A DNA stretch of 59,496 nt from assembly GCA_937124585.1 (NCBI GenBank), contig CAKZKT010000003.1:1-59496 (forward strand), read 5' to 3'. Made by a program: the position numbers and the translations under genes. Shown here piece by piece: positions 1-59,496 of this stretch. Source of the stretch: an uncultured Anaerolineae bacterium (GTDB taxonomy: Bacteria > Chloroflexota > Anaerolineae > CG2-30-64-16). Every line of letters begins with the position of its first letter. Position 1 is the first letter of the stretch. Below the pieces are notes generated by a model that searched no databases, was not told the origin of the DNA, and was given only the letters and a program-made list of their open reading frames with translations.

Positions 1-93
1 ATGTTTTGTCGCCCAGAGTAGCTCTCTGGCTAGTTCCGCTTGCCCACTGCTGGTTCGGAGGTTAGCGGAAAGTAGAGATAGATGAGGAGCAAT

Positions 94-1083
94 ATGAAGG
101 CACGCATGACCCGTCGCGAGCGCCTGTTGGCCACCGTTGCCGGCGAACCGACCGACCGCGTGGCGGTCGCGCTGTGGCGACATTTTCCCGGCGACGATCA
201 GCGGCCGGCCGATCTGGCGGCCGCCACGTTGACCTGGCAGGCGCAGTATGATTGGGACTTCATCAAAGTATCGCCTGCCAGTAGTTTTTGTCTGGTAGAT
301 TGGGGTATCGTGACGCGTTTCGGCGGCGGCGATGAGGGCACGCGAGAATACATCAACACGGTGATTCACACGCCGGAAGATTGGGAACGGCTGCCGCTCC
401 TCGATCCGCAGGCGGGCGCGCTGGCCGCTCAGTTGCACTGCCTGGAATTGATCCGAGACGGCGTCGGCACCGAGGTGCCTTTCATCCAGACCATCTTCAG
501 CCCGCTGGCGCAAGCGCGGCGTCTGGCCGGGCCGGATCAGCTCGTCGTGCAAATGCGCCAGTATCCGGCCGCAGTACACGCCGGACTGGAGACGATTACG
601 CGCAGCACCATCGCGTTCGTCGAGGCATGTAAGGCGAAGGGAATCGCGGGCATCTACTACGCCATCCAGTGGGCCAGCTATAGCGTGCTGAGCCCGGCTG
701 AGTATCGTGAGTTCGGCGAGCCGTACGATCGGCGCATCCTGGCCGCGGCGGCCGATTGTTGGTTCAACATGCTGCACCTGCACGGCGCCGATGTGATGTT
801 TGACCTGGTCGCCGCCTACCCCGGCCACGCGCTCAACTGGCACGATCGCGAGACGTGGCCATCGCTGGGGGTCGGCGCACAGCGCTTCCCTGCCGCGGTT
901 TCCGGCGGCCTGGAGCATTGGGAAGATGTGCTGCGCGGCACGCCGGAGCAAATCCGGGCGCGCGTGGCCGACGCGATCGCTCAGACCGGCGGCCGGCGCC
1001 TGATCGTCTCGACGGGCTGCGTGGCGCCCTGCAACGCGCCGTTCAGCAATCTGCGTGCCGTGCGCGCCGCTGTCGAGGAGTAA
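94..1083 (+). CDS. URO-D family protein
   Basis: Member of the uroporphyrinogen decarboxylase / corrinoid methyltransferase TIM-barrel superfamily, about 329 aa, close to the usual 330-350. The N-terminus (MTRRERLLATVAGEPTDRV) is the typical start of this family: a helix followed by a 'G-x-P-x-D-R-V' strand. A GAGGAG ribosome site at 84-89 favours the ATG at 94 over the upstream ATG at 82. Segments LHLHG and STGCVAPCN near the C-terminus sit where methyltransferase relatives carry zinc ligands, but the canonical HxCG motif is absent. It is not convincingly HemE, and two related genes lie at 26.5 and 28.0 kb. The substrate is unknown; a demethylation or methyl-transfer role is inference only. 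Confidence 0.8.
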   Translation: MKARMTRRERLLATVAGEPTDRVAVALWRHFPGDDQRPADLAAATLTWQAQYDWDFIKVSPASSFCLVDWGIVTRFGGGDEGTREYINTVIHTPEDWERLPLLDPQAGALAAQLHCLELIRDGVGTEVPFIQTIFSPLAQARRLAGPDQLVVQMRQYPAAVHAGLETITRSTIAFVEACKAKGIAGIYYAIQWASYSVLSPAEYREFGEPYDRRILAAAADCWFNMLHLHGADVMFDLVAAYPGHALNWHDRETWPSLGVGAQRFPAAVSGGLEHWEDVLRGTPEQIRARVADAIAQTGGRRLIVSTGCVAPCNAPFSNLRAVRAAVEE

Positions 1084-1202
1084 AACCCGGTTCGCCGGAA
1101 CGCAACGTCGCGATCCAGCGGCTGGCGTTTCCGTCTCTCATCGGCCATGGAACCAGATCGGCGGCTGCGCACTCATTTCTCGCCATCCCCACCCGAACAC
1201 TC

Positions 1203-1237
1203 GACACTTGACACTTGACACTTGACACTCGACACTT
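1203..1237. repeat. Heptanucleotide tandem repeat (GACACTT x5)
   Basis: Five perfect-phase copies of the 7-mer GACACTT (the fourth is GACACTC) end 7 bases before the Nudix start codon. The rest of the 1084-1244 gap shows no gene. The 7-bp period recalls the STRR heptamer repeats of cyanobacteria; homology is not implied. Confidence 0.85.
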
Positions 1238-1244
1238 CATACCC

Positions 1245-1787
1245 ATGCAACCTTTCACCTACTGTCCTCACTGCGCTGCGCCCCTGGCCGACGATTTTGT
1301 CTTCGGTCGGATGCGCCGACGCTGTCGCTACTGCGGCTTCATCCAGTTCCACGACCCGAAAGTAGCTGTGGCGGGCCTGGTCACCGACGCGGGTCGGGTG
1401 CTGCTGGTGCGTCGGGCGGCTGTGCCGCGTATCGGCTTCTGGGCTTTGCCCGCCGGCTACATGGATGCCGATGAGCTGCCTGAAGAGGCGGTTGTGCGCG
1501 AGATCGCCGAGGAGACGGGGATCGCAACGCGGGTCATCGGGCTGCACGGCATCGCGGCGCTGGCCGGCTGGGCCGAGCGCCGCGGCATCCTACTCATCTA
1601 CCGCGCCCAGGCAGTGCGCGGCACGCCGGCCGCGCACGACGACGTCAGCGAGGCGCGCTGGTTCGCGGCCGCCGAGATCCCGTGGGCCGAGCTAGCCTTC
1701 GAGTCCACGGTGCAGGCGCTGCGGGAGTGGATAGAGGCCGAGCACATCACCAACACTGCCCGGTCATCTGGGGCGCCAGCCGCGTGA
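1245..1787 (+). CDS. Nudix hydrolase with N-terminal zinc ribbon
   Basis: Hydrolyses a nucleoside-diphosphate-linked substrate (family knowledge); the exact substrate cannot be read. Residues 7-30 carry two CxxC pairs (CPHC and CRYC), a zinc ribbon as in NudC-like and ADP-ribose-type Nudix proteins. The Nudix box follows at about residues 68-90: G-x5-E-x7-REIAEETG, with all catalytic Glu residues present. The protein is 180 aa. The ATG at 1245 is chosen because the upstream in-frame TTG at 1215 lies inside the heptamer repeat. It is convergent with the downstream peptidase gene; the 70-bp space between them holds only a short GC-rich dyad. Confidence 0.88.
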   Translation: MQPFTYCPHCAAPLADDFVFGRMRRRCRYCGFIQFHDPKVAVAGLVTDAGRVLLVRRAAVPRIGFWALPAGYMDADELPEEAVVREIAEETGIATRVIGLHGIAALAGWAERRGILLIYRAQAVRGTPAAHDDVSEARWFAAAEIPWAELAFESTVQALREWIEAEHITNTARSSGAPAA

Positions 1788-1859
1788 TCGTTCAGCGCAG
1801 GCCTCACGGCCGCGGCCTGCTGCCGACATGCGTGACCGCTATAGGCAGGACGCCGCGCG

Positions 1860-3842
1860 TCAGGGCGCGGTGGCCGTGTCCAGCACCAGGGGGAAGTAGT
1901 AGCGGATCGGCCGCGCGGTGATGCAGAAGCGCACGGCATCAATCCAGAACTCGGTGGCTGCGTTGTCGGCATCGTTGCCGGCCGTGAACACCAGGTTGAC
2001 CGTGCCCAGCGCGGCCAGCGGGGCCATGTCCGACGGCCGCAGGCGATAGAAATAGCGGTCCCACGGCAGGCCGCTGGTGGCGGTGTCGGCCGAGTTGCCC
2101 GTGCGCAGCAGCGAGCTGATCGGCTTGCCGTCGGTCGTGCGAAATTCGCCGAAGAGCCAGTCGTCGAACGGCAGCTGGGGCAAGCTGCCCAGGCCGCGAT
2201 CCTGATTTTCGATTCGGAAAGCGAACCACAGAACCCCTTCGGTGATCCCGTCATCGGGCCGGGCGTTATTGCGCAGATTCAGGGTGCGCGTCAGCGCGCC
2301 GGACGCGTGCGGCCCGCCCGTGAAATGCGCGGCCGACGTGCCCGAGTAAGCACGCGTCGCATCCACGCGCCATGTATCGTCGGCCTGCCAGTCGCCCCAT
2401 CCGTCCTCGAAATCGCCGTCGGCGATCAGATCCCGGCAGTCGGCCGGCCATGCGGGCAGCGGCGGACGCGGCGTAGGCGTGGGACTGGGCTGGAGCGGCG
2501 TGGGCACGGCCGCCAGCGCCTTGCGGCCGTTGATGCGGCCGTGGCCGAAGTAGGGGTCCCGGCCGGGTGGGGCCAGATCATCGGCGTGCTGTTCGATCAA
2601 GGCGCGCACTTCGGCATTGGTCAGCTGCGGATTGCGCGAGAGGATCAGCGCTGCGAGCCCGGCCACGTGCGGCGCGGCCATGCTCGTGCCGCTCATCGGC
2701 CCGTAGTTGCCCCAGCGATAGGTCGAATAGACCCATACGCCCGGCGCGGCCACATCTATGAAATCTCCCCAGTTCGAGAAGCCGGCGCGGTTGTCGTTTG
2801 CATTGGTGGCGGCCACGGCGATCACGTTGGGGTGCGCGGCCGGATAGTGATTGCTGTTGCTGCCCTGGTTGCCCGCCGCGGCCACGATCACCACTCCATG
2901 GGCCCAGGCATAGTCCACCGCGGCTTCTTCGCCCCGGCTGTACGATGTGGCGCCCAAACTCATGTTGATGACGCGCGCGCCGTTGTCGGTCGCATAGAGG
3001 ATGCCCCGGATCAGGTCCTCGTAGGTGCCGTAGCCGCTGGGCGGAAACACCTTCACCGGCATGATCGTCACGCCGCCCGCCATGCCCGCGATTCCCTTCC
3101 CGTTGTTGATGCGTGCCGCAATGATGCCGGAGACATGAGTGCCATGTCCGGCGCCGTAGTCGTCTGCAACCACGTTGTTATTCAGCGCGAAGTTCCAGCC
3201 GTTCACGTCATCCACAAAGCCGTTGCCGTCGTCGTCCACGCCATTGTCGGGGATTTCCAGCGGATTGACCCAGATGCCGCCGGCCAGATCCTCGTGGTTC
3301 AGATACACGCCGGTGTCGAGAACGGCGACCACGATATCGGCCAGGCCGGTGGTGAGATCCCACGCGTCCGGCATCTCCAGGCGGGTGCCCAGATAGACTG
3401 CCTGCTGGGTGGAGTAGGCCGGGTCGTTCGGAGTCAGGTCGGGGGTGACGATGTAGTTCGGCTCGGCCCATGCCACATCGGAGCGCGCGGTCAGGGCAGA
3501 GGCCGTCGCGGCCAGCGCAATGCCCGATTGCGCGTATGTCTGCCCGCTCGGGACAGCAGCCATCTCCGCGACCACGATGCCGAGCTGCGGGATGGTGCGG
3601 CGCACCGCAAGGCCGGATGCTGCGCGGAATTGCTCGACTTGCGTCGGCGAGAAGTCGGTGAGTTTCACCAGCAGCTGGCCGGGCACGTGCGGCGCGTGCC
3701 AATCCGGAGCGGGCTGCAGCGGCATGCGCGGCGCCGGAGACGCCGCCACCAGTCCGCCGGGACGCCACAGATTGCCGAGGGTCAGCACCAGCGCCGCAAT
3801 GAAGAGGGTCAAGAATGGCCAGCTGCGGTTGAGTAACGGCAT
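1860..3842 (-). CDS. Secreted subtilisin-like serine protease (S8)
   Basis: Extracellular protease of about 660 aa. An N-terminal hydrophobic segment (about residues 8-24) is a signal peptide or anchor. It is followed by a fervidolysin-like propeptide (about 52-130) and the S8 catalytic domain with the complete triad: Asp176 (AVLDTGV), His233 (GHGTHVSG) and Ser387 (GTSMAAPHV), with oxyanion Asn325 (AAAGN). A Pro/Thr-rich linker leads to a C-terminal beta-sandwich-like domain of about 170 aa, starting at CRDLIADGDFEDGW, probably for substrate or surface binding. The reading frame continues upstream through palindromic repeats, but ATG 3842 has a GGAG ribosome site six bases away, so it is taken as the start. 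The propeptide implies autoactivation. Confidence 0.92.
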   Translation of the reverse strand: MPLLNRSWPFLTLFIAALVLTLGNLWRPGGLVAASPAPRMPLQPAPDWHAPHVPGQLLVKLTDFSPTQVEQFRAASGLAVRRTIPQLGIVVAEMAAVPSGQTYAQSGIALAATASALTARSDVAWAEPNYIVTPDLTPNDPAYSTQQAVYLGTRLEMPDAWDLTTGLADIVVAVLDTGVYLNHEDLAGGIWVNPLEIPDNGVDDDGNGFVDDVNGWNFALNNNVVADDYGAGHGTHVSGIIAARINNGKGIAGMAGGVTIMPVKVFPPSGYGTYEDLIRGILYATDNGARVINMSLGATSYSRGEEAAVDYAWAHGVVIVAAAGNQGSNSNHYPAAHPNVIAVAATNANDNRAGFSNWGDFIDVAAPGVWVYSTYRWGNYGPMSGTSMAAPHVAGLAALILSRNPQLTNAEVRALIEQHADDLAPPGRDPYFGHGRINGRKALAAVPTPLQPSPTPTPRPPLPAWPADCRDLIADGDFEDGWGDWQADDTWRVDATRAYSGTSAAHFTGGPHASGALTRTLNLRNNARPDDGITEGVLWFAFRIENQDRGLGSLPQLPFDDWLFGEFRTTDGKPISSLLRTGNSADTATSGLPWDRYFYRLRPSDMAPLAALGTVNLVFTAGNDADNAATEFWIDAVRFCITARPIRYYFPLVLDTATAP

Positions 3843-3861
3843 GGAAAACTCCAGTGGTCCA

Positions 3862-3975
3862 CGTGCCAGGCACTCTGCAAGATGCCTGGCACGCGTGGTC
3901 CACGTGCCAGGCACTCTGCAAGATGCCTGGCACGCGTGGTTCACGTGCCAGGCACTCTGCAAGATGCCTGGCACG
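3862..3975. repeat. Three tandem palindromic repeats (41-bp period)
   Basis: Three 32-bp near-perfect palindromes (3862-3893, 3903-3934, 3944-3975), each with arms CGTGCCAGGCA and TGCCTGGCACG around a CTCTGCAAGA-type loop, are spaced exactly 41 bp apart. They fill the gap between the S8 protease start and the DUF58 stop, so they would sit in the protease leader RNA as three stem-loops. They belong to the same family as the sites at 19179, 25048 and 59206. Confidence 0.92.
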
Positions 3976-4005
3976 TATGAGCCCCGGCACGGATGAGCGT
4001 GTTTT

Positions 4006-5295
4006 TCAGGCCCCTCGCCGCCCCACGCCGCTCACCGAGTGACTCAGCGCGGCCTGCAGGTCGTCTCCGCGTTTCACCAGGTAGGCGGTCAGACCGCTGG
4101 CCTGGAGGTCAGCGATCGTGCCGGCATAATCGGGGCTTGGGCCGAAGGTGCTGGCCGCGATGAAAACGCCGATCCCCTTCACCCCGCGCGCCTGGAGGCC
4201 CCGCAGCGCGGTGACCCACTTCGTGTCGGTCGAGGGCGTGATGACGATCAGCGTCGTGTGGCGTGACAGGTGCGCGCCGTCGGAGGCCAGCATCTGCGCC
4301 AGCGGCACCCTGCCTTCTGCCTGGATCACTGCCAGCACCTCCAGCAGGCGATTCAGTTGACGTTCGCCCCGGTCGGGCTGGATGAACTCCCGATGTTTCG
4401 GATAACTGAGAAAGCCGACCTCGCGATCCATCCGCAGGAAATGCTCGACCAGCGACGCCGCAATCGTCACCCCATATTCGATCGTTGATGGCGGCAACTC
4501 GAGGCGCATCTCGGCCCGACGGGTTGCCCAGGAAAGCGGTTCCGGCGCTTTCGGCGTCCATGGCGCCGCCACATGCACGCTCGCCTCCATGTCCAGGAAA
4601 ATCCACAGATCGGCTTCGGGGTCGAGCTCGAATTCTTTGGAGATCAGGCGGCCGGTGCGTGCCGTCGAGGGCCAATGGATGCGATTGAAGCTATCGCCGG
4701 GGGCGTAATCGCGCACGCCCGAAACGCTGGCGGTGATGTATGGTGTGCGGCGATGCATCGCTTCGCCGCCGGGCAAGTATCCCGTGGGTGGCGTGAAGCC
4801 GGGGAGGGGCACGGTGGCCGGCGCCACGACCAGTGAGATCGTCTCTGCCATCGGCCGTGTGAAGTGGAAGAGACCCAACGGATCGCCGCTGGTGAGCCGG
4901 ATCGGCCCCATCGTGTAGCGGCCGCGCTGTTGGCACAACGTGCGTACCTGCCAGCGCGACGTAGCGCGGCCGGCCAGCGCGCTGACCACCCGGCTGACCT
5001 GATGTCCGGGCAGGTCGGAATAATCGTCTACTTCGACCCATAGCTTGGGCCACGACGAGCGGTTCGCCAGCTCCAGCGATTCCTCGAAATACTTGCCGAC
5101 CTGCGAACGCTGGATGCGCGAGCCGCGGCGCAGCGTCAGGCCCTGGAGGTTCGCCCACGCCCACCACAGCGTGATCACGAGGACCGCGGTGATGAAGTAG
5201 AGCAGATTGTAGGCCCACTCTCGGCCGGTGTTCAGGGCGAACAGCAGCGCCAGAACCCACAGAACGACCATACCCCAGGCGCGTCGTACGTCCAT
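4006..5295 (-). CDS. DUF58 domain protein
   Basis: 429-aa DUF58 protein with two N-terminal membrane helices (about residues 8-24 and 30-48). It then has a beta-rich region and the family signature around GDSFNRIHWPSTARTGRL, followed by a degenerate VWA-like fold (IFLDME). DUF58 proteins act with MoxR AAA+ ATPases, whose gene lies immediately upstream with a 9-base gap, so the two form an operon. They are thought to assist assembly or maturation of partner proteins, but no target is encoded beside this pair. It is distinct from the shorter DUF58 protein at 20.3 kb, which lacks the N-terminal helices. Confidence 0.88.
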   Translation of the reverse strand: MDVRRAWGMVVLWVLALLFALNTGREWAYNLLYFITAVLVITLWWAWANLQGLTLRRGSRIQRSQVGKYFEESLELANRSSWPKLWVEVDDYSDLPGHQVSRVVSALAGRATSRWQVRTLCQQRGRYTMGPIRLTSGDPLGLFHFTRPMAETISLVVAPATVPLPGFTPPTGYLPGGEAMHRRTPYITASVSGVRDYAPGDSFNRIHWPSTARTGRLISKEFELDPEADLWIFLDMEASVHVAAPWTPKAPEPLSWATRRAEMRLELPPSTIEYGVTIAASLVEHFLRMDREVGFLSYPKHREFIQPDRGERQLNRLLEVLAVIQAEGRVPLAQMLASDGAHLSRHTTLIVITPSTDTKWVTALRGLQARGVKGIGVFIAASTFGPSPDYAGTIADLQASGLTAYLVKRGDDLQAALSHSVSGVGRRGA

Positions 5296-5304
5296 CTGCC
5301 TCGC

Positions 5305-6276
5305 TCAGCGTGTCATTTTGGCCCGCATCCCCGGCACCGGCACCGACGCGGCGATCTGCTCGACGACCGCGCGCGCCTCGACGTTTTTCAGGCGTGCCGA
5401 CGGGCTAATGATAAGCCGGTGGGCGAAAGTGGCGACCAGCAGGCGCTTCACGTCGTCCGGAATCACGTAGGAGCGGCCTTCCAGGGCAGCGTGGGCGCGT
5501 GCCGCTTTGAACAGGGCCAGGCTGCCGCGCGGACTGGCGCCCAGATATACGTCCGGATGCCGGCGGCTGACATTGGCCAGATCCACGATGTACTCTTTGA
5601 TCAGATCGTCCACGTAGACCTGTTTCACCGCGGCCTGGGCTGCCATCAGCTCGTCGGCCGAGACGACCTGGCCGATGTCTTCCAGCGGATGATGCTCGCG
5701 CTGGAGCTCCAGGATGCGCATCTCATCCGCAGCGGCCGGGTAGCCCAAGCTGACACGCATCATGAAGCGGTCAATCTGCGCTTCGGGCAGCGGAAACGTT
5801 CCTTCGTACTCGATCGGGTTCTGTGTCGCCAGGACGAGAAACGGCCGTTCCATCGGATAGGTGACGCCATCCACGGTGATCTGCCGTTCCTCCATCGCCT
5901 CCAGCAGCGCCGATTGGGTCTTGGGTGTGGCGCGATTGATCTCATCGGCGAGGACGATCTGCGCCATCACCGGGCCGGGGCGAAATTCGAATTCGCGCGT
6001 CTTTTGATTGAACATGGACACGCCCGTCACGTCGCTGGGGAGCATGTCCGGGGTGAACTGGATGCGCCGAAATGTGCACCCGATGGATTTGGCGATCGAG
6101 CGCGCCAGCATGGTCTTGCCGACGCCAGGCACGTCTTCGATCAACAGATGACCTTCGCACAGCAACGCGATCAATGTCATCTGCACCTCGCGTCGTTTCC
6201 CGACGATGACGCGTTCGACGTTCTCCACGACGCGCTCGGCGAGACACTGGACGACCTCGACAGAATTGTCAGCCAT
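5305..6276 (-). CDS. MoxR-family AAA+ ATPase
   Basis: AAA+ ATPase of about 323 aa, usual for MoxR. Walker A is [11 protein letters not shown], Walker B is VLADEINR, sensor 1 lies in LATQNPIE, and a C-terminal lid domain follows. The start at 6276 (MADNSVEVV) is supported by AGGAG nine bases upstream, so the longer upstream frame is not used. It would act as a chaperone-like ATPase with the adjacent DUF58 protein. A paralogue at 21.2 kb sits in a fuller operon. Confidence 0.93.
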
Positions 6277-6326
6277 TGGGCAGGACTCCTGATTAAATTG
6301 CAGTTCCAACCGACTTCCGTGTGTTT

Positions 6327-6355
6327 ATTATACCTCAGAATGGGTGAAACACAGT
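6327..6355 (-). promoter_or_regulatory. Probable promoter of MoxR-DUF58 operon
   Basis: A perfect -10 TATAAT (6327-6332 on the minus strand) lies about 50 bases before the MoxR start. The -35 region is weak (CTGTGT/ACTGTG-like). It sits back to back with the promoter of the divergent two-component operon. Confidence 0.5.
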
Positions 6356-6378
6356 AGCCGCTTGTCCTTTTGCGCGCT

Positions 6379-6408
6379 TTGGACTTGCAGCCGGTGAGAT
6401 GCTACAAT
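6379..6408 (+). promoter_or_regulatory. Promoter of response regulator-kinase operon
   Basis: TTGGAC at 6379-6384, an 18-bp spacer, and TACAAT at 6403-6408 with an extended -10 TG (6400-6401). It predicts transcription from about 6415, upstream of the regulator start at 6452. Confidence 0.6.
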
Positions 6409-6451
6409 GAAACACGCCGTGTCATTGTCGGTGAAACAGCGAGAGTATGCC

Positions 6452-7129
6452 ATGGCCGAACGAATTCTTGTCATCGAAGATGATGCGCAGATCGCCGATC
6501 TGTTGCGTCGTGGTCTGATCTACGAAGGGTATGCCGTCGAGGTGGCGACCGACGGCGAAAGCGGTCTCAGCGCGGCGCGCGACCGGCCGCCCGATATCGT
6601 GCTGCTCGATCTGATGTTGCCCGGCGTAGACGGGCTGACAGTGTGTCGCCGGCTGCGCGCAGCGAGCAATGTGCCCATCCTGATCCTGACGGCGAAGGAA
6701 GCCGTGCCCGATCGCGTGGTGGGCCTGGATGCCGGCGCCGACGATTATCTGGTGAAGCCGTTCAGCTTCGATGAGCTCCTGGCGCGCATCCGCGCGTTGC
6801 TCCGGCGTCAGCAGCGCACCGGAACATCCGACGAACTGCATTTCGCCGATCTGACCATGAATCTCGGCAGCCGCGAGGTGCGCCGCGGCAACCGACGCAT
6901 CGAGCTCACCGCGCGCGAGTTCGAGCTGCTGGCGCTTTTCATGCAGAATCCGCGCCAGGTGCTGACGCGCGATGTGCTCTATGACCGGATTTGGGGCTAT
7001 GATTTCGGCGGCGAGTCGAACATCATCGAGGTGTACATTCGCTATTTGCGCGCCAAACTGGAGGAGCATGGCGAACCCCGGCTGATCCAGACGGTGCGCG
7101 GGGTCGGCTACGCGCTGCGGGAAGAATGA
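6452..7129 (+). CDS. OmpR-family response regulator
   Basis: 225-aa two-component regulator. The receiver domain has acidic residues Asp10/Asp11, phospho-acceptor Asp53 (VLLDLMLPG) and Lys102 (VKPF). The C-terminal winged-helix DNA-binding domain ends in [10 protein letters not shown]-type sequence typical of the OmpR/PhoB class. The start is set at [11 protein letters not shown], preceded by GAGAG; the frame is open 15 codons further up to an ATG that nearly coincides with the -10 box. The kinase gene follows after 4 bases. OmpR-class regulators bind 7-bp direct repeats at 11-bp spacing, and such a site exists before the MacAB-like operon (19102-19130). A link between the two is speculative. 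Confidence 0.93.
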
Positions 7130-7133
7130 CCGC

Positions 7134-8552
7134 ATGTCCATTCGTCTCAAATTGACCCTCTGGTACACCGGCCTGCTGGCGTTCTCGTTGCTGGGCTTCA
7201 GCGCGCTGCTCTACTCGTTGATCGCCAGCCTGCTGCTGTCCGCCATGGACGACCGGCTGGCCGGTCAGGCCCAAGACGTCATCAGCCTGATCCAGAGCGA
7301 GAACGATCCGGCCGCGGTGCTCCTGTCGGGCCGCGTCCGGCTGCCCTCGATTGATGTTTTCGCCTCGCAATACTACATCCAGATCGTCCAGGCAGACGGC
7401 CGGCCGGTGCAGCTTTCCGAGAACCTGCACAATCGCGAGCTGCCGATCCCGGCCTCTGTGGTCCAGGAGATCGCGTCTGGCCGCGCGCGCGCCTACACCG
7501 TGCAGACGAGCAGCGACGCGCGGCTGCGTGTGGTCAGCGTGCCGCTGGTCGTGGCGCGGCGGCCGGTGGGCGCGGTGCAGGTGGCCCAAAACCTCGCGGC
7601 GATCGAGGACGCGCTGCGCGTGATCCGGGCCGTCATGTTGTTCGGCGGCGCGTTCGCGCTGCTGTTGGCCGCCATCGGCGGCGCATTCCTGGCGCGCACG
7701 GTGTTGCGGCCGGTGGAGGCGATCACGCGCACCGCCGAACGCATCACCCTCGCCGAAGATCTGAGCCAGCGCATTCCTAGCGCCGGCCCGAACGACGAGT
7801 TGGGCCGACTGGTGAAGACCATCAACAGCATGTTGGCGCGGCTGGAAACCCTCTTTCAGGCCCAGCAGCGCCTGGTAGCCGATGTCAGCCACGACCTGCG
7901 CACCCCTCTGACGACGATTCAGGGCAACGTAGACCTGCTGCGTCGAGGCGCCGCGGATGACCCGGAGATGCGTGCCCAGGCGCTGCAGGCCATCGGCGAT
8001 GAAGCCGCGCGCATGCGGCGGATGGTCAATGACCTGCTGTTGCTGGCTCAGGCTGATGCCGGCCTGAAGCTTCAGCGCCAGCCAGTAGAAATGGATACGC
8101 TGCTGCTCGAGGTCTATCGGCAGGCGCAGGTGATGGCCGGCGATCGCATCAACGTGCGGCTGGGCGCGGAAGATCAGGCGCTGGTGCTGGGCGAGAGCGA
8201 TCGCCTGCGGCAGCTGTTGCTGAATCTGGTGGACAATGCCCTGAAATACACGCCGGCAGGCGGCCAGGTCACCCTGACGCTGCGGCGTCGGGCCGGCTGG
8301 GTGCTGGTCACGGTGGAGGACACCGGCATCGGCATCAGCCCGGAAGATTTGCCGCACATCTTCGAACGTCACTACCGGGCCGACCGCAGCCGGAGTCGCT
8401 CCGGCGGCCATGGCCTGGGGCTGGCCATCGCCCAGTGGATCGCTCAGGCGCACGGCGGCCAGATCGAGGTGACCAGCGAGGTGGGCAAAGGCAGCATCTT
8501 CACCGTCCGGCTGCCCGATGCCACTGCCGAACCCGGTGTGAAACACAGTTGA
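7134..8552 (+). CDS. Sensor histidine kinase
   Basis: 472-aa membrane kinase, partner of the preceding regulator. It has TM1 at about residues 9-33, an extracytoplasmic sensor of about 130 aa, TM2 at about 164-186, and a HAMP domain to about 240. The HisKA domain has phospho-acceptor His253 ([11 protein letters not shown]), and the HATPase domain has an N box ([10 protein letters not shown]), G1 (VEDTGIGI) and G2 ([10 protein letters not shown]). The stop and start of the two genes are 4 bases apart, indicating co-translation. The signal is not identifiable from the sensor. Confidence 0.94.
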
Positions 8553-8584
8553 GGTTGGCGAGCGAACATTCCGCGGAAGAAACG

Positions 8585-9151
8585 ATGATGAGCGTGCAAA
8601 CGATGACAGATGTTCCCGCCGCACCAGATGCGGCCGTGGCGCTGGCCAGCGCAGTCGGCCAGCACCTCAGCGCGGCCGGGCTGACTCTAGCGCTGGCCGA
8701 ATCGTGCACCGGCGGCTTGATCGGCCATCTGATCACCGAAGTGGCGGGAAGCTCCGGCTATTTCCTCGGCAGCGCGGTCTGCTATGCCTACAGCGCCAAA
8801 GAGGAGATCCTGGGCGTGCGCCACGAGACCCTGGTGGCGCACGGTGCAGTGAGCGCGGAGACCGCGGCCGAGATGGCGCGCGGCGCGCGACGGCTTTTCG
8901 GCGCGGATATCGCGGTCTCCGTCACCGGCATCGCCGGGCCAGGGGGCGGCCTGCCGCACAAGCCGGTGGGCCTGGTGCATATCCACCTCGCCGCCGCCGA
9001 TGCCGAGCTCTCCGAGCGACATGTGTGGCACGCCGACCGTTCAGGCAACAAGCGGCTGTCGGCCGAGGCGGTGTTGCGCCTGATTTTGCGCTATCTCGAG
9101 CAAAAAATCGGCGCGGTCGAGGGGCCAGATGACGCTGCCGCAGTTCATTGA
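8585..9151 (+). CDS. pncC: Nicotinamide-nucleotide amidohydrolase (CinA C-terminal)
   Basis: 188-aa single-domain CinA-C protein, which deamidates nicotinamide mononucleotide to nicotinate mononucleotide in NAD recycling. Diagnostic motifs are [14 protein letters not shown], the [20 protein letters not shown] stretch, and the glycine-rich [11 protein letters not shown] loop. The N-terminal molybdopterin-binding domain of full-length CinA is absent, as in stand-alone PncC. The start is ATG 8585 (or 8588) after GGAAG. Its 3' end overlaps the next gene by 23 bases, so coupling is likely. Confidence 0.9.
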
Positions 9152-9401
9152 CGAGCCTGTGCGCGTGCAGACGGCGATCCAGCCCGATGGCGAGATGCTG
9201 CCGGTCGCCTTTGTCTGGCGGGCGCGCGTCTACACCATCGTGGATCACGGCCGGCGCTGGGATGCGCTGAGCGAAGGCGTGCGGTGGCACTGCTATCTGG
9301 TCCGCAGCGCGGCGGGCGAAACCTTCGAGCTGTGTTGCGCCGACGACACGGGCCGTTGGGTGCTCCGCCGCGCCTGGCTGCGCGCCGAGCCGTCAGCCTG
9401 A
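9129..9401 (+). CDS. Small conserved protein, DUF6504-like
   Basis: 90-aa protein overlapping pncC by 23 bases, with GAGGGG four bases before the ATG. It begins with a short acidic lead and then a beta-rich core containing [17 protein letters not shown] and [14 protein letters not shown]. This resembles the small DUF6504-type family (tryptophan/arginine-rich beta protein); that assignment is from memory and tentative. It has no membrane segment. Its function is unknown, and position alone suggests no pathway beyond co-expression with pncC. Confidence 0.6.
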
Positions 9402-9419
9402 CCGCGGTCGGTGAGGGGA

Positions 9420-11801
9420 TCAGCCGATTTTCTGGAGCCTGGCAAAGCTCGCCAGCAGGGTCTTCGTGCCTTTGCCGGGAAATGCCACCGTCACCTCTTC
9501 GTCATCGGCCTCGGGCGTCACTTTGAGCACGATGCCTTCGCCGAATAGCCCGTGGCTGACCCGATCGCCGGGTTGGAATGATGGTTGGCCGGCATTCGTG
9601 GAAGCCGTAGCGCGCGGCGCGGTGGCCGGTCGGTCGGTGTTCAGCGGTCGCAGCTGCGCGCGTGGGCTCGCCGTCGGGGTCTGAGCAGGCCCTGGCCGGG
9701 CTGCGCGGCCTGCGGGCGGAGCGGCGGCTTCACCACTTCTGGCACGGCGCATTCGTTCGCCGGCTAGGGCCGATGGCCGTTCCTCGTCGCGCTCGCGGCG
9801 GTCGTTTTTCGCCGTGGCCTTGACCGACTGCGGGATATCGCGCAGGAAGCGAGAAGGCACGCACATCTCGGTGTGGCCCCAGAGCGTGCGCCGAAACGCG
9901 TGCACCAGATAGAGCCGGTCTTTCGCCCGCGTCACGCCCACGTACATGAGGCGCCGCTCTTCCTCCATCTGATCGGGGTTGTCCATGCTGCGGCTGTGCG
10001 GCAGGATGTTCTCCTCCAGTCCCACGATGAACACGACCGGGAATTCCAGTCCTTTGGCCGCATGCAACGTCAACAGGGTCGCGCGATCCTGCTCTTCGAC
10101 CAGTTCATCCTGATCGGAGACCAGCGCCACTTCCTCCAGGAAGGCGGTCAGGCCCAGTTCCGGCGGAAAGCTGTCGTAGTGCGTCGCCACGCTGCGCAAT
10201 TCCTGGAGGTTTTCCCATCGTTCTTCGCCTTCTTCGGTGCCATCGCGCAGCCAGGTTGCGTAACCGGATTGTTCTGTCACCCGCTCCAGCAGGGCGGCGA
10301 CCGAGAGTGCGTTTTTCATGTTGAACCAGCCGGTCAACATGCGATAAAAAGCCGTCAGCGCGCGCTGTGGCCCGGTTGCAAACGGGTGTTGCGGGGGCTG
10401 GGCGAAACGCGTTCGCGTGTCGGCGGCGAGGAAGGGGCTGGCCAGGTCGCCGGCCAGCAGCGCCAGGCCGGCTGTCATCGGCAGGTCCAGTTCGGTGCTC
10501 CACGACGCCAGCGCGCTGATCGTCTTCTCGCCGATGTTGCGCGGCGGCACATTGATGATGCGGCTCAGGCTCAGGTTGTCGGCCGGGTTGTGCACCAGGC
10601 GCAGGTAGGCCAGCGCGTCCTTGATCTCGCGGCGCTGATAGAAGCGGGTGCCGCCCACCAGGCGATAGGGTATCCCGCGCGCCACGAACGCGTCTTCCAA
10701 CGCGCGCGACTGGGCATTGGTGCGGTACATCACCGCGCAGTCGCCGAGACGGGCCTCTCCGCGCGCGAGCAGCCGCTGGATCGTGCCGACCACGAAAGCA
10801 GCCTCGTCGGCTTCGTCGTAGGCCTCGTGCACCACCACTTCCAGCCCGCGGCCGCGATTTGTCCGCAGCGTCTTCGGCGTGCGGTGGACGTTGCGGGCGA
10901 TGATGGCGTTGGCCGTGTCGAGGATCGTCTGGGTCGAGCGGTAATTTTGCTCCAGCAGGATCACCCGAGCGCCGGGAAAATCCTCGCGAAAGCGTTGCAC
11001 ATTGCGGTAATCGGCCCCGCGCCAGCTGTAGACCGACTGATCTTCATCGCCCACCGCGAAGATGTTGCGATGTTTGCCGGCCAGCAGGCGCACGATCTCG
11101 TATTGGGCGGTATTCGTGTCCTGGAATTCATCCACCAGCACGTACTCGTAGCGTTCCTGGTAACGTTGCAGCACCTCGGGCACGTCTCGGAACAGGTAGA
11201 CGGTGCGACAGAGCAGGTCGTCGAAGTCGAGCGCACTGTTGGCGGCCAGGATCTCCTCGTAGCGCCGGTAAACCCGCCGCGCTACTTCGGCCCAATAGGT
11301 ATTCGTCTCGAAATCGGCCGGCGGGATAAGTTCGTTTTTGGCCTTCGAGATGGCCCCGCGCATTGCCTCGGGGCGATAGAGCTTGTCGTCCAGGTTGAGG
11401 TCGCGCAGCGCCTGTTTGACCGCGGTCAACTGTTCGCCCTCGTCGAGGATCACGTAGTTTGGGCTGAGGCGGGCCGATGCAGCTTCCTGGCGCAGGAGCC
11501 GCGCGCAGATGGCGTGAAAGGTGCCGATGGTCAGCCCGCGCCAGCCGGTGCTGGTGGGCACCACCTCGCCCAGCAGCCGGTTGATGCGATCGCGCATTTC
11601 CTGGGCCGCTTTGTTCGTGAAGGTGACGGCCATGATGGCGCGCGGCTGTGCGCCGATCGCGCGCAGCAGATAGGCCACGCGGTGCGCCAGCACGCGCGTT
11701 TTTCCCGATCCCGGCCCGGCTAACACCAGGACCGGACCTTTCGTTGTCGTCACCGCTTCGCCTTGCGCCGGATTCAGGCCGGCGAAGAGATCTTCGTGCA
11801 A
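9420..11801 (-). CDS. pcrA: UvrD/PcrA-like superfamily 1 DNA helicase
   Basis: About 793-aa 3'-5' helicase for repair and replication-fork maintenance. Motif Ia follows Walker A AGPGSGKTR, motif II is VDEFQDTN, motif III GDEDQSVYSWRGA, motif IV EQNYRSTQ, motif V TLHAAKGLEF and motif VI YVGVTRAKDRLY. A C-terminal Tudor-like domain (GDRVSHGLFGEGIV) marks PcrA rather than Rep. Start: the open frame extends to an ATG at 11840, but that ATG overlaps a TATAAT promoter box. A TTG at 11801, with GAGGAG six bases before it, gives the family-typical N-terminus MHEDLFAGLNPAQ and is preferred. Confidence 0.93.
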   Translation of the reverse strand: MHEDLFAGLNPAQGEAVTTTKGPVLVLAGPGSGKTRVLAHRVAYLLRAIGAQPRAIMAVTFTNKAAQEMRDRINRLLGEVVPTSTGWRGLTIGTFHAICARLLRQEAASARLSPNYVILDEGEQLTAVKQALRDLNLDDKLYRPEAMRGAISKAKNELIPPADFETNTYWAEVARRVYRRYEEILAANSALDFDDLLCRTVYLFRDVPEVLQRYQERYEYVLVDEFQDTNTAQYEIVRLLAGKHRNIFAVGDEDQSVYSWRGADYRNVQRFREDFPGARVILLEQNYRSTQTILDTANAIIARNVHRTPKTLRTNRGRGLEVVVHEAYDEADEAAFVVGTIQRLLARGEARLGDCAVMYRTNAQSRALEDAFVARGIPYRLVGGTRFYQRREIKDALAYLRLVHNPADNLSLSRIINVPPRNIGEKTISALASWSTELDLPMTAGLALLAGDLASPFLAADTRTRFAQPPQHPFATGPQRALTAFYRMLTGWFNMKNALSVAALLERVTEQSGYATWLRDGTEEGEERWENLQELRSVATHYDSFPPELGLTAFLEEVALVSDQDELVEEQDRATLLTLHAAKGLEFPVVFIVGLEENILPHSRSMDNPDQMEEERRLMYVGVTRAKDRLYLVHAFRRTLWGHTEMCVPSRFLRDIPQSVKATAKNDRRERDEERPSALAGERMRRARSGEAAAPPAGRAARPGPAQTPTASPRAQLRPLNTDRPATAPRATASTNAGQPSFQPGDRVSHGLFGEGIVLKVTPEADDEEVTVAFPGKGTKTLLASFARLQKIG

Positions 11802-11838
11802 TGGGCGCTCCTCACGAGCAACAGGTTCATCGGTGTGC

Positions 11839-11867
11839 ATTATAAGCGCGAGCGCGACGGGCGCCAA
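11839..11867 (-). promoter_or_regulatory. Promoter of pcrA
   Basis: TTGGCG (11862-11867), exactly 17 bp, then TATAAT (11839-11844) on the minus strand. The predicted start of transcription is near 11832, which rules out ATG 11840 as the pcrA start and supports the TTG at 11801. Confidence 0.65.
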
Positions 11868-11903
11868 GTTGGGCATCGCGAGCGGCCCGGACGGCGCGGC
11901 GTC

Positions 11904-13133
11904 TCAGGTGCTTTCATGGTTCAAGGCATTTTTCGGCCCGGAGGCCTTCAGACGGCGCGCGAGGAGGAGGAAGCCGGCCGCGGCCGCCAGCCCCAGGCCC
12001 AGGCCGCTGTACCACGTCGCAACCGGCGCCACGTGGTCGTTCAGGAGGCCGCCGATCACCGGCGCGATGCCGAAGCCGATGCCCCACGTCATCCCGAAGA
12101 GCCCCATGTAGCGGCCGCGCATCTCGGCCGGCGCCAGATTGGCTGCCAGCGCCGTGGCCGTCGGCACCAGCAGCAGCTCGCCGGCTGTGAGGATCGCCAT
12201 GCTGAGCACGAATGCCGGGAAGCTCCGGCCGAGCGCTACGCTGCCCACCCCCGCCGCATAGAGCAATGCGCCGAGCGCCAGCACGCGCAGCGGCAGATAG
12301 CCCTCGGCGCGGCGGGTGACGCTGTACTGGAAGAGGACCACCATCAGCGCGTTGGTCGCCATGATGAAGCCATACTGGCTTTCGGGCACGCCGAAGTTCT
12401 CTTTGGCATACACGGCCAGCAGCGTCATCATGATGGAAGACGGCATGGTGGCGACCACGTAGATGCCGCAGAAGGCCAGGAACGGCAGATCGCGCAGCAC
12501 AGGGCCATAGCCTCCATCATCGGATGTCTGGTGGGCCGGCTTTTGGCGTTGGAGCAGGGTTTCACGGATGACGAACAGAACCAACAGGAGGAAGAGGAAA
12601 TTGGCTGCGGCACCGCCCAGGAACGCATAGGTATAGGAGATGCCGCTGAGGAACCCGCCGATCATGGGGCCGACCGCGATTCCCAGGTTGGACACGATGC
12701 GCAGGAGCGCGTAGGCGCCGGCGCGGCGCTTCGGCTCGATCATATCGGCCACCATCGCATCGGCGCCGACGCGATAGAGCGGCCAGATGATCCCCAACCC
12801 GGCCATCAGAGCGGCCCAGGCCGTCAGGCTGTCCGCGCCGATCATGGCGGCGTAGACGGCGGCATTGCCCGCCAGGCTCAACGTCATGGCGACTTTGCGA
12901 CCGAAACGATCCACGGCCGGGCCGGCGATCGCAGTGGCGACCAGGCCGGCCGCCGAGTTCAGCGTGAAGAGCAGCGTGATCGAGGTCAGCGGCGCGGCGA
13001 GGCGCTGACGCATGTAGACGGTCAGGAACGGCCAGACCATCGAGCCGCCGATGCTGTTGATCAGGGTGCCCCAGAACAGGATCCAAAACTGGCGCGAGTA
13101 GCCGGCAGCAGGGAGGCGGAGACGCATGGGCAT
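11904..13133 (-). CDS. MFS transporter
   Basis: 409-aa major facilitator with about 12 hydrophobic segments. It carries an MFS motif A variant between TM2 and TM3 (AGPAVDRFGRKV) and a central cytoplasmic loop around QRQKPAHQTSDDG. It resembles drug/H+ antiporter-type MFS proteins, but substrate cannot be inferred. ATG 13133 has AAGG seven bases upstream. A second, unrelated-looking MFS gene lies upstream on the same strand after a 271-bp gap. Confidence 0.88.
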   Translation of the reverse strand: MPMRLRLPAAGYSRQFWILFWGTLINSIGGSMVWPFLTVYMRQRLAAPLTSITLLFTLNSAAGLVATAIAGPAVDRFGRKVAMTLSLAGNAAVYAAMIGADSLTAWAALMAGLGIIWPLYRVGADAMVADMIEPKRRAGAYALLRIVSNLGIAVGPMIGGFLSGISYTYAFLGGAAANFLFLLLVLFVIRETLLQRQKPAHQTSDDGGYGPVLRDLPFLAFCGIYVVATMPSSIMMTLLAVYAKENFGVPESQYGFIMATNALMVVLFQYSVTRRAEGYLPLRVLALGALLYAAGVGSVALGRSFPAFVLSMAILTAGELLLVPTATALAANLAPAEMRGRYMGLFGMTWGIGFGIAPVIGGLLNDHVAPVATWYSGLGLGLAAAAGFLLLARRLKASGPKNALNHEST

Positions 13134-13298
13134 GAGCGACCTTGAGAGATGGCTGAAATTCGGGCGGCCGATCAGCTAGGCTCATCGGACGCGTCGGTCG
13201 GCCCTGTCTGCCTTCCGGCACGCGCGATTTGTCGGCTGCCTGAAGGCGCCTGGGAGATGGGCCGGATCGGCGCTATCATCCGTATCGTACCATCGGCC

Positions 13299-13342
13299 AG
13301 CCCACGGGCAAAATCGCGGCCTGTGCGATCTGCCCGTGGGCT
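13299..13342. repeat. 44-nt stem-loop between MFS genes
   Basis: Perfect 12-bp arms (AGCCCACGGGCA at 13299-13310 and its complement at 13331-13342) enclose a second 5-bp stem. There is no T-tract on either strand, so it is not a classical intrinsic terminator. It lies between the stop of the upstream MFS gene and the start of the downstream one; the rest of the 13134-13404 gap holds nothing recognisable. Confidence 0.7.
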
Positions 13343-13404
13343 GTGAGTGATGGGCGGGCGGGGTGTTCGGCGGGGAATCAGCGCAGCGGCGACGGTCCCG
13401 GCGC

Positions 13405-14703
13405 TTATCCGATGCTTTCGACGGCGGCCTGAGCCTGCCGGTGATTGTGTTCGACGTTCATGATGGTTGGCACCGTGAAGGCGACCAGGCCGATGCCCGT
13501 GCAGGTCAGCCCGCCGATCATGTACCACAGGCGTACGCCCAATGCATCGGCCACAGGGCCGGCGATCAGCAGGCTGAGCGGCATCATGGCCGCGGTGCCG
13601 CTGCCGATGAGGGCCATCACACGGCCCTGCATCTCCGGCGCGACGGTGGACTGGAGGAGGGCGAAGAACGGACCGTTGGCCATTGGGTTCATGAAGCCGG
13701 CCAGGAACATGCCGCCGAGGGCCAGGAAGAACGCATGGCTGGGCGCCAGGCCGATCGTCAGCGTGCCGATTCCCATGCCGATGATGCCGAGCAACGAGGT
13801 GATGACGCGGCGGCGGAAGCCGCCCCAGGCGCTCAACGCCAGGCCGCCGGTCACGACGCCGATGCCCCAGGCCGATTCCAGCCAGCCCAGTTGCAGTGCG
13901 GCGCCGCCGAAATGCTTCGTCACCAGGATCGGCATCAGCGCGAAGGCGGGGTTGATGACGAAATTGAGCACCATGGCCATCAGGATGATCGCCAGCAGCC
14001 CCGACCAGGCGGCCACATAGCGCACGCCGGCGACCAGATCGCTCAGCACCGACGGCTGTGGCGTCGTGTGATCCTCGCCGGTCATGGCCTGCCGACGTGG
14101 CGGCTGTGGGATGGCGATGAATAGCAACGGCGTCACGGCCAGCAATGCGGTGACCACGTCAATCGCCAGCAGGCCGTGAAGCGGCAGCAAGTCGAGCAGC
14201 AGCGCGGCGAGCGGCGGCGAGATGATGTTCATGCTGCCGTGAAGCGTCTGGTTGAGGCCGGCGATTCGCGCGAGCTGGGCTTTGGGCACCATCAGCGATG
14301 TGGATGCCTGCATGGCAGTCCAATGGAATCCGCCCAGGGCCGAGCGCAGGAACATCACCACGTAGATGTGCCACGCCTGCATCTGGCCCGTGACGTAGAG
14401 GACGATCAACGCCCCGGTGGTGAGCGCGATCAGGCTGTCGGCGGCGATCATCACCAGGCGGCGCTGCCAACGATCTACGAGTGCGCCGGCAAAGGGGCCG
14501 ATGATCACTTGCGGCAGGATGCCGGCCAGGCTGGCCGTTGCCAACACCGTCGCCGAGCCGGTCGTCTGGGTCAGCCACCAGATCAGGGCAAACTGGACGA
14601 TCATGGAGCCGAGCAGCGAAAACGCCTGGCCGCCCCAAATGGTGAAGAAGGGCGCGGCCCAGCGCTGTGAGGGGGCCGGGCAGTTGATGTCGTCGGTCAT
14701 CAT
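13405..14703 (-). CDS. MFS transporter, macrolide-efflux (MefA/MFS_3) type
   Basis: About 432-aa, 12-TM transporter. The N-terminus (FFTIWGGQAFSLLGSMIVQFALIWW, TM1) and the loop 2-3 motif GPFAGALVDRWQRR are typical of the MefA/MFS_3 efflux branch. The start is set at 14703 (MMTDDINC), where AAAGG precedes by eight bases. The frame is open 30 codons further upstream but crosses the promoter. A drug-export role is inferred from family only. A near-consensus promoter lies at 14784-14812. Confidence 0.88.
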   Translation of the reverse strand: MMTDDINCPAPSQRWAAPFFTIWGGQAFSLLGSMIVQFALIWWLTQTTGSATVLATASLAGILPQVIIGPFAGALVDRWQRRLVMIAADSLIALTTGALIVLYVTGQMQAWHIYVVMFLRSALGGFHWTAMQASTSLMVPKAQLARIAGLNQTLHGSMNIISPPLAALLLDLLPLHGLLAIDVVTALLAVTPLLFIAIPQPPRRQAMTGEDHTTPQPSVLSDLVAGVRYVAAWSGLLAIILMAMVLNFVINPAFALMPILVTKHFGGAALQLGWLESAWGIGVVTGGLALSAWGGFRRRVITSLLGIIGMGIGTLTIGLAPSHAFFLALGGMFLAGFMNPMANGPFFALLQSTVAPEMQGRVMALIGSGTAAMMPLSLLIAGPVADALGVRLWYMIGGLTCTGIGLVAFTVPTIMNVEHNHRQAQAAVESIG

Positions 14704-14783
14704 GGGCAAGGCCTTTCTGCGTGCTTCTGGTTGCGACGGCCAGGCGAGATCGGTTGGCCTGTTATCCGTCGCACACGCCGGAG

Positions 14784-14812
14784 AGTGTATCACGGTTTTG
14801 AAAGAAAGTCAA
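14784..14812 (-). promoter_or_regulatory. Promoter of MefA-like MFS gene
   Basis: TTGACT (14807-14812), 17 bp, then TACACT (14784-14789) with an extended TG. An AT-rich block with near-dyad TGAATATATTGA (about 14845-14860) lies just upstream and could be an UP element or operator. The remaining sequence to 15143 is GC-rich with no gene; a 9-bp inverted repeat (15050-15058/15076-15084) lies downstream of the tRNA. Confidence 0.6.
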
Positions 14813-15143
14813 TTCTGATATGAATAAAATTTACATGTCGCTCAATATATTCAACATGAGTGAGTCGGGCCGAAACGGGAAGATGGCAGTGGCAGGCGGA
14901 GCGGCGTGCCCGGCGCTGCTCATGCGACGCGCTCGCGCACCGGGCGCCTGGCAAGTTTGTTTTCGGCGGTGAATCTTCGCGCGGGCCGGGCCTGACGTGG
15001 CGAGCGGCTACATGAGGCATGGCATGTGAGGGAAAGCGAGCCACACGACCGGCAGCAGCACATTGCGGGGTCACGCGCTGCTGCCTGGTCAGGGGGCCGA
15101 GGGCAGCAATCCCGGCGTCGTGGTGTGGATTTCTGGTGACAGG

Positions 15144-15216
15144 TGGGTCCCCCGGGATTCGAACCCAGGACCAACCGGTTATGAGCCGGCCGCTCTAACC
15201 GCTGAGCTAGGGACCC
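15144..15216 (-). tRNA. tRNA with CAT anticodon, probably tRNA-Ile2
   Basis: A 73-nt cloverleaf folds fully. The acceptor arms are GGGTCCC/GGGACCC, the D arm is GCTC-AGCGGTTA-GAGC, the anticodon arm is GCCGG-CTCATAA-CCGGT, the variable loop is 5 nt, and the T arm has TTCGAAT. The anticodon is CAT. The G1-C72 pair excludes initiator tRNA. The 8-nt D loop and the TTGGTC variable region match bacterial tRNA-Ile2 (lysidine-modified, reads AUA) better than elongator tRNA-Met, but both remain possible. The 3' CCA is not encoded (CCT follows the discriminator A). Confidence 0.93.
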
Positions 15217-15255
15217 GCCGGACGATGTCTGATCGCGGCCGATCTGTTCATTAAA

Positions 15256-15285
15256 AGCATACCGCCGACTGGCGTTCTTTGTCAA
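15256..15285 (-). promoter_or_regulatory. tRNA promoter
   Basis: TTGACA (15280-15285), 18 bp, then TATGCT (15256-15261) on the minus strand. It would start transcription near 15249, about 33 bases before the mature 5' end of the tRNA. Confidence 0.65.
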
Positions 15286-15375
15286 ATGCGCCGGGCCCGG
15301 CGGCGCGCCCTCGTTGCCGGCTCGGCCGTTTTGTCGCCGATGGCCATCGGGTCGGCCCCGCAGGGTCGCGTGCTT

Positions 15376-16608
<1,233 letters not shown>

Positions 16609-16636
16609 ATTGGCTTGCTCGTTGATCCTGAAAACA

Positions 16637-18295
16637 CTAACGTCCGATTGGCCGGGTGAACTGACGCAAGAGATTTGTCAACGGATTCTGGATGCTTCGA
16701 CTGACCGTCGTGCTCGTTGTCTGGGCCGCTTCGATTTCGATGACGATTTGGTCGCCGGGTTGGAGGCCGCTGAGGGCCTGGGCGTAGAGGCCATCGCTGA
16801 GTCCGAGTTCGACGGGGACGGCGATGGGGGTGAGGTGGGGGTCGGCGGGGTTGCGCACGAGCACGTGGGGTTGGCCGTTGCGTCGCTGGATGGCGATGGC
16901 GGGGATGAGGAGGGCATCGGCGGCCTGGGCGACCTGGATTTGGACGTTGGCGGTCATGCCGACGAGGAGGGGGAGGCGTTGGGTGTTGGTGAGGGCGATG
17001 GGGACTTCGTAGACCATCACGCCGCCCTGGAGTTCGCCCTGGAGCGGGACTTCGCGGACCTGGCCGTGGAGGCGTTGGCCTGGGAAGGCGTCGAAGGTGA
17101 TGGTGGCGTTTTGGCAGGGGGCGATTCGGCGCAGGGTGATTTCGTCTATGGCGGCCATGATTTGGAGGGTGTTGAGGTTGGCGAGGGTGACGATGGGGGA
17201 GCTGGCCGCGATCTGGTCGCCGGGTGCGACATGGGTTTGGAGGATGGTGCCGGCGAAGGGGGCGGAGAGTTTGGTGCTGGCGAGGGCGGCTTGGGCTTCG
17301 CTGAGGGCGAGGCGTTTTTTGTCGAGGTTGGCCTAGGCGGCGGCAAGTTCGGCGGCATCCGGGCCGGCGTCCAGGCGGGTGCGTGTCTGTTGGGCTTCGA
17401 GCAGCGCCACCTCTGCCTCCTGCACGGCCAGTCGCGCTTTGGCCAGCGCCAACGCGCCGGCAGGCGTGGAGTCGGGCCCTGCTTGTGCTTCGGCCAGGGC
17501 CGTGCGCGCCTCTGCCAGGGTCCTCTCGGCTTTGCGCACGTTGATTTGGGCCTGCAACTGGTTCGTGACGCGTGAATCCTGGGCATCCATCATTCGGTTG
17601 TAGGCCAGTTCCAGGCGGTCTTGATAGTAGGCATCGGAATAGGTTTCGGCCGCCAGGCGATTGTACAGCGCAGTCGGCGTCGCTTCGGCCGTGATCAACC
17701 GGGCCAGCTGGTCTTTCGCGGCCGTGTCCTGTTGCCGCGAGAGCAGTTCGGCGCGTGCTTTGGCCAGCGCGCTCTCGGCTGCAGCGACGTCCGCTTCCAG
17801 GTCGGCAATGTCGGGGTGAAGGAGGGCTTCGAGTGCATCCTGGGCCTGGCGGAGTTGGACTTCGGCTTTGGTGACGGCGAGGTCGGCCTGGGCGATCTGG
17901 AGGGACGTGGGGGGTGCCGTCAGCGTGGCCAGCGCCTCCTCGGCGGCGCGCAGGTCGCTGAGCGCCTGCTCATACGTCTGCTGATAGGGGGTCGCATCTA
18001 TGGTGGCCAGCACCTGGCCGGCCGTCACCACATGGCCGGCGCGCACCTCCAGGGTCTGGAGCCTGGCCGATCCGCTCATGCGGCTGAAGGTGAGCTGGCT
18101 GTGCTGGATTGCCTCCACCTGGCCGACCACCGTGACGGTGCTGCTCAGGCTGCCCTGCTGCACGGTCACGACCTGGGTGTACGTGCCGCTCTCGCCGCCC
18201 GTTGTCGCCGCCCGCAGCCGATAGTACCAGTACCCGCCCGCTGCCAACAATCCGATGCTCAGAAAAATCACCGTCCATCGTACGACTTGGCGCAT
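16637..18295 (-). pseudogene. MacA/HlyD-family adaptor split by one in-frame TAG
   Basis: Membrane-fusion/adaptor protein of the adjacent ABC exporter. The start at 18295 (MRQVVRW, GGAGG upstream) gives a TM helix (about residues 5-25), a lipoyl/barrel-sandwich half motif, and a long alpha-helical hairpin rich in Ala/Glu/Gln. At 17333-17335 the frame meets TAG, yet the same frame runs on with no other stop to 16637 and encodes the rest of the family: ...AQAALASTKLSAPFAGTIL, the second lipoyl half, the beta-barrel and the membrane-proximal domain. A single C-to-T change of a CAG (Gln) in the coiled coil explains it. It could be a nonsense mutation, a population variant, a sequencing error or suppression. 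Codon use also changes near this point. Confidence 0.85.
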
Positions 18296-18314
18296 CGTTT
18301 CATTCCTCCCGGTG

Positions 18315-19010
18315 TCACAGCTTGGGCTCATCGCTCACGATCAGCCCATCTTGGAGCCGGATGATCCGTCGGGTGTGGGCTGCGAACAGCGGTTCATGGG
18401 TCACGAACACGATCGTAATGCCGTGGTTTGCATTCAAATCCAGAAACACGCGCATCACCTCCTCGCCTGCTGCGGAGTCCAGGTTGCCGGTCGGCTCATC
18501 GGCCAGGATCAGGCTCGGCGAGTTCACCAGGGCGCGCGCAATGGCAACGCGCTGCTGCTGTCCGCCAGAGAGCTCGTTGGGCCGATGGTGCATCCGGTCG
18601 CCCAGGCCGACCATCTTCAGCGCGGCCACACACCGTTCACGGCCTCGGCTGGCACCGGCATAGATGAGCGGCAGTTCGACGTTGGCAAGGGCTGACATGC
18701 GGGGCAGAAGATTGAAGTTCTGGAAGACGAAACCGATTTTTTTTCGATTGCGGATGTCGGCCAGGCGGTTGGCGTCCATCTTGGCGACATCCTGGCCCTC
18801 CAGCAGGTAGGTGCCTTCGGTCGGCACGTCGAGCGCGCCGAGGATATTCATCAGGGTGGATTTGCCCGAACCGGAGGGGCCCATGATGGCGAACATTTCA
18901 CCGGCGCAGATCTGAAATGAAACCCCGCGCAGCGCGTGCACGGCCAGATTGCCCATGCGGTAGACTTTCGTAACGTTTCTAACCACGATCAGAGGCTGTT
19001 CCTGCGCCAT
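18315..19010 (-). CDS. ABC transporter ATP-binding protein (MacB/LolD type)
   Basis: 231-aa ATPase of the three-gene exporter. Walker A is GPSGSGKST, the Q loop lies in FQNFNLLP, the signature is LSGGQQQR, Walker B is [12 protein letters not shown], and the switch His is in VTHEP. The start at 19010 (MAQEQP) has GAGGTG seven bases upstream; the frame is open a little further. It is followed after 19 bases by the adaptor gene. It lies downstream of a triple direct-repeat operator at 19102-19130. Confidence 0.93.
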
Positions 19011-19101
19011 GGCATGGCACCTCATGATAGGGACGCCGGTCAATCGCAGCACACGAGCACGGTTTGCCGGTGGCTTCTGTCAGTTTATGATCGCATTTGA
19101 T

Positions 19102-19130
19102 GCTGAGATGAAGCTGAGAAAAGGCTGAAT
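19102..19130. promoter_or_regulatory. Triple 11-bp direct repeat, OmpR-class operator candidate
   Basis: Three 7-bp units GCTGAGA, GCTGAGA and GCTGAAT start at 19102, 19113 and 19124, exactly 11 bp apart with 4-bp AG-rich spacers. This is the arrangement bound by OmpR/PhoB-class regulators. On the minus strand a TAAACT -10-like box (19082-19087) follows, so the site overlaps the -35 region of the ABC operon, as for class II activation. Confidence 0.65.
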
Positions 19131-19178
19131 CTATGCCGAGAGGGTTCCGGGCGCAGGTCGAGCGGATGAGCGCGCCCA

Positions 19179-19210
19179 CATGCCAGGCATCTTCCAGAAT
19201 GCCTGGCACG
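19179..19210. repeat. Solitary palindromic repeat
   Basis: One copy of the TGCCAGGCA...TGCCTGGCA palindrome family (loop region TCTTCCAGAA), between the ABC operon leader and the 3' end of the VWA gene. The rest of the 19011-19262 gap holds the operator described above. Confidence 0.85.
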
Positions 19211-19262
19211 TTCGAGGCATTTCAGAGCTGGGGGAAGCGGGCCGGCGGCTTCAGGCGTGTCT

Positions 19263-20276
19263 TCAGGGCAGGCGATTGAACCACAGCAGGGAAAGCGCGC
19301 CTGCGGCCAGGGAGAGCAGCGCGGCCGCGGCGGTGAAGAGCGCCGTGATCTCGGTCGCTGTCTTTCGGAAAACCAGCTGCGTGCTCAGGTTCTCGTAGAT
19401 GGAGCGCAGGTCTGATTCAGTCGAAGCGTTGAAGTAGGCGCCGTCGGTTGCCTGCGCGATGGCCTTCAGGGTTTCCTCGTCCAGGCGCACGCGCATGGCC
19501 CGGCCGGCGGTGCGCAGGATTGTCCCCTCCACGCTGCCCACGCCGACCGTATAGACCCGCACGCCGCGCGCGGCCACCTGTTCGACTACCTCCAGCGGTC
19601 GCGGCCCGCGGTTGCTTTCGCCATCGGTGAGGAGGACGATGAGCGCCGGCTCGTAGACTCCTCTGGGCAGCGGGGTGGGCGTCGGGGTAGGCGTCGGCTG
19701 ATTGGGCGCCAGGGGGGCCGAGCCTTCGATGCCGGCCTCCTCGAACAGCGCGTCGAGCGAGGTGAGCAGCGCGCTGCCGATGGCGGTGCCGCGCTGGGGC
19801 GTCAGCCGGTTGATCGCTGCGAGCACGGCCTCTTTGTCGGTGGTCGGCGCCTGCACGAGGAAGGCGTTGTCGCTGAACGAGACCACGCCCAGCTTGACGC
19901 CCGGCGGTTGTTTTTCCACAAACGCGCGGGCGGCTGCTTTCGCGGCCGTCAGCCGATCGGGCTTGAGATCATCGGCCCGCATACTGCCCGACACATCTAT
20001 CGTCAGGATGACTGTGCCCTCCTGGCTGGGAAGCGTCACGACCGAGGTGGGGCGTGCCAGGGCGAACAGCATCGCGGCCAGGCCCAGCAAGAAGAGCGCG
20101 GCGGGCAGATGGCGCCGCCAGCCCGGCCCACGGCCCAATGCCTCGCGCACCAGCGAGAGGCTGGCATAGCGCAGCGCGTAGCGTTGCCGTCTGCGCTGCG
20201 CCAAAACGTAGAGTGCAATCAGCACAGGTACCAGGAACAGACCCCATAACATCACAGGCCACTGAAATTCCATCAT
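19263..20276 (-). CDS. VWA-domain membrane protein (BatA-like)
   Basis: 337-aa protein. It has an N-terminal TM (about 8-26), a second TM (about 57-75), then a von Willebrand A domain with an intact MIDAS (DVSGSM: Asp94, Ser96, Ser98, plus TDGESN). A C-terminal TM at about 310-333 follows. The TM-TM-VWA-TM layout is that of BatA/BatB proteins encoded with MoxR and DUF58 proteins in aerotolerance-type operons. A Pro/Thr stretch (PTPTPTPTPLPRG) interrupts the VWA domain. It is the last gene of the protease-MoxR-DUF58-VWA operon. ATG 20276 or 20273 may be used. Confidence 0.9.
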   Translation of the reverse strand: MMEFQWPVMLWGLFLVPVLIALYVLAQRRRQRYALRYASLSLVREALGRGPGWRRHLPAALFLLGLAAMLFALARPTSVVTLPSQEGTVILTIDVSGSMRADDLKPDRLTAAKAAARAFVEKQPPGVKLGVVSFSDNAFLVQAPTTDKEAVLAAINRLTPQRGTAIGSALLTSLDALFEEAGIEGSAPLAPNQPTPTPTPTPLPRGVYEPALIVLLTDGESNRGPRPLEVVEQVAARGVRVYTVGVGSVEGTILRTAGRAMRVRLDEETLKAIAQATDGAYFNASTESDLRSIYENLSTQLVFRKTATEITALFTAAAALLSLAAGALSLLWFNRLP

Positions 20277-20317
20277 CGCCCCCTGCTATCTACACACCAC
20301 GCGAGACCTCTCCATGA

Positions 20318-21245
20318 TCATTTGTGTTTTAGCCGCTGTTTTCGCTGCCCGGCAAATGTCACGATGGCCCGTACCAGATCGTCCTCGGTCGAAAGCGAGA
20401 GCATATCCACGCCGGCGCGGCGAAACGTCGTGGTCAGCGCCTGCTGGCGGCGCTGTGCGGCTTCGGCGAAACGTTGGCGGAAACGGCGGTCATGGGTATC
20501 CACCAGCAACTGCTCGCCGGTCTCGGCATCCTGCATCACCACGATGCCGATGTCCGGCAATTCGACCTCGCGCGGATCCCACAGTCGCACCGCCAGCGTC
20601 TCGTGACGCCGGTTGAGGAGGGCCAACGGCTTTTCCCAACCGGGCGCGCTGATGAAATCGGAGATGATGAAGACCAGCGAACGTCGCCGGATCACCTGAT
20701 AGCCGGTCGCCAGCAGTGCAGTCAGGTCGGTGAACGGCGCGGCAGGCAGGCGCGGCTGACGCAGCAGATCGTTGATGAGCCGCAGCACGTGCATCCGCCC
20801 CCCGGACGGCGGGATCACCCGTTGGACCCGGCTGTCGTAGAGAATCGCGGCGACGCGATTGCCCCGCCGGGTGAGCAGCCGGGCCAGCACAGCCACGAAA
20901 TCCACCAGCCGATCGCGTTTCAGGCTGTTCACCGTCCCGAAATCCACCGAGGGGCTGAGGTCGAGCAGGAACCAGGCCGTGATCTCCCGGTCCTCGTGGT
21001 ACTGGCGCACGTACGGCGCATCGAGCCGCGCGGTGACGTTCCAGTCTATGTAGCGGATGTCGTCGCCGGGCTGATATTCACGCAGGTCGGCCAGATCGAG
21101 CCCGGCGCCGTAGAACAGGCTGCGATAGTCGCCCTGCAGGATGCCGTCGAGGCGTCGAATCACCTGCCACTCCAGCCGATGCAGGATGCGTTCCGGCGTC
21201 TCCGGCATGGGCCGGCCGCGCGGCGGCAGCGTGGTCGAGGCGGCT

Positions 21246-21271
<26 letters not shown>
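20318..21271 (-). CDS. DUF58 domain protein (soluble)
   Basis: 317-aa DUF58 protein without membrane helices, the form usually found between MoxR and Bat genes. Its hallmarks are LADLREYQPGDDIRYIDWNVTAR (seen at about residues 60-82) and the VWA-like core with LLDLSPSVDFG. It overlaps the 3' end of the MoxR gene by 26 bases and is followed 41 bases later by the VWA gene. The overlap and lack of a clear ribosome site suggest translational coupling; an internal ATG at 21208 is an alternative start. Confidence 0.9.
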
Positions 21272-22259
<988 letters not shown>

Positions 22260-22294
22260 ATCTCCTCTGACTTCGACCTGTGACGTTGCACGTT

Positions 22295-23302
22295 TCAATA
22301 TGGCGGCGAGCCGGCAGCGGATGCCGCCACATCAATCGGGACGGCAAAGCCGATGCCGATGAACACGCTCTGGTCCGTTGGGTTGGCCAGGGCGGTGACG
22401 ATGCCAACGACCTCGCCGTCGCGGTTCAGCAACGGGCCGCCGGAATTGCCCGGGTTCACGGCCGCGTCGAACTGGATCAATCCGTCCACGGGTTCCGCGG
22501 TGTTGGGCAATTTGAAGCTGCGATTGAGGCCGGAGATCACGCCGGCAGTGAGGGTGTGGCGGAGGCCGAACGGATTGCCGACCACGATCGCCTCATCGCC
22601 GACCTGCAGGGTGGCCGGGCTGCCCAGGATAGCCGGGATGAGCAGCGCCGGCGGGGTCAGCGCCTGGAGCACGGCGATGTCTTTGTCGCCGAGCTTGCCG
22701 ACGAGGCGTGCTGGCGAGATCGTGCCATCGGCAAACATGACCTCGATCTCGGCGGCATCCTGGACGACGTGCAGGCTGGTGAGGATGTTGCCCATCTCGT
22801 CGAGCACCACGCCAGAGCCGCTGCCGGCGTCCGGCGTGTCTTCCTGCCCGCCCTTCACGCGAATGTACACGACCGACGGTGCGATGGCCTCGTAGACGCG
22901 AGCGGCGAAGGAGGCCGGTGGCGTGGCTGAGGCCATGGCTTGGGCAACCAGTTGTTTTACCTCGCGTTCGGTGATGGCGGGTTGGGCAGGGCGAAGTTGC
23001 ATGACAAAGAGGATGGCGAGCAGGGTCAGGCCGGCGCCCAGGCCGAGGCCGGCCAGATGGACTCGCTGCGGCCGGAATCGGCGCAGTCTCGTGCGCCATG
23101 TTGGCGGCGGGCTGACGGCCGGCGGCGCGGGCGGGCGCTCTGGCACGGCCAGGCGCGGCCGCGACATCAGCCCGCGCCGCGGCGGTCGCGCCGGTCCCGA
23201 CGTCAACGCGCCGCGCGGCGATAGCAACGGGCCGGGCTGTGGTCGGCCCGCCGACATCGGTGGAGGCGACTTATCGGGCTGTCGGCGAAGTATTTTAAAC
23301 AT
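22295..23302 (-). CDS. Membrane-anchored HtrA/DegS-like serine protease without PDZ
   Basis: 335-aa trypsin-like protease. A Pro/Arg-rich cytoplasmic N-terminus of about 80 aa precedes one TM (82-101). The S1 protease domain has the full triad His178 (ILTSLHVV), Asp208 (GDKDIAVL) and Ser287 (NPGNSGGP). The sequence ends just after the protease fold, so no PDZ domain is present, unlike DegS/HtrA. It would act outside the membrane. It is the first gene of the MoxR-DUF58-VWA operon, suggesting that the four act in one envelope quality-control process (inference). A GATAAT box ends 5 bases before the ATG, so the mRNA may be leaderless. Confidence 0.9.
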   Translation of the reverse strand: MFKILRRQPDKSPPPMSAGRPQPGPLLSPRGALTSGPARPPRRGLMSRPRLAVPERPPAPPAVSPPPTWRTRLRRFRPQRVHLAGLGLGAGLTLLAILFVMQLRPAQPAITEREVKQLVAQAMASATPPASFAARVYEAIAPSVVYIRVKGGQEDTPDAGSGSGVVLDEMGNILTSLHVVQDAAEIEVMFADGTISPARLVGKLGDKDIAVLQALTPPALLIPAILGSPATLQVGDEAIVVGNPFGLRHTLTAGVISGLNRSFKLPNTAEPVDGLIQFDAAVNPGNSGGPLLNRDGEVVGIVTALANPTDQSVFIGIGFAVPIDVAASAAGSPPY

Positions 23303-23307
23303 GGGAC

Positions 23308-23313
23308 ATTATC
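23308..23313 (-). promoter_or_regulatory. -10 box just before the protease ATG
   Basis: GATAAT on the minus strand ends 5 bases upstream of ATG 23302, so transcription would begin at or next to the start codon. The -35 region is weak (TGCAGG-like). Confidence 0.4.
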
Positions 23314-23394
23314 CTGTCCTCGATGTGCTGCCTGCATGTAGGATAATAACATTTCTGGCCAAAAGTCGGTATGAAATCACCCACTTGCATCACT

Positions 23395-23423
23395 TTGCGA
23401 GGCTGGTCAATTTGTGATAACAT
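23395..23423 (+). promoter_or_regulatory. Promoter of UMF1 transporter gene
   Basis: TTGCGA (23395-23400), 17 bp, then TAACAT (23418-23423). It is divergent from the protease operon and about 40 bases upstream of the start codon. Confidence 0.5.
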
Positions 23424-23465
23424 GCAAAATGATTTTGTGCTCAGATCGGAGAGGAAACCTGCTTC

Positions 23466-24998
23466 ATGACTGCAACTGCTGGGGCGACTGCGGTCGCCCG
23501 ACCTCTCGTCAACGACCGTCGCGAAATCGTTGGCTGGGCGATGTATGATTGGGCCAATAGCGCCTTCAGCACCACCGTTGTGGCGGTGTTCCTCGGCCCA
23601 TTTCTCACCGCCATCACCAAAGCCGCCGCGGATGCCCAGGGCCTAGTGTATCTGTTCGGCACGCCGATCCGCTACGATTCTTTCTTCGCCTACTGCATCT
23701 CGGCCTCGGTGCTCCTCCAGGTCACGTTTCTGCCGATTCTCGGCGCGCTGGCCGATTATTCGCACCTGCGCAAGCAGCTGATGCAGTTTTTCTGCGTGAT
23801 CGGTGCGACCGCCACTATCGGGATGTTCGCGTTGCGCCCTGGCCTGCATTGGTTGGGGGGCGGCCTTTTCCTGATCGCCAATCTTGCTTTCGGCGCCAGC
23901 ATCGTCTTTTACAATTCCTATCTGCCCAACATCGCCAGTCCGGACCAGCGCGATCGGGTATCGTCGTTCGGCTGGGCAATGGGCTACCTGGGCGGCGGGC
24001 TGCTCCTGCTGCTCAACCTGGTGCTGTATCTCTTCGCCGATACGCTGGGCCTGGGCACGGACACGGTCGCCCGCATCAGCCTGGCGTCGGCGGGCGCCTG
24101 GTGGCTGGGCTTTTCGTTCATCACCTTCGCCACGTTGCGCCAGCGCCACGCAGTGCAGCCCCTGCCCCCTGGCGAGACCTACCTCTCGATCGGTTTCACC
24201 CAGCTCAGCCGGCTCATGGACGCGCCGACGTCTCTGGTCACGGCGCTGATGTTGCTGCCGCTGGCCATTCCGGTTTTCTTCGTGCTCGGCCTGCCGCTGC
24301 CCGTGATCCTAGCGCCGGCTCTGGGGCCTCTGTCCGTGCTCGCCATTTTTATTGTGCGCAAGGCTCGTACACTGCCCGAAGCGATGAAATTTCTGGTGGC
24401 CTATCTGTTCTATAACGATGGCGTGCAGACTGTCATCGCAGTTTCGGCCATTTTTGCGGCCAACGAGCTTCAGATGTCCTCCACCAACCTGATCCTGGTG
24501 ATCCTGATGATCCAGTTCGTGGCGTTTATCGGCGCGCTGGGGTTCGGTCGGCTGGCGGGCCGCTTTGGTGCCAAGCGGGCCATCCTCGGTTCGCTGGTCA
24601 TCTGGAGCGCGGTGACCATTTATGCCTACGGCGGCCTGCAGAGCACGGCCCAGGTGCTGGGCATGGAGCAGCGTCAGCTCGAATTCTGGCTGTTGGGCGC
24701 CGTGATCGCCCTGGTGCTGGGCGGAAGCCAGGCTCTCAGCCGCAGCCTCTTCGCGCAGATGATCCCGGCAGATCAGGAAGCGGAGTTTTACAGCTTCTAT
24801 GAGGTCAGCGAGCGCGGCACGTCGTGGCTGGGGACGTTTATCTTCGGCCTGGTCAATCAGCTCTTCGGCAGCCTGCGGATGGGCATCTTGTCGCTCATCG
24901 TCTTCTTTGTCGTCGGCCTGATCCTGCTGCCGATGGTGAACGTGCCGAAAGCGATCGCCGAGGCGCGCAGAACGTCGGCAAAAGCCGAGGAGAGTTGA
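23466..24998 (+). CDS. UMF1/Atg22-family MFS transporter
   Basis: 510-aa multi-spanning protein with the UMF1 signature GWAMYDWANSAFSTTV at residues 23-38, followed by about 12 hydrophobic segments. In eukaryotes the related Atg22 exports amino acids from vacuoles; bacterial members are uncharacterised permeases. GGAGAGGA precedes the ATG. It is a single-gene unit with its own promoter, divergent from the protease operon. The substrate is unknown. Confidence 0.9.
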   Translation: MTATAGATAVARPLVNDRREIVGWAMYDWANSAFSTTVVAVFLGPFLTAITKAAADAQGLVYLFGTPIRYDSFFAYCISASVLLQVTFLPILGALADYSHLRKQLMQFFCVIGATATIGMFALRPGLHWLGGGLFLIANLAFGASIVFYNSYLPNIASPDQRDRVSSFGWAMGYLGGGLLLLLNLVLYLFADTLGLGTDTVARISLASAGAWWLGFSFITFATLRQRHAVQPLPPGETYLSIGFTQLSRLMDAPTSLVTALMLLPLAIPVFFVLGLPLPVILAPALGPLSVLAIFIVRKARTLPEAMKFLVAYLFYNDGVQTVIAVSAIFAANELQMSSTNLILVILMIQFVAFIGALGFGRLAGRFGAKRAILGSLVIWSAVTIYAYGGLQSTAQVLGMEQRQLEFWLLGAVIALVLGGSQALSRSLFAQMIPADQEAEFYSFYEVSERGTSWLGTFIFGLVNQLFGSLRMGILSLIVFFVVGLILLPMVNVPKAIAEARRTSAKAEES

Positions 24999-25047
24999 AG
25001 GCTGTAGCACGGGTATAGCGTTCACGTACGTCCGCTGTCGCGAGGCC

Positions 25048-25076
25048 GCGCAGGCACTCTGGAAGATGCCCGGCAC
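25048..25076. repeat. Degenerate palindromic repeat
   Basis: GCAGGCACTCTGGAAGATGCCCGGCAC-type copy of the palindrome family with several arm mismatches, in the 129-bp gap between the UMF1 gene and the sulfatase-fold gene. Nothing else is seen in that gap. Confidence 0.7.
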
Positions 25077-25127
25077 GTCTGGCAGCGATTTTCTGGACAA
25101 AAAACTTCACACATTCGGAGGTCACTC

Positions 25128-26537
25128 ATGCCCCCTCGAAGGCGAAAATTGCCAAACATCCTGCTCTTCGGCATTGATTCGTTGCGCGCCGACCACATGA
25201 GCTGCTATGGCTATGGCCGGCTGACCACACCGCATCTGGATCGCATCGCGCAGGAGGGTACGCTCTTCGAGCGCTACTACAGTCCGCATATTCCCACGAC
25301 CAGCGGCTACGCCAACATGCTGACCGGCATGGACGTGTTCAGCACGCAGGTCGTGGCGTTGCGCCACAAAGGCCCGATGCGCGCGGAGGTGAAGACGCTG
25401 CCCGAGATCCTGCGCGAGTACGGATATACGAGCACTTGCGTGGGCTTCCGCGGCAATGCCGCTTCGCGCGGCTTCGACACCTACATTGACTACGACTCGG
25501 GCTGGAAGACATGGGAAGAAGGCCGAATGCCGAAGGCCGATAATCTCAATCAGGTGACCATCCCCGAGCTCGATCGGCTGCACAAGCAGAAACAGCCCTG
25601 GCTCCTTTTCCTGCGTCACCTCGATCCGCATTCGCCCTACTTGCCGCCCGCACCGTTCGAGCGCATGTTCTACGGCGGCAACGAGTGCGACCCGAAGAAC
25701 AAATCGCTGGAGGGGATGAAGAGTTTCAAGCCGTTTCGGGACTACCTGTTGAGCTGGATGCCTCCCGGCATCACCGACAAGGAGTATGTCATCGCGCAGT
25801 ATGATGGCGAGATCGCCTACATGGACGCGGCCATACGCGCCCTCTTCACCAGCCTGGAAGCGAAGGGGACCCTCGACGAGACGCTGATCGTGATCACGTC
25901 GGACCACGGCGAGACCCTCGACGAGCACGATTGTTATTTCGACCATCACGGCCTCTACGATTGCACGCTGCACGTTCCGCTCATCATCCGCTATCCCGGC
26001 TACATCCCGGCTGGTCGTCGTGTGGCGGGCTACGCGCAGCATTACGATCTGGTGCCGACGCTCCTCGACCTGGTCGGCATAGACAGTGGCATCGCGTTCG
26101 ACGGCCACAGCCTGCTGCCGATGGTGCGCGGAGAAGTCGCCTCGCACCGCGCCGAGTTCTACATCACCGAGTGCACGTGGATGCGCAAGCACGGCTGGCG
26201 CACACCGCATTGGAAGCTGATCGAGGCGCTGGAACCCGATTTCCACTTCAAGCCGGCGCTGGAGCTGTACAACCTGGTCGAAGACCCGGAGGAGAACCAC
26301 AACCTGGCGGAGGCCGAGCCTGAAATGGCGGCCCGCCTGAAAGCACGCATGGACGCGTGGATCGCCCGTCGCGAGGCCGAGACCGGTCTGCCCAATCCCA
26401 TCACGACCCAGGGCGACTGGCACGGCCATGCCGGGGTCGGCGCGTTCACATCCTCGCAGCAGGCCTACGACACCCTGTACATCGGCCACCCCCGCCAGGC
26501 GCAGCAGCTTCAGGCGAAGGCGAAGGGCGAGCGGTGA
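25128..26537 (+). CDS. Sulfatase-fold (alkaline phosphatase superfamily) hydrolase
   Basis: 469-aa enzyme with sulfatase-fold landmarks. These are FGIDSLRADHMSCYGYG (metal ligand Asp17), the nucleophile loop, TSDHGETLDEH (second metal site) and HVPLIIRYPG. In sulfatases the loop reads C/S-x-P-x-R, whose Cys/Ser becomes formylglycine. Here the aligned residues are T57-T-S-G-Y, so both the Cys/Ser and the Arg are missing. A Thr nucleophile is found in phosphodiesterase or phospho-transferase members of the superfamily, so sulfatase activity is unlikely. GGAGGT precedes the ATG. No signal peptide is present, so it is cytoplasmic. It is followed after 22 bases by a URO-D family gene. Confidence 0.85.
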   Translation: MPPRRRKLPNILLFGIDSLRADHMSCYGYGRLTTPHLDRIAQEGTLFERYYSPHIPTTSGYANMLTGMDVFSTQVVALRHKGPMRAEVKTLPEILREYGYTSTCVGFRGNAASRGFDTYIDYDSGWKTWEEGRMPKADNLNQVTIPELDRLHKQKQPWLLFLRHLDPHSPYLPPAPFERMFYGGNECDPKNKSLEGMKSFKPFRDYLLSWMPPGITDKEYVIAQYDGEIAYMDAAIRALFTSLEAKGTLDETLIVITSDHGETLDEHDCYFDHHGLYDCTLHVPLIIRYPGYIPAGRRVAGYAQHYDLVPTLLDLVGIDSGIAFDGHSLLPMVRGEVASHRAEFYITECTWMRKHGWRTPHWKLIEALEPDFHFKPALELYNLVEDPEENHNLAEAEPEMAARLKARMDAWIARREAETGLPNPITTQGDWHGHAGVGAFTSSQQAYDTLYIGHPRQAQQLQAKAKGER

Positions 26538-26559
26538 GGCGTGTCGCGTGAAGCGCCCC

Positions 26560-27621
26560 ATGACTTCCAAAGAACGGGTGTTGTCCGCATTCGCGCGGCA
26601 AGAACCCGATCGCGTGCCGATCAACTATCTGGCGAATCCGGGCATTGATCGTCGGCTGAAGGCGCATTTCGGCCTGGCCGCCGACGACGATGAGGGTCTG
26701 CGTCGGGCGTTGGGCGTGGACTTTCGCAGCGTGTTCCCTCGCTACGTCGGGCCGAAATTGCACGCCGATGTGCCCGGCCGCCAGGTGGACAATTGGGGCA
26801 TTCACCGTCGCTGGATCGAACACGAGTCGGGCGGCTACTGGGACTACTGCGACTTTCCTCTGGAGCACGCCACCGTAGAAGAAGTAGCCGCCTGGCCGCT
26901 GCCCGATCCCGACGACTACGACTATTCGGAAATTCCCGATCTCTGTCGGCGCTTCGGCCAGTATGCCATCAACGGCTCAGGCGGCTATGGGGACATCATC
27001 AACGGCAATGGCATGTTGCGCACCATGCAGCAGACGCTCATTGATCTGGTTACTGATGATCCGGCCGGCCTGCTTCTGGCCGACCGCCGCATGAACATCC
27101 AGATCGAGATCTGCGCCCGCATTCTGGAAGCGGCCCGAGGCGGCGTGGATTTCATCTGGCTGGGCGAAGATCTGGGTACCCAGCGCGGCCCTACCATCAG
27201 CTTGAAGACGTTTCGCAAGCACATCCGGCCGCGTTATCAGAAGTACTGCGACCTGGCACGCGCGTACAACCTGCCGATCATGATGCACTGCTGCGGATCG
27301 AGCAGTTGGGCGTTCGATGACTTCATCGAGATGGGCATCACCGTCGTGGATACGTTGCAGCCAGAGGCCAAAGACATGGCGCCGGCCTATCTGAAAGCGC
27401 GTTATGGCGACCGTCTGGCATTCCACGGCTGCATCTCGACGGCCGGGCCGGTGGCCCACGGCACGGTCGAGGAGACAATCGCCTATTGTCGGGAGATCAT
27501 GGACATCATGATGCCGGGCGGCGGCTATTGTTTCGCACCGACGCACGCGCTCCAGGACAATTCGCCGACGGAAAACGTGGTCGCCATGTATGAATTTGCC
27601 CGTGAGTATGGCCGCTATTGA
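26560..27621 (+). CDS. URO-D family protein (possible Zn methyltransferase)
   Basis: About 353-aa TIM-barrel protein starting MTSKERVLSAFARQEPDRVP, the family-typical N-terminus. It contains MMHCCGSSSW at about residue 245 and AFHGCIST about 45 residues later. The His-x-Cys-Gly plus downstream Cys pattern resembles the zinc ligands of corrinoid methyltransferases of the MtaA/CmuA group, so methyl transfer is more plausible than porphyrin decarboxylation. No corrinoid protein gene is nearby. An upstream GTG at 26548 is an alternative start. It is co-directional with the sulfatase-fold gene. Confidence 0.82.
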   Translation: MTSKERVLSAFARQEPDRVPINYLANPGIDRRLKAHFGLAADDDEGLRRALGVDFRSVFPRYVGPKLHADVPGRQVDNWGIHRRWIEHESGGYWDYCDFPLEHATVEEVAAWPLPDPDDYDYSEIPDLCRRFGQYAINGSGGYGDIINGNGMLRTMQQTLIDLVTDDPAGLLLADRRMNIQIEICARILEAARGGVDFIWLGEDLGTQRGPTISLKTFRKHIRPRYQKYCDLARAYNLPIMMHCCGSSSWAFDDFIEMGITVVDTLQPEAKDMAPAYLKARYGDRLAFHGCISTAGPVAHGTVEETIAYCREIMDIMMPGGGYCFAPTHALQDNSPTENVVAMYEFAREYGRY

Positions 27622-27638
27622 CCCCAAAAGAGCACCCC

Positions 27639-27772
27639 ATGAACAACCGGGATCGCTTTCGCGCCACGCTGCGTTTTCGAGCGTGGATCATCAGACGCCG
27701 CCAGGGGTGTCGTTGGCGCAGTACCGCGACTACCTGGCCCTGATGTGGGAATACACCGAACGCGCGGTGTAG
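27639..27772 (+). pseudogene. Frameshifted remnant of a URO-D-like gene
   Basis: From ATG 27639 the sequence encodes MNNRDRFRATLRF, the classic beginning of URO-D family proteins. The frame then breaks, and the +1 frame continues with VDHQTPPGV and ends in LALMWEYTERAV and a stop at 27770. Adding one base near 27680 (GCG|GTGGAT) restores a continuous product of about 44 codons, far short of the 330-350 aa of the family. It is best read as a deleted and frameshifted relic between two intact relatives. The rest of the 27622-27845 gap has an 8-bp inverted repeat (27783-27790/27813-27820). Confidence 0.4.
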
Positions 27773-27845
27773 AGGTCGCAAACGTCAGGCCGCCCATGCC
27801 ATCGCGTTTGACGCCTGACGCACGACGAGATTATGGAGTTCCACC

Positions 27846-28046
27846 ATGAGCAACAGCCGCATTGCGCCGATCCGGCCCTCCATTGCCAGGTATCTGAAGC
27901 GGCAGATCGGCGGTTTTATCCGTGAATACGAGCGCGCGGTGAATGGCGAGGCTGAGCCGGCCGGGTCGCCGGAGCCGGAAAGACGGGCGGAGACTCCGCC
28001 GGCAGCAACACGCGACGAGGAGACCGATGGACAAGCGGGATCGTGA
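27846..28046 (+). CDS. Small hypothetical protein
   Basis: 66-aa ORF with GGAG seven bases before the ATG. The N-terminal half is basic and helical (RYLKRQIGGFIREYERAV); the C-terminal half is Pro/Glu/Ala-rich and likely disordered. It overlaps the next gene by 20 bases, and that gene's ribosome site lies within it. No family was recognised. It may be a coupled leader ORF for the URO-D family gene that follows. Confidence 0.45.
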   Translation: MSNSRIAPIRPSIARYLKRQIGGFIREYERAVNGEAEPAGSPEPERRAETPPAATRDEETDGQAGS

Positions 28047-29259
28047 AGTCCTCCGCGGCCTGGCAACTCGCTGGATGGAGCTGTCCAGCCTGCCCATCAT
28101 GGCTACGCGGCGCCGCCAGTGGACCGCGCTGAAGGATATGCACGCCGAGCGGCCGATGGTGCTCTTCGAGACCTGGACGCTCGAAAACTATGTGGCCGAG
28201 GACGAACTGCGCTGCCAGGATGCCGGGCTGCGCCGCATCGAAAAGGAGATGCGCGCTGTCATCCGTCAGGCCGAGGAGATCGGCGACGACTACGTGGTCG
28301 AGCCGTTTTTCCGCGTTTACTGGGATATCGAATGCTCCGACTTCGGCGTGCCGCTGCAGCCCGAACACGCGCAGGACATCGAGGGCGGCGACGTCGCCTA
28401 TCACTACAACTACCCGATCCGCACACCGGAGGATATCGCGCGCCTGAAGCCGCGCACCTTCCGCGTGGATCGGGAGAAGACCCGCCGCCGCGCGGAGCGC
28501 CTGGCCGACATCTTTGGCGACATCCTGCCGGTGGTGTTGCATGGCACCGGCGGCCTCTGGGCGGCCCTCACCCAGGACCTCTTCAAGCTGATCGGCAATG
28601 ACAATCTGCTGATCTGGACCTACGACGCGCCCGACGCGTTGCATCGGCTGATGGCCTATCTGCGCGATGATCGGCTGGCCTATTTCGGCTGGCTCGAACG
28701 CGAGGGGTTATTGGGGTTGAACAGCACCGGCTGGGAGCTAGCCGGTTCCGGCAGCCCGGGCTATATCAGCAGTTTGCCGCAACCCGACTATGCCGGCACG
28801 GCCCGCCTGCGCGACCTGTGGGCCTGGATGGAGTCGCAGGAGACGACGATGATCTCCCCGCGCATGTTCGGCCAGTTTTTCCTGCCCTACATGGCCGAGG
28901 TGAGCCGGCTGTTCGGTTTGATCTACTACGGCTGTTGCGAGCCTGTGCACGATCGCTGGGACAAAATCATCGCCGCGATCCCCAACATCCGGGCGGTCTC
29001 GGTCTCGCCGTGGTGCGACAAGCGCATCATCGCGGAGAAGTTGGGCCGCAACGTCGTCTTCTCGCGCAAACCCAAGCCCGCGCCGATCAGCGGCACCAGC
29101 CCGGACTGGGACGCGCTGCGCGAGGATCTGGACGAGACGCTGGCCGCCGCGCGCGATTGCAACCTGGAGATCATTTTCCGGGATGTGTATCGCATCCACG
29201 GCGACCGGCCGCGGCTGGCGCAATGGGTCCGCCTGGTGCGCTCGCGCATCGGAGAATGA
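28027..29259 (+). CDS. URO-D superfamily protein (long form)
   Basis: About 410-aa protein of the URO-D/methyltransferase superfamily, longer than its neighbours. MDKRDREVLRGLATRW is preceded by GAGGAG. The middle holds the barrel core (LHGTGGLWAALTQDLF), and the C-terminal half contains YYGCCEPVHDRWD and a conserved SVSPWCD, where relatives place metal-binding Cys. Such long forms are common as unassigned 'uroporphyrinogen decarboxylase' proteins. No tetrapyrrole gene is nearby; substrate unknown. The downstream 62-bp space to the convergent ppk gene holds GC-rich dyads only. Confidence 0.78.
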   Translation: MDKRDREVLRGLATRWMELSSLPIMATRRRQWTALKDMHAERPMVLFETWTLENYVAEDELRCQDAGLRRIEKEMRAVIRQAEEIGDDYVVEPFFRVYWDIECSDFGVPLQPEHAQDIEGGDVAYHYNYPIRTPEDIARLKPRTFRVDREKTRRRAERLADIFGDILPVVLHGTGGLWAALTQDLFKLIGNDNLLIWTYDAPDALHRLMAYLRDDRLAYFGWLEREGLLGLNSTGWELAGSGSPGYISSLPQPDYAGTARLRDLWAWMESQETTMISPRMFGQFFLPYMAEVSRLFGLIYYGCCEPVHDRWDKIIAAIPNIRAVSVSPWCDKRIIAEKLGRNVVFSRKPKPAPISGTSPDWDALREDLDETLAAARDCNLEIIFRDVYRIHGDRPRLAQWVRLVRSRIGE

Positions 29260-29321
29260 CGCACAGAACGCCCCGGCTCTGACCGGTCTCCGCCCGGGCC
29301 GGTGCCGGGGCCCGGTTCGCC

Positions 29322-31472
29322 CTAGACCTCAAACAGCGCGCCGTGTCCGCCCTGCGCCGGATGATTCAGCAGCCACGTCTGGCTGTCTATGATCGGTTCG
29401 CCCGGCCGCGGAACGCGACGCACATAGCTGCCATCCGGTTGCAGGACGCGGGCCTTGGTGTTATTGCGTAGCTCGACCTCGAGAATCGCCCCCCGAATAT
29501 AGGCGCGGATCGCAGGATCTTTGATCGGGAAGATCACCTCTACTCGGCGATCCAGATTGCGCGGCATCAGATCGGCGCTGCCCAAATAGATCTCGGGCGC
29601 ACCGGCGTTGTGAAAGTAGTAGATCCGGCTGTGCTCCAAGAAGCGGCCGACGATGCTGATGACGCGGATGTTCTCGCTCACGCCGGGCACGCCTGGGCGC
29701 AGACAACAGATGCCGCGCACGATCAGGTCAATCTGCACACCGGCCTGGGATGCCTGGTATAGCTTGCGGATCAGCCGATCGTCCACGAGCGCGTTCATCT
29801 TGAAGATGAGCTGGCCGGCCCGGCCGGCCAGCTGGTGTTCGATCTCGCGCTCGATCAGGTCTTCGATTCGTTCGCGCATGCCGCGCGGGGCTGCCACCAG
29901 GCTGCGATAGTAGGTTTGGGTCGAATAGCCCGTCAGGGTGTTGAAGAGCTCGGTCGCGTCGGCGGCCATGTCCGGGTCGCACGTCAGCAGGCCCAGGTCG
30001 GTGTAAATCCCGGCGGTGATCGGGTTGTAGTTGCCGGTCGCCAGATGGAGATAGCGCCGCAGGCCGGTCGGCTCTTTGCGCACGATCAGCGTGATCTTGC
30101 TGTGTGTCTTGAGGCCGACCAGTCCGTAGACCACGTGCACACCTGCCGCCTCCAACGCGCGGGCCCAGCCGATATTGCTCTCCTCGTCGAAACGCGCTTT
30201 TAGCTCCACCAGCACCGCCACCTGCTTGCCGTTGCGCTGTGCTTCCAATAACGCGCGCACCACCGGCGAATTGCGGCCGACCCGATACAGGGTCTGCTTG
30301 ATCGCCAGCACGTTCGGGTCGGTCGCTCCAGCCTTGATGAAGTCCAGCACCGGCCCGAACGAGTCGTACGGATGATGCAGAAGGATATCCTGTTTGCGGA
30401 TAGCAGCGAAGATATCTTCCGCGGTCTTGAGATCGCGCAACATCGGCGGCACGGCTGGCACAAAAGGCGGATCGCGCAGCTCGGGCCGGTTCAGCCGGGC
30501 CAGCTCCCATAGCCCGCTCATGCCGAGCGGGGGCTTCAACGGGTAGATGTCGTCCTCCGACACCTCCAGGTTTTTGCGCAGCAGTTCCACCATGCTCTGC
30601 GGCATCGCCTCGTCCACGACCAGACGCACCACCGGGCCGAACTGCCGCAGGTGCAGTCCCTGTTCGATGGTTTCCAGCAGATCGGGCGCCTCATCCTCCT
30701 GGATTTCCAAATCCGCGTCGCGCAGCACCCGAAAACTGTACGCCTCGACCACATCGTAGCCGGGAAAGAGCGAGTCCAGGTTGCCGGCGATCACATCTTC
30801 GAGCCAGATGTAGCGGCGATCATCTTCCAGCGGGATCAGCCGCGGCAACGACGTGGGCACCTTGATGCGGCTGAAATGATGTTCTCCCTTCGCATCGCGC
30901 ACGATGACGCCCAGGTTGAGGCTGAGATTGGAGATGTGCGGGAAAGGCCGGCCCGGATCGAAGGCCAGCGGCGTCAGCACGGGCAGGATTTCATTCTGGA
31001 AATAGATCCGCAGCCGATCGCAGTCGGCGTCTCCCAGCTCGTGATAGCGGTGGATGCGGATGCCCGCGGCCTCCAGTTCGGGCATGATCTCCTGATGGAA
31101 GATATGCCGTTGTTCCTGCATCATCGGAAGTATCATGGCCCGGATGCGTTGAAGTTGCTGCGCCGGCGTCATGCCGTCCGGCGGCACGTTGACCACGCCG
31201 GCCGCCAGCTGATCCTTCAGGCCGGAAACGCGGATCATGAAGAATTCGTCCAGGTTCGAGCTGAAAATGGCCAGGAATTTGACGCGTTCCAGCAGGGGAT
31301 GGTGACGGTCCTGGGCCTCTTCCAGCACACGACGGTTGAATTCGATCCAGCTCAATTCCCGGTTGAAATAGAGCGATGGGTCTTTCAGATCAATTTCAGC
31401 GGCGGGTGCTTGAAAAGAGACCGGCAGCGCAACCGACGTCAACGTATCTATGCTTGCCACACTCTCCTCCAT
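29322..31472 (-). CDS. ppk1: Polyphosphate kinase 1
   Basis: 716-aa PPK1, which polymerises the gamma-phosphate of ATP into inorganic polyphosphate. Order: N-terminal helical domain (LYFNRELSWIEFNRRVL), head domain, then two PLD-like catalytic domains. The phospho-acceptor His is His457 (GLKTHSKI, equivalent to E. coli His435) and the second catalytic His is His614 (FLEHSRIYYF). ATP-binding and metal residues in NLDEFF and DRRVEV are present. The frame opens 20 codons earlier; ATG 31472 is the family-like start. It is last in a minus-strand run after mutY (61-bp gap). Confidence 0.95.
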   Translation of the reverse strand: MEESVASIDTLTSVALPVSFQAPAAEIDLKDPSLYFNRELSWIEFNRRVLEEAQDRHHPLLERVKFLAIFSSNLDEFFMIRVSGLKDQLAAGVVNVPPDGMTPAQQLQRIRAMILPMMQEQRHIFHQEIMPELEAAGIRIHRYHELGDADCDRLRIYFQNEILPVLTPLAFDPGRPFPHISNLSLNLGVIVRDAKGEHHFSRIKVPTSLPRLIPLEDDRRYIWLEDVIAGNLDSLFPGYDVVEAYSFRVLRDADLEIQEDEAPDLLETIEQGLHLRQFGPVVRLVVDEAMPQSMVELLRKNLEVSEDDIYPLKPPLGMSGLWELARLNRPELRDPPFVPAVPPMLRDLKTAEDIFAAIRKQDILLHHPYDSFGPVLDFIKAGATDPNVLAIKQTLYRVGRNSPVVRALLEAQRNGKQVAVLVELKARFDEESNIGWARALEAAGVHVVYGLVGLKTHSKITLIVRKEPTGLRRYLHLATGNYNPITAGIYTDLGLLTCDPDMAADATELFNTLTGYSTQTYYRSLVAAPRGMRERIEDLIEREIEHQLAGRAGQLIFKMNALVDDRLIRKLYQASQAGVQIDLIVRGICCLRPGVPGVSENIRVISIVGRFLEHSRIYYFHNAGAPEIYLGSADLMPRNLDRRVEVIFPIKDPAIRAYIRGAILEVELRNNTKARVLQPDGSYVRRVPRPGEPIIDSQTWLLNHPAQGGHGALFEV

Positions 31473-31533
31473 CGTCCTATTCGCAATAGACCACCGATGC
31501 TGATTGTAACTCAAGTGACATGGCTCTGCCAAA

Positions 31534-32637
31534 TCACGCAGAAGCGGCAGCCTTTAGCGCCTGGAGGATACGGGCGTCGGTGGCGGGGAAAGCCAGGCCG
31601 GGCAGCGCGTCGGGCAGCACCCAGCGCACCTCGGCGCACTGGAGCGGCTGCGGCACGCCGGCTGTGTGTTGGCAGCGCCACGCGAACAGGGTGATGCGAA
31701 AATGCGTGTATGCGTGTTTGATGCGGGTCAACAACGCGGTCGGCGCGACTTCGACCCCGATCTGGCCGCGGATCGTCCGTCGAATGCCGTCCTCCATCGT
31801 TTCGCCGACCAGCAGCACACCGCCCGGCAGGCCCCACAGTCCGGCCAGCAGCCCGGTCGGCAGCCGCCGGATCAGCAACAAGGCACCGGTCTCGTCCTGG
31901 ATGACGCCGGCGACCACGGTGTGATGAGGCGGTCTTGCTGTGGGCTGAATCAACGGACGGTCTGCCTCGACCCCGCGCGCGTGCGCCAGGCAGGCCGCAG
32001 CGACCGGGCAAGCCGCACAGCGCGGCTGCCTGGGAGTGCAGATCAGCGCACCGAGCTCCATCAGCGCCTCGTTCAGATCGCCGGGCCGGCCCTCGGGCGC
32101 CGCATTCACCAGCTCGGTAGCCAGCGTCCATAGCTGCTTTGTGACGGTGGCCGTGTTCGGATCGGCGGCGATGTCGTAAAGACGACAAAGCACCCGGCGC
32201 ACATTGCCGTCGAGCACCGGCTCGCGTTGGCCGAACGCCAGGCTGAGGATGGCGCCGGCGGTGTAGCGACCGATGCCCGGCAAAGCCAGCAGCTCGCGGC
32301 GGGCAGCCGGGATCTGTCCGGCATGTCGGGCGACAATCAGCTGGGCCGCGCGGTACAGCTGCCGCGGCCGTGCATAGTAGCCCAGTCCGGCCCAAGCCCT
32401 CAGCACATCGTCGAGCGACGCGGCGGCCAAGGCCGCCAGATCGGGAAAGCGGCGCATCCACTGTTCGTAGTATGGGATGACGGTCGCGGTTTGTGTTTGT
32501 TGAAGCATGACCTCGGCGATCCAGACCGCGTAAGGCGACCGATCACGGCGCCACGGCAGATCGCGGCGCGCGGTCTGATGCCAGGTCAGCAGGGGCAGCA
32601 CGATCTGATCGGAGGCAGGTGGGGCAGTTGCAGGCAT
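31534..32637 (-). CDS. mutY: A/G-specific adenine glycosylase
   Basis: About 367-aa base-excision repair enzyme that removes A opposite 8-oxoG. It has an HhH-GPD domain with catalytic Glu (AEVMLQQTQ, about residue 42), an HhH hairpin LPGIGRYTAGAI and catalytic Asp (LDGNVRR, about residue 143). An intact [4Fe-4S] motif C-x6-C-x2-C-x5-C (CTPRQPRCAACPVAAAC) follows. The C-terminal Nudix-like 8-oxoG recognition domain starts around residue 225 (GVIQDETGALLLIRR). The ATG at 32637 is preferred to the TTG two codons upstream. Confidence 0.95.
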   Translation of the reverse strand: MPATAPPASDQIVLPLLTWHQTARRDLPWRRDRSPYAVWIAEVMLQQTQTATVIPYYEQWMRRFPDLAALAAASLDDVLRAWAGLGYYARPRQLYRAAQLIVARHAGQIPAARRELLALPGIGRYTAGAILSLAFGQREPVLDGNVRRVLCRLYDIAADPNTATVTKQLWTLATELVNAAPEGRPGDLNEALMELGALICTPRQPRCAACPVAAACLAHARGVEADRPLIQPTARPPHHTVVAGVIQDETGALLLIRRLPTGLLAGLWGLPGGVLLVGETMEDGIRRTIRGQIGVEVAPTALLTRIKHAYTHFRITLFAWRCQHTAGVPQPLQCAEVRWVLPDALPGLAFPATDARILQALKAAASA

Positions 32638-32719
32638 GAACAACGGACGACACGAGCAGGCCCTCGCGGTCGCTGGTCAAGCGCGAGCGATCGCGCCGGG
32701 CATGGGGCGAGTGCGTCGG

Positions 32720-32929
32720 TTACCGGCCGATCAGGGCTGACCCGAGAAACTGGCTGACAAACCAGAAGAGGAACATGGCGGCCAGCATGATCCAGGCCCA
32801 GAGCGGCAGGCCCAGGATCACGGTAGGCGTGCGCTTCTTCTTCTCCACCGGTTTGGGCAGTTCGGTCTGACAGCGCCAGCAGACCCGTTTGTCATCGGGA
32901 TTCCATGTATGGCAGTTCGGGCACTCCAT
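32720..32929 (-). CDS. Small zinc-ribbon membrane protein
   Basis: 69-aa protein with an N-terminal zinc ribbon, MECPNCHTWNPDDKRVCWRC (two CxxC knuckles). A basic linker and one C-terminal TM helix (about residues 40-62, WAWIMLAAMFLFWFVSQFL) follow. AGGAG lies eight bases before ATG 32929. Such tail-anchored zinc ribbons are widespread small envelope proteins without an assigned role. It lies between the M29-type peptidase and mutY on the same strand. Confidence 0.8.
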   Translation of the reverse strand: MECPNCHTWNPDDKRVCWRCQTELPKPVEKKKRTPTVILGLPLWAWIMLAAMFLFWFVSQFLGSALIGR

Positions 32930-33021
32930 CCGCGTGCTCCTCTCCATCGTTCTCGTCGTTCGCCGATCGTGCGAGAACGCGCCAGACGCGCCTCGGCGCC
33001 TGGCGCTGGCAGCTTTCATGA

Positions 33022-34083
33022 TCAACCGCGTGGCGGCGCCACGCCGAGCAATTCGTAATCGAAGCGGCCATCTTTCATGATCGTCTCGCCGTCTACACTG
33101 ATGGTACAGTGCAACGGGACCACGTCCACGTGAAGCGATGACGACCACAGTGCGCCCGTCTCGGCTGGATACGGGTTGCCGAAGGCCACGTGGATGCCGG
33201 GCAGCTTTTCATCTTGCAACAGATTGCCGACAAGCCTCTTCAGGCCGATGTTGGTGCCGATGCCGAACTCGCCCACGCGGCGGGCGTTTTCGGCCGAGTC
33301 CATATAGGCGTTCAGTTCATCTACCAGCGCCCGATTGGAGGAATGGAGGGCGACTGCCACGCTATTGCGGATCTCGATGGTCAATGGTTCTTTTAGCACG
33401 CCGTAGCGTTCGCTGAAATAATCGCCGACCATGTGCACAACGAGGACGCCTTCGACCGTTTTCGGGCAGCTGTAGGTTTCGCCTTCGGGCAAGTTGCCCC
33501 ACTGACCGGCGCGATGATAGATGCCGGTGCAGGGCACCCAACGCAGCGCAGGGTCGAAGGTCGCGGTCAGATCGGCGCCATCCGGCGTGGTGACGTGGAT
33601 CGTTTCGGCGATGCGTACCATGTCGTACACGGCCGTCGTCACCGAGGCGACGCTGCGATAATCGGCACGCATCCCTTCTTGCATCACCTGGGAGGTCACG
33701 CCGGGCATGTGCGCGTGACGCACATTCAGATCGTTGAGCAAAAACACGCGCAGGCCGTTTCGGAAGGTAATCTCTCCGGGTTGCGTGGACGCCGCGTAAA
33801 AAGTGACTGTGGGGCGGAATTTGAGGAGTTCGGCGCGCAGGCTTTCGGGCAAAGCCTTTACCGGTCGCTCGGCATACTGCTCGAGGTCGTGGAGGATCAC
33901 TTCACCGCCGGCCTCTGACGCCTCTTCGCTCAGCAGGCGGCCGATCCCGTGGGTGATCCGGTCGGTCAAAATGAAGACCCGATCCGCCGCGGTAATGCCC
34001 ATGCACAGGCGCGCGGCGATGCGCGCGCCCGCCCGCATCGCTTCCAATTGATTGAATGTCAGATGTGCTGCATCTGTGGGCAT
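33022..34083 (-). CDS. M29-type (thermophilic) aminopeptidase-like protein
   Basis: About 353-aa protein of the M29 metallopeptidase group. The C-terminal half has the metal-ligand regions: NLPEGETYSCP (Glu), GEFGIGTNIG (Glu), IHVAFGN (His) and SSSLHVDVV (His-x-Asp). The N-terminal half carries the Rossmann-like region of the family. GGAGGAG just before ATG 34083 makes this a firm start, although the frame is open 20 codons earlier. It is preceded by an intrinsic terminator and a possible promoter, so it is probably its own transcription unit leading into the zinc ribbon, mutY and ppk1. Confidence 0.85.
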   Translation of the reverse strand: MPTDAAHLTFNQLEAMRAGARIAARLCMGITAADRVFILTDRITHGIGRLLSEEASEAGGEVILHDLEQYAERPVKALPESLRAELLKFRPTVTFYAASTQPGEITFRNGLRVFLLNDLNVRHAHMPGVTSQVMQEGMRADYRSVASVTTAVYDMVRIAETIHVTTPDGADLTATFDPALRWVPCTGIYHRAGQWGNLPEGETYSCPKTVEGVLVVHMVGDYFSERYGVLKEPLTIEIRNSVAVALHSSNRALVDELNAYMDSAENARRVGEFGIGTNIGLKRLVGNLLQDEKLPGIHVAFGNPYPAETGALWSSSLHVDVVPLHCTISVDGETIMKDGRFDYELLGVAPPRG

Positions 34084-34156
34084 GGCTCCTCCCGGTTTGA
34101 GTTGAGCCCCTACGGATTTCCACGCCATCCGCAGGGTCTGCATTCACCTTTTGTTT

Positions 34157-34185
34157 ATTCTACCACGTCCCAGCCCACAGATAAA
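34157..34185 (-). promoter_or_regulatory. Possible promoter of M29 peptidase gene
   Basis: TAGAAT (34157-34162) lies 17 bp downstream of TTTATC on the minus strand, directly after the terminator of the nitroreductase gene. The -35 box is weak. Confidence 0.4.
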
Positions 34186-34214
34186 AACGTACGGACGGGC
34201 CTCCGTGCCCGCCC
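34180..34214 (-). terminator. Intrinsic terminator after nitroreductase
   Basis: Immediately after the nitroreductase stop, the minus strand reads GGGCGGGC-ACGGAG-GCCCGTCC, an 8-bp stem with one G-U pair and a 6-nt loop, followed by GTACGTTTTTAT. Confidence 0.75.
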
Positions 34215-34979
34215 TCAAGCCAGCGCGAAGCCCTGCCGGCGCAAAACCTCGCGTAGATCGGTGCGCAGCGCCTGCGCCACACGCCGCGCTGAGTGCTCGG
34301 TCCAGCCGTAGTCGGCTATCTCGGCCGGCCTATCGGGCACAGGCACCTGTCGGCCGCCATAGATGCCTGTGGCCACCATGGCCCGGTCATAGGCAGCCAG
34401 CTCGGCGTCTTTCGGCGTCGGATCATACTGTTCCCAGTGCAAGATGGCCGAGAGAGGCAGCCGGGGCCGGATGGTCGGCGGCTCAACCGGCCAGCCCACC
34501 GTCATGCCGACGATGGGAAAGACCAGTCGCGGCAGCTTCAACAGCTCGATCACCGCGGCCGTATCGTTGCGGATGCTGCCGATGTAGCAAATGCCCAGGC
34601 CGAGCGATTCGGCGGCCAACGCGGCGTTCTGCGCGGCAATCGCGACGTCCACCGCAGCGACCAGGAAGTTCTCGACGTAGTCGGTCACCTGGGTGTATCC
34701 CCGCAGCCGGCAGGCGCGATCGAGCCGGGTCAAATCGGCGCACCAGGCGAGGAATAGAGGCGCCTGCGCCACGTGCGCCTGTCCCCCGCAGATCTCGGAT
34801 AGCCGGGCGCGCGTTGCGGCATCGGTCACGGCGACCACACTGGTCATCTGCAAATTGGAGGAAGTGGAAGCGCGCTGGCCCGCAACGACAAAGGTTTCGA
34901 CGATTTCCTGTGGCACCGAATCGGGCTTGTATTTTCGCACCGATCCGTGGCGGTGAATGAGATCGAGGGTGGGGTTCAT
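34215..34979 (-). CDS. NfsA/FRP-type nitroreductase
   Basis: 254-aa FMN-dependent NAD(P)H oxidoreductase. The N-terminus LIHRHGSVRKYKPDSVP holds the R-S-x-R-x-(Y/F) flavin-phosphate site. The middle has ASTSSNLQMTSVVAV (FMN binding) and ESLGLGICYIGSIRND. The C-terminal extension with WPVEPPTIRPRLPL is typical of the NfsA/FRP branch. It reduces flavins, quinones or nitro compounds; the physiological substrate is unknown. ATG 34979 has AGGA upstream. It is followed by a strong terminator and preceded by ppa (49-bp gap). Confidence 0.88.
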   Translation of the reverse strand: MNPTLDLIHRHGSVRKYKPDSVPQEIVETFVVAGQRASTSSNLQMTSVVAVTDAATRARLSEICGGQAHVAQAPLFLAWCADLTRLDRACRLRGYTQVTDYVENFLVAAVDVAIAAQNAALAAESLGLGICYIGSIRNDTAAVIELLKLPRLVFPIVGMTVGWPVEPPTIRPRLPLSAILHWEQYDPTPKDAELAAYDRAMVATGIYGGRQVPVPDRPAEIADYGWTEHSARRVAQALRTDLREVLRRQGFALA

Positions 34980-35028
34980 TTCGGGAATCCTATCAATCCT
35001 GTCTAAAAAACGCGCCGCTGCTGTCGCA

Positions 35029-35577
35029 TCACAGACCGGGCAGCCCGAAACGATCATCGAACAACTTGATCGAGCGCAGGACCTCGGCTTTGGCTACCTC
35101 GGCATTCTCCCAGCCGATCGGCTTGGTGCGCATTCCTTCGAGGTCTTTGTAGACCTCGAAGAAGTGGGCGACCTCGTTCAGGAAGTGGGGTGGCACATCC
35201 TTCAGATCGTGATATTCGGAGAAAAGCGGATCGGTCGCCGGCACGGCCAGGATTTTGTCGTCGTGGACGCCGCGATCCAACATGCGGAAGATGCCGATCA
35301 CCCGCGCCTGGATGATGCAACCCGGAAAGGTCGGCTCGTTGGTCATCAGCAGGATGTCCAGCGGATCGCCGTCGTCGTAGAAGGTGCGCGGGATCAGGCC
35401 ATAGTCGCCGGGATAGTGCAGCGAGGAGAAGAGCACGCGATCCAGGACGATCACGCCGTTCTCTTTGTTGTATTCGTATTTGTTGCGCGACCCTTTCGGG
35501 ATCTCGATGATCGCGTAAACGATGTCCGGGACCTTTGGGCCAGGACGTAGTTCGCGCCAGACGTTTTGCATTGGCAT
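35029..35577 (-). CDS. ppa: Inorganic pyrophosphatase
   Basis: 182-aa family I soluble pyrophosphatase, hydrolysing PPi to drive biosynthesis. It carries the substrate-binding lysine/arginine segment IPKGSRNKYEY and the catalytic signature YGLIPRTFYDDGDPLDILL (contains D-x-D-P-x-D). The C-terminal Glu/Lys helix is typical. The start is ATG 35577, with GGAGAG about nine bases upstream. It lies between iorA and the nitroreductase on the same strand. Confidence 0.96.
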   Translation of the reverse strand: MPMQNVWRELRPGPKVPDIVYAIIEIPKGSRNKYEYNKENGVIVLDRVLFSSLHYPGDYGLIPRTFYDDGDPLDILLMTNEPTFPGCIIQARVIGIFRMLDRGVHDDKILAVPATDPLFSEYHDLKDVPPHFLNEVAHFFEVYKDLEGMRTKPIGWENAEVAKAEVLRSIKLFDDRFGLPGL

Positions 35578-35629
35578 AGATACCACTCTCCTTCTTTGCA
35601 GCTGCCGGGGGAATGTGAAACGTAAAGCA

Positions 35630-37417
35630 TCAGGCGGCAGGCATCACGTCCAAGACCGCCCCGCGCGGGCAGATTGCCGCGCACACGGCGCAGCCGGTGC
35701 ACAACGTGGCGTCAATGAGTGCCTTAGGCCGCCGGTAGCGGGTGTCGAGCACATCGCTTTTCAGGATGGCCGGACAACCGAGACGGAAGCACAGCCCACA
35801 GCCGTTGCAGACCTCCGCGTTGATCGTCAGCGGCCGCCAGCGCAGCCGGACCTCGGGCAGGAGCGCGCACGGCGCACGCGTGATCAACACTGCGGGTTGA
35901 TCCAGCCGCATGAATTCCTTGAGCGTGCGCTCGATCTCGGCCGCGTCATACGCATCCACCGTCTTCACGTGCTCGACGCCGAGCGCGCGCACCAGCGGTT
36001 CGAATTCGATGATCGGCGCGGCTTTGCCCTGTAACGTGCGGCCGGTGCCTGGGTTCTCCTGGTGACCGGTCATCCCCGTCACTCGATTGTCCATGATGAT
36101 CGTGATCACCGGGCTCTGATTGTATACCACGTTGACGAGCGCCGGCAAGCCGGTGTGAAAGAACGTGGAATCGCCGATCACGGCGACGTGATGCTCCGGG
36201 TTGCCGGCTTTGGCCGCGCCGTGGGCCACTGCAATGCCGGCGCCCATGCAGCCCAGGGTGTGCATGGCGTTCAGCGGCGGCGCGAAGCCCAGCGAGTAGC
36301 AGCCGATGTCGCCGAGCACCGGCACCTTGAGCTTGCCGAGCACGTAAAATGCGGCGCGATGCGGGCAGCCCGGACAGAGCATCGGTGGCCGGCCCGGCAA
36401 CGGGCCGACATCCACGTCAAGCGTCGGCGCGCGCGCCGTCTCCGGCAGCAGCCCGGCGGCGATGGCGCACTCGCGCACCGTACGTGGGTCCAGCTCGCCG
36501 ACGCGCGGGAAAATGCTTTTGCCCTCCACCGGCACGTCCAGCAGACGCACCGCCTCCTCGATGAACGGATCGAGTTCCTCGATCACGATGAGGCGTTCGA
36601 CTGAGGCGGCGAAGTCTCGGATCAGCTGTGCGGGCAGAGGCCATGTCATGCCGAGCTTCAGCAACGACGCGCGCGGGAAAACCTCGCGCGCGTACTGATA
36701 GGCCACACCGGAAGCGATGATGCCCAACTCACGGCCACGGGCCTCGACGCGGTTGAAGCGGCATGTCTCGGCGAACCCGGCAATCGCCTCCTGACGCTGC
36801 TCGATGAGCGGATGGCGCGGTCGGGCGTTGCCGGGCACCATGACATATTTGGCCGGATTACGCGGAAAACGCGTGACCCGGGCCGGCGGCTCAACCCGTT
36901 CGCCCAGGACGACCGCGCTGGACGAGTGGCAGATACGCGTCGTCATGCGGAAGAGGACGGGCGTGTCGAACTGTTCGCTCAGGGCGAACGCCGCGATCAT
37001 CATCTCCTTGGCTTCCTGGCTATCGCTCGGCTCCAGACAGGGCACGCGCGCGAACCTGGCAAAGGTGCGATTGTCCTGCTCGTTTTGGCTGGAATGCATG
37101 CCCGGATCATCGGCAGTGACGATGACCAGGCCCGTTTCCGTGCCGGTCATGGAAGCATACATGAACGCATCGGCCGCCACGTTCAGGCCAACATGCTTCA
37201 TGCTGGCGAAGGCGCGGCGGCCCGCGTAGGCCGCGCCGATGGCGACGTCCACCGCGACCTTCTCGTTGGGGGCCCACTCGGCATAGACGCCCGGATAGCG
37301 GGCGAACTCTTCGATGATCTCGGTGCTGGGCGTGCCCGGATAAGCAGATGCCACCGCGACGCCGGCCTCCCAGGCGCCACGGGCCACGGCCTCATTGCCG
37401 GATAAAATGCGAATCAC
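35630..37417 (-). CDS. iorA: Indolepyruvate ferredoxin oxidoreductase, alpha subunit
   Basis: 595-aa oxygen-sensitive TPP enzyme subunit that oxidises aryl pyruvates to acyl-CoA and reduces ferredoxin. The pyrimidine-binding domain begins LSGNEAVARGAWEAG and AYPGTPSTEI. The TPP-binding domain has CPGCPHR, GDIGCY and GDSTFFHTG. The C-terminal domain has two 4Fe-4S motifs (CNGCGLCFRLGCP and CTGCAVCAAICP). The frame is open 34 codons upstream, but GTG 37417 with GGGGAG seven bases before it gives the family N-terminus. The partner beta subunit is encoded 19 kb away (56688-57308), not next door as is usual. The membrane Fe-S protein upstream may accept or supply electrons. Confidence 0.95.
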   Translation of the reverse strand: MIRILSGNEAVARGAWEAGVAVASAYPGTPSTEIIEEFARYPGVYAEWAPNEKVAVDVAIGAAYAGRRAFASMKHVGLNVAADAFMYASMTGTETGLVIVTADDPGMHSSQNEQDNRTFARFARVPCLEPSDSQEAKEMMIAAFALSEQFDTPVLFRMTTRICHSSSAVVLGERVEPPARVTRFPRNPAKYVMVPGNARPRHPLIEQRQEAIAGFAETCRFNRVEARGRELGIIASGVAYQYAREVFPRASLLKLGMTWPLPAQLIRDFAASVERLIVIEELDPFIEEAVRLLDVPVEGKSIFPRVGELDPRTVRECAIAAGLLPETARAPTLDVDVGPLPGRPPMLCPGCPHRAAFYVLGKLKVPVLGDIGCYSLGFAPPLNAMHTLGCMGAGIAVAHGAAKAGNPEHHVAVIGDSTFFHTGLPALVNVVYNQSPVITIIMDNRVTGMTGHQENPGTGRTLQGKAAPIIEFEPLVRALGVEHVKTVDAYDAAEIERTLKEFMRLDQPAVLITRAPCALLPEVRLRWRPLTINAEVCNGCGLCFRLGCPAILKSDVLDTRYRRPKALIDATLCTGCAVCAAICPRGAVLDVMPAA

Positions 37418-37463
37418 GCGATATCTCCCCTGCGGCCGTCTTTTCTGCGGCCGTGCTTGCACA

Positions 37464-39536
37464 TCACGCAGGCGCTGGACTGGCAGGAACCAGCGCGTCC
37501 GCCACGATCTCGGCGACATCGCGGATCAGCAGATCCTCCGCGCCGAGCGCGCCGGCTGCGTCTTCCAGCATCACCATGCAGAAGGGACAGGCCACCCCGA
37601 TCTGCGCGGCGCCGGTCGCCTGAAGCTGCTTGAGCCGGTTGTGATTGATGCGCGCCTGGCTTTCATCTTCCATCCAGACGCGCGCGCCACCACCGCCGCA
37701 ACACATGGCCAGATCGCGGCCGGCCGCAGCCTCTTTCAGTGTCATGCCGGCCCGCTTCACCAGGTGGCGCGGCGCATCATAGATGTCGTTGTAGCGACCC
37801 AGGTAACATGGATCGTGGAAAACCAATCGGCCAACCGCGACGGACTGCAGCCTGATTCGGCCGTCGCGCAGCAGCTGTTCGATATACTCCGTGTGATGCA
37901 CAACCCGATAGTGGCCCCCGAACTGCCCGTATTCGTTGCGCAATGTGTTGAAGCAGTGCGGACACTGGGTGAGGATTGTGGTGAACTTGTACCGGCTCAA
38001 CACCTCGATATTGGCCTGCGCCAGCGTTTGGAACAGGTATTCGTTGCCGGCGCGGCGGGCTGCATCGCCGGTACATTGCTCCTCATCGCCCAGGATGGCG
38101 AAATTCACGCCGGCCGCGTGCAGGATGCGGGCGATGGCGCGCGTGACCTTCTGATTGCGGGGGTCGTAGGCGCCCGCGCAGCCCACCCACCACAGGACTT
38201 CCGTCTCGCCCACGTCGCGCATGAGCGACACGGCAAAATCGAGCCCCTGTGTCCAGGCTGCGCGTCGGCGCTTGGGCTGTTTCCATGGATTGCCGGCGCG
38301 TTCGATGTTGGTCAGGGTCGTCGCCAGGCTGGGCGGCAGGTCGCCTTCGGCCAACGCCAGATAGCGCCGCATGTCCACGATGTCATCCACGTGTTCGATC
38401 AAGACAGGGCATTCGGCGACACAGGCATAGCAGGTGGTGCAGCTCCAGAGGGTCTCGTAAGCAATGCGGTCGCCGACGAGGCGATGAGATGACGCAGACG
38501 CCGGCTGATCCGGGCGGCCAGGCTCCTCGGCCATCTGCTGGGTTGCCTGCGCGGTCAGCGCGGCGCGCAGGTCGAGCACCAGCTTCTTCGGGTTGAGCGG
38601 CTGGCCGGCGGCATGTGCCGGGCAGACCGCCTGGCAGCGGCCGCACTCGGTGCAGGCGTCCACGTTGACCAGCCGCGGCCAGGGGAAATCGCGCAGCGCG
38701 CTGACGCCCAGCCGTTCGGCTTGCTCCAGGTTGGCGATGGGGTAGAGCGCGCCGCGCTCGCGGAACGGCGCCACGAACACGTTAACCGCCGAGACAAAGA
38801 CATGGAGCAAGTTCGTCCAGGGGAGCGTGGCGAATGCCACCGCGACCGCGATGAAATGGACGATCCATGTCCCGCGATGCAGACCGAGCAACACGGCCTC
38901 GCTCGCGCCTGCGAACAGGCGGCTGATGGGGTAGGCCACCACCGAGAACGGCGCCCAGGCCGGCTGCTGTGCGGCCAATCGCAATGCCTCGACCAGAAGG
39001 CCGGTGCAGACGATAAAGACCAGGAGCGGTAGGGTCAGATGGAAACGCCAGTCGGTGTTCAGGTGCTCGGACCGCTGCACGTAGCGGCGATAGATCGCCA
39101 GCCCCAGGCCGACCAGCGCAGCGAGCGCGGCCAGGTCGAGCACCACCTTTTCCAGGAGATAGAAGTCGCCCCGGAGCAGCTTGGCATGGAAGAGGAGCTC
39201 AAACACGTCGGTGTCGAGCGACCCCAGCACCGTGCCGATGAAAAAGAGCACCATCGTCCAGAAGATCAACAGATGCATCACGGCAGGGTAGCTTTGCCGC
39301 AGGATGCGCACCTGGATGACTGCATAGCGCAGGACGCGTTGCAGCCGTCGCCACGGCTGATCGAAGGCGGCCTGCGGTTGGCCGCTGCGCCAGAGCCGGA
39401 CGCGGCGATAGATGCCGTAGACCATGATGCCGACGGCGAGCGCCATCACGGCGAAGAAGAAGATGCGCAGGGGAATGGGGATGTTCCACCAGCCGAAACG
39501 ACAGGGGACGCCCGGAGGACAGAGGACGGAGTCCAT
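37464..39536 (-). CDS. Membrane HdrD-like Fe-S oxidoreductase
   Basis: 690-aa fusion. About five N-terminal TM helices (between residues 22 and 250) resemble a NarI/HdrE-type membrane module. Two 4Fe-4S motifs follow (CTECGRCQAVCP at 295 and CTTCYACVAECP at 366). Two CCG domains follow: the first with C453, C488 and CPHC (525-528), the second with C577, CCGGGG (612-613) and CPFC (650-653). This domain set is that of HdrD/TmcB-like quinone-linked disulfide or electron-transfer proteins. AAGGAG precedes the ATG by 11 bases. It is 46 bases upstream of iorA, so the two are probably co-transcribed. Its true donor and acceptor are unknown. Confidence 0.9.
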   Translation of the reverse strand: MDSVLCPPGVPCRFGWWNIPIPLRIFFFAVMALAVGIMVYGIYRRVRLWRSGQPQAAFDQPWRRLQRVLRYAVIQVRILRQSYPAVMHLLIFWTMVLFFIGTVLGSLDTDVFELLFHAKLLRGDFYLLEKVVLDLAALAALVGLGLAIYRRYVQRSEHLNTDWRFHLTLPLLVFIVCTGLLVEALRLAAQQPAWAPFSVVAYPISRLFAGASEAVLLGLHRGTWIVHFIAVAVAFATLPWTNLLHVFVSAVNVFVAPFRERGALYPIANLEQAERLGVSALRDFPWPRLVNVDACTECGRCQAVCPAHAAGQPLNPKKLVLDLRAALTAQATQQMAEEPGRPDQPASASSHRLVGDRIAYETLWSCTTCYACVAECPVLIEHVDDIVDMRRYLALAEGDLPPSLATTLTNIERAGNPWKQPKRRRAAWTQGLDFAVSLMRDVGETEVLWWVGCAGAYDPRNQKVTRAIARILHAAGVNFAILGDEEQCTGDAARRAGNEYLFQTLAQANIEVLSRYKFTTILTQCPHCFNTLRNEYGQFGGHYRVVHHTEYIEQLLRDGRIRLQSVAVGRLVFHDPCYLGRYNDIYDAPRHLVKRAGMTLKEAAAGRDLAMCCGGGGARVWMEDESQARINHNRLKQLQATGAAQIGVACPFCMVMLEDAAGALGAEDLLIRDVAEIVADALVPASPAPA

Positions 39537-39588
39537 GACAGCTCAGCTCCTTCGGCAGCTATCGTGAGAGTTGTTCTTGTGTTGCGGC

Positions 39589-39620
39589 GCCGTAAAGCGA
39601 GACGGATCTCGCTTTACGGC
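39589..39620. repeat. Perfect 14-bp stem, 4-nt loop hairpin
   Basis: Arms GCCGTAAAGCGAGA (39589-39602) and its exact complement (39607-39620) flank CGGA. It lies in the 114-bp gap between the apbC stop and the HdrD-like start. No T-run follows on the minus (coding) strand; it may be a processing or partial termination signal. Confidence 0.85.
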
Positions 39621-39650
39621 TTGTTTGCGGCCGCCGGCCATGGCTCGGGG

Positions 39651-40751
39651 CTAGTTCGCGCCGAGTTCCAGCCGGATCGGCGAGCGCGCCGTGGCTGTGC
39701 GCCGGGCATTCAACACGCTCACCTGCGCGGCGACCTTCTGCGCAATGGCACGGAAGGCTTCGGCCTGGGGCGATTCCGGACAGCAGGCGACCGCCGGCTT
39801 GCCCTCATCGCCGCCGGCGCGGATCGCCGGTTCCAGCGCGATGCGGCCCAGGAACGGCACGCCCAGCGCGGCCGCGGCCTGTTCCCCACCGCCGACGCCG
39901 AACACATCGCCGGCCATGTTTTCCACGATGCCGAGCACGGGCACGTTCAGCCGCTGAAACGCGGTGAAGCCGCGACGGGCATCGGAGAGCGCCACCTCTT
40001 GTGGCGTGCTGACGAGGATGCCACCGGTCAACGGCACCAGCTGGCTCAGGCTGAGCTGCGCGTCTCCGGTGCCGGGAGGCAGGTCAACGATCAGGTAGTC
40101 CAGGCCGGCCGCGCCGGCGCCGGAGGGGATGCCCCACGCCACGTCGGTGAAAAGCTGCTGGATGGCTTTGTGCAACATCGGTCCGCGCCAGATCAGCGCC
40201 TCGCCGTCGGGCACCAGGAAACCGATGGACATGATCTCGACGCCGTGCGCGAAGGCCGGGGTTATCTGCTCGCCGGTCAGTGGCGGCAGGGTGTCCACGC
40301 CCAACATCATCGGCACGTTGGGGCCATAGATATCCGCGTCCAGGATGCCCACTTTGGCGCCCATCTGCGCCAGCGCTACCGCCAGGTTGACGGCGACGGT
40401 TGTCTTGCCCACGCCGCCTTTGCCGCTGCCCACTGCGACGATGTTTTTGATAGGCACGTCGAGTTTGGTCGGGATACGGCTGTCGCGGCGCACCTGGGCA
40501 TCGAATTTAACCTCGACCTCGCGCACACCGGGCACCTTCAGCACGGCCGCGCGTGCCTCGGCTTCGATCTGATGGCGCAACGGGCAGGCAGGTGTCGTCA
40601 GCGTCACGGTGAAGGCGACGCGACTGTCTTCGATCACGATGTCCTTGACCATATTGAGCGTGACCAGGTCCTGATGCAATTCCGGCTCCTGCACGGTTTT
40701 CAAGGCGCCAAGCACCTGGTCTTTGGTAATACGAGTGAATCTGCCGAACAT
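39651..40751 (-). CDS. apbC: Mrp/ApbC/NBP35-type Fe-S carrier P-loop ATPase
   Basis: 366-aa protein. The N-terminal MIP18/DUF59 domain (residues 6-85) carries a conserved Cys in TPACPLRH. A deviant Walker A ([11 protein letters not shown], about 108-118) and [10 protein letters not shown] follow. It assists [4Fe-4S] assembly, fitting its position among Fe-S protein genes. Oddity: the C-terminal CxxC that bridges the cluster in ApbC/Nbp35 is missing; the segment reads [15 protein letters not shown] with no Cys. That form also exists in other bacterial Mrp proteins, but cluster binding by the usual site is not possible here. AGAGGT precedes the ATG. Confidence 0.92.
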
Positions 40752-40948
40752 AGTTACCTCTGGGTGAGAAGTGAAACGCGAAAAACGTCACGCGTCATGG
40801 ATCAGGTGTTGTGTGTGAGAGGGAGAACGCGAAAACGTGAAGGCGTTTGCTGAATTGTCGGCCCTGAACGCCCGCGTTCGTTGCACGACACCAGATCGCC
40901 GACGCCTGAGGCGCGGCTCCTGACGCTTGACGTCTGACGCCTCCCGTT
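40752..40948. other. Intergenic gap with short direct repeats
   Basis: Between the FAD oxidoreductase stop and the apbC start no gene is seen. Next to the FAD oxidoreductase stop there are three TGACGCY-like heptamers (40921-40941), followed by two ACGCCTCCCG copies. Scattered AACGCGAAAA motifs occur near 40780 and 40828. Confidence 0.5.
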
Positions 40949-42277
40949 TCACGCCTCCCGCCACTCATCCATCGCCAAACGCGCCGCCTTGCGGCCGATC
41001 TCCACGGCGAAATTGGTCCCCCGATCCCACGGGTAGACCTGGCTCATGCTGGCAAAGTAGAGGCCGGGCACGGGCGTCTTGATCGGAGGGATGTGGCGCG
41101 AATGGTTGACCGGTGGAATGGGCTGGGCATAGGGCGTCTTCCAGAGCCAGCTGTCGCGCACCCAGCTGCGCTCGAATGCCGGATTGAAGCGCGGCAGGGC
41201 CGGCAGAAAGCGTTCCAGCAGCGCCTCTTTGCTCAGCGTGAAATACTCATGGCCCGGATCGAGATAGTCGCCGCAGTAGATCAGGTGATCGCCGCCGTAA
41301 TGCCTGGCCGGGATGAAGTTCGTATGCTCGACCAGCGCGAGGAACGGGAAGCCGGCTTCTTTGGGCAGATTATGCCAGTAATATCGCGTCAACGGTCGGT
41401 CGAGCGCCAGGATCAAGGCGATCGCGCCCATGGATTTGAGCGCTTTCAGGCTGGCAGCGTAGCTTTCTGGCAGGTCGGGCGCCAGCCGGGCCATGAGGCC
41501 GGGCGAGCTCGTCGAGATGACCGCATCGTAGAGTGCGGCATCCGCGGCTGTTTCGACGCGAAGCTGGCGCGACCCGCCGTCCGCGGTGTGACTGCGGATC
41601 TCGGTGACCGCGGTGTTCAGGCGGATAGTGACCCTCCGATCGCGCAGCCAGTCGGCCAGCTTGTCGAGAAAGGCCTGGAACCCGCCGACGAATGTGCCCA
41701 GCCGGGTCGTGCGACTGCGCAGCCGCGCCCAGAGCCAGGCCATGTTCACCACGCGCAGGTTCTCCTCGCCGAATTTGCCGACCAGCAGTGGCCGCAGCTG
41801 CAACTCGTACACGCGCTTGCCAAACCAGCGCTGCGTCCATTCGGCCGCGGTCACTCGTTCGAGCGGCTGCCAGCGGGCCAGGAAGCGCAGGTAGATGCCC
41901 ACCAGGCCGTAGCGGATGACATCGCTGAGCGGGAAGTGGCGCAGGAGAAAGGCCGGGATGGTCGAGGTGATCGAGTCGAACGGATAGAAGCGGCCTTGCC
42001 AGTAGATGACGGTGTACGGTCGCGGAAAGATCACCTGATCGCGCCAGCCGAGCTCGTCAATCAGGTCCAGGATGTGGCGGTCGCTGGCGAACCAGTGATG
42101 GTAGAATTTCTCCAGGCTCCAGTTCCAATGCGGCGCTCGGAAGCCGGCGGCGAGGCCGCCGACTTCGGGAGCAGCCTCATAGATGACAACGTCATGCCCC
42201 TGGCGGATGAGATCGTATGCGGCAGCCAGTCCTGCCGTCCCGGCCCCGATAATGGCGACCTGCTTTTTGTCGGCCAT
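40949..42277 (-). CDS. FAD-dependent amine-oxidase-like oxidoreductase
   Basis: 442-aa flavoprotein of the protoporphyrinogen oxidase/phytoene desaturase superfamily. It begins with a dinucleotide-binding fold, AIIGAGTAGLAAAYDL, ending in an acidic VVIYEA, followed by GGLAAGF. The C-terminal FAD motif is LYFASMSQVYPWDRGTNFA. The middle region (YHHWFASDRHILDLIDELG) matches a group often annotated as protoporphyrinogen oxidase-like or UDP-galactopyranose mutase-like; the substrate cannot be decided. AGGA precedes the ATG. It is 7 bases downstream of the four-Cys small protein gene, so it is in the same operon as the nuo genes. Confidence 0.85.
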   Translation of the reverse strand: MADKKQVAIIGAGTAGLAAAYDLIRQGHDVVIYEAAPEVGGLAAGFRAPHWNWSLEKFYHHWFASDRHILDLIDELGWRDQVIFPRPYTVIYWQGRFYPFDSITSTIPAFLLRHFPLSDVIRYGLVGIYLRFLARWQPLERVTAAEWTQRWFGKRVYELQLRPLLVGKFGEENLRVVNMAWLWARLRSRTTRLGTFVGGFQAFLDKLADWLRDRRVTIRLNTAVTEIRSHTADGGSRQLRVETAADAALYDAVISTSSPGLMARLAPDLPESYAASLKALKSMGAIALILALDRPLTRYYWHNLPKEAGFPFLALVEHTNFIPARHYGGDHLIYCGDYLDPGHEYFTLSKEALLERFLPALPRFNPAFERSWVRDSWLWKTPYAQPIPPVNHSRHIPPIKTPVPGLYFASMSQVYPWDRGTNFAVEIGRKAARLAMDEWREA

Positions 42278-42284
42278 GGCTGTC

Positions 42285-42647
42285 CTATTCTTCCGGAGTC
42301 ACCGGTTCGGCCAGCGCATCCTCTTCGACCGGCTGGCCGGCGAGATACGCATCTACATCGCGCCGCGCTTTTTGATACAGGAGCAGCAGGTCAGCATCCG
42401 ACCCTTTGAACTGCATCACGGTCTGTGTGGCGCACAGCTGGCAGCCGCGCATGTATTTGAAGCTGCCCTCGTGACATTTGATGCAGCCGTCCAGGCGGAT
42501 CATCATCAGGGTGAAGGCCAGGCTGTCCGGGTCGGTTTCCGACAGCCGCGCCACGCGCGTTACCAGATCGGCCCATTGAGGCCCGCGCAGGTTGCGCAAC
42601 GAGGCGATCAGCCTCGGCGGGAAGAGAAGTTCAGCTTTCGGATACAT
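42285..42647 (-). CDS. Small four-cysteine protein
   Basis: 120-aa soluble protein of unknown family. Two CxxC pairs lie 14 residues apart (C55-IK-C58-H59 and C69-QL-C72), suggesting a zinc or Fe-S site or two redox disulfides. C55-x2-C58-H59 formally matches a c-type haem motif, but no signal peptide is present, so haem attachment is unlikely. The remainder is helical with an acidic tail. Its ATG overlaps the stop of the DUF1858 gene (TGATG-type overlap), so the two are translationally coupled. Its place between NuoI and an FAD oxidoreductase suggests a redox or assembly role. Confidence 0.75.
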   Translation of the reverse strand: MYPKAELLFPPRLIASLRNLRGPQWADLVTRVARLSETDPDSLAFTLMMIRLDGCIKCHEGSFKYMRGCQLCATQTVMQFKGSDADLLLLYQKARRDVDAYLAGQPVEEDALAEPVTPEE

Positions 42648-43105
42648 CAGAGCTCTAGTTTCATGCTCGTAATTTTGATCGGCCCTGTCGAGCCGCCGCT
42701 CTGAGGGGCGACCAACTGATTCAGCGCCTGCAGCAGCGCCTTCTGGTCAATGCCGTAGCTCTGGCAAGCGCCCTCGATCGTGTCCACATCGCTCACCGCG
42801 CAGTGCGAACATCCGCCCAGATGAAAGCTCGCCAGCACATCTTTGACCTTGGGGTGGACGTTGAGCGCTTCGGCGATGGTCATGTCGGGCGAAAACGCCA
42901 GCTCGCCGGCGCGCTGACGCATCTCCAGGCGCAAGCTGGCCAGCCCTTCGCGCGTCTCTTCGGCTGCCTGGGCCATCTGCGCCATCAGTTTGTGAAGGGT
43001 GTTGTAAGTCTCCGTCAGCCGTCGCTCGGCCGCATCGGCGCGGCGGAAGGCCAGATAGGCGACGGCGAGAGAGAGCACGGCCACCAACAAAGCCATTGTA
43101 GTCAT
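42647..43105 (-). CDS. Membrane-anchored DUF1858 protein
   Basis: 152-aa protein. It has one N-terminal TM (residues 4-20), a heptad-like coiled coil of about 45 residues, then a DUF1858 domain (about 70-135) with FSPDMTIAEALNVHP and CSHC (99-102). DUF1858 is a small domain linked to hybrid-cluster and other redox proteins, with a presumed disulfide or cluster at the CxxC. GAGGTG lies six bases before ATG 43105. The TM-plus-coiled-coil fusion is unusual for this domain and would place it at the membrane beside the Nuo subunits. Confidence 0.85.
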   Translation of the reverse strand: MTTMALLVAVLSLAVAYLAFRRADAAERRLTETYNTLHKLMAQMAQAAEETREGLASLRLEMRQRAGELAFSPDMTIAEALNVHPKVKDVLASFHLGGCSHCAVSDVDTIEGACQSYGIDQKALLQALNQLVAPQSGGSTGPIKITSMKLEL

Positions 43106-43186
43106 CTCGACACCTCGTATTGTGGAGATCACACATGTCTGACAAGCCAATCATGCATCACAGCGCGGGACGCGACTGTAAGAGGC

Positions 43187-43831
43187 CTACCGCTTCGGCT
43201 GATCCTCGGCTGGAGCCGCGGCTGCCGGCGCGGGTCTGCCTGCGGCTCTGGCGGCTTTGGCGGCCTTTTCCGCTTCGCGCGCTGCTTCCTCGGCCGTCCA
43301 ATCGGTCGGCCGGATGCGTGCGTAATAGGTGGTGGGCACGCGCAACCGTTGCAGGTCGAAGATCAGACCGGGCATCCGCTGATAGGCCGCGATCTCGTAG
43401 TCGTGATCCATCTTGATCGCGTCGAAGGGGCAGAATTCTGCACAGAAGCCGCAGTTCATGCAGATGGTCGTGTCAATGTAGAACTCGGCCGGCTTCGTCA
43501 GCGGCTTGCCCTTCTCATCTTTCGCGCGCACGATCCAGATGCACTGTGGCGGGCACACCTTCGCGCAGATGCCGCAGGCGGTGCAGCGGTCTTCGCCCGT
43601 CTCCGCGTCGTAGATCAGAATCGGAATATAGCGAAAACGCTCGGCAACCTTGTGGCGCTCTTCCGGATACTGAACCGTGAACAGGCCGGTCTGGGCCGAT
43701 GCCTGACTCTGGTCCAGTTCATGCCGACCGCCCGCATAGCGGCTGGGGATCTTCCGGATGTCGTCTATGTACGTGCCGATGAATTCCTTCAGCGTAACGC
43801 CCAAACCTTTGAGAATACCGGTTCCAAACAT
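43187..43831 (-). CDS. nuoI: NADH-quinone oxidoreductase subunit I-like
   Basis: 214-aa ferredoxin-type subunit carrying clusters N6a/N6b of complex I: CTACGICAKVCPPQC and CMNCGFCAEFCPFD. It starts MFGTGILKGLGVTLKEF, typical of NuoI, with AAGGAG seven bases upstream of ATG 43831. A C-terminal tail of about 35 residues is Ala/Glu/Lys then Pro/Ala-rich, longer than usual. It is separated from nuoCD by a 149-bp repeat-rich gap. Confidence 0.93.
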   Translation of the reverse strand: MFGTGILKGLGVTLKEFIGTYIDDIRKIPSRYAGGRHELDQSQASAQTGLFTVQYPEERHKVAERFRYIPILIYDAETGEDRCTACGICAKVCPPQCIWIVRAKDEKGKPLTKPAEFYIDTTICMNCGFCAEFCPFDAIKMDHDYEIAAYQRMPGLIFDLQRLRVPTTYYARIRPTDWTAEEAAREAEKAAKAARAAGRPAPAAAAPAEDQPKR

Positions 43832-43870
43832 AGGCTGCTCCTTGGGGGGAGGTAGACAGGTTAGACAGAT

Positions 43871-43977
43871 AGACAAGGAGACAAGGAGAAGATGATGAGG
43901 AGTCGTATCCTTCCTTTCCTTGTTTCCTTGTCTCCTTGTCTCCTTATTTCCTTGTATCCTTGTTTCCTCGTCTCCTC
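43871..43977. repeat. Octamer tandem repeat with inverted counterpart
   Basis: Seven copies of an 8-mer of consensus CTTGTNTC run from 43919 to 43974, ending at the nuoCD stop. Two and a half inverted copies (AGACAAGG) lie at 43871-43889. The segments 43871-43889 and 43923-43941 are complementary over 19 bp with one mismatch, so a long hairpin can form between nuoCD and nuoI. The GA/CT-rich tract has complete purine-pyrimidine strand asymmetry. Confidence 0.85.
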
Positions 43978-43980
43978 AAA

Positions 43981-45744
43981 CTACCGATCCACTTCCCCCA
44001 GCACGATGTCAATGGCGCCCAAGATCACCACGCTGTCCGCGATTTTGTGACCGATGCACATCTTTTCCAGGCTGGTCAGGTTGATGAAGGTCGGTGCGCG
44101 GACATGATAGCGATACGGATTCGGTTTGCCGTCGCTGACGATGTAGAAGCCCAATTCGCCCTTCGGCCCCTCGACCGCGCCATAGGCTTCGCCGGCCGGC
44201 ACGCGCAGCTGATATTGCTTCTTGCCGGGCGGCATGATCGGGCCGGCAGGCAGCCCGTCGAGCGCCTGCTTCAGGATGCGAATGCTCTGATAAATCTCGT
44301 CCATGCGCACGCGAAAGCGCGCCCACACGTCGCCTTCCGGTCGCGTGCAGATGTCGAAGTCGAAGCGGTCGTAGATCGAATAGGGCCGGGCCTTGCGCAG
44401 GTCGTAGGGCACGCCAGAGGCACGCAGCATGGGGCCGGCCATGCTGTAGGCGATCGCCTCCTCTGCTGTGAGCACGCCCAGCCCGCGGCAGCGCGTCTCA
44501 AAGATCTCGTTGCCCGCTAGCAGCTTCTCGAAGTCCTCCATCACGCGCGGCAGGCGGTTCCACACCAGGTCTTTGGCCCGCTCGACCCAGCCCTCCGGCA
44601 GGTCCGCGAAGACGCCGCCGAAGCGCATGTAGTTGCACATCATGCGCGAGCCGGCAGCCGCTTCGAACAGATCGAGGATCAGCTCGCGCTCGCGCAGCCC
44701 ATAGAGCGCCGGGGTGAAATACGCGCCCAGGTCGTTGAACAGGAAGCCAACCGCGATGAAATGGCTGATGATTCTGGTCAGCTCGGCCATGATGACGCGG
44801 ATGTATTCCGCGCGCTCCGGCACCTGAATGCCGGCGAGCTTCTCCACCGCCAGCACGTAGCCGAAGTTGTTCGACATCGAAGCAATATAGTCCAGCCGGT
44901 CGGTGAAGGGGATGTTCATGATGTACGTGTTGCGCTCGCCGATCTTCTCGTGGCAGCGATGCAGGTAGCCGATCTCCGGTTCGAGCCCAACGACGTTCTC
45001 GCCGTCCACGGCGATCACCATGCGGAAGACGCCGTGTGTGCTGGGATGCTGCGGCCCCATGTTGACCAGAACGCGCTCGGTTTTGAATTCGCTGCTGTGG
45101 CCATTGCCGCCGCCATCCACCTGCATGATTTTGCGATATTGCACCTCCGGCTGCGTCCACAGATCGGGATCCCAGCCGACCGGATAGGTGACGTTGTCTT
45201 TCCAGGGCACACGGTCTTCGGCCCAGGCGTGTTTGCCGTCCGGGTGACGGCTTTTGAAGGGCTTGGCATCCTCTTCGTAGTACGGCTCTTTGAAATCCTT
45301 GCGCAGCGGCCAGCCCTGGAAGCCTTCCCACAGCAGGATGCGACGCAGGTTGGGGTGATCCGTGAAGCGGATGCCCATCATATCGTAGACTTCCCGCTCC
45401 TGCAGGTCGGCGCCTGGCCAGATCGAGCAGACCGAGGGCAGTTCCGGGCGGGCCTTGTCGGGCAGCCGCACTTTGAGGACAAGCGGCTCCTGGCTCGCGG
45501 CAGCCGCGGCGCTGTGCCAGGCCCCCACGCGGTAGAGATAGTAGACGACCTCGAAATACTGAGGCCAGTCCACACTGGTCACCATCGAGAGATAGTCATA
45601 GCCTTCCCGATCGCGGAGGTGCATCGCCAAAGGCAGCAGCTTGTCGGCCGCGACCACGATCCCGTTTTTGGTGACCTCGGTCACAGCGCCGGGCACGACA
45701 TCGCTGAAAGGAAGGCCGGTCATTTGCATCATCGTATCGGTCAT
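43981..45744 (-). CDS. nuoCD: NADH-quinone oxidoreductase subunit C/D fusion
   Basis: 587-aa fused subunit. NuoC part (about 15-170) has the signature [22 protein letters not shown]. NuoD part (about 220-587) begins [18 protein letters not shown], with the quinone-site His retained (His237 region). Two departures: [10 protein letters not shown] has Cys264 where Gly is usual, and IPFTDRLDY has Phe280 at the position of the conserved quinone-binding Tyr (Tyr87 of Thermus Nqo4). It forms the quinone-reducing part of the peripheral arm with NuoB. No NADH-module or membrane subunit genes follow. Confidence 0.95.
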
Positions 45745-45798
45745 GAGGAAGCCTCGCTTGCGACAAAAGTGTAGCCGTCGTTTGAGCGCCGGCCGCGC

Positions 45799-46425
45799 TC
45801 ATCCCAGGTCAGCGCCGGCCTCGCGCAGCATGCGCTTCAATGCCTCGCGATCCTTCGGATTGTACAGATCGGGCCCCAGCACCGGCACCGGCACCGCCTC
45901 GTTGCGCTGATCTCGACGATACCAGGGAACGCTCTTCACCGACTGCTTCATCACAGCATCGTGGATGCGCATGACGCCATAGAGAATCGCCTCTGGGGTC
46001 GGCGGACAGCCGGGCACGTAGACATCCACGGGGATGAATTTGTCAATGCCGGAGACGACATTGTAGCCTTCCTTGAAGGGGCCGCCTGAAGTCGCGCACG
46101 CGCCCACCGCCAGCACATATTTCGGCTCGGCCATCTGATTGTAGAGACGCACAATGTTGGGCACCATTTTCTTCGTCACGGTGCCCGAGACGAACATCAG
46201 ATCGGCCTGGCGCGGCGAGGCGCGAATGATCTCCATGCCGAAGCGACTCAGATCAAAACGAGAGGCCATCATGGCCATGAACTCGATGGCGCAGCAGGCC
46301 AGGCCAAACGCCATCGGCCACATAGATTTGACACGCCCCCAATTGTAGATGGCGTCCAGGGTGGTCAGGAAAACGTTGCGCTGCAGGTCATCGGGCAGAC
46401 CAGGGATTTCTGGCTTTTCGCTCAT
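45799..46425 (-). CDS. nuoB: NADH-quinone oxidoreductase subunit B
   Basis: 208-aa subunit with all N2-cluster cysteines: LACCAIEFM, GACATSGGPF and PGCPPTPEA. It has a longer than usual acidic/Arg C-terminal tail. GAGGTG precedes the ATG. Usual order is nuoA-B-C-D, but here a small unrelated protein replaces nuoA upstream. It is 54 bp upstream of nuoCD. Confidence 0.96.
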   Translation of the reverse strand: MSEKPEIPGLPDDLQRNVFLTTLDAIYNWGRVKSMWPMAFGLACCAIEFMAMMASRFDLSRFGMEIIRASPRQADLMFVSGTVTKKMVPNIVRLYNQMAEPKYVLAVGACATSGGPFKEGYNVVSGIDKFIPVDVYVPGCPPTPEAILYGVMRIHDAVMKQSVKSVPWYRRDQRNEAVPVPVLGPDLYNPKDREALKRMLREAGADLG

Positions 46426-46437
46426 TGCACACCTCGT

Positions 46438-46665
46438 TCAGTCCTGTGCCAGGAAGCCGGCACGCGGTTTCGGTTTATCTTCGCGCCAGCCGAGCACGTA
46501 CACGGTGGCATCGCTGCGATAGCCGATGCTCAGCAGCCGCCACCCGTCGGCCAGCAGTTGATTGACGGCGCGGATCTGATCGTCGGAGGCCACTGTGACT
46601 TGAGTGAGCCGGGTGAACGGTCGTTCACCAGCCGGCGCGACAGGCGTGGGAAGCATTTCGGTCAT
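46438..46665 (-). CDS. Small protein at head of nuo operon
   Basis: 75-aa soluble ORF starting MTEMLPTPVAPAGERPFTRL with AAGGTG seven bases before ATG 46665. The core (ASDDQIRAVNQLLADGWRLLSIGYRSDATVYVLGW) reads as a small alpha/beta fold similar in style to DUF-type 'N-terminal helix plus beta hairpin' proteins. The family is not recognised. It is 12 bases upstream of nuoB, so it belongs to that operon in the place of nuoA but has no TM helices. Confidence 0.6.
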   Translation of the reverse strand: MTEMLPTPVAPAGERPFTRLTQVTVASDDQIRAVNQLLADGWRLLSIGYRSDATVYVLGWREDKPKPRAGFLAQD

Positions 46666-46764
46666 GCCGGGCACCTTGGATATTGGTTGTGGACGCAGCC
46701 TTGCGCGTGACAACCAAAAATCTGCGCGCTGGCACATGAGGTCATGGCTTGCGCCACGCGCTAC

Positions 46765-46793
46765 ATTCTACTATAGAAGAAGGCACAAAGCAA
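46765..46793 (-). promoter_or_regulatory. Promoter of the nuo/redox operon
   Basis: TTGCTT (46788-46793), 17 bp, then TAGAAT (46765-46770) on the minus strand. Predicted transcription from about 46758 leaves a leader of about 93 nt before the first gene. Confidence 0.6.
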
Positions 46794-46922
46794 GTAATCC
46801 CGGCACCATTTCGCGGAGGCGTGTATTCCGGGGCAAGATGCGAAATCCTTCGGCCGCAAGAGGCCCGAAGGATTGACGTCATTTGCGCGCGGTAGCGCTT
46901 TCTGTGGTTCGACCCTCTGATG

Positions 46923-46928
46923 TATAAT
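46923..46928 (+). promoter_or_regulatory. -10 box placing a leaderless start
   Basis: A perfect TATAAT ends 6 bases before ATG 46935, so the transcript should begin at or next to that codon. The -35 region (TTCTGT) is weak. Confidence 0.55.
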
Positions 46929-46934
46929 GTGCGT

Positions 46935-48371
46935 ATGCGAGACGCCATCCCCACCGGCCTTGTCCGGCGCCTGGACGCATTGCTCCTGGCCGTGTTGCTT
47001 TTGGCCCGCATCCGGATTGACTCGCTGGCCGAGGCGGCCGTGCTGCCGTTGCGTCAGAACGATGTGGCGCGCCATCCGTTCCTGGGGCAGCTGCTCCCGG
47101 CCAGGGCAATGGAATTGCTGGCCCAACAACAGTTCGTGGACCCGGTCGGCCTGCTGTTGATCGTGCTGGCGTTGGGCTGCCTGGGTGCCTATTTGCTCGT
47201 CCATGAGTTCGTGGTCAGTCCGCGCGTCTCCTATCGCGCCAGGCTGCTCCTCATCAGCGCGATCATCCTGTTGACCGTGTTTGCGCCCAGCCTGAAGCTG
47301 ACGTTGCTGCGCCAGGGAAGCGGTCCGGCCTCCTACTGTCACGACGGGGGGGTGATCCAGACCGAGGCCACGATTGCCTATTTGCTCGCGGGGCGCAATC
47401 CATATGTCGAGGATTACCTGAAGACGCCGATGGCCGAATGGGGCATCGGCGAGTTTCGCACCGCCCTCTACCACTATCCCTACCTGCCCTGGACCTTTCT
47501 CTTCTCGGCCCCTTTTAAGCTGATCGCGGAGAGGCTCATCGGTTGGTATGATCAGCGCTTCGTCTACCTGCTGCTCTTCGCCATCGCGCTGCTGCTGGCC
47601 GCCGACCTGGCCCGGCAGCCGACCGCGCGATTGTTGCTGGTCATGCTGCTGGGGCTGAATCCGCTGCTGGGCTCCGACCTGATCTATGGCCAGAACGACA
47701 GTTTCGTGCTGGCCTGGCTGATCGTGAGCCTGTGGCTGTGGGCGCGAGGACAACGGAGCGCGGCAGCGAGAGGCTGGACATGGGGCTCGGCGGCCGCGTT
47801 CGGGTTGGCCTGCGCCAGCAAACCGACCGCCTGGTTCTTGGCGCCGTTTTATCTGCTGCTCCTGGCGGGTGGCGATGTCGCCGATCTGTGGCAGCGGCCC
47901 GTCTCCTGGTTGCGTCGCGTCGGGCTGGCGTTCTGGCCGGCCATGCTGGCGCTGCTGGCGATCGTCGGCCCCTATTTGCTGTGGGACCCGGCCGCCATGT
48001 TCGACGATGTATGGGCCTGGGCTAACGGCACATCGCCCACCGCGTATCAGATCTGGGGCTGGGGCGCATCCAATCTGTTGCTGGCGACAGGCCAGCTCCC
48101 CAATCGTTTCGTCTACTGGCCGTTCTGGATTCCGCAGCTGGTGTTGGGCGCGCCGCTGCTGTTGCTGCTGGTGTGGCGTCAGGCGCGGCACAACACCCTG
48201 GAACGGGCGCTCTGGGGCTACGGCCTCTTCCTCTTGGTCTTCTTCTATGTCTCCCGTTTCATGAACGAAAATTATCTCGGCTACATCCTGGCGCTGCTGA
48301 CGTTGGGCGCGCTGGCCGAGACGCCATCGCGCCACGATGATCATGCGGCGTCTGTAGTCGGCGTCGGTTGA
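46935..48371 (+). CDS. GT87/GT-C-like membrane glycosyltransferase
   Basis: About 478-aa protein with roughly ten hydrophobic segments. After TM2, a loop holds acidic and aromatic residues (CHDGGVIQTEATIAYLLAGRN ending in NPYVEDY). YGQNDSF and ACASKPTAWFLAPF mid-protein are typical of GT87/DUF2029 mannosyltransferase-like GT-C enzymes, which use polyprenyl-phosphate sugars on the outer membrane face. ATG 46935 is preferred over 46920, because 46920 lies upstream of the TATAAT box. It has no glycan-operon neighbours; the acceptor is unknown. Confidence 0.75.
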   Translation: MRDAIPTGLVRRLDALLLAVLLLARIRIDSLAEAAVLPLRQNDVARHPFLGQLLPARAMELLAQQQFVDPVGLLLIVLALGCLGAYLLVHEFVVSPRVSYRARLLLISAIILLTVFAPSLKLTLLRQGSGPASYCHDGGVIQTEATIAYLLAGRNPYVEDYLKTPMAEWGIGEFRTALYHYPYLPWTFLFSAPFKLIAERLIGWYDQRFVYLLLFAIALLLAADLARQPTARLLLVMLLGLNPLLGSDLIYGQNDSFVLAWLIVSLWLWARGQRSAAARGWTWGSAAAFGLACASKPTAWFLAPFYLLLLAGGDVADLWQRPVSWLRRVGLAFWPAMLALLAIVGPYLLWDPAAMFDDVWAWANGTSPTAYQIWGWGASNLLLATGQLPNRFVYWPFWIPQLVLGAPLLLLLVWRQARHNTLERALWGYGLFLLVFFYVSRFMNENYLGYILALLTLGALAETPSRHDDHAASVVGVG

Positions 48372-49268
48372 TCCACAAACTGTCCGGAGACGACATACGA
48401 GCGCAGGACATCCTCGATTTCAGGAAGCTGTGTTCGCAACGTACGCGCATACTCCTCCAGATAGCGGCCGGTTCGCACTGCCCAATCCGCCATGCTGTAG
48501 CCTCGCATAGCCGCCACCGCCTGGGTCAGTCCGTGCAACAGAGCAGCAAACGCCGTCAGCGACGGCAACAGGCCGACGGTCTGAATCGGCGCCAGCAGCA
48601 CGTGTTCGGCCACACTGGCCACCGGGTTGGTCACGGTGCCGACGAGGCCCAGAGTATGCGCGCCGATGCTGTGTGCCATTTTCAAAAACACTGCGATATT
48701 CGGGCTCATGGCCGTCATGCCCAGGCCGATGAAGAGATCGTCGGGCGATGCGATCGCCAGAGTCGTCGCCTGGGTCGCGGTTTCCCCGGAGATCAGATGC
48801 GCGTCGATCCCCAGCGCCACCAGGCGATGGACAAAGGCCTCGGCCAGGAAGTTGGCGTTGCTTTCGCCGAACATGAAGATACGGCGGGCGGTATGGAGCA
48901 GATATACCGTTCGCTCGATGGTTCCCCGATCGAAATGGAGGCGCATCTGTTCCAGGTTGTTGCCGGTCCTGGATCAGCGCGCGATATACGACGGCCGCCG
49001 GCCGACGATCTTCTTCGGTCGGTTCGTAGATCTGTTGCAGGTCCCGTTTGACCTGGTCCTGAATCTCGGCCACCAGCTCCGGGAATCCCGGATAGCCCAG
49101 GCGCTGCGCGAGACGCACGACCTGCGCGGTGTCCGTGCCGGTCTTTCTCCCGATTTCGGAGGCCGTCATGAAGGCAGCACCCCGATAGTGGTTGACCAGG
49201 AAATCGGCGATTTTGCGGTAGCTGGGCGAGAGATCGGGATATGCAGCGCGAATGAGATCGGTGTACAT
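48341..49268 (-). pseudogene. RpiR/SIS transcriptional regulator with a +1 frameshift
   Basis: From 49268 the gene encodes an HTH_6 domain (SYRKIADFLVNHYRGAAF, then TASEIGRKTGTDTAQVVR). At about 48962 the frame is lost, and the SIS domain (FMFGESNANFLAEAF, ISGETATQATTLA) continues in the next frame to 48341. Removing one C between CGG and AACAAC restores DRNNLEQMRLHF, matching the linker DRTNLEKVL of the paralogue downstream of the promoter. So one inserted base splits an otherwise intact 308-codon gene. SIS domains sense sugar phosphates. It overlaps the convergent glycosyltransferase 3' end by about 30 bases. Confidence 0.85.
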
Positions 49269-49284
49269 GGACGATTCCAGGGTA

Positions 49285-49340
49285 AAAATAACAAAGCCGG
49301 GCCATGATCGCAGGCACGCTCGCCTGTGGTCATAGCCCGG
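49285..49340 (-). terminator. Intrinsic terminator or attenuator between RpiR genes
   Basis: On the minus strand a 19-bp imperfect stem (CCGGGCTATGACCACAGGC pairs with 49297-49315; two mismatches and one G-U) with a 6-nt loop is followed by CTTTGTTATTTTT. It lies after the stop of the upstream RpiR gene and 17 bases before the start of the downstream one, so it could end the first transcript or attenuate the second. No gene is seen in the rest of 49341-49474. Confidence 0.7.
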
Positions 49341-49474
49341 AGCTCATACCTGAAGCACTCAAGAGCGGAAAATCTGGCCCGCACCACGTCCAGCAGCAGA
49401 TACCGCCCACGGTCTGGCACAGCGCTCGGACCGGGGACGATGATCCCCCATGCAGGAAGCGTCGCGTGTCCGGA

Positions 49475-50299
49475 TCAAGTCAGCTGGGTGAGTGCGCGTT
49501 TGATATCGGCATTGCGCTTGGCCAGCGTCTCGGCATTCTGCTTGGCAATCGTCTGCGCGATCGCCATGCAGAGCGAGTAGAGGCCGGTCAGGCTCGGAAT
49601 GGTGCCCTCGGCCTCGCCGGGCGCGTAGAGCAGATGCTCGGCCGCGCGCGCCGCCTGGCTGTTCAGGCTCGGGCCGCAGGCGATGGTCACCGCGCCCTCG
49701 CTACGCGCGTAGCGCAGCAGCGTAGCCACGGCCGATGGCCCTTCCACGGGCGTCATGCCGATGACCACCTCACGCCGCGCAAGCCGTGCCACGGCTTTGG
49801 CGCGCTCGTAAGTGTCGCCGCTCACCCAGACGACCGGCAACCCCGCTTCGCTGAGCATCTCGGCAAATGAGGCCGCAATCGGCGTCGCATACGATTCGCC
49901 GGTGATGATGATGCGCGGAGCCACGCGCAGCGTATCGAGAATCGTCTCGATCGCGTCCACGGTATTATGGGCAAGCACCTTCTCCAGATTTGTCCGGTCC
50001 TCGTTGATCAACTGCTGGACACGGCCACCGGACGTGCTCTCCTCAGGCGGCATCTCGAAGGTCCGGCTGAGCTCCACCTTGACCTGCTCCTGAATGTCAG
50101 AGATCAGTTCTGGATAGCCCGGATAGCCGAGACGCTGCGCGAACCGCACGACCGTGGTCGTGTCCACATCTACCGCGTTCGCCAGCTCGGCCGCGGTCAT
50201 GAAGGCCGCCGTCCGGTAGTCGTTGAGGATGAAATCCGCGACCCGACGGTAGCTGCGCGACAGATATTCGTAGTGCTTGCGGATGTTTTCTCGGAACAT
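49475..50299 (-). CDS. RpiR/MurR-family transcriptional regulator
   Basis: 274-aa regulator. An N-terminal HTH_6 DNA-binding domain (SYRRVADFILNDYRTAAF, TAAELANAVDVDTTTVVR) is joined by a helical linker to a C-terminal SIS domain (IITGESYATPIAASFAEML, GMTPVEGPSAVATLL). SIS domains bind phosphosugars or amino-sugar derivatives. It is a paralogue of the frameshifted gene downstream, indicating tandem duplication. It has a near-consensus promoter at 50454-50482 and a palindrome in the leader (50396-50421) that may be its own operator. Confidence 0.92.
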   Translation of the reverse strand: MFRENIRKHYEYLSRSYRRVADFILNDYRTAAFMTAAELANAVDVDTTTVVRFAQRLGYPGYPELISDIQEQVKVELSRTFEMPPEESTSGGRVQQLINEDRTNLEKVLAHNTVDAIETILDTLRVAPRIIITGESYATPIAASFAEMLSEAGLPVVWVSGDTYERAKAVARLARREVVIGMTPVEGPSAVATLLRYARSEGAVTIACGPSLNSQAARAAEHLLYAPGEAEGTIPSLTGLYSLCMAIAQTIAKQNAETLAKRNADIKRALTQLT

Positions 50300-50395
50300 G
50301 TCTCACCTCTGAGTAATCAACAGGATACCGATGATTGGCGTGCAGGCTGCTCGGCTACAGCCCTCATCACCATCACCCATGCCGGGGCTATCCCC

Positions 50396-50421
50396 GCATG
50401 TACGTGGGGGGGCGTACATGC
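50396..50421. promoter_or_regulatory. Perfect palindrome in RpiR leader
   Basis: GCATGTACG (50396-50404), an 8-base spacer TGGGGGGG, then CGTACATGC (50413-50421). It lies about 26-50 bases downstream of the predicted RpiR transcription start: a candidate autoregulatory operator or RNA hairpin. A second smaller dyad (GCCGGGGCTATCCCCGC) lies at 50381-50397. Confidence 0.6.
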
Positions 50422-50453
50422 AGTTTGGCAGACGATAGTGATGCGTGTTTATT

Positions 50454-50482
50454 ATTCTACAACAGACCAGCTTCTTTGTCAA
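50454..50482 (-). promoter_or_regulatory. Promoter of RpiR gene
   Basis: TTGACA (50477-50482), 17 bp, then TAGAAT (50454-50459) on the minus strand; predicted start near 50447, giving a leader of about 150 nt. No gene is seen between it and the deacetylase promoter. Confidence 0.75.
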
Positions 50483-50599
50483 CCTTGATTCCTGAGAAAA
50501 TGCGACGAATTTACGAAGATACTCGCCAGAAAGAAACGGACGAAAACCGCAAATAACTCAATGCGAATTGCACATGGAAGAAATTGCCCACTTCTCTGT

Positions 50600-50628
50600 T
50601 TGACAGAAGGGGCGGCATCGGCTATTCT
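50600..50628 (+). promoter_or_regulatory. Promoter of deacetylase gene
   Basis: TTGACA (50600-50605), 17 bp, then TATTCT (50623-50628); predicted start near 50635, about 50 bases before the ATG. Confidence 0.65.
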
Positions 50629-50685
50629 GCGCAGACGAACAAAATGTGTGGCCGATTTCAAATCTGACCGGGAGGTTTCCGAAGG

Positions 50686-51693
50686 ATGTGCCATCCAGTT
50701 CAGCGGCTCAGTCGCTTGATCCGGTGCAGCCTGGGGATCATGCTGATCGGGCTGACGTTTGCCAGCTGTGCGTCCGGCAGCCCGGTAACCCCGACGCCAA
50801 CGGCTGCACCCGAGCCGCGCATCGCCAGCAGCACGGCCGCAGTGGTGGAGGTCCGGCCGACTGTAGTGACGCCTGAACCCACGGCGGCACCCAGCCCGTT
50901 GCCTGCCGTCACGGCAACCGTCCTCTCGCCGACCCCCACCGCCAGCGCCACCCCTGCGCCGACCGCCACGCCCACGCGCGGCCCTACGCCGGACGGCGTC
51001 GCGCGCACGGCCAAAGTGCCCATCCTGATGTATCACTACATCTCCGAACCGCCTGCCGACGCCGACATCTATCGGAAGGACCTCTCGGTGCCGCCGGCAC
51101 GCTTTGAGAGTCATCTGCGTTACCTGCAGGAACATGGTTATCGGGTAATCACCCTCGACGATCTGCTCGCTTTTCTGGCCTACGGCAAACCGCTGCCCGA
51201 CCGTCCGGTCATCCTGACCTTCGACGATGGCTACGAGGACAATTACACCCACGCGTTTCCCCTGCTGCGTCAGTACGGGATGGTAGGGCACTTCTTCATC
51301 ATCAGCGACTTCGTGAACCAGCGTCGCAGCGGTTACATGACCTGGCCGCAGATCGAGGAGATGGCGGCGGCCGGCCAGCGCATCGGTTCCCACAGCCGCG
51401 ACCATCCCGATCTGAAGGGCAAAAGCGTGGATTACCTGGTATGGCAGGCGCTCGGTGGGCTGGAGGCGATCCAGGAGCACGTCGGCTATCATCCTCGCTG
51501 GATCAGCTATCCGGCCGGCAGCTACGACGATCAGACGATCGCGGTCTACCGCTCTGCGCACTACTGGGGCGGCCTGAGCACAGAGCAGGGCGCCACGCAC
51601 ACCCTGGAGCAGATCTTTGCGCTCCGCCGGGTGCGCGTGCGCGGCACGCACACGGCCGCCGACCTGGCCGCGCTGCTGGCGCTCGACTGGTGA
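50686..51693 (+). CDS. Lipoprotein polysaccharide deacetylase
   Basis: 335-aa NodB-fold enzyme that removes acetyl groups from a cell-wall or extracellular glycan. A signal sequence ends at a lipobox-like FAS-C28. A Pro/Thr/Ala-rich spacer of about 80 residues (to about 108) reaches from the membrane to the catalytic domain. Motif 1 is TFDDGYED (Asp180/Asp181) and motif 2 is SHSRDHPDL (His236, His240). YPAGSYDDQT marks motif 3. GGGAGG precedes the ATG. It is a single gene with its own promoter. Confidence 0.9.
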   Translation: MCHPVQRLSRLIRCSLGIMLIGLTFASCASGSPVTPTPTAAPEPRIASSTAAVVEVRPTVVTPEPTAAPSPLPAVTATVLSPTPTASATPAPTATPTRGPTPDGVARTAKVPILMYHYISEPPADADIYRKDLSVPPARFESHLRYLQEHGYRVITLDDLLAFLAYGKPLPDRPVILTFDDGYEDNYTHAFPLLRQYGMVGHFFIISDFVNQRRSGYMTWPQIEEMAAAGQRIGSHSRDHPDLKGKSVDYLVWQALGGLEAIQEHVGYHPRWISYPAGSYDDQTIAVYRSAHYWGGLSTEQGATHTLEQIFALRRVRVRGTHTAADLAALLALDW

Positions 51694-51782
51694 GTCGGGC
51701 AGCGCGCCTGGCCCGGAAGATCGCCGTGCTCACGCGCCTCAGCTATCACAGACTTCGCAGACGCTCCTTGCTCCACCCGATA

Positions 51783-51885
51783 CTCGAGGCGGTCTCCTGA
51801 CCGCCGGATGTCCGCTCGGTCAGGAGACCTCGCTCGAGCCCGGATGGATGCTTGAGGCGGTCTCCTGACCGGCGGATGTCTGCTC
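51783..51885. repeat. Direct/inverted repeat cluster (GGTCTCCTGACC)
   Basis: A 35-bp unit at 51783-51817 recurs at 51851-51885 (68-bp period, three differences). Between them the 12-mer core occurs inverted (51818-51829). The core appears in + - + order and can form a hairpin at 51791-51829. It lies between the deacetylase stop and the gyrA promoter. Confidence 0.85.
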
Positions 51886-51913
51886 CGAGCAACGCGGATC
51901 AGAGCATCGCGCA

Positions 51914-51942
51914 TTGACGCCGGCCCTGTAATAGGATAAAAT
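51914..51942 (+). promoter_or_regulatory. Promoter of topoisomerase A subunit gene
   Basis: TTGACG (51914-51919), 17 bp, then TAAAAT (51937-51942); predicted start near 51949. This rules out the open-frame ATG at 51941 and supports ATG 51980 (AAGGAA upstream). Confidence 0.7.
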
Positions 51943-51979
51943 GCCGGCAATTCACTCATGCAGGACAAGGAACAGTTGC

Positions 51980-54900
51980 ATGGAACTTGGCACGATCCGC
52001 CAGATCAACATTGACGTTGAGATGCAGGCCTCCTATCTGGACTACGCCATGAGCGTCATCGTCGCGCGCGCGCTGCCCGATGTGCGTGACGGCCTGAAGC
52101 CCGTGCATCGGCGTATCCTCTACGCCATGTCCGATCTGGGCCTGATTCCCGACAAGCCGTACAAGAAGTCGGCGCGCATCGTCGGCGAGGTGCTGGGCAA
52201 ATATCACCCCCATGGTGACGCGGCGGTTTATGAGGCGATGGTACGCATGGCCCAGGACTTCAGCCTGCGCTATCCGCTGGTGGACGGCCAGGGCAACTTC
52301 GGTTCGATTGACGGCGACAACGCGGCCGCCATGCGCTACACCGAGGCGCGCCTGGCTCCGATCGCCCTGGAGATGCTCGCCGACATCGAGAAGGACACGG
52401 TCAACTGGACCGACAATTTCGACGGCACCCTCAAAGAGCCGACTGTCCTGCCGGCTGCCCTGCCCAACTTGCTCGTCAACGGCGCCAGCGGCATCGCCGT
52501 CGGCATGGCGACCAACATCCCGCCCCACAACCTCGGCGAGGTGTGCGACGCGCTCTGCTATCTGATTGATCGCTTCGACCATCACGACGCCGTGACCATC
52601 GAAGACCTGCTGCAGTTCATCCCCGGCCCCGATTTTCCCACGGGCGGCGTGATCTATCGTTATGCCCAGGAAGGCACTGGCGACGAGGCCAGGCAGGTGG
52701 ATGCAATCGCCCATGCCTATGCCAGCGGCAAAGGCAGCATTGTGATGCAGGCCAAAGCCCACATCGAAGAGATGAGCCGCAACCGCGCCCGCATCGTTGT
52801 CACCGAGCTGCCCTACATGGCCAACAAGACCAACCTGCTGGAGCGCATCGCGGAACTGGTGCGCGATGGCCGACTGGAAGGAATCACCGATCTGCGCGAT
52901 GAATCGGACCGCACCGGCATGCGCATCTGCATCGAGATGACGCGCACGGTCGAGCCGCGACAGGTGCTGGCCGACCTGTTCAAGTTGACCCCGCTGCAAA
53001 CGACCTTCGGCGTCTCGTTGCTGGCCCTGGTGGACGGCGAGCCGCGGCTGCTCAGCCTGAAGCGGCTGCTGCTACATTTCATCGAGCACCGCCAGGAGGT
53101 CATTCTGCGTCGGTCGCGGCATGACCTGGAGAAGGCCCGGCTGCGTGGCCACATCCTGGAGGGCCTGCTGCGGGCGCTGGACGTGCTGGATGAAGTCATC
53201 GCGCTGATCCGCAAATCGCGCACCGCCGACACAGCCCGCCAGAATTTGATCGAGCAGTTCAAATTCACCGAGATCCAGGCGCAGGCGATCCTCGACATGC
53301 AACTACGCCGGCTGGCGGCGCTGGAGCGGCGCAAGCTCCAGGACGAATATCGCGAGATCACGGCGCTGATCAAGGAGCTGGAGGCGCTGCTGGCTTCGCC
53401 CAAAAAGGTGCTGGCGCTCATCAAGCAGAACCTGCTCGAACTCAAGGCGCGCTACGGCGATGCGCGGCGCACGCAGATCGCCGACCGCGTGAAGGGCGCA
53501 CTGACCGCCATGGATGTGCTCCCCGACGAGGATGTCTGGGTGACGCTGGCAGCCGACGGGCTGCTGGCGCGCTGGCGGCGCAGCTCGGAGGGGCTGAATC
53601 CGGCCGATGCGACCGGCCGCGCGCTGCTGGCTGTCGCGCCCGTGCACATCATCCCGGCCAACACCCGATACGACCTCTATCTTTTCAGCGCCAAAGGCCA
53701 GGCTGCCCGTGTCCACATCCATCAGGTCCCGGAGGCGCCCGGCGGCCACTTCGCCGATCTGTCGGGCCTGACTCGCCGCGATCGGGTGATGGCGTTGCTG
53801 GCGCTGCCCAGACCGGATGCGCAGCCCGCGGCTGGCGGTTTTCTGCTGCTGGCCACCGCCCAGGGCAAGGTGAAGCGGGTGGCGCTGGCCGATCTGTTCG
53901 CCGCGGCCGCGTCTGATCCTGCCGTGATCGGCCTGGACGAAGGGGATGAGCTGGTCTGGGCCGGCTTCAGTCCGGGCGGCCGTGAGTTCCTCCTGGTCGC
54001 CACCGACGGTCAGGCGATCCGCTTCGCCGAAGACGAGGTGCGGCCGATGGGGCTGCCCGCAGGCGGGGTCGCCGGCATCAAGCTGGCCGCGCAGAGCCGC
54101 GTGATCGCGGGACTGGTGGTGTCGCCGCAGCAGGACGCCGCGCGCGTGGCGTTGATCACCACCGCCGGCCATGCCAGGCAGACGCCGCTGGCCGATTTCC
54201 CGACCCAGGGCCGCAACGGCCAGGGCGTGGTGGCGGCGAAACTCAGCGCGAAAACCGGGGATCTCGCCGGGGCCGCGCTGGTGACAGCGGGCGACTGGCT
54301 GTTGTGCGGCTTTGCCAAAGCCCCGGCCAGGCTGGTGCCGTGCTCCGACCTGCCCGAAATGGGGCGGGCGACACAGGGCAAACCGGTTGCATCGTTGCTG
54401 GTCGGCGAGCCGGTGCGCCTGGTGAGCGCGGTGGCCGGAGAAGCCAAAGTCGAGCCGCGCGAGCCCGAGCCGAAGCTGGCCGTGTCGGCGCCGAAGACCG
54501 CAGCGCGTGGCCGGGCCAGCAGCCCTGCGTCGGCGAAAGAAGCACCGAAACCGGCAGCCCGGCGGTCCTCAACCGACGTCGCGACGACCGCGCGCGCATC
54601 TGCGGCCGGCGCCGGGGCCGCTCAGCCTGCTGCGACGCCTGTGCCGGCCGCGCCAAAACGCAATCGCACGACCGCAGCCTCTGCTGCGGCAGCCGCGCCA
54701 GCCGACAAGCCGACGGCCAGACAGGCGCCGGCCGCGCCGTCTCGCCGCGGGAAAGCGGCTGCGCAGACCGATCAGCTCAGCCTGATTCCGCCCGCGACCG
54801 GGCCTGCTGCCAAAGCATCGGATCAGCGTTCGGCTGCTGCGTCGGAGCCCGAGCAAGCGGCCAAAACGGCGACCCCGGCGACGCAGCGCAAGCGCCAAAC

Positions 54901-55024
54901 AGATGCCGGCAAGCGCAAGTCGGATGACGCGACGACTTCGTCGCGCAAGAGCTCTGGTGCAGCGCCGGCTGCGACAACCAAATCATCTTCCCGGACGGGC
55001 CGCACAGGCCGCTCGGGACAGTAA
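51980..55024 (+). CDS. gyrA: DNA gyrase / topoisomerase IV subunit A with basic tail
   Basis: 1014-aa type IIA topoisomerase A subunit. The N-terminal breakage-reunion domain has [18 protein letters not shown] and catalytic Tyr120 ([10 protein letters not shown]). The quinolone region reads [14 protein letters not shown]: Ala at the E. coli Ser83 position and Glu at Asp87. A coiled-coil tower and a C-terminal beta-pinwheel (to about residue 815) follow. The GyrA box is degenerate (QGRNGQG instead of QRRGGKG), so topo IV ParC is possible. Residues about 820-1014 form an Ala/Lys/Arg/Pro/Ser/Thr-rich low-complexity tail resembling histone H1 C-termini. Such tails are rare here; it may add DNA binding. 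Confidence 0.93.
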
Positions 55025-55111
55025 ACCCGGCGGCCAGCGGGCGATCTTGCGGTCATGACAGTGGTGCGAAGTGCCATCTCGCACCGCGGTTTTGGCGGCG
55101 GAGGTGCTACG

Positions 55112-55462
55112 ATGGTGGTGATCGAGGTGATTGCCCTGGGCCTTGTCGTCCTGGTGATTTTGCTTGTCATCGGGATCGTCATCGGCGCATTGGGAGACCG
55201 GAGCGCAGGCGGCCGGGCCGTGCCGACCGTGGCGCTTGTGCGCCTGCTGGGCGCCGCCGACGGTCACGAGGAGCTTCAGCTGCGGGTGAATGATCGGATC
55301 ATTCGACAGATCAGCGACCAGGGGATGCGGCCGGACAGCTATCAGGCCGAAGTCGCAGCGCTGGAAGAGCTGGCCAGCGGCCTGGCAACCGCGCTGGGCG
55401 TTGAGGTTTGGCTGCGTCGGGACGACAGCCGCAAACAGGCCGGCAGCGCCGACGCTCGTTAG
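55112..55462 (+). CDS. Small membrane protein, unknown
   Basis: 116-aa protein with one N-terminal TM (about residues 2-26, VVIEVIALGLVVLVILLVIGIVIG). A cytosolic or extracytoplasmic domain follows, with a helical part at ADGHEELQLRVNDRIIRQISDQG and an acidic/Leu-rich helix (YQAEVAALEELASGLATALG). GGAGGT six bases before ATG 55112 fixes the start. No family was recognised. It lies between the topoisomerase and CDF genes, 87 bases after the former. Confidence 0.6.
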   Translation: MVVIEVIALGLVVLVILLVIGIVIGALGDRSAGGRAVPTVALVRLLGAADGHEELQLRVNDRIIRQISDQGMRPDSYQAEVAALEELASGLATALGVEVWLRRDDSRKQAGSADAR

Positions 55463-55495
55463 TGAATTTCAGGATGTTTTTGTTGGAGCGCCAGC

Positions 55496-56389
55496 ATGTC
55501 ACGCGACACGCGCCCGATCGAACGTCGTTTCGTCTTGTCTCTGGCTCTAACGAGTCTGATCTTCATCGCCGAGGTGTTGGGCGGGCTTTGGACCGGCAGC
55601 CTGGCGCTGCTCTCGGATGCCGCGCACATTTTTCTGGATATCCTGGCGCTGGCGCTGAGTTTTGCGGCGCTGCGCATCTCAGCGCGGCCGGCCGACCACC
55701 GGCACACATATGGCTATCATCGCTGGCAGGTGATCGCGGCACTGGCAAACGGCGCGACGCTGCTGGTGGTGGCCTTCGGCATCTTGCGGGAGGCCTGGGA
55801 GCGGTGGCAGACGCCCGAACCGATCCTGGCCGGGCCGATGTTGGCCGTGGCAACCGGCGGCCTGATCGTCAATCTGCTCGTGGCGCTGGTGCTCAGCGGT
55901 CACGATCACCGCGATCTGAACGTGCGCAGCGCTTTCCTTCACGTGCTGGGCGACGCACTGTCCTCGGTCGGCGTGATTCTGGCCGGCGCGGTGATCCTGT
56001 TCACCGGTTGGATGTGGGTGGATCCGCTGGTCAGCGCCTTAATCGCCGTCGTCATCCTGACGGGTTCAGGCCGGGTGCTGCGTCAGGCGCTCCACATCCT
56101 GGTGGAAGGCGCGCCGGACGGCGTGACCGCGCTTCAGGTGCAGCCTGCCCTGGCCGCCATACCAGGTGTGCGCGATGTCCATGACCTGCACATCTGGACC
56201 GTCAGCCCCGGTTATGTGGCACTCAGCGCGCACGTGGTGCTGGCAGACGCGTCGTTTGCCCGCGCGCAGGATGTTCAGGATCGGATCCGTAGGCTGCTGG
56301 TCGAACGTTTTGGCATCGAGCATTCGACCGTGCAGCTTGAGTGCGCGCCCTGCGGCCAGGGGCTGGTTACGTGCGCGCATGAGAGATGA
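55496..56389 (+). CDS. Cation diffusion facilitator (Zn/metal exporter)
   Basis: 297-aa CDF transporter with six TMs. The metal site is DAAHIFLD (Asp41, His44, Asp48) in TM2 and HVLGD (His149, Asp153) in TM5: a D-H-H-D set typical of zinc antiporters. A His-rich loop (ADHRHTYGYHRW) and GHDHRD link the helices. The cytoplasmic C-terminal domain has VHDLHIWTV, and the end CAPCGQGLVTCAHER adds three Cys, perhaps a metal-sensing tail. GGAG lies seven bases before the ATG. Confidence 0.93.
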   Translation: MSRDTRPIERRFVLSLALTSLIFIAEVLGGLWTGSLALLSDAAHIFLDILALALSFAALRISARPADHRHTYGYHRWQVIAALANGATLLVVAFGILREAWERWQTPEPILAGPMLAVATGGLIVNLLVALVLSGHDHRDLNVRSAFLHVLGDALSSVGVILAGAVILFTGWMWVDPLVSALIAVVILTGSGRVLRQALHILVEGAPDGVTALQVQPALAAIPGVRDVHDLHIWTVSPGYVALSAHVVLADASFARAQDVQDRIRRLLVERFGIEHSTVQLECAPCGQGLVTCAHER

Positions 56390-56404
56390 GGAGACGGGAA
56401 CGCG

Positions 56405-56680
56405 ATGCGCATTCGTGCCTATGCAACTCTACGCGATCTGCTGGACGTGAGCACGATCCAGTTGTCGTTGCCGGGCCCGGTTAACGTTCGTTATCTGCTC
56501 GATCGGCTGGTGGAGGCACATCCGGTGCTGGCCGACAAATTGTGGGACGCAGAGGGGAACTGGTCGGGGTTCGTCACCGTGCTCCTGAACGGCCGCTCGG
56601 TCGAATATCTCCAGGGCCTGGAGACGCCGGTGCGCGAGGAAGATACCGTCAGCCTCTTTCCGCCGGTGGGCGGCGGCTGA
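56405..56680 (+). CDS. MoaD/ThiS-like ubiquitin-fold sulfur carrier
   Basis: 91-aa beta-grasp protein ending in VGGG, the Gly-Gly tail that is adenylated and thiocarboxylated in MoaD/ThiS. It has typical elements LYATLRDLL-like start (RAYATLRDLL), VNVRYLLDRL and EEDTVSLFPPVGGG. It could serve molybdopterin, thiamine or tungstopterin synthesis, but no other pathway gene is present. It starts 15 bases after the CDF gene and is convergent with iorB (7-bp gap). Confidence 0.85.
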   Translation: MRIRAYATLRDLLDVSTIQLSLPGPVNVRYLLDRLVEAHPVLADKLWDAEGNWSGFVTVLLNGRSVEYLQGLETPVREEDTVSLFPPVGGG

Positions 56681-56687
56681 GGCGAAA

Positions 56688-57308
56688 TCAGCTCGCGGCG
56701 ATGACCACGGCGCGGCCGGCCTCGAACGCTCTTCGGTTTACTTCGGCAAATCGCCCCGGCACGCGCGCCGTGATCTGCACGACCCACTCGTCGGGCAATA
56801 GCTCAGACCCGATCATCTCCTCTCGTTCCATCAGCGCCGAAAGCGCGCCCAGCAGCACGACGTTTTCGGTGCGGATATTGCCGAGCCCGGCAGCGATGGC
56901 TGCCGCGTCCACATAGACCGCGCGGTCGGTCACCTGGGCCACTGCGGCGCGCAGCCGCTCATCGGTCGGATACGGCTGCCCGCCCGAGGTCACCGTCACC
57001 GGCTCGATGGCGTGCAGGTTGATCACCGCGAGCGCGCCGCGCCGCAACTGCCAGAGATAGCGCAGCGCCTCGGCCTTCTCGAATGCCAGATAGACATCCA
57101 CTTCGCCAGCGCCGATCAGCGGCGAATAGATCACCTGGCCCCACCGGACATGGCTGACGACGCTGCCTCCGCGCTGCGACATGCCGTGTAGCTCGGCCTG
57201 TTTGGCCTGATAGCCGGCCGCCAGCCCGACGTTTACCAGCACCTCGCTGGCCAGGATGGTTCCCTGACCACCGACGCCGACGAGGAGGAAGTTGAGGGTG
57301 TGTTGCAT
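56688..57308 (-). CDS. iorB: Indolepyruvate oxidoreductase, beta subunit
   Basis: 206-aa gamma-type oxidoreductase subunit, partner of IorA. It begins FLLVGVGGQGTILASEVL, then the diagnostic ELHGMSQRGGSVVSHVRWG. It binds no cluster of its own; it completes the active enzyme for aryl pyruvate oxidation to acyl-CoA. Its gene is on the same strand as iorA but about 19 kb away, in an operon with signal peptidase and deoC. The spacing to the small protein upstream is 42 bases. Confidence 0.93.
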   Translation of the reverse strand: MQHTLNFLLVGVGGQGTILASEVLVNVGLAAGYQAKQAELHGMSQRGGSVVSHVRWGQVIYSPLIGAGEVDVYLAFEKAEALRYLWQLRRGALAVINLHAIEPVTVTSGGQPYPTDERLRAAVAQVTDRAVYVDAAAIAAGLGNIRTENVVLLGALSALMEREEMIGSELLPDEWVVQITARVPGRFAEVNRRAFEAGRAVVIAAS

Positions 57309-57350
57309 GGCAGTGTGAAGTGTAAGACGGGAAACGCCCCACGGCAGGCG

Positions 57351-57602
57351 TCACAGGTGGCGCAGACGGACGACTGGGTGGTTGGCGTATTCGGCAAGTT
57401 CGGCCGTGCTGACCGCGGCGGCCTGGACCAGGCGTTCGGGCGTGAGGAAATCGGCCGCTTTCAGTTGGCCGAGCGTCTTTTTTTCTTCTTCTGTCAACGC
57501 GTGGCTGGCCAAAACGGTCTCCGGCGAGGCGATGAGTCGCTCGCGGCAGGCCGCGCAGAGCTGGGCATGAATCAGCACGAATATCATTTCGCGTTGCGAC
57601 AT
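57351..57602 (-). CDS. Small protein overlapping deoC
   Basis: 83-aa ORF whose ATG overlaps the deoC stop (TGATG). It has a CAAC motif (residues 16-19: LCAAC) and a middle part, RLIASPETVLASHALTEEEKKTLGQL, that reads like the helical leader-type domain shared by LigA/nitrile-hydratase-like RiPP precursors. There is no core peptide or maturation gene nearby, so a RiPP role is not claimed. The C-terminal part is helical. The function is unknown. Confidence 0.6.
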   Translation of the reverse strand: MSQREMIFVLIHAQLCAACRERLIASPETVLASHALTEEEKKTLGQLKAADFLTPERLVQAAAVSTAELAEYANHPVVRLRHL

Positions 57603-58375
57603 CAGGCCTGTCCTTTCAACTCGGCCATGATCTGTACGCCGGCGCTGGCACCGATCCGGTTTGCGCCGGCCGCGATCATCGCCCGAAAGTCGGCGGCGCT
57701 CCGGATGCCGCCGGCCGCCTTCACGCCCATGGCGGGCCCCACCACGCGGCGCATCAGTGCCACGTCGGCCACCGTAGCGCCGGCCGGCCCGAATCCCGTG
57801 GAGGTTTTCACGAAATCGGCGCCGGCTTCTTGCGCCAGGATGCACGCGGCGATCTTTTCTTCGTCGGTCAGATAGCAGGTCTCGATAATGACCTTCACCA
57901 GGGTGCCTGCCGCGTGTGACGCGGCAACGACCGCGGCGATGTCTGCCCGGACGTCGTCGTATTGTTGCGCCTTCAGCGCGCCGATCTGGAGCACCATGTC
58001 TATTTCGCTCGCGCCCAGGGCGATGCATCGTTCGGCCTCGAATGCTTTGACCTGGGTCAGGTCGGCGCCGAGCGGGAAGCCGACCACCGTGCAGACTTTC
58101 ACGGCGCTGCCCTGCAGCAGCTCCGCGCAGAGCGCCACCCACACGGGGTTAACGCACACAGCGGCGAAACCGTAGTCGCGCGCCTCGACGCAGAGCTGAT
58201 GAATCTGCACGGCGGTCACTGTCGGCTTGAGCAGGGTGTGGTCAATCAGGCTGGCCGGATCGGCGATGGCAGTCGAGGCCGTATGCGCCGACTGGCCGGC
58301 GGTGCTGTCAGGCGCCAGCGCTGCGTGCACGGCGCGGGCGATCTTTTCCTCGATTCCGGCGGTTTGTCTCTTCAC
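57602..58375 (-). CDS. deoC: Deoxyribose-phosphate aldolase
   Basis: 257-aa class I aldolase interconverting 2-deoxyribose-5-phosphate with glyceraldehyde-3-phosphate and acetaldehyde. The catalytic set is Asp126 (EIDMVLQIG), Lys161 (LVKVIIET) and Schiff-base Lys190 (FVKTSTGF). An N-terminal extension of about 40 residues (Ala/Thr-rich) precedes the usual LIDHTLLKP start. The start codon is GTG 58375 with AGGAG five bases upstream. It sits 24 bases after the signal peptidase gene and is coupled to the next ORF. Confidence 0.95.
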
Positions 58376-58399
58376 AGCATCTCCTGATCGGGTGAAAGC

Positions 58400-59104
58400 T
58401 CAGCGCGCCGCGCTGAGGTTGGTCAGATCGTATTGCGGCACGATGGCCCATGACTGCGGCGGCCAATAGGATAGGATGGCCTTGCCGATGATTTCGTTCT
58501 GCGGGAGCGGCCCCCAAACGCGCGAATCGCTGGAGTTGTTGCGATTGTCTCCCATCACGAACACCGTGCCCGGTGGCACGCGCAAGGGGCCGAAGTCGCG
58601 CGAGGCCGGATTCGGGCCGAACGGTTCGGGCAGCAATTGACCATCCACGAATATCTGGCCGTTGCGGACCTCGACCGTTTCTCCGGGCAGCGCGATGACC
58701 CGTTTGATGAAATCGCGGCTGGTGTCAAGCGGATATTCGAAAACGATCACGTCCCCGCGGCGCGGCTGGTTCACGCACCATGTCTTATGAAAGTCAATGC
58801 CCAGCGGCGGTATCTCCAGGTGCAGGCCCGGACAATAGGCGAAGCGATTGACGATCAGAAACTGGCCGTGGTGAAAGTTCGGTTCCATGCTGATCCCGTC
58901 AATCCGGAAATTTTGCACCACGTTGCGGATTACAAAGAACAGGAGGAGGGCCAGCAGGATCGTTTGGGCAAATTCTCGCACGGCGGCCAGGGCTGTGTTG
59001 AGAGCGCCGGCTTTTGTTCCCGTTGCCTCCAGAGAACCGGCCACGCGGTCAGGCGTTTCGGGCGCCGACCCGGTCGGCGTCACATCCACGTCGGGGTTGC
59101 TCAC
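58400..59104 (-). CDS. lepB: Signal peptidase I
   Basis: 234-aa type I signal peptidase, which removes signal peptides outside the membrane. The N-terminal region is disordered (about 40 aa), one TM (about 45-60) follows, then box B GISMEPNF with nucleophile Ser72, box D RDFIKRVIALPG with general base Lys134, and box E MGDNRNNSSDSR. It uses GTG 59104 as start. It is first in the operon with deoC, the 83-aa ORF and iorB. Confidence 0.95.
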   Translation of the reverse strand: MSNPDVDVTPTGSAPETPDRVAGSLEATGTKAGALNTALAAVREFAQTILLALLLFFVIRNVVQNFRIDGISMEPNFHHGQFLIVNRFAYCPGLHLEIPPLGIDFHKTWCVNQPRRGDVIVFEYPLDTSRDFIKRVIALPGETVEVRNGQIFVDGQLLPEPFGPNPASRDFGPLRVPPGTVFVMGDNRNNSSDSRVWGPLPQNEIIGKAILSYWPPQSWAIVPQYDLTNLSAAR

Positions 59105-59136
59105 AGAAATACTATCTCCATCTTCGATCTGTGGAC

Positions 59137-59165
59137 ATTATAGCACTGCCCCAATCCGGTGGCAA
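59137..59165 (-). promoter_or_regulatory. Promoter of lepB operon
   Basis: TTGCCA (59160-59165), 17 bp, then TATAAT (59137-59142) on the minus strand; predicted start near 59130, 26 bases before the GTG. Confidence 0.65.
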
Positions 59166-59205
59166 TTGCGCCAGGGTGCGTTTCGTGTCTACGTGCTACT
59201 CCCCG

Positions 59206-59496
59206 ACGTGCCAGGCACCTGGAAGGGTGCCTGGCACGTGAGGCGAGTGCGAATCCCCCGACGTGCCGGGCACCTGGAAGGGTGCCTGGCACGTGAGGCG
59301 AGCGCGAATCCCCCGACGTGCCAGGCACCTGGGAGGGTGCCTGGCACGTGAGGCGAGTGCGAATCCCCCGACGTGCCAGGCACCTGGGAGGGTGCCTGGC
59401 ACGTGAGGCGAGTGCGAATCCCCGACGTGCCAGGCACCTGGAAGGGTGCCTGGCACGTGAGGCGAGTGCGAATCCCCCGACGTGCCAGGCACCTGG
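59206..59496. repeat. Tandem array of 34-bp palindromes, 55-bp period
   Basis: Six copies start at 59206, 59261, 59316, 59371, 59425 and 59480, the last cut by the window end. Each palindrome has arms ACGTGCCAGGCACCT and its near complement around a GGAAGG/GGGAGG centre, separated by a 21-bp spacer (GAGGCGAGTGCGAATCCCCCG-like, with one copy one C shorter). It is a hairpin repeat of the family seen at 3862, not a CRISPR. The array continues past 59496. Confidence 0.92.

Follow-up and report, generated by a model that had tools for sequence, protein, structure and literature searches.

The window, the whole stretch of 59,496 nucleotides analysed here, is contig C3 of genome G000 (C numbers denote contigs of this genome) and was compared with 60 related genomes. 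On its minus strand it carries an operon encoding an ABC ATPase, a membrane-fusion protein (MFP) and a MacB_PCD/FtsX permease, the gene set of a MacAB-type exporter. Upstream of the operon and on the same strand lies an array of short direct repeats (Table 1). The MFP frame is broken by one TAG, past which clear homology resumes; the stop is either a sequencing error or the sign of an early pseudogene. An OmpR-family response regulator is encoded elsewhere in the window together with its partner kinase.

Table 1. Features of the window and the candidate regulator gene on contig C42
Feature	Position	Strand	Basis or remark
Operator unit 1 (distal), TCTCGGC	19135..19141	-	GCCGAGA on plus strand; 11-bp register; one mismatch to CTCAG core
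Operator unit 2, ATTCAGC	19124..19130	-	GCTGAAT on plus strand; sequence, 11-bp register
Operator unit 3, TCTCAGC	19113..19119	-	GCTGAGA on plus strand; sequence, 11-bp register
Operator unit 4 (promoter-proximal), TCTCAGC	19102..19108	-	GCTGAGA on plus strand; sequence, 11-bp register
Predicted -10 hexamer, GATCAT	19087..19092	-	5 nt past the 44-bp array, the family offset
MacB/LolD-type ABC ATPase, first gene of the operon	18315..19010	-	ATG at 19010; Pfam ABC_tran; NCBIfam MacB/LolD below cut-off
Membrane-fusion (HlyD/RND-MFP-like) subunit	16637..18331	-	frame broken by one TAG, 17333-17335
MacB-type permease	15376..16608	-	MacB_PCD and FtsX
OmpR-family response regulator	6452..7129	+	no array in own promoter; less likely regulator of the operator
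Histidine kinase, partner of the 6452 regulator	7134..8552	+	
C42 regulator, OmpR-family response regulator	G000:C42:28767-29441		adjoins its histidine kinase gene; own array upstream

Read on the minus strand from 19141 to 19098, the 44-bp array has the form TCTCGGC-atag-ATTCAGC-cttt-TCTCAGC-ttca-TCTCAGC-atca and is followed by aatgc and then by GATCAT. The earlier note had described three 7+4 repeats; their exact 11-bp steps stand, and a fourth unit in the same register, GCCGAGA at 19135-19141, had been overlooked. Four units are therefore present where two direct repeats at strict 11-bp steps, about one helical turn, are the minimum for an operator of the OmpR/PhoB class. The first two units are weak (TCTCGGC and ATTCAGC). 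By pattern search, the exact three-unit core pattern has a single perfect match in the window. A position-weight model trained on other arrays, with the window left out, gave the array a score of 37.2, whereas the best score among 12 synthetic controls of 59.5 kb was 1.8. With a held-out profile, the array was the sole match in the window (E=3e-05; E=0.0025 over the whole genome). Searching with two units and allowing one mismatch gave too much noise to be of use (165 matches, mostly in coding-like sequence). The repeat is real and, to all appearance, functional.

Genome-wide occurrences were counted by pattern and by profile searches. In the window's genome, the four-unit pattern gave 9 matches at six loci and the control patterns none; the held-out profile returned six sites, on C3, C42, C96, C134, C158 and C38. 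The recurrence of the motif, for which the earlier note had proposed a genome search, is thus confirmed. Across the 60 related genomes, 59 matches to the three-unit pattern were obtained, a number that includes overlapping registers of single arrays and some minisatellites, compared to 2 for the reversed control. The minisatellites in question, of the CTCAGGACAAG type, have the same 11-bp period, mimic the operator pattern in genomes G056, G377 and G217 and were set apart by their conserved spacers. They give some substance to the idea that the array of the window is itself a chance or mobile minisatellite repeat with no regulatory role, which we nevertheless regard as barely credible: conservation in the operator arrays is confined to the 7-bp units and does not extend to the 4-bp spacers, most arrays stand before genes, the offset to the -10 is fixed and control patterns have almost no matches.

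A survey of the -10 position covered 25 arrays with four or more units and compared offsets up to 49. The hexamer 5 nt past the last unit has at least 4/6 matches to TATAAT in 16 of the 25 arrays, and the mean number of matches at this offset is 3.52/6 versus about 1.4 at most other offsets. With a chance of 0.026 per hexamer, the binomial tail is near 1e-19, relatedness of the arrays being ignored. Promoters of the response regulator (RR) genes use an offset of 6 nt instead of 5 nt. The hexamer of the window, GATCAT, has only 4/6 matches to TATAAT, and the identical hexamer is found at the C38 array. The earlier note had taken TAAACT (19087-19082) as the -10; this hexamer lies 5 bp beyond the family position and is probably 5 bp off, since GATCAT (19092-19087) occupies the expected place and is most likely the -10 of the window. 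At the 17-bp position upstream of GATCAT there is AGCTTC and no recognizable -35 hexamer, so that the array combines a fixed short distance to the -10 with the lack of a -35, as in operators of the OmpR/PhoB class. OmpR-family proteins can repress, and the end of the array is only 5 nt from the -10, so that a regulator bound across the promoter could in principle shut out RNA polymerase and block transcription. We consider a repressor site improbable, however, given that no -35 is recognizable in the window and that an array ending upstream of the -10 at a fixed, PhoB-like distance is the layout of activators.

In addition to the export operon of the window, the predicted targets of the arrays in the window's genome are a response regulator with its histidine kinase (C42), MFP-ABC-permease genes (C158), a VTC-domain protein (C96), a PTPS-related/DUF6541 membrane protein (C134) and a lipoprotein-like protein (C38), the last resembling, by eye only, the Cthe_2159-type target of G008. 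In relatives, arrays precede MFP/ABC operons (G004, G005, G008, G011), VTC genes (G005, G008), a DUF4956 locus (G007), a Cthe_2159 lipoprotein (G008), an HtrA-like protease (G011) and a GT87 membrane protein (G004). Orthologues of the ABC operon itself are preceded by an array in G004 (78% identity) and G005 (75%), which hold the best two same-family orthologues. By the two-unit score, G004 alone has an upstream array among 30 ABC orthologue loci; the array of G005 has degenerate middle units and was recovered by the position-weight model. The motif thus recurs upstream of orthologous operons, a check that the earlier note had proposed, in both nearest relatives that have the orthologue and the regulator. 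Together with the recurrence in the genome, this supports the reading of the repeat as an OmpR/PhoB-class operator.

Five genomes from the window's family have VTC-domain or DUF4956 genes at arrays (L107, L112, L113, L115, L288), which suggests common control with the exporter. At one of these loci (L112, in G004) the array faces a transposase-like ORF and not the VTC gene. In G042 (L121, L122, L123), arrays that share this geometry and have a CTCAG core, but start with C or A, stand before genes for a CopA-like copper ATPase and heavy-metal-domain proteins; these arrays beside copper-transport-type genes probably belong to a sister regulator whose motif is related.

The regulator of the array is most likely encoded outside the window, by the RR gene of contig C42. 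Nine genomes have an orthologue of this regulator (69-100% identity). Such orthologues, at 69% identity or more, have an upstream array in 8 of the 9 genomes compared to 0 of 21 for homologues at 63% identity or less (Fisher p=1.5e-6). Seven of the nine genes have two to four TCWCAGC-like units with a -10 less than 300 bp from the start; in G020 a three-unit array lies about 590 bp upstream, and in G011 an array at about 340 bp upstream was detected only later, by profile, and is not counted in the 8 of 9. Array sites occur in 9/9 genomes with a C42-type RR versus 3/51 without, and in 7/9 versus 3/51 (p=1e-5) when the RR's own promoter is left aside; these tests take related genomes as independent, and some of the sites also helped define the profile. 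Array-bearing genomes G003, G014 and G042 have no close C42-type RR. Overall, the operator is associated with the gene of an OmpR-family response regulator. The earlier note had remarked that two-component genes often adjoin such operons; this is so in G011, G020 and G047, where the RR-histidine kinase pair lies divergently beside MFP-ABC genes, whereas the operon of the window lies apart from its likely regulator but has the operator in front of it. The intergenic region shared by the two in G011 contains a pair of divergent four-unit arrays, and a -10 stands at the usual offset from each of them.

The closest named relatives of the C42 regulator, at 67% identity, belong to Chloroflexi MAGs and point to a host in that phylum. 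Distant RR homologues in other phyla mostly have no arrays; partial exceptions are two Chloroflexi MAGs at 67% identity (L174, L175), with two-unit TCACAGC pairs before a -10, another Chloroflexi MAG (L197), with a three-unit array, and an Actinomycetota MAG (L227), with a two-unit site. Upstream of the RR genes of L197, L174 and L175, inverted unit pairs (GCTGAGA/GCTGTGA) lie ahead of the direct pair that is close to the -10, a hint that these operators may be divergent or looped. Among 25 NCBIfam families listed, which include no MprA model, the C42 regulator falls below the cut-offs of PhoB, MtrA, NblR and other equivalogs, the best being NblR (250.5 compared to 300).

The regulator at 6452, which the earlier note had named among those to be footprinted, could in turn recognize the same kind of operator with its kinase as partner. 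It is the closest paralogue of the C42 regulator in the genome (53% identity), its gene lies 12 kb from the array, and its base-contact residues (N, I, E, V, Y, Y) are near-identical to those of the C42 regulator, so that the recognition helix alone does not discriminate between the two. We nonetheless hold this assignment to be unlikely: the 6452 regulator's promoter (TACAAT near 6401) has no array, no profile site was found near other homologues at 54-59% identity in G004, G005, G007 and G047, and arrays go with the C42-type clade and not with the 6452-type.

We consider it likely that the array is a class-II-type activator operator of an OmpR/PhoB-family regulator, most likely that of C42, serving the ABC operon. 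Four head-to-tail protomers of the phosphorylated regulator, forming two tandem dimers, would occupy the four 7-bp units (consensus TCWCAGC, with 4-bp gaps) upstream of a promoter with a -10 and without a -35. Once bound, the regulator would stand in for the -35 contact and recruit RNA polymerase to GATCAT, turning on the ATPase, MFP and MacB permease genes, and the C42 regulator would be under its own control through the same kind of array. From the nature of the targets, the stimulus would probably be envelope or export stress. There is good reason to think that the array marks a small regulon common to related uncultured, probably Chloroflexi, bacteria. Somewhat more tentatively, we favour an undescribed two-component regulon, probably of Chloroflexota, in which 44-bp four-unit operators, set at a constant distance from the -10, tie MacAB-like exporters to VTC-DUF4956/Cthe_2159-type operons, an HtrA-like protease and their own two-component system; no matching published motif was found in the open-access papers searched. 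If true, this regulon would provide a first clue, from regulation, to what the VTC-DUF4956 gene set does. The repeat has in this way led to a regulon that is open to testing, in bacteria that have been little studied: it comes with a candidate regulator and an operator consensus, as well as six predicted loci in one genome and targets that are conserved among relatives.

Compared with known systems, the export operon has the ATPase, MFP and MacB_PCD/FtsX permease of MacAB, but its ATPase and permease are separate genes and the cut-off of the MacB equivalog, the fused ATPase-permease of E. coli, was not reached (PRK10535 scores of 228 and 257 compared to 966). The operator itself appears to be of an already known kind, the PhoB/PhoP-type tandem operator. 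In the pho box of E. coli PhoB, head-to-tail winged-helix sites with an 11-bp period replace the -35 at a fixed short distance from the -10, and the array shares the head-to-tail 11-bp repeats and the fixed short distance; the pho box differs in its core, CTGTCAT, and usually has two units. The solved structures nearest to the C42 regulator are those of PrrA, the best-scoring, and of M. tuberculosis PhoP. The former belongs to the actinobacterial systems of the MprAB/PrrAB type, and MprAB, with its autoregulation and envelope-related targets, resembles the C42 system. The motif of C. glutamicum MprA, TKTTAAGAAM (PMC12113857), differs from the unit of the array.

The natural comparison is with M. 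tuberculosis PhoP, of which the C42 regulator is only a distant homologue with a different regulon. PhoP binds TCACAGC-N4-TCACAGC with a strict requirement for the 4-bp spacer, as well as tri- and tetra-repeats (PMC4832192). The array has the same 7-bp units, 11-bp steps and 4-bp spacer, shares 6 of the 7 consensus bases and can likewise be extended to three or four units; it differs in that arrays of four units at a constant distance from the -10 are the rule here. PhoP contacts bases through N212, V213, E215, S216, Y217 and Y220, and the third base pair only by a water-mediated contact via N212/S216 and Y220 (PMC4832192). When the C42 helix NVLEVYIGY is aligned with NVVESYVSY of PhoP, N212, V213, E215, Y217 and Y220 are kept; five of the six contact residues are thus conserved and S216 is replaced by V, as it is in the 6452 regulator, and the C42 regulator does not qualify as a PhoP orthologue. 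The third base of the unit is mostly T here and A in the PhoP operator, where the C42 regulator has Val for Ser216. A single base and a single contact residue thus seem to have changed in concert, which is compatible with, though no proof of, co-variation between the operator and its regulator.
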